DNA of 28,357 nt, taken from the IMG/VR virus record IMGVR_UViG_3300037185_000069, positions 1 through 28,357 of that record. One strand, given 5' to 3'. Each line of letters begins with the position of its first letter. Position 1 is the stretch's first letter. Positions 1 through 28,357 of this stretch are shown in pieces. The notes under the pieces are model-generated. The model saw only the letters and a list, made by a program, of their open reading frames with translations, had not been told where the DNA came from and did not search any database. This DNA comes from a virus. Made by a program: the position numbers and the translations under genes.

Positions 1-166
1 ACGTGCATTTACACGCATCGGATGCTAAGCCAATGATTACAAATACTCGGGGGTGAGTGTCAATAACTCTCTGAATGAGAGCTTTGTGTTCCTCATGGAG
101 TTCAGGAACTTGAAATCGTGCGACTATTGCCCCGACCTCAGATGCTTCGTTTATCGTTTTCATCAT
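1..166 (-). CDS. NadM-type nucleotidyltransferase, N-terminal part (runs off the window)
   Basis: The reverse strand from an ATG at 166 (or the next ATG at 163) reads MMKTINEASEVGAIVARFQV, then PELHEEH and a hydrophobic strand before leaving the window after 55 codons. The ARFQxPxLHxxH pattern is the nucleotide-binding start of cytidylyltransferase-fold enzymes such as NMN adenylyltransferase (NadM), which make NAD from NMN and ATP. In this copy the usual HxGH is HEEH. A Nudix-like gene lies just upstream, and NadM is often fused to Nudix, so a split NadM/Nudix pair is plausible (inference). A strong promoter ends 11 nt before the start codon. Confidence 0.65.
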   Translation of the reverse strand, partial: MMKTINEASEVGAIVARFQVPELHEEHKALIQRVIDTHPRVFVIIGLASDACKCT

Positions 167-177
167 ATACCAACCTT

Positions 178-205
178 ATTATATCTCGGTTTTATATTAT
201 GTCAA
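178..205 (-). promoter_or_regulatory. sigma70-type promoter for the NadM-like gene
   Basis: Read on the minus strand: -35 TTGACA (205-200), 16-nt spacer, -10 TATAAT (183-178). The -10 ends 11 nt before ATG 166, so the transcript has almost no leader. Confidence 0.8.
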
Positions 206-272
206 GCGTCGTATTAAATCTGGACGTATTTGACACCTATAACTATATCATCATTTTCCAAAATGGCAAATT

Positions 273-878
273 TTATTTTTGTTTCCACCGAAAAGATTTA
301 TATGTAGGTTTTCGTCCGTTGATACAAGCATATATTATATATCGCTTGATTTTTAATTGTTCGGCAGCTTCCGTAGCGGATTTCCACTCTTTTATAAAAT
401 TACCTTCTCGTGAAAGTTGAATGACTGGCTTAAAGTTTTTTTCTCTTTTTTTCTGTATTGTTTTCAATGATTGCTTTTTTCCTGTATTCAACGACCTCAA
501 TTTTTGCTTTGTTTCTTCACTTAAATGTTTTCCTGTTAAAGCATCCGATATTTTTTTACGTGTTTCTTCGCTTCTTTTTATGCCTATATGAGATTTTATG
601 TCTCTCATAACGTTATAAACTGGCGATGATTTTAATATCCACTCTTGCTCTTTTTTAATCAATAATATTGGGTTGCTTATTTTTTCTATTATCTCAAATT
701 GAAAATTGTATTCGCCATATTTGTTATATGCGTTTTGTAAGTGTCTATTGTGGTGTTTATTTTGTTTAAGTTCTCTCAAATGCTTACATTTTCTCCACTC
801 AAATCCTCTTAAAGTAGAGCCAATGTATTCATCGCCGGTTTTTGTGTTTTTTATTTTATAGATACAAGAATTGTTCAT
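273..878 (-). CDS. GIY-YIG homing endonuclease
   Basis: A 201-aa free-standing homing endonuclease. The catalytic domain is at the N-terminus: IYKI (residues 6-9) and EYIGS (17-21) form the GIY-YIG pair, followed by a conserved Arg in GFEWRK and the LQNAYNKYG segment. The middle (about 105-140) has the SEETKQK/SEETRKK repeats of NUMOD-type DNA-binding helices. The end (about 150-201, PVIQLSREGNFIKEW...) looks like a NUMOD1 helix-turn-helix. It sits between the NadM-like and Nudix-like genes and probably inserted there. The start codon lies in an inverted repeat (874-893) and follows an ATACTTAT element by 4 nt. No Shine-Dalgarno is visible. Confidence 0.9.
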   Translation of the reverse strand: MNNSCIYKIKNTKTGDEYIGSTLRGFEWRKCKHLRELKQNKHHNRHLQNAYNKYGEYNFQFEIIEKISNPILLIKKEQEWILKSSPVYNVMRDIKSHIGIKRSEETRKKISDALTGKHLSEETKQKLRSLNTGKKQSLKTIQKKREKNFKPVIQLSREGNFIKEWKSATEAAEQLKIKRYIIYACINGRKPTYKSFRWKQK

Positions 879-893
879 ACTAATAAGTATGAA
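874..893. repeat. Inverted repeat over the GIY-YIG start codon
   Basis: TTCATACT (874-881) and AGTATGAA (886-893) are perfect 8-nt arms around an AATA loop. The start codon of the endonuclease (878-876) lies in one arm. If the transcript begins upstream of the repeat, the hairpin would hide the start codon. Confidence 0.6.
883..890 (-). promoter_or_regulatory. ATACTTAT start-proximal element
   Basis: Minus-strand ATACTTAT, 4 nt before ATG 878 of the GIY-YIG gene. It is one of about eleven such elements in the window. Confidence 0.5.
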
Positions 894-953
894 CCTGCCA
901 ACGATTACACCATTTTATATTCACAAAAACAACGCTTTTTGAGTGAAATAAAA

Positions 954-1580
954 TTAGCACCCACCCAATTCAGAAAGCGCATCCCACGCTCCGTTATTGT
1001 TTTCCCAAGTTGCGCCGGGCCCTGATTGGCGTGCCGCTTCTTCTGCTTCTTCTTCTCTTTTTCTTTGCTCGTCGTAGATAGCGTCAGCTTCCGCCTTTAT
1101 ATCAAGAAAGGCGTTTTGGCCAGTGGCTTGGTTTTTCTCCATTTCCTCAACTTTGATAAGACAACGGAGAAGCTTTCTCAAAATGGTCCGAACGCCGGGC
1201 ACCAAATCCAACACAACGGCGTTTTCGAGTTTGAATTTCTTCCACTCAGAACGATACTTGGTATCGGAGTTGATAGGCTTTTCGCCGGGTCGCAGATGAA
1301 CGAGATAGACATAATAAAATTCGTTTGTGTCGGCAATCGTTATGGCATGAACGTAACACAGGCGGTCGTTGGTCAACTGAATGCCGGTTTGGTCCTCAAC
1401 AACCCGAATTGCACCTGCTTGTGATTGTTCAGAAGCTTTCAATCTCGCGTTGACAAACTGCCACTTCTTTGGATAAAGTGGCGTGTCAATTCTCCGTGAA
1501 AGGTAAACTTCTTTGCCATCGAACAACCCAATGGCTGTTCCGTATATCGTCTTTGGTGTATCAGTTCTGTCGCCAATCAT
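954..1580 (-). CDS. Nudix-like protein with a degenerate Nudix box
   Basis: A 208-aa protein. The first 130 residues follow the Nudix layout: GTAIGLFDGKEVYLSRR strands, PKKWQFVNARL where the box should begin, and SEQSQAGAIRVVEDQTGIQL where GX5EX7REUXEEXGU is expected. The leading Gly is Asn and REUxEE reads RVVEDQ, so the metal-binding Glu residues are mostly lost. A cleavage role is doubtful, and a binding or regulatory role (as in NrtR-type proteins) is possible. The C-terminal third is a charged helix rich in Glu and Arg. The start at 1580 is supported by a promoter whose -10 ends 9 nt upstream. It is close to the NadM-like gene. Confidence 0.65.
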   Translation of the reverse strand: MIGDRTDTPKTIYGTAIGLFDGKEVYLSRRIDTPLYPKKWQFVNARLKASEQSQAGAIRVVEDQTGIQLTNDRLCYVHAITIADTNEFYYVYLVHLRPGEKPINSDTKYRSEWKKFKLENAVVLDLVPGVRTILRKLLRCLIKVEEMEKNQATGQNAFLDIKAEADAIYDEQRKREEEAEEAARQSGPGATWENNNGAWDALSELGGC

Positions 1581-1589
1581 ATCTGTCTA

Positions 1590-1618
1590 ATGGTATCATG
1601 GTTTTTATAGAGTGTCAA
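1590..1618 (-). promoter_or_regulatory. sigma70-type promoter for the Nudix-like gene
   Basis: Minus strand: -35 TTGACA (1618-1613), 17-nt spacer, -10 TACCAT (1595-1590), 9 nt before ATG 1580. Preceded by GGC, as at most sites of this class. Confidence 0.7.
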
Positions 1619-1644
1619 GCCCCACAATACCGCAATAAAATAAG

Positions 1645-1673
1645 TTGTCAACCGGCCCCGCCTATGAGATACT
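1645..1673 (+). promoter_or_regulatory. Probable promoter for the 1681-2632 operon
   Basis: Plus strand: TTGTCA (1645-1650), 17-nt spacer, GATACT (1668-1673), 7 nt before ATG 1681. The boxes are weaker than on the minus strand, but the geometry matches. Confidence 0.5.
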
Positions 1674-1680
1674 ACAGCCT

Positions 1681-1878
1681 ATGAAAACCGTAGAAGAAGC
1701 TATTGCGATATTAGAAAAGCTTAGAGATAAATGGTGCACGCAGTCTCAGTTCTTAGAAGCTACTGCTGGATACAGTGAAGATTTATTAGCTACTCTCAAC
1801 AAAGCACAATCAAGAGTCATCGGTCAATGTAACAGCGATCTGTATGGTGCTATTGGTGAAATAAAGGAAATTTTCTAA
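1681..1878 (+). CDS. Small helical protein of unknown function
   Basis: A 65-aa acidic, mostly helical protein (MKTVEEAIAILEKLRDKW...), family not recognised. An in-frame TTG at 1645 would add 12 residues, but it coincides with a likely -35 box, so ATG 1681 is preferred. The stop overlaps the next start as TAATG, which points to translational coupling in a three-gene plus-strand operon ending in dCMP deaminase. Confidence 0.6.
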   Translation: MKTVEEAIAILEKLRDKWCTQSQFLEATAGYSEDLLATLNKAQSRVIGQCNSDLYGAIGEIKEIF

Positions 1879-2081
1879 TGACTAGCGAATGTCCAATCTG
1901 CGAAAATTACCGGTTTATCGTAATTGAAGGTGAGCCAATGATGTTGTGGCCTTGCCAAAAATGTAATTGGAGAGGGCAATACAAACTCAAAGAAATAGAC
2001 ATATGCTTGGGTTGTGGCCAACCTTCGCCTTGTAAATCAGACTGCCCATGTGGCACAGGAAAATGCTTGGTAAAACAATGA
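1878..2081 (+). CDS. Small Cys-rich zinc-ribbon protein
   Basis: A 67-aa protein with ten Cys. CPIC (residues 5-8) pairs with CQKC (26-29) as one zinc ribbon, and CLGC with the later CKSDCPC cluster suggests a second metal site. It resembles many phage zinc-finger proteins, but no specific family is recognised. It overlaps its upstream neighbour by TAATG and its downstream neighbour by ATGA, so it is co-translated with both. Confidence 0.65.
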   Translation: MTSECPICENYRFIVIEGEPMMLWPCQKCNWRGQYKLKEIDICLGCGQPSPCKSDCPCGTGKCLVKQ

Positions 2082-2632
2082 AGAAGAAATTACTAAAGAA
2101 ACTATTATCTGAACCATCGGGCACAGAGTTCATCAACTATAATCCGCCTAGCTGGGACGTTTGGTTTATGAAGCAAGTATATCTTGCCGCAGAGAAAAGC
2201 AAAGACCCATCAACGAAAATAGGAGCTGTGCTTGTAAGAGATAAGCACGTTATATCAACAGGCTTCAATGGGTTTCCTATCGGAGTACTTGACAAAAAAG
2301 AACGGTATGCCGATAGAGAAGTCAAATATGACTTGGTTGTTCACGCTGAGGATAACTCCGTCCTATCTGCTGCTAGGTTTGGATTTCCGACATTGGGTGC
2401 TACCCTCTATACACAATGGACTCCTTGTTGCGAATGCTCAAAATCAGTAATACAGGCAGGTATAAAAAATATAGTTATTCATAAGCAATGGGGAGAAATG
2501 CGTTATTCTAGGTGGGCAGAGTCCTGTAAAGTTTCTAAAATTATGCTCAGAGAAGCTAAAATACCAATTCATATTTTAGATGCTAAATTAGGATTGACCG
2601 CTTACAGAAATGGAAAGCAATTCATTGTCTAA
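2078..2632 (+). CDS. dCMP deaminase
   Basis: A 184-aa zinc-dependent cytidine/deoxycytidylate deaminase, which converts dCMP to dUMP, the substrate for thymidylate synthase. The zinc and catalytic signature is clear: HAE (89-91, the Glu being the proton shuttle) and PCCEC (116-120, zinc Cys 117 and 120), separated by the usual strand and helix. The N-terminal half has the family pattern STKIGAVLV ... GFNGFP. ATG 2078 overlaps the upstream stop as ATGA; the longer reading from 2048 is less likely. ThyX at 19938-20663 would use the product. The last 45 nt overlap the antisense GIY-YIG gene. Confidence 0.93.
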   Translation: MKKKLLKKLLSEPSGTEFINYNPPSWDVWFMKQVYLAAEKSKDPSTKIGAVLVRDKHVISTGFNGFPIGVLDKKERYADREVKYDLVVHAEDNSVLSAARFGFPTLGATLYTQWTPCCECSKSVIQAGIKNIVIHKQWGEMRYSRWAESCKVSKIMLREAKIPIHILDAKLGLTAYRNGKQFIV

Positions 2633-3268
2633 TTTCCATCTTTTTATCTGCTTGAATTGTCCTAAAACAAGGCTTCTTACACTTGCTTTATCTACGTTAT
2701 GCTTTATTCTAAACTCATATCTGGTGCCTGAAAATTTTTCTTGGGTATTTATGTTGATAAAATTGTAAATTGTATTATCTCTGATTTTACTTAGCCAGTT
2801 TTTAGATGCTGGTTTTCCTTTTCTTATTTTACTCATTTTATCAAACATTCCGGGAGCATTCATTGCTTTTTTGGTAGCACCGCTTATTTTCTTTTTTGTT
2901 TCTTCACTTACTATTCTTCCTTTATGAAATTGGCTAATTTTATTTTTACTATAATCGCTAATATCACCACCTTCTGCTACAAACTTTAGGTTATAAGATT
3001 TTTCTTTTTCGGTTTTTACAATGTTGAGATATTTTTGCTCTACTTCTAATAATTTTTGTTTGGTGGGCTCTATTTCTTCAACAATAATAAAGTCAAAATT
3101 ATTTTCTCCGTGTTTATTCCAAGCATTCTGTAAATAATCATTTTTATGATTATTATTTCTCAAATCTGCTTTATGTTGTATCCACCTATCTTCAATATCC
3201 TTCGACGATCCAACATAATATTTATTATTGGCTCTATTTACTATTTTGTATATTCCGCTTATTTTCAT
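2588..3268 (-). CDS. GIY-YIG homing endonuclease
   Basis: A 226-aa endonuclease: GIYKI (5-9) and YYVGSS (17-22) give the catalytic pair, followed by RWIQHK and LQNAWNKHGENNF. The middle has NUMOD-type repeats (HKGRIVSEETKKKISG, IRKGKPASKNW). The C-terminal FININTQEKFSGTRYEFR segment is a DNA-binding module that reappears in the remnant at 15335-15487. It lies antisense between two plus-strand genes and overlaps the 3' end of dCMP deaminase by 45 nt. Its start is inside the 51-codon leader ORF (3389-3234), in the +1 frame. Confidence 0.9.
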   Translation of the reverse strand: MKISGIYKIVNRANNKYYVGSSKDIEDRWIQHKADLRNNNHKNDYLQNAWNKHGENNFDFIIVEEIEPTKQKLLEVEQKYLNIVKTEKEKSYNLKFVAEGGDISDYSKNKISQFHKGRIVSEETKKKISGATKKAMNAPGMFDKMSKIRKGKPASKNWLSKIRDNTIYNFININTQEKFSGTRYEFRIKHNVDKASVRSLVLGQFKQIKRWKLDNELLSISVSGQS

Positions 3269-3389
3269 AATACCTTTTGAGATTTTTCTTTTTTATTTTT
3301 TTAGCGTTTTTCCAATAGTGGCGCATATATTTATCTCTATTCGCTTGACGCTTTTCTTCTTCTGTGTTATATTTTCTTTTTCTTCCCAC
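3234..3389 (-). CDS. 51-codon basic leader ORF (copy C)
   Basis: Starts with GTG at 3389 (VGRKRKYNTEEEKRQAN...) and stops at TAG 3236-3234. It aligns without gaps to the leader ORFs at 11397-11242 and 16164-16319, all exactly 51 codons: G2-R3-K4, Y7, T9, Y25, N28, Y40 and K44 are shared. It is strongly basic and helical, as expected for a DNA-binding or tethering segment. The GIY-YIG gene begins inside it in the +1 frame (35-nt overlap). An ATATTTAT element sits 4 nt before the GTG. Confidence 0.6.
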   Translation of the reverse strand: MGRKRKYNTEEEKRQANRDKYMRHYWKNAKKIKKKNLKRYYENKRNIQNSK

Positions 3390-3393
3390 AACA

Positions 3394-3401
3394 ATAAATA
3401 T
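3394..3401 (-). promoter_or_regulatory. ATATTTAT start-proximal element
   Basis: Minus-strand ATATTTAT, 4 nt before GTG 3389 of leader copy C. The plus strand here reads AATAAATA, so it could instead act as a T4-like late box for the J-domain gene. Confidence 0.45.
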
Positions 3402-3432
3402 CATTGAAGTTAGAAAAAAGTTAGAAAATTTT

Positions 3433-4029
3433 ATGTCAAACTATTATGAAATTCTTGGAATCGGCAGAGATGCTACAACTGAACAAATAAAAGAAGCTTG
3501 GCGGAGTAAGATAAAAGAACACCACCCTGACGTAGGCGGCGATGAAAACGTAGCGAAGGAAATAAACAAAGCATATGAAGTGCTTTCTGATCCACAGGAA
3601 CGTGCTGCGTATGACAATCCAAAACAACCACACGGACCCGGATTTCCGCCGGGATTCAATCCTTTCGGTGGGCATGGATTTGGCTTCAATGGTATAAATC
3701 TAAATGAAATGTTCGCCAGAATGGGTGGCGTAGGTGGTCAGTCATTTCATTTCACCGCTCATACTCAAATAAATCAGGAAGTCAACGTTACTCTGCTAGA
3801 CGTTATTTTACAAAATGAGGTAGAAATTGACATACCAGCTATTGGTAAGAAAATCCAGTTCAAGATACCAGCAGATTTTAGGGACGGCACTACCTACACC
3901 CTACGCATAGGGGATGATAAAGCGAAGAACCAAGGCAACGTTCTACTTCAAATAAGGCTGAACTTGGTTATGCCCAAACTTTCATCGGAGAAGAAGGAAA
4001 AGCTGAAAGAGATACTAAGCGATGTATAA
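3433..4029 (+). CDS. J-domain co-chaperone (DnaJ/CbpA-like)
   Basis: A 198-aa protein. Residues 3-65 are a J domain with the essential HPD (31-33) that stimulates Hsp70/DnaK ATPase. A Gly/Phe-rich linker follows (about 70-115: GFPPGFNPFGGHGFGFNG). Residues 125-198 resemble one DnaJ C-terminal beta domain (INQEVNVTLLDVIL ... DGTTYTLRIGDD). There is no Cys-rich zinc domain, and it is much shorter than DnaJ, so it looks like a trimmed class B protein that would steer host DnaK. ATG 3433 is preferred because the J domain starts there; upstream codons overlap the AT-rich region. The last 15 nt overlap the convergent gene. Confidence 0.88.
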   Translation: MSNYYEILGIGRDATTEQIKEAWRSKIKEHHPDVGGDENVAKEINKAYEVLSDPQERAAYDNPKQPHGPGFPPGFNPFGGHGFGFNGINLNEMFARMGGVGGQSFHFTAHTQINQEVNVTLLDVILQNEVEIDIPAIGKKIQFKIPADFRDGTTYTLRIGDDKAKNQGNVLLQIRLNLVMPKLSSEKKEKLKEILSDV

Positions 4030-4857
4030 ATCCTCAAAGCCGTGGTCATCTGCCCATTGAGCAATGAGATAGACTTCGTGTAAAATGTCCCTGATTCTTT
4101 CACCACTTATACCGCCCCCAATCATCCGTGGCCCGCCCAACGCATTGCCTAGCTGGTTTACGATGCCCATGTGTGGATTTTCAAGGTCCGGATTGCCGTC
4201 TTGCTCGGCGTCTGGTATGCCCGTATCGGTGGGATTGATTTTGTTTTTGTCAATCCAGCCGGGGTCATTTGCTAAGGTTTCAATTCTTTCCATCAACTCC
4301 TTAGCTTTCATGTGAAATTCATGTTCGCCTTCGTATTGTAAAACGTTGTGAAATATCTGATAGGCGTTGGTGTTGGAAAGATTTAGCTCTGGTGGTCCTT
4401 GGTATGTGCCGTGGTAGGGGTTTTTCAGAATGGGAATACGAATTACGCCACTCTTGAACATTCCACTCTGCTCTGTTTTGACTTTTCCGAAAGGAATCCC
4501 CAAATCCTTCAAACCTTTAAAAATTAGCTTCAACGTCCCGGTTAGTGCTTGTCTTGTGAGGCCGGCTGTGTATAAGTTCAAGATACCGTATGGCTTGAAA
4601 TAATCGTCACCATCAGGCGTTAGAGTCTCTGGCATCCTATTTTTCATAAAATACTCTAACTGGTCTTTCGGCAGTGACTCCAAGAACTGCCAAACAGGTC
4701 GCATAATCTTCCAACCAATTTCATGCAATTCTTCTAATTTCTCATAGTTAGCCCCTTTTATATAAAGATTCATGGACTCGGTAAGTAACACCTTTTTTGA
4801 AAAGAAGGCTTCGCGTAGGGAATCTTTGATAATAGACTTCATATCAGCGTATTTCAT
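4015..4857 (-). CDS. Unknown phage protein, 280 aa
   Basis: I do not recognise the family. The protein starts MKYADMKSIIKDSLREAFF, an N-terminal amphipathic helix of the KSIIKDSLRE type that I associate with T4-like phage proteins (recalled, not checked). A mixed middle follows, with a Gly-rich, helical end (GNALGGPRMIGGGISGER...). The start at 4857 follows an ATACTTAT element by 6 nt; 4842 is an alternative ATG. It converges with the J-domain gene (15-nt overlap) and diverges from the HNH gene at 4957. There is no signal peptide or obvious catalytic motif. Confidence 0.65.
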   Translation of the reverse strand: MKYADMKSIIKDSLREAFFSKKVLLTESMNLYIKGANYEKLEELHEIGWKIMRPVWQFLESLPKDQLEYFMKNRMPETLTPDGDDYFKPYGILNLYTAGLTRQALTGTLKLIFKGLKDLGIPFGKVKTEQSGMFKSGVIRIPILKNPYHGTYQGPPELNLSNTNAYQIFHNVLQYEGEHEFHMKAKELMERIETLANDPGWIDKNKINPTDTGIPDAEQDGNPDLENPHMGIVNQLGNALGGPRMIGGGISGERIRDILHEVYLIAQWADDHGFEDLYIA

Positions 4858-4863
4858 CTGATA

Positions 4864-4871
4864 ATAAGTAT
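4864..4871 (-). promoter_or_regulatory. ATACTTAT start-proximal element
   Basis: Minus-strand ATACTTAT, 6 nt before ATG 4857. Confidence 0.5.
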
Positions 4872-4905
4872 GGGAAAAATAAAGGAAAGATCGTAATAAT
4901 AAATT

Positions 4906-4936
4906 GGTGAGAAAATAACAATGTTGTTTTCTCACC
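4906..4936. repeat. Inverted repeat between divergent genes
   Basis: GGTGAGAAAA (4906-4915) and TTTTCTCACC (4927-4936) are perfect 10-nt arms, with AAC/GTT extending the stem inside the loop. It lies between the divergent starts 4857 and 4957. There is no U-tract on either side, so an operator or endonuclease-related site is as likely as a terminator. Confidence 0.6.
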
Positions 4937-4943
4937 CTGTTCA

Positions 4944-4951
4944 CTATTTAT
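4944..4951 (+). promoter_or_regulatory. CTATTTAT start-proximal element
   Basis: Plus-strand CTATTTAT, 5 nt before ATG 4957 of the HNH gene. Confidence 0.45.
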
Positions 4952-4956
4952 TATGT

Positions 4957-5511
4957 ATGAAAACTATAACATTAAATTGTACCCAATGTGGCGAACCTTT
5001 TGAGAGAAATGTCCACCAATACAAATATTGTAATATAAAGAAAAACATGAAACCTTTTTGTGGTAGGCGGTGTCAAACTATTTATAGGAATAAACACATG
5101 GCACCAGAGTCGTGGAAAAAATTATTTGATATAAAAAGTAGAGCCGGAAACAGAAAAGATACGTTTTCTTCCTTCAAATATTTCATTACTAAATGTAAAG
5201 AGAGAAAAAAACATAAAGGATATGAATACAATATAGACCTTCAATACTTAAAAGAATTATGGAATAATCAAAAAGGAACGTGCCCATATACAGGTTTTAA
5301 GATGGTATTACCGGAAACAACTAAATCACGTTCTCAAACACATTCTCTCAAAAAAGCCAGTTTAGATAGAATTGATTCAACAAAAGGATATATTAAAGGA
5401 AATGTTGAGTTTGTTTGTCTATTGATAAATATGGCAAAAAATAATGCCACTAAAGAAGAAGTTTTGAGGTTTATTGAAGAATTAAAAATTGGTAGCCCTG
5501 CTGGGATTTGA
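4957..5511 (+). CDS. HNH homing endonuclease
   Basis: A 184-aa endonuclease. The N-terminus carries a zinc-finger-like group (CTQCGEPF, CNIKKNMKPFCGRRC). The C-terminal HNH-type core contains CPYTGFKM and SLDRIDSTKGYIKGNVEFV, where Asp/His-like and Asn positions form the beta-beta-alpha metal site. The same ASLDRIDSTKGY signature occurs in the HNH gene at 13795, so the two are related. The start at 4957 follows a CTATTTAT element by 5 nt; an upstream reading from 4921 is unlikely. Its 3' end runs 22 nt into the antisense tRNA-Arg(CCU), so it sits tightly against a tRNA gene. Confidence 0.88.
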   Translation: MKTITLNCTQCGEPFERNVHQYKYCNIKKNMKPFCGRRCQTIYRNKHMAPESWKKLFDIKSRAGNRKDTFSSFKYFITKCKERKKHKGYEYNIDLQYLKELWNNQKGTCPYTGFKMVLPETTKSRSQTHSLKKASLDRIDSTKGYIKGNVEFVCLLINMAKNNATKEEVLRFIEELKIGSPAGI

Positions 5512-5567
5512 ACCCAGAACTAAACTTTAGGAAAGTTTTATTATATATCCAATTTCACTACAGAGCC
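5490..5567 (-). tRNA. tRNA-Arg (anticodon CCU)
   Basis: Acceptor GGCTCTG/CAGGGCT with discriminator A and an encoded CCA. Anticodon stem AAACT/AGTTT around loop TTCCTAA gives CCU, which reads AGG. T arm CTGGG-TTCAAAT-CCCAG. The D stem has one mismatch. Its 3' end overlaps the HNH stop region, and 2 nt separate it from the next tRNA. Confidence 0.88.
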
Positions 5568-5569
5568 AT

Positions 5570-5656
5570 TGGTACACCGAAAGGGACTTGAACCCTTATA
5601 GCCCTTACGGGACACAGTTTAGAAAACTGCTGCCTATCCAATTAGACTACCGGTGC
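5570..5656 (-). tRNA. tRNA-Arg (anticodon UCU) with long variable arm
   Basis: Acceptor GCACCGG/TCGGTGT with A and an encoded CCA. D stem GTCT/AGGC. Anticodon stem GCAGT/ACTGT with loop TTTCTAA gives UCU, which reads AGA. T arm AAGGG-TTCAAGT-CCCTT. The variable region is 16 nt with a CCC/GGG hairpin, which is class II size and unusual for Arg. It forms a two-tRNA unit with tRNA-Arg(CCU) for AGA/AGG codons, which are common in these genes. Confidence 0.85.
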
Positions 5657-5664
5657 ATTCATTT

Positions 5665-5672
5665 ATAAGTAT
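5665..5672 (-). promoter_or_regulatory. ATACTTAT element before the tRNA-Arg pair
   Basis: Minus-strand ATACTTAT, 8 nt before the mature 5' end of tRNA-Arg(UCU). Finding it before an untranslated RNA favours a promoter role over a ribosome-binding role. Confidence 0.45.
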
Positions 5673-5820
5673 GAGCTGGTTTTGGAAAATGGCAAGTCTT
5701 TCAACCGAAAATTATCAGCCAAAGCAAGATAATCACTATAAATATAAGAGAAAAATTGAAAAGCGTAATATTTATTGGTTAAGCAAAACCATTACAAACT
5801 CCTACTCTCTTTTTTCATAA
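5671..5820 (+). CDS. Possible small basic ORF, 49 aa
   Basis: ATG 5671 to TAA 5820 encodes a 49-aa basic, aromatic peptide (MSWFWKMASLSTENYQ...). The upstream TTTAT-AAGT-ATG spacing resembles the start-proximal element of other genes here. There is no homology I recognise. It lies in an otherwise empty gap between the tRNAs and the next operon and may be non-coding. A TATAAATA box lies inside it at 5737-5744. Confidence 0.3.
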   Translation: MSWFWKMASLSTENYQPKQDNHYKYKRKIEKRNIYWLSKTITNSYSLFS

Positions 5821-5821
5821 A

Positions 5822-5971
5822 TCAGTCATTGGGCGAACTATACTGCTCAAGTTTCATAACGAGCCGATAGTTCTTTTCCTCAAGCTCCTGTATTTTCTTC
5901 TTTAGAAGCAGATTGTCCCGTTTCAGTTGGCGGTTCTCCCGCTCCAGTTTGTCTGTGTTCTTCGCTTTCAT
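5822..5971 (-). CDS. Small coiled-coil protein, 49 aa
   Basis: ATG 5971 overlaps the upstream stop as ATGA, and the gene ends at TGA 5824-5822. The product is a charged helix with heptad leucines (KLERENRQLKRDNLLLKKK, then IQELEEKNYRLVMKLEQY), which is a leucine-zipper-like coiled coil. It is probably a dimerising partner or small regulator and the last gene of its operon. The function is unknown. Confidence 0.7.
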   Translation of the reverse strand: MKAKNTDKLERENRQLKRDNLLLKKKIQELEEKNYRLVMKLEQYSSPND

Positions 5972-6213
5972 TGCATCAAATACCATGCTTCTTGTAATTT
6001 TTGTTGTCTTGCATTAAGAAGGTCTTGAAGCTTAGCTATCCGTTTCCTAATGTCTGCTTTTTCTGCTTCGGTAGGTTTCCTCTGGCCTTGATAACCTATA
6101 CCGCCGTTATTGTAAATGTTTATCCATTCTTTCGCCCATGATGGTTCCATGTATTGTATAGGACCATCAGGCACACCTATCAGGAATTCAGGCTTTTTGC
6201 TCTTCGCTTTCAT
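5968..6213 (-). CDS. Unknown 81-aa protein
   Basis: Starts MKAKSKKPEFLIG at 6213; a longer reading from 6282 would overlap the preceding gene more and is less likely. The end is a predicted coiled coil (ADIRKRIAKLQDLLNARQQKLQEAW). It overlaps the interrupted gene upstream by 26 nt and the coiled-coil gene downstream by ATGA. The family is not recognised. Confidence 0.6.
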   Translation of the reverse strand: MKAKSKKPEFLIGVPDGPIQYMEPSWAKEWINIYNNGGIGYQGQRKPTEAEKADIRKRIAKLQDLLNARQQKLQEAWYLMQ

Positions 6214-6370
6214 CGTCTTTCGGCACTTTGATTCTTCTACCGTCAATGATATTCCACCCACGGGCTTTTGCGTGCTTGGCACAATACCAAACGGATTCGT
6301 GGTCTGTATCGAGGATTAGCTCGCCACAATCGTATCAATAGTGCATCCCTTCTGCCAACGTGATTCTCAT
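6188..6370 (-). pseudogene. Small gene interrupted by an in-frame TGA
   Basis: ATG 6370 overlaps the stop of the upstream gene as ATGA, the usual coupling here. The reading is MRITLAEGMHY, TGA (6337-6335), then YDCGELILDTDHESVWYCAK and a further 28 codons to TGA 6188. Both halves look protein-coding: acidic and basic residues alternate, there is a C..C pair, and the C-terminus is charged. One change from TGG or TGT to TGA would explain it. No UCA-anticodon tRNA is present in the window, and TGA is used as a normal stop throughout. It may be a recent nonsense mutation, readthrough or a sequencing error. Confidence 0.55.
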
Positions 6371-7350
6371 ACTGTTTTTGGTCGGTTATGGTGCTCGTGA
6401 TTTTGGCACCAACGGGCACCACAAATATCGCATCGCCTATCGTGCTTTTGGAGACACTCTTTGCCGCCACAAATTGGACATCGGTGCTCAATCTTTATGT
6501 CGTTGCGAATGCCGTATTTCTTCAACTCTTTGCTGTTGAGTTGGCGTTGGAGAGTGATTTTGATAGAGCTGTAATTGTGGCGGTTCCAATAGTAAACGCC
6601 TTCTTCGTCATCAATCAGCCTGTCTTTAGGGCCAATGTCTCTGCCACTGTGTCGCCATTCACCGTGCGAAGGAACGTAGTATTCGCCATTGACTACAATC
6701 CAAGTAGGCGGGTCGTCACGGTTGACTTTCCACGCTTTGTAATTACGGCCGAAAAACTTCATCGTCTTAGTCTCAGGCGGAATGAAGTGAACAATTTTCT
6801 TCCAATGAAGGCCGTCAATCTCTATAATGTCCGATTCGGCCTTTTTGGCTTTTACTTCAAACCAAGTGCCTTTGAGCTTGAGAAGCTGGTGATAGTCACC
6901 CAAAATTCGCATAGTCTTGGCTTGTTCCTCTTCCCGGCGTTTCTTCTCATTGACCTGCTTTGGTCTGTGAAAGCAAAGAGCCTTGGTTTTGGGATGAACG
7001 TAAAAAACTTGTCCATATCCATTGCGATAATCTTCAATGCTCTTTTCATTGCCATTGTAAGACCAGTTGTCGTAAAACCAAACTTTGCCATCTTTCTCAA
7101 AGGTATTGAGAATCACCGTCTGAGCAATTCGTTCGCGGGTTTTGTGTGCTTCGGGCACCCATTCCAAGTGAACGAATTCAGAGAAAACTTCGTTCCAGTC
7201 AGTTCCAACCCGCGACATTAGGAAGCGGTGAACTTTGTTGTAGGGATAGTCAGACCCCCAGTAGTGCCTATGCCCATCAGGAAGGCGAACAACATCACGG
7301 CTGGGAAGTTCTTCTACAACTTCGGGGGACTCATTTGCCAGATTTTTCAT
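6367..7350 (-). CDS. Unknown 327-aa protein with C-terminal zinc ribbon
   Basis: The family is not recognised. The N-terminal two thirds are rich in Trp, Tyr and charged residues with no catalytic motif I can name. The C-terminus has CPICGGKEC and CDICGARWC, a four-Cys zinc ribbon with a His-rich tail (QNHEHHN). ATG 7350 is chosen over two in-frame TTGs because the promoter -10 (TACTAT) ends 10 nt before it. It overlaps the downstream interrupted gene by ATGA and leads an operon that runs to 5822. Confidence 0.75.
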   Translation of the reverse strand: MKNLANESPEVVEELPSRDVVRLPDGHRHYWGSDYPYNKVHRFLMSRVGTDWNEVFSEFVHLEWVPEAHKTRERIAQTVILNTFEKDGKVWFYDNWSYNGNEKSIEDYRNGYGQVFYVHPKTKALCFHRPKQVNEKKRREEEQAKTMRILGDYHQLLKLKGTWFEVKAKKAESDIIEIDGLHWKKIVHFIPPETKTMKFFGRNYKAWKVNRDDPPTWIVVNGEYYVPSHGEWRHSGRDIGPKDRLIDDEEGVYYWNRHNYSSIKITLQRQLNSKELKKYGIRNDIKIEHRCPICGGKECLQKHDRRCDICGARWCQNHEHHNRPKTV

Positions 7351-7356
7351 CAACAA

Positions 7357-7641
7357 TTACATAGTATCAGGTTTTCGTTTTTCGTCAAGCCTTCTCCACG
7401 CCTTTAGCAAAATTTCATAATTCAAACCAGGCATTTCCATCTCAAATGGCATAGGTGCCGGTTCAAGATCTGGCTCTGGTCCTAACACTATAGGTATAGT
7501 CGGGCTGTTGATTAGGTCATTGAGGCGATTACGCCACCACCTTTGGGAACGCAACCGCCCGTCAATCGTTATCTTACTCCAAAGCTTGTGGTGCAGAACC
7601 CACACTAAGAAGCCAATAGAGTCAAGGCTATTAGGTTGCAT
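7357..7641 (-). CDS. Unknown 94-aa protein
   Basis: A small protein with a basic Trp/Arg-rich first half (GRLRSQRWWRNRLNDL) and a Pro/Glu-rich linker (PEPDLEPAPMPFEMEMP). The family is not recognised. It overlaps the upstream membrane-protein gene by 37 nt. Its last codons contain the promoter of the next operon (7361-7388), so this gene ends one transcription unit. Confidence 0.6.
   Translation of the reverse strand: MQPNSLDSIGFLVWVLHHKLWSKITIDGRLRSQRWWRNRLNDLINSPTIPIVLGPEPDLEPAPMPFEMEMPGLNYEILLKAWRRLDEKRKPDTM
7361..7388 (-). promoter_or_regulatory. sigma70-type promoter for the zinc-ribbon operon
   Basis: Minus strand: TTGACG (7388-7383), 16 nt, TACTAT (7366-7361), then 10 nt to ATG 7350. 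It lies inside the 3' end of the upstream gene. Confidence 0.7.
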
Positions 7642-8072
7642 AACAGGTGAAGCGTATTGTCATGGATAATGTAAAGCCACATCGTAATGAAAAACAGCCG
7701 TGGCTTTCCATATTTTTCCATTTCTGGGTCATTCACCATAGGCTTCAGCGAATTATATGGAGAATCGTCATAATAGCCCGTGGTATCACAATACCCAAAT
7801 GCTGGATAACCATTGGGGAAATGGTTGCGGCACCAAACCAACCGCCTAAGAATGAAATGCCATCGGTCAAGAATGAAATGAGTGACGCCTATGAACAACA
7901 GAGCTTTCCACGATAGAGTCAGTATGGTGAAGCAGGCGGTATAAACCAGAACATGGACTAAGCAGTTGAACGATTTCTTGCTCTTGTTCATTGCCATCCA
8001 GTCGGATTGTAGCCAAAAGTCGCCTACGAAGTGACAAAGCAGAAACATTATTGGATAATATAACACGTTCAT
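7605..8072 (-). CDS. DUF3307-like membrane protein
   Basis: A 155-aa inner-membrane protein with about four hydrophobic segments: near residues 5-20, 40-65 (VHVLVYTACFTILTLS), 67-80 and 128-150. The start CHFVGDFWLQSDWMAMNK matches the HxxxDFxLQxxWMAxNK signature of DUF3307, a small membrane family common in phages and bacteria with unknown function. It overlaps its upstream neighbour by ATGA, so it is the second gene of the operon led by 8069-8335. Confidence 0.75.
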   Translation of the reverse strand: MNVLYYPIMFLLCHFVGDFWLQSDWMAMNKSKKSFNCLVHVLVYTACFTILTLSWKALLFIGVTHFILDRWHFILRRLVWCRNHFPNGYPAFGYCDTTGYYDDSPYNSLKPMVNDPEMEKYGKPRLFFITMWLYIIHDNTLHLLCNLIALTLLAS

Positions 8073-8335
8073 ACAAACTTAATTGATTTTTTGTTTAACC
8101 AATCAAAGGAAATTGTAAACAATCCACAACCGAACTGAAAACGAGCATGTCCGTTATATTTATTTACATAAGGCCAGCAAAATCCCTTTGGATGAAGCAA
8201 CGTGAAAATGAATCGTTTTTCATATCCGTTAGCTGTGCCATAAGGAAACTCTAAACAAAACAAGCAATTATTACAATTACCTTTACCATAGTAATCAGGT
8301 ATTTTCAACTCAAATTGTTTGATTAACAGATACAT
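8069..8335 (-). CDS. Unknown 88-aa aromatic/Cys protein
   Basis: The family is not recognised. The protein has CNNCLFC near residue 21, which could bind metal, and many aromatic residues. It is first in its operon: a consensus promoter ends 7 nt before ATG 8335. The stop overlaps the DUF3307-like gene by ATGA. Confidence 0.65.
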   Translation of the reverse strand: MYLLIKQFELKIPDYYGKGNCNNCLFCLEFPYGTANGYEKRFIFTLLHPKGFCWPYVNKYNGHARFQFGCGLFTISFDWLNKKSIKFV

Positions 8336-8342
8336 TGTAGAA

Positions 8343-8370
8343 ATTATACCACTGGTTATTAGTTAGTCAA
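8343..8370 (-). promoter_or_regulatory. sigma70-type promoter, consensus -10
   Basis: Minus strand: TTGACT (8370-8365), 16 nt, TATAAT (8348-8343), then 7 nt to ATG 8335. Transcription should begin at or beside the start codon. Confidence 0.82.
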
Positions 8371-8373
8371 GCC

Positions 8374-9285
8374 TCAGAGTTCGCCTATTGTAGTTGTGCC
8401 CGGTGGCGAAGGCAATCTTACAGTCGTCGGTATGGTAGGCGTATCTTCGTTAGTTTGCTGACATGCTACCCAATTATCCGCTATCTGTTGGGCAGTGTTG
8501 GGAGCACTCTGAATGCCTCCTATATTTATGGTGCTATAGAATTGTGGATTGATAGTTGTGTTAACATACTGTATGTTGGCATTAGGCGTAACACTATTTG
8601 TCACAACAGAAAATTCTGTCAAATCAAAGTCTGATATTCGCGGGTTGAAAGGGCCTGACTCAATCGTAACGGACCTTGGATAGCCTTCTTTCTTTGGAGT
8701 AGGCGACTTCTTCAACGCCTCCATTATCTCATTGAACTTAGGCAATTCAGTAGTAGGAATGGAAAAGCCTTTCTCCATGTATTTTTTCAGGTGAACCGCC
8801 GTAGCTACGGAGTCGCGGACGTTGTTGAAGCGTATTACCCTGCGCCTAACGTCCTCAAGGGCTGTGTCGCCTACAACGATACGTTCGCCATCGAACCCAA
8901 ACTGACAAGCGGTGAAATCAAACCCATCAAGCAGTTCCTCTATCCTGCTCCAGAACCTAAAAGAAACGAATTGGACAGCGATTGTTTTGTTGTATTCCTT
9001 ATCGCAAATGTGAAATTGGTAAGTCGTGTTATATTTGTTCTTAGTTTCGCCTACAACGTGATAGCAATAGGGGATTGAGTTCATCACCCTTTTATGCCGT
9101 TCAAGCTGTTCAGCGTCTCTAAAAAAGAAATCTATGTCGTGAGCAATAGGCCAGTCCTCTATAGCCTTCCACACAGAGCCGCCAGCCAACCAAGGGCCGT
9201 CTGGCTCTGGCCGCGGTAGGCGTCTCAGGACTCTACATAGCTCGGAGTCCTGATTGATAACATTCTGGAATAGCTCAGTTCTCAC
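8374..9285 (-). CDS. Nucleotidyltransferase-fold protein
   Basis: A 303-aa protein. GGS (35-37) and DID (50-52), spaced like the GG/GS...DxD signature of the DNA polymerase beta/poly(A) polymerase superfamily, are followed by LLDGFDFTACQFGFDG, which may hold the third acidic residue. It therefore probably transfers a nucleotide to an RNA, protein or small molecule. The last 100 residues are Thr/Asn/Pro-rich, low in complexity, and look like a flexible tail. It overlaps the secreted-protein gene by ATGA and ends its operon just before the promoter at 8343-8370. The substrate is unknown. Confidence 0.72.
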   Translation of the reverse strand: MRTELFQNVINQDSELCRVLRRLPRPEPDGPWLAGGSVWKAIEDWPIAHDIDFFFRDAEQLERHKRVMNSIPYCYHVVGETKNKYNTTYQFHICDKEYNKTIAVQFVSFRFWSRIEELLDGFDFTACQFGFDGERIVVGDTALEDVRRRVIRFNNVRDSVATAVHLKKYMEKGFSIPTTELPKFNEIMEALKKSPTPKKEGYPRSVTIESGPFNPRISDFDLTEFSVVTNSVTPNANIQYVNTTINPQFYSTINIGGIQSAPNTAQQIADNWVACQQTNEDTPTIPTTVRLPSPPGTTTIGEL

Positions 9286-9635
9286 TTTACGACTTTGAAA
9301 TAGAATCTGCCGAACAGATTGGAAACTACTCCAACAACGAGATTGGTTTTTGGCTTAGACCAACCGTTCACAAAAAGCGTATTCATGTATGTGCCGTTAA
9401 CGTCTGTATTTAGCTTCAATATGAAATAATTGGTTTCGCCGGGAGAAAGTGTAATCGTGGATGGCGTAACACTGATAGGCGAAGTGAAGCTAGGCGAATC
9501 GTCATATAGCATCCTTGCGGTGAATGTTACCGGCTCTTTTTTGTAGCCGTAAACCATGTAAGTTTTCTCAATGTCCCCCGCCAAAGAGGCGATGCAGGAT
9601 AGAGCCAATAATGCAACTGCGATTTGTTTTTTCAT
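9282..9635 (-). CDS. Secreted beta-rich protein with signal peptide
   Basis: A 117-aa protein with a classical Sec signal peptide: KK at the N-terminus, hydrophobic core IAVALLALSCIASLAG, and likely cleavage near residue 20. The mature part is beta-rich (SVTPSTITLSPGETNYFILK), like an immunoglobulin or Abp2-type periplasmic domain. The Cys at 14 does not fit a good lipobox. It is overlapped by four bases at both ends (ATGA), which ties its expression to the cytoplasmic neighbours. A role at the host envelope is an inference. Confidence 0.7.
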   Translation of the reverse strand: MKKQIAVALLALSCIASLAGDIEKTYMVYGYKKEPVTFTARMLYDDSPSFTSPISVTPSTITLSPGETNYFILKLNTDVNGTYMNTLFVNGWSKPKTNLVVGVVSNLFGRFYFKVVK

Positions 9636-10342
9636 GCTTTTAGTTTTTTCTCCAAAATTTCAGTGACAATCCGAATATCGGCCTTGCCCTTGGTCATTTT
9701 CATAGCTACACCTTTCAGGTGGTTGATTGAGTTAGTTTTGCCTTTCTTGTAATCATCAATACTTTTTTGATTTTCTTTGAGAATTGTATCGCAAAGAGCT
9801 TCAAGCTCCGATTGGTTGCTGTTGACAACGTATGGGTAAATTGTAGTAAGTTCTATCCAAGTCAACTTGTCAGCGAAATACTTCTCCACAGTCGATTGAA
9901 TGTATTTCCAAGGGTATTCGTATTGCCCACACTCTCTAACGAATTCGCTGAATTCCTCAAGGTTGAAGCCTTCACAGAAAAAGTTGAACATTTCTTCACG
10001 AGTGGCGAATTTGGAAGTCAATAACTGAACAATGATTTTGCTAGTAAGTGTGGGAAAACACCTAATCCAAAGCGAACGTTCAAAGAGAATATCGAACATC
10101 GGATAGGAAATGAAATGCCCTTCATCATTTCTTTCAGGGATAAACCACCAATCAATGTCCTCTGGCGGTAATCCGTATTCATCACGAAAACGCCATTTCT
10201 GATAAAGAGGCAAGGCACCCTCAGCCTTGAAACAAGACGTAGCGGCAGCTTTCCATCCTTCACCAATCAAAATGAACTGAGACGGCGGATGTGCCCACAT
10301 TTGATGAATTCGCAGCAACCTTTTGTCCAGTATTTCTATCAC
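9632..10342 (-). CDS. Unknown protein with GatB/YqeY-like C-terminal domain
   Basis: A 236-aa protein. Residues about 165-236 match the tail domain of GatB and YqeY: SELEALCDTILKENQKSIDD, then YKKGKTNSINHLKGVAMK and TKGKADIRIVTEILEKKL, compared with the family pattern NPKxVxxYrxGKxxAxxxLvGxVMKxTkGkAnpxxvnxlLxekL. In GatB this domain contacts tRNA during amidation of Glu-/Asp-tRNA. The first 80 residues contain ILIGEGWKAAA and PPEDIDWWF, recalling the GG...DxD of the nucleotidyltransferase in the same operon (weak). GTG 10342 is the start, 6 nt after a promoter -10. It leads a three-gene operon. Confidence 0.7.
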   Translation of the reverse strand: MIEILDKRLLRIHQMWAHPPSQFILIGEGWKAAATSCFKAEGALPLYQKWRFRDEYGLPPEDIDWWFIPERNDEGHFISYPMFDILFERSLWIRCFPTLTSKIIVQLLTSKFATREEMFNFFCEGFNLEEFSEFVRECGQYEYPWKYIQSTVEKYFADKLTWIELTTIYPYVVNSNQSELEALCDTILKENQKSIDDYKKGKTNSINHLKGVAMKMTKGKADIRIVTEILEKKLKA

Positions 10343-10348
10343 AGAATA

Positions 10349-10376
10349 AGTCTAACAGATTTTTATAGAATGTCAA
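10349..10376 (-). promoter_or_regulatory. sigma70-type promoter for the GatB-tail operon
   Basis: Minus strand: TTGACA (10376-10371), 16 nt, TAGACT (10354-10349), then 6 nt to GTG 10342. It overlaps the last codons of the ASCH gene. Confidence 0.7.
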
Positions 10377-10729
10377 GCCGCCAGTTCAAAAATGCCCAAT
10401 CGTCCACGGCAAGGATAAAAGGGTAATACCTTTGCGTTACGCAACACAAAACCATAAAATCCTTTTTCAAACCAATCGCTATCACTGTGCTTTACGCAGT
10501 CAATTATTTCTACTTCGCCTATAATACCGCCAGTGTAATCATAGATAGCCTTAACAAAACCAGCACCTAACATCTGCTTTGCCAGTTCCATTCCCTTCTT
10601 GTCAACCTTCTGGGCAGCGTGGACAAGCACCTTCCCCCTATAGGGCGTAATCCAAGAGCGGTTCTCAATGTCTTTTATGCCTGCCACAATAAGGCTCGCA
10701 AATGGCTGACGAATACTAATACATTTCAT
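10373..10729 (-). CDS. ASCH-domain protein
   Basis: A 118-aa single-domain ASCH protein (PUA-like beta barrel that binds RNA or modified nucleosides; some members are amidohydrolases or nucleases). Visible marks are MKCISIRQPFASLIVAGIKD at the start, IENRSW, PYRGKVLVHAA and GGIIGEVEIIDC. ATG 10729 is chosen because the domain begins there; the longer frame to 10780 lies within the HNH gene. The HNH gene upstream overlaps it by 14 nt, so the endonuclease has probably inserted just before it. Confidence 0.85.
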   Translation of the reverse strand: MKCISIRQPFASLIVAGIKDIENRSWITPYRGKVLVHAAQKVDKKGMELAKQMLGAGFVKAIYDYTGGIIGEVEIIDCVKHSDSDWFEKGFYGFVLRNAKVLPFYPCRGRLGIFELAA

Positions 10730-11369
10730 GTTTTTCCTTCCAATGATGTTCTCTATGGCAATTAGCACAGAGCAATACACATTTCATTATTTCTGTTTCT
10801 ATTGTTTCCCATTTCCTACACCAAATCTTTTTTATGGCAGAGTCCTTTTCCATAGGATCTTTGTGGTGAAAATCTAAAGCACCAGTACATTTATTATATC
10901 TACATTTGACGCATTTACCACCTAATATTTCAATAGCACGTAACCTATTCTTTACTTTTCTCTTTACGTCATCAACTCTACCTTGTTTTTTCCATATTTT
11001 TGATGGACATTTCCAATATTCTCTATTATTTTTAGAAAAATTATTTCTACATTCTAACGAACAAAAATGAAACTTATTAGAAAAAGCATCAGGCATTATG
11101 TAAATATCATTTTTACAAAAATCACATTTGACATTTTTGCCTCTTCGTTTCTTGAAATTGGCACATTTATGGCATAACCTATTTTCTCTGGTTGCTACAT
11201 CATACATCCATTTAGATGAATAATACAAATCTTTTTTACACTTAACACAATTTCTTTTCCATTTCTTTTTGCTTATAATATTTTCGCATTCTATCTTCAT
11301 TGATTTGTTTTTTGTTTCGTTGGTAATATTCTCTTCGCCAACGTCGTTTTGCGTTAAGTTGCTCATCAT
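10716..11369 (-). CDS. HNH endonuclease with zinc ribbons
   Basis: The open frame has an ATG at 11369, but recognisable protein begins near KKKWKRNCVKCKKDLYYSS. Three CxxC groups follow (CVKCKK, CHKC, CDFC with HFCSLEC), then the HNH core: CVKCRYNKC, LDFHHKDP and LLCANCHREHH (HH, N and H positions). The 51-codon leader ORF (11397-11242) overlaps its start, and the HNH frame is +1 to the leader. The true initiation site is uncertain: a frameshift from the leader or an internal start. It overlaps the ASCH gene by 14 nt. Confidence 0.82.
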   Translation of the reverse strand: MMSNLTQNDVGEENITNETKNKSMKIECENIISKKKWKRNCVKCKKDLYYSSKWMYDVATRENRLCHKCANFKKRRGKNVKCDFCKNDIYIMPDAFSNKFHFCSLECRNNFSKNNREYWKCPSKIWKKQGRVDDVKRKVKNRLRAIEILGGKCVKCRYNKCTGALDFHHKDPMEKDSAIKKIWCRKWETIETEIMKCVLLCANCHREHHWKEKHEMY

Positions 11370-11397
11370 ATGTTTTGTATTTTAGTTTTCTGCCCAT
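11242..11397 (-). CDS. 51-codon basic leader ORF (copy B)
   Basis: ATG 11397 (MGRKLKYKTYDEQLNAKRRW...) to TAA 11242. It is the same length as copies A and C and alignable without gaps. Its first 60 bases are close to copy A at the DNA level, including the upstream ATACTTAT element, which shows a recent common origin. It overlaps the HNH frame, which lies in +1. It is strongly basic with YYxRN and RMxxYY helical motifs. Confidence 0.65.
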   Translation of the reverse strand: MGRKLKYKTYDEQLNAKRRWRREYYQRNKKQINEDRMRKYYKQKEMEKKLC

Positions 11398-11402
11398 ATG
11401 AT

Positions 11403-11410
11403 ATAAGTAT
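11403..11410 (-). promoter_or_regulatory. ATACTTAT start-proximal element
   Basis: Minus-strand ATACTTAT, 5 nt before ATG 11397 of leader copy B. Confidence 0.5.
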
Positions 11411-11438
11411 ATTACTCCAATCAAAAAACTCCAACAAA

Positions 11439-11663
11439 TTACAAAATAACTATATTACATTCGCCTAAACTTTTTCCCTCTCCGTTGTCTTGATAAATCA
11501 AAGTTTGCTTATTGTATTTTCTTTTCTCTAAAACATCTGTTTTTATTAGTGGCGATGGAATACAATATCCCCAGTCCTCTCCATTATCTCCAGAAATGTG
11601 AAAATAAAGTTCTTTCTCAGGACATAGTTTCTTTAGTTTGTCAATCCACTCTTTTGTTTTCAT
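11439..11663 (-). CDS. Unknown 74-aa protein
   Basis: The family is not recognised. A small mixed alpha/beta protein (MKTKEWIDKLKKLCPEKELY...) with a GDNGEDWGYCIPSP segment. Its start diverges from the Pro-rich gene at 11704, and both start in a T-rich region. It lies 41 nt upstream of leader copy B, so it and the ASCH gene may have been adjacent before the endonuclease arrived. Confidence 0.55.
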   Translation of the reverse strand: MKTKEWIDKLKKLCPEKELYFHISGDNGEDWGYCIPSPLIKTDVLEKRKYNKQTLIYQDNGEGKSLGECNIVIL

Positions 11664-11691
11664 ATTTTTTTTCGCTTACAATTTGTTTTTT

Positions 11692-11699
11692 ATATTTAT
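11692..11699 (+). promoter_or_regulatory. ATATTTAT start-proximal element
   Basis: Plus-strand ATATTTAT, 4 nt before ATG 11704. Confidence 0.45.
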
Positions 11700-11703
11700 C
11701 TCC

Positions 11704-12255
11704 ATGAGTAACTATAACACATTACATATAAGCACCAACGACAAGAACCTATTGGATCAAGCAAAGGCTCTGTGTCAGAACTATGGATACGCTTGGCCAG
11801 ATACGCTATCTAAAACCAATCCGAATTCATGGATAAAAATAGACCTAGTTACAAAAAAAGTATCAGTAGTTTCTAATCTTAGAGGCGCTGATAATAAATC
11901 CTTTACAGCAGTTGACCTATCAGGCGTAATCCCACATCTGAATAAAGCACCTGTTGATTATGCTTTGAATGCTCCAGTGGCACCTGTTCCAGCACCGCTA
12001 CCGCCACCACCAGCACCAAAAACATCAATCCCAGCAACACCAAGGCCAGCCGCTGTCGTTCCAGCTAAACAGCCAGTAAAGGCACCAGTAAAGGCTCCAG
12101 TGAAGCCAACCACTCCAGTAGCCCCAGTAGGCAAACCGCCAGTGAAGCCTCCTGTAGTGCCGCCTAACACGGTAAAACAAACTCCGCCAACTCCAATTAA
12201 GCCACAACAAAAAGCAAAAGGCGACGGTCTTACGCTAACAGTTCCAACATACTAA
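11704..12255 (+). CDS. Pro-rich-tailed protein, 183 aa
   Basis: The first 75 residues are a compact domain (SNYNTLHISTNDKNLLDQAK... SWIKIDLVTKKVSVV). The rest is a Pro/Ala/Lys/Val-rich tail with PVKAPVKAPVK and PPxxP repeats, and it ends in LTLTVPTY. Such tails are extended linkers in structural or surface proteins, but the head domain is not recognised. ATG 11704 is preferred over 11638 because the element ATATTTAT lies 4 nt before it. It converges with the small gene 12252-12422 (4-nt overlap). It is the only plus-strand gene between 5.8 and 16.1 kb. Confidence 0.7.
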   Translation: MSNYNTLHISTNDKNLLDQAKALCQNYGYAWPDTLSKTNPNSWIKIDLVTKKVSVVSNLRGADNKSFTAVDLSGVIPHLNKAPVDYALNAPVAPVPAPLPPPPAPKTSIPATPRPAAVVPAKQPVKAPVKAPVKPTTPVAPVGKPPVKPPVVPPNTVKQTPPTPIKPQQKAKGDGLTLTVPTY

Positions 12256-12422
12256 TCTTCGGAAGGCTCTACGTCTTTCAAACTATTGCTTTGTTGGTTC
12301 ATTATGTCGTTTATGAGCTGTAGTCGAATCTGTGGCTCATAACCGCCAACAGGGCCCATTATTTTCAATGTGTCCTTAGCTATGTCCACCAGCATAAGTA
12401 ATTGCTTTTCGCTTATTTTCAT
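12252..12422 (-). CDS. Small unknown helical protein, 56 aa
   Basis: ATG 12422 overlaps the stop of the P-loop gene as ATGA. The product is MKISEKQLLMLVDIAKDTLK... with QIRLQLINDIMNQQSN, a helical hairpin. The same type of small protein recurs in phages, but I cannot name a family. It is last in its operon and ends against the convergent Pro-rich gene. Confidence 0.65.
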   Translation of the reverse strand: MKISEKQLLMLVDIAKDTLKIMGPVGGYEPQIRLQLINDIMNQQSNSLKDVEPSED

Positions 12423-13078
12423 TTTTCGATTCCGGTTCCATAAAATACTCTTTTCATTGCCACTATGTTTGTGAGTTGTGCAACGCCTTGTTCATTGCCT
12501 TCAATTTCAATGAACGGAATCTTATTCTGTTTCAAAAAGCTCTTTACCGTTCCATCAACGCCTGCTGCCTGTGACTTCGTATGAAGCCGACCATTGGGGT
12601 TGTAGTCTTTCCTTCTGACTACTAGCACATTCAGATTGTTACATTTAGCGGTTTCCTCAAAGACAAGCTTCTTTAGTGTTGCTCTCTTTTCGCCATCATA
12701 GATGGGCGTAAGGAATAACGGGCTATCGGTGATAACTACCTGAACTTGTCCCAATAAGCGAAAGATTCTGTGATGTTGTTTGCCAAAGATATAGACCTGA
12801 TTCTCAAAGGTTTTATTCCTTTTCTCCCAGACCAAATCTTTAGCATACTCGGCCGCCAGCTCACAATCAATGCCCATCCATTTCAACTTAGAGAACAGAG
12901 AGGCAGCCATCGTTGACTTACCTGCGCCGGGTCCACCGAGCAAGTTTACAACGAGCGTATTCTTATACCGTGGCTGACTTTTTGCGAGCTTCTTCGAGCC
13001 TTTTCCATCTTTCGTTCGCCCACTTTTCACGTCGCCGTCTATTTGCTTCGTCTTTTTTGACTTGTTTCCAAATGCCAT
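12419..13078 (-). CDS. P-loop NTPase/kinase-like protein (AAA_28/NadR-kinase type)
   Basis: A 219-aa protein. Walker A GGPGAGKST is at 48-56, preceded by the strand TLVVNLL. VVITDSPLFLTPI is the likely Walker B/DSP motif of small-molecule kinases, and LNVLVVRRKDYNPNGRLHTK may be the lid. This order resembles AAA_28 and NadR-kinase-like proteins, so phosphorylation of a nucleoside or cofactor is likely. The first 40 residues are Lys/Gly-rich and overlap the upstream gene by 116 nt in another frame. The start is supported by AAGGA 6 nt before ATG 13078, one of the few Shine-Dalgarno-like sites here. Confidence 0.78.
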   Translation of the reverse strand: MAFGNKSKKTKQIDGDVKSGRTKDGKGSKKLAKSQPRYKNTLVVNLLGGPGAGKSTMAASLFSKLKWMGIDCELAAEYAKDLVWEKRNKTFENQVYIFGKQHHRIFRLLGQVQVVITDSPLFLTPIYDGEKRATLKKLVFEETAKCNNLNVLVVRRKDYNPNGRLHTKSQAAGVDGTVKSFLKQNKIPFIEIEGNEQGVAQLTNIVAMKRVFYGTGIEK

Positions 13079-13556
13079 TTAGTTCCTTTCCGCCATGAGG
13101 CGTAAAATCTGCTTTACAACTGTGTCTGCTACAAAAGGTGCGTATCCATCCTTTACGATTTCTGCCAACAGATTCGTCCATTCTGCCACATTCTTCACAA
13201 ACGTAGTAAGAAAGATTTTCAGCTTGGTCAACAAGCCCTCTGGTGTAATCATCGCCACCATCAGTATAGAAGCGAAGTCCAGCAAACTTTTCCTTGACCT
13301 GTGCTGCTACTACTTGTGGGCACCTTGTAGTGCCGGGAGGTGGCGTTTCGTATTGACCACTGCCGTCATTCTTGGCCACCCATTGAGGATTATCAATGTA
13401 GCCTTGGAGTTGACTACAGAGAGAGTCAAGCAGGGAGAACCAGCCATTTCCGACTGCAAGGCCCCAGTGAAGGCATGACTCCATTTCCGATTTGTTTCTA
13501 TCACAAAAAATCTTAGGATATTTCTGGCAGAGGTATTTATCTAATAGCGGGTGCAT
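12963..13556 (-). CDS. Unknown 197-aa protein with zinc-binding segment
   Basis: The family is not named. Features are an N-terminal helical part with ESCLHWGLAVGNGWFSLLDS, a middle with QVKEKFAGLRFYTDGGDD, then CEECGRMDES...TFCSRHSC, which would hold a zinc ion, and a very basic C-terminal helix (RRRREKWANERWKRLEEARK). Its stop lies 116 nt inside the P-loop gene. ATG 13554-13556 overlaps the upstream stop as TAATG. Confidence 0.7.
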   Translation of the reverse strand: MHPLLDKYLCQKYPKIFCDRNKSEMESCLHWGLAVGNGWFSLLDSLCSQLQGYIDNPQWVAKNDGSGQYETPPPGTTRCPQVVAAQVKEKFAGLRFYTDGGDDYTRGLVDQAENLSYYVCEECGRMDESVGRNRKGWIRTFCSRHSCKADFTPHGGKELNGIWKQVKKDEANRRRREKWANERWKRLEEARKKSATV

Positions 13557-13756
13557 TATCTTGGCCCTGTGCTGTTGGTAACGTCAACGTTAGCTTCAAC
13601 GTTTTTTCGTATGGCCGCAACAATGCTTGACTTTAGTGCTGCTGGATCAAACTTTGTATCGGTGTAAAAATTGAAATCATCAAGCACCGCTAACACATCG
13701 TTGGCGGCAGCCTCATAATTTGCTTGTGATTGTGTAGTTGAAGAAATTGTATTCAT
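13556..13756 (-). CDS. Unknown 66-aa protein, first in its operon
   Basis: A small acidic protein (MNTISSTTQSQANYEAAAND...), helical and not recognised. It starts 6 nt after a consensus -10 box, so the A of its ATG is about where transcription begins. TAATG coupling links it to the zinc-segment protein and then to the P-loop protein. Confidence 0.65.
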   Translation of the reverse strand: MNTISSTTQSQANYEAAANDVLAVLDDFNFYTDTKFDPAALKSSIVAAIRKNVEANVDVTNSTGPR

Positions 13757-13762
13757 GGTGGA

Positions 13763-13790
13763 ATTATACCACCATGAACCACTTAGTCAA
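13763..13790 (-). promoter_or_regulatory. sigma70-type promoter, consensus -10
   Basis: Minus strand: TTGACT (13790-13785), 16 nt, TATAAT (13768-13763), then 6 nt to ATG 13756. Here the GGC before the -35 is missing. A CCACCATG/CATGGTGG repeat flanks the -10. Confidence 0.8.
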
Positions 13791-13794
13791 CTTT

Positions 13795-14385
13795 TTATAG
13801 AAGTCGTTTTGTGTAGTGTTTTCGCCTATCATCTAATAAAACTTCTTCTTTATCATATCTATCTTGACAGAAATCTACTACTTTCTGGCAAATAGAAACA
13901 AAATATTTTTCATTGAAAATGTTTTTTATCCTATTCACATCCTTATGTATCCACTGAATATTTTCTATTGTATAACCTTTTGTGGAGTCAATTCTATCTA
14001 AAGATGCTGTCCATTCTGTATCTGTTCCATACAGAGGAAGGCGAATATCCATTCCTGTCAAATTACATTTCCTATTTTGTTTAAGAAACATCTTGTAAGC
14101 ATCCTCTCTGCTTACAAGATGTTTCATATTCCTTTTCTTTGCGTTCCATTTAATTTTATTCCAGAATACTTCGGGCAATTCTTCCTTATAAATATCCTTT
14201 GTGTGTTTGGCACAATAGACACATTTTGTGCTATATCCTTTTGTTAAATAATATGTCGGCACCTTTGACGTTCTACCACATTTACATTGGCACAACCAAT
14301 ATCTATTGCCTCTTTTATTAGGTAATTGTTTTAATACTGTCCAGTAATTAAATGATTTTCCTTCTAATTTAAAATCGTTTTCCAT
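13795..14385 (-). CDS. HNH homing endonuclease
   Basis: A 196-aa endonuclease. An N-terminal domain (YWTVLKQLPNKRGNRYWLC, CQCKCGRTSKV, CVYCAK) forms a zinc module typical of phage HNH proteins. The HNH-type core has CNLTGMDI, ASLDRIDSTKGYTIENIQWI and HKDVNRIKN, close to the 4957 gene. It sits between the promoter of the 13756 operon and the phosphoesterase gene, and has no leader ORF or start-proximal element that I can see. Confidence 0.88.
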   Translation of the reverse strand: MENDFKLEGKSFNYWTVLKQLPNKRGNRYWLCQCKCGRTSKVPTYYLTKGYSTKCVYCAKHTKDIYKEELPEVFWNKIKWNAKKRNMKHLVSREDAYKMFLKQNRKCNLTGMDIRLPLYGTDTEWTASLDRIDSTKGYTIENIQWIHKDVNRIKNIFNEKYFVSICQKVVDFCQDRYDKEEVLLDDRRKHYTKRLL

Positions 14386-14433
14386 AAATGTACATAGTGC
14401 CCATTATAGGAAAAGAATTAAAAACTTAATGAA

Positions 14434-14464
14434 TAGTGGCTATTTTTTATGGTGATCGCCACTA
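14434..14464. repeat. Inverted repeat at the end of the phosphoesterase gene
   Basis: TAGTGGC (14434-14440) and GCCACTA (14458-14464) are perfect 7-nt arms over the stop codon region. A T-rich stretch follows on the minus strand only after several bases, so it is at best a weak terminator. Confidence 0.35.
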
Positions 14465-15135
14465 ACGAATATGGATTTTTTATTCATTATAGCTAATACT
14501 TCGCTCGTGGATAAAGGTTTTGAAAAACCATCCCATCCAACATCTAAAATTTTAGATTGTAAATTATCAGCCTGTGAGAAAGGTAAGCCATAGTGAGAAT
14601 GGCCACAAACCATTTTCGCACCATCGCTCATATGGTTAAATACGTGAACAGGATAATGTGAAACACAGAAGTAGTGGCCATCCACACTGATTTCAGCGTA
14701 GTTTCCAAGCAACACTACGTTCTTGTAGCGGAAAGGATAAACTTCAATTTCTTCTGCCGGAGTCCATCCGTCAAGGGGGGCAGAAAATGCTTCACTATTG
14801 GCCTTCAAAGCCTTATCAAGTTCCCTGCGATAGACTTTCCACAGCGGGTTGTTGTGGTTACCCCAAAGCATGAAGATGGTTTGACACTGAATTCTTGCTA
14901 ACAAGCTGTTCAGGCCATTTTCCTCAGTGTTGAGACAAAAATCGCCAAGGTGGATAAGAATGTCGCCGGGGCGAACAATCTCATTGATTTTGTTGATAAC
15001 AAAACTGGTATGCTCTTCGGAACTCTTGTGTCCTCTGACTTCATACACAAAATCTCTGTTGTGGTTTAGGTGGGTATCTGATACCCAGTAAACCTTCTGG
15101 TTGTCAGTTTGTTTGAGTTTTAGCACTCTATTCAT
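14440..15135 (-). CDS. Calcineurin-like metallophosphoesterase
   Basis: A 231-aa metallophosphoesterase. All core metal motifs are present in order: SDTH (19-22), GDF (64-66), GNHN (92-95), SHYP near 159 and GHSH near 175. The fold cleaves phosphomonoesters or diesters with two metal ions. Phage relatives act on nucleotides or RNA ends, but the substrate cannot be read here. ATG 15135 lies inside the previous gene (8-nt overlap), so it is translated with the small gene upstream from promoter 15281-15308. Confidence 0.9.
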   Translation of the reverse strand: MNRVLKLKQTDNQKVYWVSDTHLNHNRDFVYEVRGHKSSEEHTSFVINKINEIVRPGDILIHLGDFCLNTEENGLNSLLARIQCQTIFMLWGNHNNPLWKVYRRELDKALKANSEAFSAPLDGWTPAEEIEVYPFRYKNVVLLGNYAEISVDGHYFCVSHYPVHVFNHMSDGAKMVCGHSHYGLPFSQADNLQSKILDVGWDGFSKPLSTSEVLAIMNKKSIFVSGDHHKK

Positions 15136-15271
15136 TGTATCCGTTTCTGTAAGCCCTGTGCTTACTTCTATTTTTGTTTTTGTTAAATGGGTTTCGATAA
15201 GGCTTTTTCAACCTTTTATCGTTGCTACCTAATTGGTAGGCTTTTATGATGGCTTCAGACTCTTTGCTCAT
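15128..15271 (-). CDS. Small basic protein resembling ribosome modulation factor
   Basis: A 47-aa, strongly basic protein. The pattern AYQLGxxD...KPYRNPF...HRAYRNGYNE recalls the two short helices of ribosome modulation factor (RMF: RGYQAG...CPY...WLGGWRE), which is known to dimerise 70S ribosomes. The match is short, so this is tentative. It starts 9 nt after a promoter -10 and overlaps the phosphoesterase start by 8 nt. Confidence 0.5.
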   Translation of the reverse strand: MSKESEAIIKAYQLGSNDKRLKKPYRNPFNKNKNRSKHRAYRNGYNE

Positions 15272-15280
15272 CTTCTATCT

Positions 15281-15308
15281 ATGATACTACAACTACATAA
15301 AAAGTCAA
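15281..15308 (-). promoter_or_regulatory. sigma70-type promoter for the RMF-like/phosphoesterase operon
   Basis: Minus strand: TTGACT (15308-15303), 16 nt, TATCAT (15286-15281), then 9 nt to ATG 15271. Preceded by GGGC. Confidence 0.75.
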
Positions 15309-15334
15309 GCCCTTGACATTTTATTTGTAATCGG

Positions 15335-15487
15335 TTATATTTATAGCTTCCAAAATAAAACCACTGGTGAAGTTTTTACTGGAACGCAATATCATTTTAG
15401 AAAAAACATAGCCTTGGTGGATATGTATGTAATCTTGTGACCGGAAAGCGAAAATCTCACAAAAATTGGATATTACTTGCTAAGTAA
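15335..15487 (+). pseudogene. Remnant of a homing-endonuclease C-terminal domain
   Basis: Plus-strand translation gives IYSFQNKTTGEVFTGTQYHF and RKNIALVDM in one frame, then, after a frame change near 15425-15430, NLVTGKRKSHKNWILLAK and a stop at 15485-15487. The first part matches IYNFININTQEKFSGTRYEFR of the GIY-YIG protein at 2588-3268, and the second has the usual ending of this NUMOD-type domain. No catalytic domain is left. Its stop overlaps the 3' end of the exonuclease gene by 15 nt, the same tail-to-tail placement as the intact copy against dCMP deaminase. Confidence 0.65.
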
Positions 15488-16081
15488 TAATTCTCTCAAT
15501 TTTAGGAAAACCTGAAAAGTAAGTTTGGTATCGTATTCAGCAGAATGACATTCGTTTTCATCCACCGGCACATCAAAGTATTTAGCGATGGAAGTCAAAC
15601 TTCCACTTACAGACTCAGGAAACAAATCACAAGCCTTTAGGAATTGACATACCGCTGAGGTATCCAGCTTCCTGTAAGAAGTGAAAATTTCCCAAGTAGC
15701 CTTGTTCATCAGGTGATAGCAAATCCACTCAACGTCGCCGTAAACTCCGTGGCCAACGATAGTAGCTTTGTTACTAGCATTTTCAGTTCTTGTTCCACCT
15801 GACTGGGGAACGCCGATGCCAGTAATTGATTGAAGCCACTTGTAAAGCTTGGTGCCGGCTTCCTTGTAGGTAATCGCTTTGATATCGTGAACAACAAGGT
15901 CAATCTTGTTGACATTCATCGCTTCAGCACAAACCCGATAAATGCCGTCGTCTGGCTTCAAATACAGGTAAAGGTCGCCGATAACGTTAAAGGCGTCGTC
16001 TGTAGCCATCAAATAGAGGGTAAGTAGAGAATATTTCTCCCTTTCCAGACCGCCCATTTCATTATCTAAGAAAATATACAT
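15473..16081 (-). CDS. DEDDh 3'-5' exonuclease
   Basis: A 202-aa exonuclease of the DnaQ/RNase T type. Catalytic acids are visible: DNE (Asp6, Glu8) for motif I, GHGVYGDVEWI for motif II, and HSAEYD (His179, Asp184) for motif III of the DEDDh class. Such small phage enzymes degrade or trim DNA or RNA. ATG 16081 is chosen over TTG 16087 because the promoter -10 ends 6 nt before it. It is alone in its transcription unit. Confidence 0.85.
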   Translation of the reverse strand: MYIFLDNEMGGLEREKYSLLTLYLMATDDAFNVIGDLYLYLKPDDGIYRVCAEAMNVNKIDLVVHDIKAITYKEAGTKLYKWLQSITGIGVPQSGGTRTENASNKATIVGHGVYGDVEWICYHLMNKATWEIFTSYRKLDTSAVCQFLKACDLFPESVSGSLTSIAKYFDVPVDENECHSAEYDTKLTFQVFLKLRELLLSK

Positions 16082-16087
16082 TAGCAA

Positions 16088-16115
16088 ATATTACCACACA
16101 ATAAAAAAAAGTCAA
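16088..16115 (-). promoter_or_regulatory. sigma70-type promoter for the exonuclease
   Basis: Minus strand: TTGACT (16115-16110), 16 nt, TAATAT (16093-16088), then 6 nt to ATG 16081. Confidence 0.78.
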
Positions 16116-16151
16116 GCCTCATATTTTATTGCCGTTTCTACTTTTTTGTTT

Positions 16152-16159
16152 ATACTTAT
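16152..16159 (+). promoter_or_regulatory. ATACTTAT start-proximal element
   Basis: Plus-strand ATACTTAT, 4 nt before ATG 16164 of leader copy A. It shares flanking bases with copy B. Confidence 0.5.
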
Positions 16160-16163
16160 ATGT

Positions 16164-16319
16164 ATGGGCAGAAAACTAATATACAAAACAAATGAAGAGC
16201 AACTTGAAGCCAGACGAAAAAGACAATTGCGGTATTACTACCGAAACAGCGAAATCCTCAAACGAAAGCGAATGGAAAGATACTGGAAAAATAAAAGAGA
16301 GAAAGCGAAGAAAGTATAG
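16164..16319 (+). CDS. 51-codon basic leader ORF (copy A)
   Basis: ATG 16164 (MGRKLIYKTNEEQLEARRKR...) to TAG 16317-16319. It aligns gap-free over all 51 codons with copies B and C. The LAGLIDADG gene continues in the +1 frame exactly where this ORF stops: skipping one base at the end would join ...KAKK to YSKINLNYF. The pair could thus be a former or conditional fusion. Confidence 0.65.
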   Translation: MGRKLIYKTNEEQLEARRKRQLRYYYRNSEILKRKRMERYWKNKREKAKKV

Positions 16320-16971
16320 CAAAATAAACTTAAATTATTTTGAGGATATAGATACTGATGAAAAAGCATATTTTCTTGGTCTTTTAGCCTCTGACGGTAA
16401 CATTTCAAAATATTCTATTAGAATATCTTTACAAGAAAAAGATGGATATATTTTAGAAAAATATTCAAACAGAATAGTAGGCGAAAATTGTATAAAACTA
16501 TACAAAACTAATCACGGAACGACTACTAGTAATTTTAGAGTTACCAGCCGGAAAATGGTCAGCGATATAAGTAAATGGGGTATCCTACCAAACAAAACTT
16601 TTTATTTAGATATACCTATAGAGACATTCAGCGAAACTTTATTCAAGTCATTTTTATTAGGATTAACGGATGGTGATGGCTCTATATACTATAGCACCAC
16701 TCACAAAAAATATACATATTTAACATATAAGCTTTGTTGTGTTGACCCTCTATGCTCGAAAATAATTAATCGCCTTCAATCTTATTTTTCAGACATTAAA
16801 ATGCAAAATAATGTAATTCAATGTAATAATAATAAGCAAATTAAAGAAATTAGGATAGGAAAACAAAAAAGCGTTATTGACTTCCTTAGTTGGATTTATG
16901 ATACAAAATTAGATATATTTTTACAAAGGAAAAAAGAAAAATATACCAACTTTATTCGTAATCTTCCCTAG
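16192..16971 (+). CDS. LAGLIDADG homing endonuclease
   Basis: The frame is open from 16192 (ATG), but the first 40 codons are the leader ORF read out of frame. Family-like sequence starts at YSKINLNYFEDIDTDEKAYF (about 16312). Two LAGLIDADG helices are present: AYFLGLLASDGNI and SFLLGLTDGDGSI, each with its catalytic Asp, so it is a monomeric two-motif enzyme. It lies antisense between the exonuclease and ligase genes and overlaps the ligase 3' end by 20 nt. The start codon is unresolved: frameshift from the leader, or ATG 16192. Confidence 0.85.
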   Translation: MKSNLKPDEKDNCGITTETAKSSNESEWKDTGKIKERKRRKYSKINLNYFEDIDTDEKAYFLGLLASDGNISKYSIRISLQEKDGYILEKYSNRIVGENCIKLYKTNHGTTTSNFRVTSRKMVSDISKWGILPNKTFYLDIPIETFSETLFKSFLLGLTDGDGSIYYSTTHKKYTYLTYKLCCVDPLCSKIINRLQSYFSDIKMQNNVIQCNNNKQIKEIRIGKQKSVIDFLSWIYDTKLDIFLQRKKEKYTNFIRNLP

Positions 16972-18097
16972 CCCAAGCAACTATCACTGGAAAACGAGGA
17001 ATACCATCTCCTGTGAGATTTTGAAAACGCACCGTAGCAGATTTTCCAATATAATCACTTTTATTTCTTAAAATCTCTTTATATTGGTCCTCATTACCAC
17101 GAGCATTTGAGTCGAAAGTTTTTCCATTATCCATTTGAAGTTTAGCATATCCCATCATACCACTTCTATTGCCTATACCCTCAACAATATCAACAACCTT
17201 CGCTTCTATATCTGTAAACAATTTATATTTTAGTAAATTTTTACTCCTTTTATTTTCATAAAGACCATCAGGAGTATTTATCATAGCACCCTCAAATCCG
17301 TGTTGGAGCCATTCTTGTAGAGCCTTTTCTATTTCGGCTTCACTATAAACTAATTTATGAATACAAAGCCTAATCCATTTATTATCTCTGAAATTTTCAA
17401 TAATTAGTTTTTTCAGGTTTTTATAGCGATTGGAAAAATCGCCACCAATAGACGGACAATCAAAAATCCAATATTGAAGTGCCTCAGCATCTTTTATATC
17501 CTCAGGAGAAGGTTTCGTTTTCTTAGCCAAAGAAATCAACTTCTCAAAATCGGCACTTAACGTATGCGTATAAATCTCACCATCCAAAATAAGATTTTTA
17601 TCAGCAATAAAAAGCTTCTGTAATTCTTTACCAATATGGGGAAAAGAAATAAATCTTTTACCATTACGGGAAAAACAGCCATCCTTAGTGAATACACAGC
17701 GAACGCCGTCGAGTTTTGGACTAATCCAAACGCCTTTCGATAGATCTACCTTATCCTTATAATCCAACCACTTGTGAGCTAATACAGGCTGGAAATACTG
17801 AAAGCTATCAACGTCTTTGACGTTATCGAAATAGCCAGTCTCACGTTGCTTCTTGTATTTAGCTTTGACTTCCTTGGTGGCTTGGTCAACTGCCGTGGTT
17901 TCGTTAGCTTGTCCAACGTTCTTAGGGTCAGCAGTCGTCCACTCTGTAATAATAAATTGCCCACCTTGAGTTCCTGAATGTGTTCGGTATTGAGCATTAT
18001 CTTGTTCCATAAACCACACTCTTATTTTGCCTTTAGTATCACGGCTATAAAGAGGTAGATATGTTCGTTTTACACTCAAATCGAAGAAATTATTCAT
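16952..18097 (-). CDS. ATP-dependent DNA ligase with N-terminal WGR-like domain
   Basis: A 381-aa ligase. Residues 1-90 (YSRDTKGKIRVWFMEQDN... EVKAKYKKQRETGY) resemble a WGR domain, which binds nicked or damaged DNA. The adenylation domain has motif I PKLDGVR with the AMP-accepting Lys128, motif III LDGEIY (171-176), IIIa YWIFDCPS, motif IV FEGAMI (268-273) and motif V LLKYK (288-292). The OB domain completes the C-terminus (GSATVRFQNLT equivalent, ending in a conserved FPV). It seals nicks during phage replication or repair. It converges with the LAGLIDADG gene. Confidence 0.92.
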   Translation of the reverse strand: MNNFFDLSVKRTYLPLYSRDTKGKIRVWFMEQDNAQYRTHSGTQGGQFIITEWTTADPKNVGQANETTAVDQATKEVKAKYKKQRETGYFDNVKDVDSFQYFQPVLAHKWLDYKDKVDLSKGVWISPKLDGVRCVFTKDGCFSRNGKRFISFPHIGKELQKLFIADKNLILDGEIYTHTLSADFEKLISLAKKTKPSPEDIKDAEALQYWIFDCPSIGGDFSNRYKNLKKLIIENFRDNKWIRLCIHKLVYSEAEIEKALQEWLQHGFEGAMINTPDGLYENKRSKNLLKYKLFTDIEAKVVDIVEGIGNRSGMMGYAKLQMDNGKTFDSNARGNEDQYKEILRNKSDYIGKSATVRFQNLTGDGIPRFPVIVAWAREDYE

Positions 18098-18130
18098 ATA
18101 AGAAATTGCGGGTGGAGATTGTGTAGTTGA

Positions 18131-18316
18131 TTACTTTCCAATTTGACGCAAACGTTGATCTCCAATGCCTACATTTCGCCCCTTGCCATCAACAGTTCTG
18201 TTGCTGCTAGCAATATAACGAGCAACATTGTGTCCTTTGCCATCAAGCATCACACCATTGACTTGACGAGCAATTAGATGGCCTTTTCCGTCAATTATTG
18301 TTTTGTTTTTATCCAT
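18131..18316 (-). CDS. Small protein with three DGKG repeats
   Basis: A 61-aa basic protein built from three copies of a 9-14 residue unit: IDGKGHLIAR, LDGKGHNVAR and VDGKGRNVG. The function is unknown; short Gly-containing loops of this kind could bind nucleotide or metal. ATG 18316 is chosen because a consensus -10 ends 9 nt upstream. It ends shortly before the ligase start, so the ligase may be in the same operon. Confidence 0.65.
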   Translation of the reverse strand: MDKNKTIIDGKGHLIARQVNGVMLDGKGHNVARYIASSNRTVDGKGRNVGIGDQRLRQIGK

Positions 18317-18325
18317 AATGTAATA

Positions 18326-18353
18326 ATTATACTGCACCTTATCAAAAAGTCAA
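18326..18353 (-). promoter_or_regulatory. sigma70-type promoter, consensus -10
   Basis: Minus strand: TTGACT (18353-18348), 16 nt, TATAAT (18331-18326), then 9 nt to ATG 18316. It has the full extended form GGGGGC before the -35. Confidence 0.85.
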
Positions 18354-18581
18354 GCCCCCACCTTTGCTTCCTTTCAAAATAACTTTTAGTAGTTTATCAA
18401 GATTGAAAAGCATATCCATCAGTTGTTGCGATGAAGCGTTACCTTCCTTAGCTTCTTTTTCCCATTTCTCAAAAGTAAAACGAAGTGTCAAAAAATCGCA
18501 ACCGCCATTTCCATTGATAGCCATATCAATATCCATCAACGCCTGTGATGGTTTAGACGGAATAAATTTGTCGTCTGCCAT
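18342..18581 (-). CDS. Unknown 79-aa helical protein
   Basis: A mostly helical protein (MADDKFIPSKPSQALMDIDM..., SSQQLMDMLFNLDKLLKVIL), family not recognised. Its last codons contain the -35 of the next promoter. It follows the 18586 gene by 4 nt and ends that operon. Confidence 0.6.
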   Translation of the reverse strand: MADDKFIPSKPSQALMDIDMAINGNGGCDFLTLRFTFEKWEKEAKEGNASSQQLMDMLFNLDKLLKVILKGSKGGGLTF

Positions 18582-18585
18582 AAAT

Positions 18586-18804
18586 TTATTTGTATTTGTT
18601 TAGAACGTTCGATATTGCCATGCTATATGTTTTTGCTACACTCTCACAGCTTTTGATTTGATAAAGCGTATCCTCTATGAACTTCTTATCTTCAGCACTA
18701 ATCTGTTTAGATAAGTTATCTTCCAAGACAAGCGTATTCACTTCGGATACTTGAGTTTTGCCTTCTTGCCTTTGGCTATTATTGGAAGTGCTGTTGCCTA
18801 TCAC
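18586..18804 (-). CDS. Small unknown protein, start uncertain
   Basis: The frame is open from 18939, but the first 25 codons lie inside the methyltransferase gene. The best in-frame start is GTG 18804. A 15-codon ORF (GTG 18848, reading VNIYVSEEIKAKIFM) ends in TGA overlapping that GTG and itself follows an ATACTTAT element by 5 nt, so it may be a leader peptide or the true N-terminus in another frame. The product is acidic and helical (ISAEDKKFIEDTLYQIKSC) and of unknown function. Confidence 0.5.
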   Translation of the reverse strand: MIGNSTSNNSQRQEGKTQVSEVNTLVLEDNLSKQISAEDKKFIEDTLYQIKSCESVAKTYSMAISNVLNKYK

Positions 18805-18853
18805 ATAAATATTTTTGCTTTTATTTCTTCTGATACATAGATATTCACTTAGA

Positions 18854-18861
18854 ATAAGTAT
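18854..18861 (-). promoter_or_regulatory. ATACTTAT start-proximal element
   Basis: Minus-strand ATACTTAT just after the methyltransferase stop, 5 nt before GTG 18848. Confidence 0.4.
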
Positions 18862-19712
18862 CAGGTTTTTTCCATATCGGCAAGCTTCACGACTTGTAGC
18901 TCTGGTTTTTTCAAGCTGCAATGGAATGTAAAGGAACAATCAAACGTCCTTTGAGAAACTGAAATGATAAAGAAATGTTTGGACAAATCCGCTTCAAGTT
19001 CTTCCACCGTCTGAACTTCCGTATATTGCCCATAGTGACAGGCGTAGTATCTTCCGTTGTCCTTACACCTGAAGCCTTTCACCCTTGAAATAGGAATGTC
19101 AGCTATTGTCGTAACGGTGAATATGCCGAAATCAGGGTAGAGAAGCTTTTCGATTTGTTCATAGTAATGGCGTCTTTGTTTGATTGACAAATGCTGGAAC
19201 ACATTACACGACACCACCAAACCAAACTTGCTGGCAGCTATATTGGGGGGTAGGGTGGAGCCATCCTCTCCCACCTGATAGACGCCTGATACTTTAGGAT
19301 AAACGTCAACGCCTGCGTAAACAAGCTTGGTTTCCTTTTCAACGTATTCCTTTAGCATACCATAACCGGCACCAATATCCAACAATGGCATACCTTGGCA
19401 ATTCCTATACAAGAGAACATAACTGAGGGCATTCAGACTACAGGCCAAGCCAAAATTCTTCTCATTCACTGTCTGCTTTGTCTGTTCCTTTGTAACGCCA
19501 AAGGCAATGGCATCCTTAGCTAGTTCAGGGTTTTTCTCAATGTATTCCCAAAAGGAACAGCTATTGATATTATCGGGCGACAACAGGTCTATTTCTTGCT
19601 GGGTCAATCCACGTTTACTTACATCAATCTTGTAATCCATGTAGGATTTTAGGTCAAGGATTTTGTAATTGCCTTCAATGATTTCCTTGAACTGGTCTAT
19701 TTGCGTTATCAT
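18861..19712 (-). CDS. Class I SAM-dependent methyltransferase
   Basis: A 283-aa protein with a Rossmann-fold methyltransferase core. Motif I LLDIGAGYG (110-118) binds SAM, YAGVDVYP gives the acidic end of strand 2, and FGLVVSCNVFQHL matches motif IV/post-motif. The first 100 residues are a helical cap. There is no DPPY/NPPY motif, so a DNA amino-methyltransferase is unlikely; a small-molecule, sugar or protein substrate fits better. The start overlaps the upstream coiled-coil gene by 38 nt. Confidence 0.82.
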   Translation of the reverse strand: MITQIDQFKEIIEGNYKILDLKSYMDYKIDVSKRGLTQQEIDLLSPDNINSCSFWEYIEKNPELAKDAIAFGVTKEQTKQTVNEKNFGLACSLNALSYVLLYRNCQGMPLLDIGAGYGMLKEYVEKETKLVYAGVDVYPKVSGVYQVGEDGSTLPPNIAASKFGLVVSCNVFQHLSIKQRRHYYEQIEKLLYPDFGIFTVTTIADIPISRVKGFRCKDNGRYYACHYGQYTEVQTVEELEADLSKHFFIISVSQRTFDCSFTFHCSLKKPELQVVKLADMEKT

Positions 19713-19917
19713 AATTGTTTAATTTGTCGGTAAATAGCTGTTTGCGGTCCATGAGCCTCTTTAGATAGGGTAGTCCATACTTCTTCAACTTATCGGGCGG
19801 GTAATTCTCTATGCACCTATAGTAGCCTTCTATTTCAGCATCTAACCGCTGAATACAATGCTTCAACTCTGGTTTGGTCAGAGTGTCAATCTTCTTGAGT
19901 GCCTTATAGATTGTCAT
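19675..19917 (-). CDS. Unknown 80-aa helical protein
   Basis: A helical protein with charged repeats (LTKPELKHCIQRLDAEIEGY, then YRCIENYPPDKLKKYG). The family is not recognised. It follows ThyX by 20 nt and overlaps the methyltransferase start by 38 nt, so the three are likely one operon. Confidence 0.6.
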   Translation of the reverse strand: MTIYKALKKIDTLTKPELKHCIQRLDAEIEGYYRCIENYPPDKLKKYGLPYLKRLMDRKQLFTDKLNNYDNANRPVQGNH

Positions 19918-19937
19918 GTTTTATTTTTAATGGATTA

Positions 19938-20663
19938 TTATTCAACTAATTTCCATTTATATTTTTCATACGCTTCTATGGTCCACGGATATAATTGCTT
20001 AGCAATTTCAAGCATTGCTTTTGCGTATTCTCTTATTTCCAATTGCGCATGTTCCTCAATACGAAGGCTAAAAAATCTTGTTAAATTGTTAAGGTCCCAG
20101 TTGGAATATATTTCAGTATAAAGATTTTGTGGAAGCAACATTCTAGCCATTTCTTTTGACACACCAATATCTAATAATTGTTTATATAATTGATATGATT
20201 TTTTACAGTGGTGAGATAAAGCTGATGATATATCAAAATAATCTACTAGAACGCCATCATAATTGTAAATAGGTATTTCTTTTTTGCTCAAATCTTCATC
20301 ATTATTACTTCCTTGTTTATTTTTCGTATCTTGTTTTCGCCACTCTTTTGGAATATAAAACTCATCCACCATTTCAGTATATCTAGCAGATACTTGATTT
20401 AGTCGTTGGGTTCTATGCCTCACCATTTGTCCTTGGACAAATAAAGGCAATTTTATATTATACGTTATTGAAACTTGTTCAAAGGGCGAAGTATGTTTGT
20501 TCTTCCAAAGATATGCCAACAGCTTTTTATCTTGGTCGTCCCCTTTAGAGGGCGACTTGTAAGAAATCCTAGCTGCCTCACAGATTCTCTCATCACTGCC
20601 CATGTGGTCAATGTAACGGACATAGCCGTGGTCCAAAACGTTTACTGTATAGCCTTTTTCCAT
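19938..20663 (-). CDS. thyX: Flavin-dependent thymidylate synthase
   Basis: A 241-aa ThyX, which methylates dUMP to dTMP using FAD and methylene-tetrahydrofolate. The signature RHRTQRLNQVSARY (82-95) carries the RHRxxSxxxxSxR(Y) flavin/dUMP site, with Arg at the first Ser position. SPFEQVSITYNI and LPQNLYTEIYSNWDLNNL complete the family core. A longer insert than usual (KQDTKNKQGSNNDED) follows the signature. Together with the dCMP deaminase at 2078 it forms a dTMP-making route. A TACAAT box lies 5 nt before ATG 20663, but no clear -35 is seen. Confidence 0.94.
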   Translation of the reverse strand: MEKGYTVNVLDHGYVRYIDHMGSDERICEAARISYKSPSKGDDQDKKLLAYLWKNKHTSPFEQVSITYNIKLPLFVQGQMVRHRTQRLNQVSARYTEMVDEFYIPKEWRKQDTKNKQGSNNDEDLSKKEIPIYNYDGVLVDYFDISSALSHHCKKSYQLYKQLLDIGVSKEMARMLLPQNLYTEIYSNWDLNNLTRFFSLRIEEHAQLEIREYAKAMLEIAKQLYPWTIEAYEKYKWKLVE

Positions 20664-20675
20664 TATCTATTGTAT

Positions 20676-20825
20676 CTAACTAACACTGGCCAATTCTTGT
20701 AAAAGGCTGTAGAGTGTAGAGTCTTGAAAGTCGTCAAGCGATGCCAACAGTAGAATGGCCATCGGTATAACGGTGATTATACAGAAAGCGAACAGCCCAA
20801 GGATTGCTATTTTCTTGTATTTCAT
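20676..20825 (-). CDS. Small single-pass membrane protein, 49 aa
   Basis: ATG 20825 to TAG 20676. The product MKYKKIAILGLFAFCIITVI is followed by more hydrophobic residues (PMAILLLASLDD), so it is a membrane-anchored peptide with a short tail. It starts 8 nt after a consensus -10 box and lies 12 nt upstream of thyX, with which it is likely transcribed. The function is unknown. Confidence 0.65.
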   Translation of the reverse strand: MKYKKIAILGLFAFCIITVIPMAILLLASLDDFQDSTLYSLLQELASVS

Positions 20826-20833
20826 CTACCCAT

Positions 20834-20861
20834 ATTATATATGACAAAGGGTAGAAGTCAA
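20834..20861 (-). promoter_or_regulatory. sigma70-type promoter for the membrane peptide/thyX operon
   Basis: Minus strand: TTGACT (20861-20856), 16 nt, TATAAT (20839-20834), then 8 nt to ATG 20825. Confidence 0.85.
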
Positions 20862-20865
20862 GCCC

Positions 20866-20973
20866 TCACCACGTAATCTTTTCGCCACGCATTTCTTGAC
20901 CATCGCGTATGTCGCTAAGAACCGTGACAAATCCACGGTTCAAATACTCAGCAATCACATCGCCGTGGCACAT
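20866..20973 (-). CDS. Possible 35-aa ORF
   Basis: ATG 20973 to TGA 20866 reads MCHGDVIAEYLNRGFVTVLS and 15 more residues. The composition looks coding and it fills the gap before the next promoter. It overlaps the zinc-protein gene by 19 nt in another frame. It could be a separate small gene, or a detached C-terminus of the upstream gene after a frameshift. Confidence 0.4.
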   Translation of the reverse strand: MCHGDVIAEYLNRGFVTVLSDIRDGQEMRGEKITW

Positions 20974-21176
20974 AAGGGGCGCTTGCCATCTATCACTTCT
21001 TTCATATACTCTACCAAACACCCAATAGTGCAAAACATCAAGCTTTGAGTTTCATTGCTTATGTTGTTGCAGTGTTTACAGAGGATTTCACTTTTTCTGA
21101 GCGTTAGGTCAATAGAAACATTCCCAAAAGGAAGGCTTGAATTACCACAGTAATCGCATTCAACTATTTGCATCAT
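20955..21176 (-). CDS. Small zinc-finger protein
   Basis: A 73-aa protein with CDYCGN near the start, CKHC in the middle and CTIGC later, enough for a zinc ribbon or treble clef (CxxC...CxxC plus FCTIGC). The family is not recognised. It overlaps the ATP-grasp gene by 17 nt, so it is the last or next-to-last gene of that operon. Confidence 0.65.
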   Translation of the reverse strand: MMQIVECDYCGNSSLPFGNVSIDLTLRKSEILCKHCNNISNETQSLMFCTIGCLVEYMKEVIDGKRPLCATAM

Positions 21177-22014
21177 ATATTGCCTTTAATTTTTGCTGTT
21201 CTTCCCACTCCGCTGCAGCAATCTCAGACACCCGTTTGATAATAGGAGCCTTCGGTGCAGCGTATGTCCCGGCACTTGTGAACGAATTAATTTCCATCAT
21301 CCAATAATTGCCGTCCATATCTTCAACAATGTCAATCGTAAAAACTGGGTCAGGATACCAGCCTACTTCCAAAATTTCCTTTACTAGCTTTGTAGCCCTC
21401 TCAGGAGCACTTGGGATATAGGTTCGCTGGTCGTTGTATTTGTATAGCGAGCACGCAAGGATTTCTTTGTCTTTAGTGCAGATGAACCGCCACTCACCAC
21501 GAATGTTCTTCGGGCTTGACACAACAACAATATCGGTATCTTTGCTTTGACACTGAACAGCGTCAGCAAAGAACCTATCAAAGTCTTGAAGGTCCAATAG
21601 CCTACCTGTGAATTTCTTATCGCCTCCATCAGGTCGAATGTAAATCAAGGCATCCTTAGCAAAGGAAGCATACACCCACCACTTGTTAGCTTTCAATCCA
21701 GCGACAGACATAAAAATGTGCTTGTCATTGAACAAGAATTTTTGGAAGTGCGGCCAGTAGGCAGTACATAGGTAGTGGGGGTCCGTCATCCAACCAAGCG
21801 GGTATATAGATAGGGAGGACTTTAATTTACGAAATAATTGAATAGATCCCTGAAAAATACCGCATTCCTTTAATTGGACTACTTCCGGTTTTATCTCAAA
21901 ATAATTTGTTATGTCCAACACGATACACTTAATACCCTGTTTACGTACTTCAGCTATCAAATCTTCGTATCCGTTGTCTCCGGTGAAATTTTCTACGATC
22001 CACGTACATTTCAT
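21160..22014 (-). CDS. ATP-grasp protein of the R2K/DUF4343 type
   Basis: A 284-aa ATP-grasp ligase-like protein. ALIYIRPDGGDKKFTGRLLD matches the RPDxxxKxFTG signature of phage R2K-clade proteins (pfam14243-like), GEWRFICTKDKEILACSLYK is the central sheet, and FTIDIVEDMDGNYWMMEINS holds the D...E.N metal and ATP residues. The superfamily joins a carboxylate to an amine or thiol with ATP, and R2K members have been proposed to modify peptides or proteins. Its start overlaps the HNH stop as ATGA. The substrate is unknown. Confidence 0.82.
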   Translation of the reverse strand: MKCTWIVENFTGDNGYEDLIAEVRKQGIKCIVLDITNYFEIKPEVVQLKECGIFQGSIQLFRKLKSSLSIYPLGWMTDPHYLCTAYWPHFQKFLFNDKHIFMSVAGLKANKWWVYASFAKDALIYIRPDGGDKKFTGRLLDLQDFDRFFADAVQCQSKDTDIVVVSSPKNIRGEWRFICTKDKEILACSLYKYNDQRTYIPSAPERATKLVKEILEVGWYPDPVFTIDIVEDMDGNYWMMEINSFTSAGTYAAPKAPIIKRVSEIAAAEWEEQQKLKAIYDANS

Positions 22015-22628
22015 AAAATTTTATTGTGCTTAATGAGATTATCTTTTGCCCATAAAGGTTGTAAATTAGAATAGTGAAAACATTTTTTCTGTTCTTCTAT
22101 TTTAGATAAGTCAAATTTAGAACAAGGAATGATATGGTCAATATGCCATCCGTTAAATCCATAATTTTTCCAATTCATTCCATTTTGAAATTTTGACTCA
22201 AGAAATAATTTGAGTTCCTTAGCAGAGCATCCTATAAGGTCAACCGTACGATTACATTTTTTAATTCTTTTAAAATTTAAAGCACCACGTATTCTACCTC
22301 GCAAAATATAACTCAATTTAAAACAAATATCATCTTTCATTCTCTGTTTTATTTTTTCATTTATATGTTTTCTATTTTTCTTACCCCACCTTTTAGCATT
22401 TTCATTAAATTTATCTTTATTGCGAAGATAGTGTTCGTGTTGTGATTGTTTGTATTTTTCCAGATTATTGTCTTTATATTTTTCACTGTATCTTTGCCTT
22501 AAAATTGGATGTTGTTTAGCCCACTCCCCCGCACGTATAATACAACATTCTTTACATTTTAAATGACGATTGTAAAAATCATCTACATTCTTTTCTTTTT
22601 TGCATTGAATACAAATCTTTGTTTTCAT
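22011..22628 (-). CDS. HNH homing endonuclease
   Basis: A 205-aa endonuclease. The N-terminus carries a zinc finger (CIQCKKEKNVDDFY, CKECC) and a long basic helix (EKYKDNNLEKYKQSQHEHYL). The HNH core is WHIDHIIPCSKFD with NLQPLWAKDNLIKHNK, as in many phage HNH enzymes (DH, N, H). It begins inside the RHH-like gene (50-nt overlap, +1 frame) with GGAG about 10 nt upstream, and overlaps the ATP-grasp start by ATGA. It lies downstream of the promoter split by the cassette. Confidence 0.9.
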   Translation of the reverse strand: MKTKICIQCKKEKNVDDFYNRHLKCKECCIIRAGEWAKQHPILRQRYSEKYKDNNLEKYKQSQHEHYLRNKDKFNENAKRWGKKNRKHINEKIKQRMKDDICFKLSYILRGRIRGALNFKRIKKCNRTVDLIGCSAKELKLFLESKFQNGMNWKNYGFNGWHIDHIIPCSKFDLSKIEEQKKCFHYSNLQPLWAKDNLIKHNKIL

Positions 22629-22758
22629 TATTTATTTTCTCCAGTATGAGTTTCTCAACAAAACCGCTCATTTTATATCCGTATTTATTACAATAAGATT
22701 TTAACAAATCCCTTGTTTTTACAGATAATTGAATAGCGGTTTTGTCTTTTTTACTCAT
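22579..22758 (-). CDS. Ribbon-helix-helix-like DNA-binding protein
   Basis: ATG 22758 to TGA 22579, 59 aa. A short strand AIQLSV, then helix TRDLLKSYCNKYG and helix SGFVEKLILEKI give the strand-helix-helix order of Arc/MetJ-type repressors. It is basic. It overlaps the HNH gene by 50 nt (HNH in +1 frame) and may control or accompany it. An ATATTTAT element lies 4 nt upstream, and an 11-codon ORF (22790-22755) ends on its start as ATGA. Confidence 0.6.
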   Translation of the reverse strand: MSKKDKTAIQLSVKTRDLLKSYCNKYGYKMSGFVEKLILEKINNENKDLYSMQKRKECR

Positions 22759-22790
22759 ACTAATAAATATAAGAGAATATTAGAAAACAT
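22755..22790 (-). CDS. Possible 11-codon leader peptide
   Basis: ATG 22790 reads MFSNILLYLLV and stops at TGA overlapping the RHH start (ATGA). It begins 12 nt after the -10 half of the split promoter, the position where the other promoters here place their first codon. It may be the leaderless start of the original unit. Confidence 0.3.
   Translation of the reverse strand: MFSNILLYLLV
22763..22770 (-). promoter_or_regulatory. ATATTTAT start-proximal element
   Basis: Minus-strand ATATTTAT, 4 nt before ATG 22758 of the RHH-like gene. Confidence 0.5.
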
Positions 22791-22815
22791 TAGATTTAAT
22801 ACATTTTATCAAACA

Positions 22816-23034
22816 TTAGTTAGGCGTTTTGGCGACTGGCGTCGGCTCCGGCGTGAAACATACTCTTGGTGATCTACAGGTCTGCACTCTCTCTCCGTCC
22901 CACCAAGCCATGTGGGCGGTCCCGCCAACGACGGCGATCACGCGCAATGGTGGGCTGCCGCTATTCAGCCACACCGTTGCCCCCGGTCTTACGAATGCAG
23001 GGTTCATTGAACTCAGGTTTTTCGGCTCGTACAT
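22816..23034 (-). CDS. Cassette-borne DUF2158-like protein
   Basis: A 72-aa protein. RPGATVWLNSGSPPLRVIAV, then GGTAHMAWWDGERVQTC and FTPEP match the DUF2158/YodC pattern (pGdvVxLkSGgpxMtVxxV ... WfdgxxxqxxxFxxxxL), a small SH3-like fold of unknown function that I recall occurring in mobile gene pools. ATG 23034 lies 4 nt after GTTAGGC, a usual cassette gene position; an internal ATG at residue 10 is possible. Its codons are GC-rich, unlike the neighbours. Its TAA stop (22818-22816) lies in phage DNA: in the free circle the frame would read on into the attC. Confidence 0.7.
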   Translation of the reverse strand: MYEPKNLSSMNPAFVRPGATVWLNSGSPPLRVIAVVGGTAHMAWWDGERVQTCRSPRVCFTPEPTPVAKTPN

Positions 23035-23122
23035 AAACGCCTAACCAATCACTTCAAGCGACGCGGGGTTGCGCCTGTCTGTTTGTCGTTGCTCAGGTGC
23101 CCCGCGCGCCTGAGTTCTATCG
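22820..23122 (+). mobile_element. Integron gene cassette inserted at a secondary site
   Basis: A 303-bp, GC-rich segment in AT-rich phage DNA. The left junction is G|TTAGGC (G at 22819), the right junction G|TTAGAA (G at 23122). An attC occupies its right end. Circularising it gives a perfect GCCTAAC...GTTAGGC pair. One ORF of 72 codons lies inside, on the opposite strand to the attC orientation; the plus strand also has a weaker 71-codon TTG frame that stops in GCCTAAC. No integron integrase gene is in the window, so the enzyme must have come from elsewhere. Confidence 0.8.
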
Positions 23123-23128
23123 TTAGAA
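23039..23128 (+). other. attC recombination site
   Basis: R'' GCCTAAC (23039-23045) and R' GTTAGAA (23122-23128; TTAGAA comes from the phage, the cassette's own would be TTAGGC). The arms ACTTCAAGCGACGCGGGG (left) and CCCCGCGCGCCTGAGT (right) pair except for two extra bases on the left, the extrahelical-base pattern that gives attC its polarity. The left arm is nearly the classical TTCAAGCCGACGC box. The terminal loop is about 31 nt. Confidence 0.8.
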
Positions 23129-23139
23129 GTCAAGCCCCT

Positions 23140-23259
23140 CTACTTTTTCCTTTTACGAAACCAATTAAATAGCGTCTTGACTTCTTTCCAGAATACCCAG
23201 ATAAAGAAGGCTACGATAGCAATATCGAGGATTACACCAGTTTGAAATAACTCAACCAT
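23140..23259 (-). CDS. Small single-pass membrane protein, 39 aa
   Basis: ATG 23259 to TAG 23140. MVELFQTGVILDIAIVAFFI is a transmembrane segment followed by WVFWKEVKTLFNWFRKRKK, a basic cytoplasmic tail (positive-inside). It overlaps the upstream gene by 8 nt and ends just before the -35 of the split promoter. The size and shape would fit a holin-like or host-membrane peptide, but nothing proves this. Confidence 0.6.
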   Translation of the reverse strand: MVELFQTGVILDIAIVAFFIWVFWKEVKTLFNWFRKRKK

Positions 23260-23518
23260 TGCTACCAGTTGTTGGGGTTGTAGGTTGGTCTTTGATCATT
23301 ATATCAAAGATAACAATGTGCGTAAATGGATAAACCTTCTTATCAACTTTTCGCGGTTCCTCCAGTTCAACAATCCACCCTCTGCCTAGTTCAGGCATTG
23401 GTTCTGTTGAACAGCCAGCAATCTTTGCCCAGCCATCAATGTTACCTACGCCCATGTTGAAATAAACTCTATCTCCAAGTTTATAGCGATACTTCGGTTC
23501 TTTATTTTGTTCACTCAT
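23252..23518 (-). CDS. Unknown 88-aa beta-rich protein
   Basis: The pattern YRYKLGDRVYFNMGVGN... WAKIAGCS... GRGWIVELEE looks like a small SH3-type beta barrel with a Thr/Pro-rich tail. The family is not recognised. It follows the 23521 gene by 2 nt and overlaps the membrane peptide gene, so all are one operon. Confidence 0.6.
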   Translation of the reverse strand: MSEQNKEPKYRYKLGDRVYFNMGVGNIDGWAKIAGCSTEPMPELGRGWIVELEEPRKVDKKVYPFTHIVIFDIMIKDQPTTPTTGSNG

Positions 23519-23520
23519 AT

Positions 23521-23706
23521 TTACGCCATTCTAATTTCATCTTCGGTAGATGCTTTTATTATTTTTAGCACTCTTTTTTCAAACTTATCAAGATCTATCT
23601 TATATCCATTGGATAAATTATCCAGCATATCTTCTATCCAATATCTAATAATATTTGCTTTCATATCATCACGCCAATGATTATATTTTATCGCCTTATT
23701 TTTCAT
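23521..23706 (-). CDS. Unknown 61-aa protein with duplicated start
   Basis: A helical basic/acidic protein (MKNKAIKYNHWRDDMKANII...), function unknown. Its first eight codons and the bases before them lie in a 22-bp tandem duplication; the upstream copy of the start (ATG 23728) leads to a stop after 10 codons, so ATG 23706 is the usable start. Confidence 0.6.
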   Translation of the reverse strand: MKNKAIKYNHWRDDMKANIIRYWIEDMLDNLSNGYKIDLDKFEKRVLKIIKASTEDEIRMA

Positions 23707-23737
23707 ATTTTATCGCCTTATTTTTCATATTTTATCG
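23685..23737. repeat. 22-bp tandem repeat, 2.4 copies
   Basis: ATTTTATCGCC-TTATTTTTCAT at 23685-23706 is repeated at 23707-23728 without change, and its first 9 bases recur at 23729-23737. It spans the start of the 23521 gene and the stop of the AAA ATPase gene. Confidence 0.85.
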
Positions 23738-24748
23738 TTGTTGTGCTTTTGCTAAACCAGCAGCAAAGCCTACTCCCCGTTCATCGGTTTCGTATTTTCT
23801 GCTACTAAGTTGTGCGGACATCATCTGTGTCAATATCTCAACTGCCTCTTCAAATTCCTTCTCAAAACAGCACACTGAGATTACTAATTCAGCACACGCT
23901 GCAAAAGAAAATCCATTGGACGCTGCAACCCACTTGTCCAGTTCGGTATCTGACACCTTTAGCTTCTTGTTGAAATACATCTTCCTCACATCAGGAGAAG
24001 GCATACCCACTTCAATAACTCTGTCAAACCGCCTCGGTCTGGCTACTAGCCGTTTGTCTAGCTTTTCAGGGTAATTTGTAGTGGCAATATTGAGAACCCT
24101 GTCAATCTGGTTTTCGCCATCCAATAGTGTAAGGATTTCATCTTCGCCGTGTTCATCAACAATGGCGTCAATATCTTCAAACAAACATACCACAGGTCTG
24201 TGCGGTTCTACTTTTCTGAATTGGGAAAGGCCGTCATTGAATACGGCTGGATGGTTTGTGCATTGGAATACAAGGCCATCATCCTTTACAATGTCTGCTA
24301 CAATCTGTTGGACGAGGCAGGTCTTGCCGGAACCCGCGGGGCCGTGTAGCAAATACCCCCTACGGTGTAGGAAGCCATGTTCGGAGAACTTTTCACCTTT
24401 GCCCCAAAAGGTTGTAATTTCATTAAGAACTTTATCAGATAACGAATCTGGAAATCTCAAAAGGTCGTCAACGCAAATCTGTTTCTTTTGATAAATGATG
24501 CCGTGATATTGACTTACAGCAACACTATAAACACCACTGGCAAGTTTTGGAAATGTAGAAGAAACTGGCTTGTAAGTATGAGGACCACATACTGCCCATT
24601 GGACAAGTGATATTGAGTTAAGTAAATCTTTCTCACCTTCATCTACCGTAGCTGGTGGCCCAGATGGTCTGCCATCGCCTTTCGATTTGCGATTGGATTT
24701 GGGTATTGCAGGAGAAGTTCCGAATGCTTCTAAATTCATGTTACTCAT
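23732..24748 (-). CDS. AAA+ ATPase (FtsH/Cdc48-like core)
   Basis: A 338-aa ATPase. The N-terminal 110 residues are unique and partly low complexity. The AAA module has Walker A GPAGSGKT (136-143), Walker B VVCLFEDID (186-194), sensor 1 ATTNYPE and the arginine-finger region RPRRFDR, in the classical AAA order. A helical lid follows. It probably remodels a protein complex or loads a partner. It has no transmembrane segment or protease domain. It is the second gene of the operon from promoter 24891-24918. Confidence 0.88.
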   Translation of the reverse strand: MSNMNLEAFGTSPAIPKSNRKSKGDGRPSGPPATVDEGEKDLLNSISLVQWAVCGPHTYKPVSSTFPKLASGVYSVAVSQYHGIIYQKKQICVDDLLRFPDSLSDKVLNEITTFWGKGEKFSEHGFLHRRGYLLHGPAGSGKTCLVQQIVADIVKDDGLVFQCTNHPAVFNDGLSQFRKVEPHRPVVCLFEDIDAIVDEHGEDEILTLLDGENQIDRVLNIATTNYPEKLDKRLVARPRRFDRVIEVGMPSPDVRKMYFNKKLKVSDTELDKWVAASNGFSFAACAELVISVCCFEKEFEEAVEILTQMMSAQLSSRKYETDERGVGFAAGLAKAQQR

Positions 24749-24760
24749 AACTTTATATTA

Positions 24761-24892
24761 TCAATTACTCTCATTGTCCTTCTGTCCCAGAAAATACACA
24801 TTTCGTATCAGAGATACTACCCATTTTAAGTCACGACTGAACTTAACATCCTCCGGCTCCATCGCATCAGATTCGAGGGCGATGGTTGACAT
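24761..24892 (-). CDS. Small unknown protein, 33-43 aa
   Basis: ATG 24892 to TGA 24761 reads MSTIALESDAMEPEDVKFSR plus 23 residues. The first ATG overlaps the promoter -10, so a transcript from that promoter could only use the next ATG (24862, MEPEDVKFSRDLKW...), unless another promoter exists. Acidic first half, hydrophobic helix in the second. The function is unknown. Confidence 0.5.
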   Translation of the reverse strand: MSTIALESDAMEPEDVKFSRDLKWVVSLIRNVYFLGQKDNESN

Positions 24893-24918
24893 CTTATACT
24901 ACTTCGGGTAGTTGTCAA
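24891..24918 (-). promoter_or_regulatory. sigma70-type promoter for the AAA ATPase operon
   Basis: Minus strand: TTGACA (24918-24913), 16 nt, TAAGAT (24896-24891); TATAAG with a 14-nt spacer is the alternative. Preceded by GGGC. Confidence 0.6.
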
Positions 24919-24978
24919 GCCCTATCTTTTACGTTCCGAACGCCAATATATAGGGACGGAAAAATAAAAGCGCAAAAA

Positions 24979-25524
24979 TTAATAGTTGAAAAAGCTAAGA
25001 GAATAATGAAGGTCACCAGTCTCTTTCAGAGTGATGCTACACCAACTAGAAGCAACATCAATAGTTTTGAGTGTGTATTCTTTTCCCACCACTAAATTAT
25101 CTTCTGCGTTTTTGATAATGTCAAGAAACCAAAAAACGTGGGTGCCTTTGTATATCAATTTGTCGCCGGAAACGGGCCATTCGGGGTCAGGCGGAGCCTT
25201 TTCAAACATAGCTGGTCTAGCAATTTCAGATTTATCAGTTTCTTCTTCCAGTTCAGACCATAGAACGCACGCGTGATCCTTTTCAGGATATGGATAACGG
25301 CCAACATTTAAAGGCCATTCATGATATTTATCGTCATCGCCATCAGAGTGAAAAGTTTCACAATGAACTTCACCACTTCTTAAAGCTAATATGGGTCTTG
25401 AACCACCTTCTGAACGAAAGTCGCCGGCGGTTTCGTGATTAGCACAAACTCTTTCCCACCGGCAACCTTCTTGCAGACATATAACCGTGAGACACAATTC
25501 AGGTGGCTCTGTTTTGATTTTCAT
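24979..25524 (-). CDS. Unknown 181-aa protein
   Basis: MKIKTEPPELCLTVICLQEG starts at 25524; the longer frame to 25659 lies inside the lipoprotein gene. There are Cys near the N-terminus (CLTVIC, CRWERVC), a middle with GEVHCETFHSDGDDD, and a C-terminal half (PVSGDKLIYKGTHVFWFLDI) that looks beta-rich. The family is not recognised. It lies 4 nt after the lipoprotein gene, in the same operon. Confidence 0.65.
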   Translation of the reverse strand: MKIKTEPPELCLTVICLQEGCRWERVCANHETAGDFRSEGGSRPILALRSGEVHCETFHSDGDDDKYHEWPLNVGRYPYPEKDHACVLWSELEEETDKSEIARPAMFEKAPPDPEWPVSGDKLIYKGTHVFWFLDIIKNAEDNLVVGKEYTLKTIDVASSWCSITLKETGDLHYSLSFFNY

Positions 25525-25528
25525 GTGT

Positions 25529-25804
25529 TTACCTTTGTGGTGAATGGCCATGTGGTTGGCCGTGAGGCGGCGGGCCATGTGGCGCTGGAGCACCCCTGTA
25601 ATAGAAATGTGGTCCATAATAGTAATGACCGCCCCAATGAGGCGGATTACCATATACAACTACACCTGACGGACCCCACCAATACGGGCCATAGTATTCA
25701 CCATACCAGCCATAATAAACAACTGGTTCAGGTGGGCCAACATAAGTGGCACAGCCAGCAACAAGTGCTAAGCCGAACAATAGACTAATTAGCTTTAGAT
25801 TCAT
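25529..25804 (-). CDS. Small lipoprotein, Gly/Tyr/Pro/His-rich
   Basis: A 91-aa protein. MNLKLISLLFGLALVAGC is a lipoprotein signal with lipobox LVAGC. The mature part is low complexity, with repeated YYG, YGPYWWGP, HWGGHYYYGPHFYY and a His/Pro tail, like metal-binding or surface-exposed bacterial lipoproteins. ATG 25804 is chosen because the -10 box ends 8 nt upstream. An envelope role in the infected cell (exclusion or lysis) is only a guess. Confidence 0.75.
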   Translation of the reverse strand: MNLKLISLLFGLALVAGCATYVGPPEPVVYYGWYGEYYGPYWWGPSGVVVYGNPPHWGGHYYYGPHFYYRGAPAPHGPPPHGQPHGHSPQR

Positions 25805-25812
25805 ACAGATAA

Positions 25813-25841
25813 ATACTAACACAGATTTAGAGAATAGTCAA
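25813..25841 (-). promoter_or_regulatory. sigma70-type promoter for the lipoprotein operon
   Basis: Minus strand: TTGACT (25841-25836), 17 nt, TAGTAT (25818-25813), then 8 nt to ATG 25804. Confidence 0.7.
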
Positions 25842-26527
25842 GTTGCTATATTTTTAATAGCTATATCAACTATAGATTTTATTATGTCCAAAAACTTTCC
25901 ATCTCTTTCCTTTTTAAGATATTTTACATTGTGGGTGTCTATTACACAAAGGCCTATATTATTTTTAGAGCATAACTGAAACTTTCTATCATCATTATTT
26001 TTTGTTCTTTTAAGTTTGTCATCGCCATAAATTGGCTCATAATGAAAAATGCCGTTAAACTCAAATGCTAATTTCAGTGATGGTATGTAAATATCCAATT
26101 CAGCATTTATAGTATCGGTTCTATTGTAATGAATTTCCAAAGTAGGATATAATATTGTAAGTTGATCCTCAATCCATTTTTCTAATTTTGACCTTCTAGT
26201 TCCATATTCTTTATGTGTGTTATGATATGTTGCTGAACAAGAGGATGAGCAAAAGTGGTGGTTATTTCGCTTTATATCATTATTATGCTTTGTAAATTCT
26301 TTTTTACACTGTTCACATTTTATAACAGTAGCACCCGTTTTTGTTTTATATTCACCAAAACATACTTTTGAACAAAAATCACAAGAATGTCTGCTAGTTT
26401 TTTTTATACCCATTTGAATAGAACATTTTAACTTGTTAAAGGACTTACCACAATTTTTACACTCTAATGGTATTAAATCTCTGCTTTTCTTGTTGTCAAA
26501 ATCTTTATATGGTATTAAAAGCTTCAT
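25838..26527 (-). CDS. EDxHD/Vsr-like homing endonuclease with zinc fingers
   Basis: A 229-aa protein. The N-terminal half has three Cys groups (CKNCGKSF, CDFCSKVC, CEQCKKEF...CSSSC) as zinc fingers. The C-terminal half is a Vsr/PD-(D/E)xK fold: RSKLEKWIEDQL (N-terminal helix with Glu), ELDIYIPSLKLAFEFNG (Asp and Glu strands) and CVIDTHN near the end. This is the layout of I-Bth0305I-type (EDxHD) homing endonucleases, a fourth nuclease family in this window. A CTATTTAT element is 4 nt before ATG 26527. Its stop region overlaps the promoter of the lipoprotein operon. Confidence 0.82.
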   Translation of the reverse strand: MKLLIPYKDFDNKKSRDLIPLECKNCGKSFNKLKCSIQMGIKKTSRHSCDFCSKVCFGEYKTKTGATVIKCEQCKKEFTKHNNDIKRNNHHFCSSSCSATYHNTHKEYGTRRSKLEKWIEDQLTILYPTLEIHYNRTDTINAELDIYIPSLKLAFEFNGIFHYEPIYGDDKLKRTKNNDDRKFQLCSKNNIGLCVIDTHNVKYLKKERDGKFLDIIKSIVDIAIKNIAT

Positions 26528-26531
26528 AACT

Positions 26532-26539
26532 ATAAATAG
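26532..26539 (-). promoter_or_regulatory. CTATTTAT start-proximal element
   Basis: Minus-strand CTATTTAT, 4 nt before ATG 26527. The plus strand reads TATAAATA (26531-26538), identical to the T4 late box, so it might also point towards the tRNA cluster. Confidence 0.45.
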
Positions 26540-26587
26540 AATTCAAATTTTCCAAAACGTCTAAACGCTTCAAAAAAATGATGAGGC

Positions 26588-26616
26588 TTGCCATTTTTTC
26601 TTTTGTATGATACTAT
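26588..26616 (+). promoter_or_regulatory. Promoter of the tRNA cluster
   Basis: Plus strand: TTGCCA (26588-26593), 17 nt, TACTAT (26611-26616), 10 nt before tRNA-Gly. It is preceded by AGGC, as in the minus-strand class. Confidence 0.7.
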
Positions 26617-26626
26617 TTAATCATAG

Positions 26627-26700
26627 GCGGGATTAGTTTATCGGCAAAATAAGACATTGCCAATGTTTAGAGGCGGGTTCAATTCCCGCATCCCGCACCA
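26627..26700 (+). tRNA. tRNA-Gly (anticodon GCC)
   Basis: Acceptor GCGGGAT/ATCCCGC, discriminator A, encoded CCA. D stem GTTT/AAAT. Anticodon stem AGACA/TGTTT with loop TTGCCAA gives GCC. T arm GCGGG-TTCAATT-CCCGC. It is the first RNA of the plus-strand cluster. Confidence 0.93.
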
Positions 26701-26704
26701 GAAA

Positions 26705-26779
26705 GCGGTATAGGTGTTTATGGATACACACGAGTCTTCCAAACTTGAGTAGTCGGATCATTACCGACATATCGCTCCA
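26705..26779 (+). tRNA. tRNA-Gly (anticodon UCC)
   Basis: Acceptor GCGGTAT/ATATCGC, discriminator T, encoded CCA. D stem GTGT/ACAC. Anticodon stem CGAGT/ACTTG with loop CTTCCAA gives UCC. The T stem GTCGG/CCGAC is intact, but its loop reads ATCATTA instead of TTCRANY, which is unusual. Confidence 0.85.
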
Positions 26780-26788
26780 ATTTAATGA

Positions 26789-27049
26789 ATGATGGATACT
26801 CCGCAACCATGTGAGTGTTTATCAGACTTTATGAAAACACAGATAGATGTGATCAAAAAGCACATTGATGAGCACAAATATTTGAGGAAAATGTCTGATA
26901 AAGAAGAAGCTTTATCATCATTCATAAACGATTATGGATGGTTGATACGCGAGCTGTATTGCACAAGAATTTGTGAGCATAGAGCTACGTGTGAAGTAGC
27001 AATGAAGTTGAGTGCCAGTGGTGATTTGCTACACGACCATGTAAAATGA
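26789..27049 (+). CDS. Unknown 86-aa protein between tRNAs
   Basis: A helical protein (FMKTQIDVIKKHIDEHKYLR...) with four Cys (CECL near the N-terminus, CTRIC, CEVAM) that might bind metal. ATG 26789 and 26792 are equivalent starts. It lies between tRNA-Gly and tRNA-Ile on the same strand, so it would be released from the common transcript by tRNA processing. The function is unknown. Confidence 0.6.
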   Translation: MMDTPQPCECLSDFMKTQIDVIKKHIDEHKYLRKMSDKEEALSSFINDYGWLIRELYCTRICEHRATCEVAMKLSASGDLLHDHVK

Positions 27050-27053
27050 TTTT

Positions 27054-27148
27054 GCCTCCGTAGTTTAACGGTTAGAACGCTAGCCTTATAAGCTAGATAA
27101 GCACTAGATTAGTGCACGGTATTGGTTCAAATCCAGTCGGAGGTACCA
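27054..27148 (+). tRNA. tRNA-Ile (anticodon UAU) with long variable arm
   Basis: Acceptor GCCTCCG/CGGAGGT, A, encoded CCA. Anticodon stem CTAGC/GCTAG with loop CTTATAA gives UAU, which reads AUA. T arm ATTGG-TTCAAAT-CCAGT. The variable region is about 24 nt with a perfect GCACT/AGTGC hairpin, which is Ser/Leu/Tyr size but on an Ile anticodon. Confidence 0.88.
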
Positions 27149-27151
27149 GAT

Positions 27152-27232
27152 TGCGGTGTGATAGAAACGGCATCTTGCCATGCTCATAACGTGGTGCCTT
27201 TGGCCTACTTGGTTCGACTCCAAGCTCCGCTA
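27152..27232 (+). tRNA. tRNA-Met-like (anticodon CAU), divergent
   Basis: Good T arm (CTTGG-TTCGACT-CCAAG) and anticodon arm (CCATG/CGTGG, loop CTCATAA, CAU). The acceptor TGCGGTG/CTCCGCT has two T-T mismatches, the D arm folds poorly, CCA is not encoded, and the variable region is about 13 nt with GCC/GGC. It could be Met, lysidine-type Ile, or decaying. Confidence 0.55.
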
Positions 27233-27399
27233 GAACGTCATAGTAAACGCCTCCACGCGGCGACGTTCGGATAACGCTAAGTTTACTAATTTGTGCCGGT
27301 GGCTAGGGCGCCGGGATAAAATAACAAAAACGGAGTTGCGGCTGTGTTTCCTTTCATTTTAAAGGATAGCGGTTTGTGACGATACGGATACCCAGCATT
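27233..27399 (+). ncRNA. Structured non-coding stretch between tRNAs
   Basis: There is no ORF. GAACGTC (27233-27239) pairs with GACGTTC (27262-27268); AGTAAAC (27242-27248), inside that loop, pairs with GTTTACT (27281-27287). These pairings interleave as a pseudoknot, and CGCC/GGCG (27248-27251, 27259-27262) is a competing hairpin. Further along are a CCGG...CCGG hairpin (about 27296-27317) and TCCTTT/AAAGGA. No known family is recognised. Confidence 0.4.
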
Positions 27400-27516
27400 G
27401 CCACTGTGGCGGAATTGGAAGACGCAGCAGACTTTTTCACAGCGGATAATAAATTTATCCGTTGACCAAAATCTGCTTCCTTAACAGGAGTGTGGGTTCG
27501 ACTCCCACCAGTGGCA
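27400..27516 (+). tRNA. tRNA-Leu with a 33-nt insertion in the anticodon loop
   Basis: Class II tRNA-Leu body: acceptor GCCACTG/CAGTGGC, D arm GCG...CGC with GGAATTGGAA, variable hairpin TCCT/AGGA, T arm GTGGG-TTCGACT-CCCAC, discriminator A, no encoded CCA. The anticodon stem GCAGA (27427-27431)/TCTGC (27472-27476) encloses 40 nt rather than 7. Removing 27435-27467 leaves loop CTTAAAA (UAA, Leu); a boundary shifted by one base would give CAA, also Leu. The insert has a CGGATAA/TTATCCG hairpin with a TAAA loop. Confidence 0.75.
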
Positions 27517-27522
27517 CATTTT

Positions 27523-27795
27523 ATGAAGTGGTTAGCTGTTCTTTCTATTGTAATACTCTATGGCTTTGTGGCTAACGCCCAATCAACCAATGGGATAAAC
27601 ATTTACAATTCTAAAGTAACCATAAACAACTATTATGTTGTTCAAGGAACGAACGCCGTTCAGCAAACAAATTCAGTAGCAGAAAAAAAATTCGTGGTCA
27701 TTCCTCAAGAAGCTATTGATCGCCTTCGATGGGAAGGCATGTTAGAACAAAGAAGACGAGCGGCTTTCGGGTCGTTTCTAAGACAACGATATTAA
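27523..27795 (+). CDS. Small exported protein, 90 aa
   Basis: MKWLAVLSIVILYGFVANAQ is a Sec signal peptide with cleavage after ANA. The mature part is Asn/Gln-rich and beta-like (GINIYNSKVTINNYYVVQGT) followed by a basic helix (DRLRWEGMLEQRRRAAFG). It lies between two Leu tRNAs, 6 nt after one and 1 nt before the other, so its mRNA must be cut out by tRNA processing or transcribed on its own. The function is unknown. Confidence 0.65.
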   Translation: MKWLAVLSIVILYGFVANAQSTNGINIYNSKVTINNYYVVQGTNAVQQTNSVAEKKFVVIPQEAIDRLRWEGMLEQRRRAAFGSFLRQRY

Positions 27796-27796
27796 T

Positions 27797-27873
27797 GGCA
27801 CCGTAGCCCAATGGCAGGAGGCAATAGTTTCAAAAACTATCCAGTGTCGGTTCGAGTCCGACCGGTGCTACCA
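27797..27873 (+). tRNA. tRNA with anticodon CAA (Leu) on a class I body
   Basis: Acceptor GGCACCG/CGGTGCT, A, encoded CCA. D stem GCC/GGC. Anticodon stem ATAGT/ACTAT, loop TTCAAAA gives CAA, which reads UUG. T arm GTCGG-TTCGAGT-CCGAC. The variable region is only 5 nt, although Leu tRNAs of bacteria are class II. Confidence 0.85.
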
Positions 27874-27904
27874 TTCTTCTAAATTCTCACATTTGATAAT
27901 TTCA

Positions 27905-27933
27905 TTGACTTCTACGATTTTTCGTTGTATAGT
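27905..27933 (+). promoter_or_regulatory. sigma70-type promoter, plus strand
   Basis: TTGACT (27905-27910), 17 nt, TATAGT (27928-27933), then 7 nt to ATG 27941. Same geometry as the minus-strand set. Confidence 0.75.
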
Positions 27934-27940
27934 AATCCCC

Positions 27941-28204
27941 ATGAAGAAACAGTTAAAGGCGGACATTGCGGAAACTCAGGATACAAATCAAGCAAAGCCT
28001 GACAATAGAGTATCTTTATTTTGGGTTGACAAAGACCAGTCAGAACAAATGATTAAATTTGCTGACAGCCATTCACATTGTCAACGTGGAGCCATCGGCG
28101 GTGCCATCACCTATTGTTTCAGCCCAACGTCTTTAGGTGTTGTAATGGTAGTAAAATGCCATTGTGGAGCAGAACTTGACGTAACAAAATACTTCGATTG
28201 GTAA
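27941..28204 (+). CDS. Unknown 87-aa protein
   Basis: MKKQLKADIAETQDTNQAKP begins a basic, disordered N-terminus. The second half (GAIGGAITYCFSPTSLGVVM, CHCGAELDVTKYFDW) has a CxC and looks like a small domain that may bind metal. The start is fixed by a promoter -10 ending 7 nt upstream; the earlier frame from 27893 precedes the promoter. The function is unknown. Confidence 0.65.
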   Translation: MKKQLKADIAETQDTNQAKPDNRVSLFWVDKDQSEQMIKFADSHSHCQRGAIGGAITYCFSPTSLGVVMVVKCHCGAELDVTKYFDW

Positions 28205-28205
28205 T

Positions 28206-28357
28206 ATGGACCTCTACAAGCGATACTCACTGGATAGCATCTTAACAAAGCAACTGTAAAACTTGCTCAAGAAATTTTTGTATTCAACGAAACTTGGACA
28301 ATTGAAAAACTCCAATCAGTAGCAAATGCGGTAACTTACACAACCGATAATGGACAA
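28206..28357 (+). pseudogene. Gene start with an apparent frame break, runs off the window
   Basis: ATG 28206 starts 1 nt after the previous stop and reads MDLYKRYSLDSILTKQL before TAA 28257. From about 28250 the -1 frame is open to the window end with coding-like sequence (ATVKLAQEIFVFNETWTIEK and more). Joining ...ILTK to ATVKLAQ needs one base change. It could be a frameshifted gene, a slip site or a sequencing error. Confidence 0.4.

Follow-up and report, generated by a model that had tools for sequence, protein, structure and literature searches.

What is a 33-nt insert doing in the anticodon loop of an otherwise well-formed tRNA gene? The question is raised by a tRNA-Leu gene carried by a viral record of 28,357 bp, which was analysed at its full length (hereafter the window). 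A sequence-only reading had described this gene as a class II tRNA-Leu with an anticodon loop of 40 nt, and had pointed out that removing 33 nt would restore the loop CTTAAAA. Both statements were borne out. The Rfam tRNA model scored the gene at 45.9 bits, against a gathering score of 29, and placed the insertion in the anticodon loop (27432-27471); taking out positions 27435-27467 leaves CTTAAAA, with anticodon UAA. ARAGORN did not call the gene as it stands and returned tRNA-Leu(TAA) once the insert was taken out in silico. The parts of the gene are the following:

27400-27516, plus strand: complete interrupted class II tRNA-Leu(UAA) gene (Rfam RF00005, 45.9 bits), with acceptor, D-arm, anticodon stem, long variable arm, T-arm and discriminator A
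27400-27434, plus strand: 5' exon, whose 3' end is C32-U33-U34 (CTT), from the sequence
27427-27431, plus strand: anticodon stem, 5' strand GCAGA, pairing with 27472-27476
27435-27467, plus strand: 33-nt insert of the hairpin class (class A, see below), a putative mini-intron made of TTTCA, a 10-bp stem with TAAAT loop, and ACC
27440-27449, plus strand: 5' strand of the 10-bp stem of the putative intron, CAGCGGATAA, from folding and class A geometry
27455-27464, plus strand: 3' strand of the same stem, TTATCCGTTG, from folding and class A geometry
27468-27516, plus strand: 3' exon, starting with A35-A36-A37-A38 (AAAA), from the sequence
27472-27476, plus strand: anticodon stem, 3' strand TCTGC, from folding

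The hairpin within the insert, first put at 7 bp, turned out to have 10 bp (CAGCGGATAA / TTATCCGTTG, loop TAAAT); it lies between a 5-nt 5' linker and a 3-nt 3' linker and closes on a loop of 5 nt. RNA folding of the whole tRNA gave a z-score of -5.4, with 0 of 200 shuffled sequences folding as well. The predicted structure comprises a bulged C32, a 4-bp UUUU/AAAA helix, a 3x3 loop and the 10-bp stem, the 4-bp helix being variable among the linkers of class A members. The 3' flank, CAAAA, is also compatible with a restored CTCAAAA loop (anticodon CAA), and most relatives allow UAA only. The identical tRNA gene is present in a second contig (L007, IMGVR_UViG_3300037108_000067), which shares 1284 bp with the window at 100% identity, so that an assembly error is unlikely. 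Three neighbouring tRNA genes of the window have features of their own. The tRNA-Ile(UAU) at 27054-27148 has an unusually long, class II-like variable region with a 6-bp hairpin (GCACTA GAT TAGTGC). A tRNA-Met called by ARAGORN at 27151-27233 falls under the Rfam gathering score and has an odd variable region. Finally, 27797-27873 is a class I tRNA (short variable loop) with anticodon CAA, similar ones being annotated as tRNA-Leu in actinobacterial phages.

The sequence-only reading had proposed comparing the same tRNA in related phages, and this comparison revealed short inserts at the same place in dozens of viral contigs. Relatives were found through pattern scans of viral contigs followed by cloverleaf filters, and ordinary tRNA-Leu(UAA) genes from the same scan served as the control set. 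The tRNA-Leu(UAA) genes recovered have intact cloverleafs and inserts of 26-57 nt, nearly all located between U34 and A35, in contigs of up to 318 kb. Most scans demanded CTT and AAAA, and the specificity of class A for UAA may therefore be overstated; one scan that dispensed with this demand and used the D-arm and T-arm only yielded few true cases. Its matches were mostly another tRNA-like element that has no anticodon stem. This separate family was seen in L291 (for example at 9025-9134, 9327-9431 and 11360-11500), L154, L237, L240, L241, L256 and L301, with several copies per contig; its members combine a tRNA-Leu-type D-arm and T-arm with acceptors of the AGTCAGG..CCTGACT type and a middle part of 50-110 nt without anticodon stem.

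A strict Leu(UAA) pattern run against 84,980 bacterial and archaeal species genomes matched 4 MAG contigs, the true cases being L362, L363 and L365. Thus, as far as this pattern shows, the feature is mainly viral. BLAST searches of 50,697 GenBank phage records (INPHARED) yielded no interrupted relatives. The short inserts fall into two structural classes, one consisting of hairpins (class A, that of the window) and the other of tRNA-like units (class B). Genes of class A and similar ones behaved in ARAGORN as the window gene does: 0 of 24 were called when interrupted and 24 of 24 after in-silico removal. The inserts of L104, L124, L161, L210, L212, L284 and L303 belong to neither class; that of L124 has 79 nt, that of L303 has 52 nt and precedes C32, and those of L161, L212 and L284 form an ACGG..CCGT group. 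Two further candidates, L356 and L364, were dropped as chance or unrelated matches.

The 19 distinct class A inserts share the layout CTT, 3-6 nt, 10-bp stem, loop, 3-4 nt, AAAA. On average 10.0 of the 10 stem positions pair, versus 6.2 when strands are swapped between members (2000 shuffles, maximum 7.5); since a full 10-bp stem was the entry criterion for the set, it is the exchange control, and not the figure of 10.0, that constitutes the evidence. The stem sequences are widely divergent, and both partners have changed in 9 of the 10 pairs. Stems of at least 9 bp were found in 52% of all inserts as opposed to 1.2% of shuffled ones, a figure that is conservative for class A because class B inserts are counted in as well. 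The tRNA-Leu(UAA) genes that harbour class A inserts in L354 and L355 have a short variable loop, which indicates that the tRNA body is not the determinant for this class. About 3 nt separate each of the two junctions from a helix on its 5' side, the anticodon stem in one case and the stem of the insert in the other, and this two-fold-like geometry suggests that class A might be read by a symmetric nuclease. The internal loop conserved between the two helices would also suit a mini-ribozyme in the insert, self-cleaving or self-splicing, with a ligase sealing the exons. We regard this as highly improbable, since the linker nucleotides vary widely among class A members, no known ribozyme family was matched, and the insert is too small for known splicing ribozymes.

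The insertion point is one that we take to be that of the group I introns in cyanobacterial tRNA-Leu(UAA), and a remnant intron was among the possibilities raised at the outset. On that view a self-splicing intron homed into tRNA-Leu(UAA), and what is left of it, now dead or spliced in trans, is the insert. Besides the shared site, homing endonucleases lie close by, and an insert of about 290 nt in L208, with similarly long ones in L183 and L222, stops directly before AAAATC at the same position. By eye, from the letters alone, these three long inserts look like group I introns; in Rfam, none of those in L183, L185, L208 and L222 was called as such. The one in L222 apparently holds an HNH-type reading frame. 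Several properties of the short inserts nonetheless make this origin decidedly unlikely. The window insert, at 33 nt, has no P3-P9 core, produced zero Rfam group I matches at E<=10, shows no visible internal guide pairing with GACUU and ends in C; across the set the 3' ends are C, U, A or G, with no fixed G. Moreover, decay would not be expected to leave stems of a fixed 10 bp that covariation maintains, and class B inserts display the anatomy of a tRNA. What stands of the proposed link to group I introns is the common site, with seemingly full-size group I introns there in some phages. The remnant identity is not supported, the inserts being structured families of their own that have neither a group I core nor the U.G/omega-G arrangement.

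Class B inserts consist of a 7-bp acceptor-like stem, an abutting 5-bp T-stem with a 7-nt loop and a 3' NCCA, or else of a near-complete tRNA; the T-loop is often GGCAGCA and sometimes the canonical TTCRANN. They occupy the anticodon loops of six tRNA species, Leu(UAA), Glu, Lys, Gln, Asp and Ile, with junctions at four loop positions (after C32, U34, position 35 and C36). If the cuts are placed just 5' of the inner acceptor and just 3' of the inner CCA, 22 distinct inserts each leave a loop of exactly 7 nt. When residual loop lengths from 2 to 13 were scanned, those of 2-6 and 8-13 were essentially anticodon or acceptor register slips of the same genes. After excision in silico, 24 of 25 genes were called as the expected tRNA. 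Only one of the inner units was called as a tRNA on its own, and they thus appear to retain features for processing rather than for decoding. The features of an RNase P substrate, a 12-bp acceptor/T-stem stack with a 7-nt loop and a 3' NCCA, are present in 24 distinct class B inserts, 23 of which end in CCA and one (L365) in CCGA; the window insert, whose 10-bp hairpin starts 5 nt inside, lacks them. Acceptor pairing in class B amounts to 6.67 of 7 positions versus 3.9 in the exchange control.

In L008, a 77-nt tRNA-like unit splits the loop of tRNA-Glu(UUC) after C36; a second Glu gene, too, was seen to contain a nested unit. An Enterococcus phage record (L541) carries the empty site corresponding to L008, an uninterrupted tRNA-Glu; aligned with the joined exons of L008, it agrees at 68 of 72 bases. 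As this alignment is gapless (149-77=72), it independently confirms the 77-nt boundary. Nested inserts of 105 nt were also observed in tRNA-Lys(UUU) of L069 (5263-5439, reverse-strand coordinates) and L393 (5799-5975); given its length, the inner unit may itself be interrupted. Phages with class B interrupted tRNAs further include carriers of ROOL RNA genes (L005, 8150-8715; L069, 5801-6394).

Genes for homing-type endonucleases recur beside the interrupted tRNAs. The window itself has one such gene by its tRNA cluster:

25838-26527, minus strand: homing-endonuclease-like gene (PHROG 559/3339/9084), which has PHROG families in common with the gene that flanks the interrupted tRNA-Leu (class A) of L130

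At distances of up to 1.2 kb from interrupted tRNAs we found at least 7 HNH and at least 3 GIY-YIG genes, plus DUF559-like genes in L130 and L155. Control neighbourhoods had two HNH entries among their top families; HNH, GIY-YIG and DUF559-like genes are commoner near the interrupted genes. This suggests that the inserts may be able to spread between tRNA alleles. The same flanking endonucleases, together with the many tRNAs that phages possess, might be read as signs of a mobile hairpin or tRNA tolerated in a dispensable phage tRNA, the gene being dead. Such a pseudogene is unlikely to be the answer: the exon stems are perfect, the insert stems covary, and the lengths and junctions of the inserts are constrained.

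A further gene of the window is truncated at the contig end:

28253-28357, plus strand: C-terminal fragment of an RNA ligase, 35 aa, clipped by the contig end and resembling the ligase of L007, FIFDETWTIETLQAIANLAEYTTDNGQ

It is in this part that window and L007 diverge abruptly, at 28250, the window end encoding a different, truncated ligase tail; the divergence over 28250-28357 reflects either strain variation or a contig chimera. In L007, three RNA-repair genes follow within 7.3 kb downstream of the tRNA-Leu. The first (1802-2824) is intact and encodes an Rnl5-like RNA ligase (Pfam RNA_ligase, PHA02142 OB fold) that matches the Naegleria gruberi RNA ligase with an E of 1e-36. The second (5152-5628) specifies a Pnkp-type polynucleotide kinase, with T4 Pnk among its PDB matches and nearest to PDB 4gp6/4gp7; these entries, labelled metallophosphoesterase, are presumably the kinase domain of Clostridium thermocellum Pnkp. 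The third (6953-7762) is a calcineurin-like phosphatase for which a PDB sequence search gave no match.

Among 47 related viral records, an Rnl1-type ligase was above cut-off in 13, an Rnl2-type ligase in 19 and a kinase in 24; RtcB was found in 0 of 47, as was the archaeal EndA-type endonuclease (PF01974), in a search that covered viral records only. Some case records, possibly fragments, contain no ligase above cut-off. In contigs of at least 100 kb an RNA ligase was present in 9 of 10 controls and 13 of 16 cases; in those of 9-100 kb, in 12 of 30 cases versus 4 of 31 controls (p 0.02). Corrected for contig size, the enrichment is borderline (permutation p 0.054). Because large control phages usually have ligases as well, the presence of a ligase alone is weak evidence. 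RNA ligases of jumbo phages have been assigned to the repair of damaged tRNA (PMC7824862).

Proximity of RNA-repair genes, and the position of the insert in the very loop that anticodon nucleases target, would equally suit a decoy, as the sequence-only reading had also envisaged. The unspliced tRNA-like RNA would act as a bait for, or a sensor of, host anticodon nucleases and would never take part in translation. That part may still hold, and yet we give it little probability: none of the cloverleaf stems or long variable arms has been lost, and the exact canonical 7-nt loop, which a decoy does not require and leaves unexplained, is restored by 22 of 22 distinct nested inserts.

The mini-intron that had likewise been proposed is the reading that the evidence favours, by its recurrence in many phages, its constant hairpin geometry, the restoration of CTTAAAA and the RNA-repair cassette nearby. 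It is probable, judging from these features, that the precursor tRNA contains the 33-nt insert as a short intron, which is excised by an endonuclease, with the exons sealed by phage RNA-repair enzymes. Excision, nucleases and ligation are all steps that we infer from the DNA. The endonuclease would cut 3' of U34 and 5' of A35, and an RNA ligase, helped by kinase and phosphatase in the case of ends that require healing, would join the exons into a tRNA-Leu(UAA) with the loop CUUAAAA. For class A, cleavage might leave 2',3'-phosphate and 5'-OH ends, which would suit the kinase and phosphatase of L007, the window's relative. For class B, RNase P would probably cleave at the 5' end of the inner acceptor, and a second cut, of the tRNA 3'-processing type, would follow the inner CCA; the exon ends would then bear 3'-OH and 5'-P, which Rnl-type ligases use directly as substrates. 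Against this scheme, a 3' cut after CCA that spares the 3' exon from trimming is not standard in all bacteria. Taken together, we lean towards the view that phages have evolved protein-spliced tRNA introns in two forms, a hairpin cut by a symmetric nuclease and a nested tRNA-like unit cut by processing enzymes, with an RNA ligase sealing both. A split tRNA may mature under phage control only, or may offer host anticodon nucleases an altered target.

The insert appears to represent a kind of small tRNA intron that had not been described before and was not known in bacteria or phages. In the open-access full-text literature, we found no account of nested tRNAs or of phage tRNA introns of this kind, and as of 2014 every known phage intron lay within a protein gene (PMC3984707). 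The prior view is that bacteria and their viruses have self-splicing tRNA introns only. If the proposal is correct, cut-and-ligate splicing of tRNA arose again outside archaea and eukaryotes, in two unrelated intron designs; the RNA ligases and kinases of large phages would gain a purpose beyond damage repair, and tRNA genes overlooked by standard annotation would be explained. With a nested tRNA, an intron would arise in a strikingly simple way, since much of the excision machinery is already in every cell.

Among known systems, the phage inserts resemble the protein-spliced introns of archaea and eukaryotes (bulge-helix-bulge, EndA/TSEN) in being short, in lying in the anticodon loop, and in having two helix-referenced cuts and a separate ligation. 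As in such introns, removal in silico restores a canonical tRNA (24/24 for class A and similar genes, 24/25 for class B). A review lists protein-spliced tRNA introns as absent from eubacteria (PMC4090602). The phage inserts differ in their position, 34|35 and not 37|38, in their bacterial-type tRNA body and in the apparent absence of the bulge-helix-bulge consensus of 3-nt bulge, 4-bp helix and 3-nt bulge, although the two-fold-like layout of class A recalls bulge-helix-bulge logic; nor did any of the 47 viral records have the PF01974 endonuclease of the archaeal system. With the group I introns of tRNA-Leu(UAA) they share insertion after U34 and association with homing endonucleases, but those introns have 200-300 nt, whereas the phage inserts have about 26-57 nt, no catalytic core and no fixed 3' G. 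Class B is reminiscent of tRNA punctuation and t-elements, which RNase P and RNase Z process, its acceptor, T-arm and CCA being of the kind read by RNase P and 3'-processing enzymes; unlike t-elements, it sits inside the anticodon loop of another tRNA, and its flanks must be religated. Finally, the ligase, kinase and phosphatase close to the tRNA in L007 are akin to T4-type repair (Pnkp and Rnl1) and to bacterial Pnkp, except that the ligase is nearest to the Naegleria RNA ligase and that repair would here serve a programmed intron and not the damage left by an anticodon nuclease.
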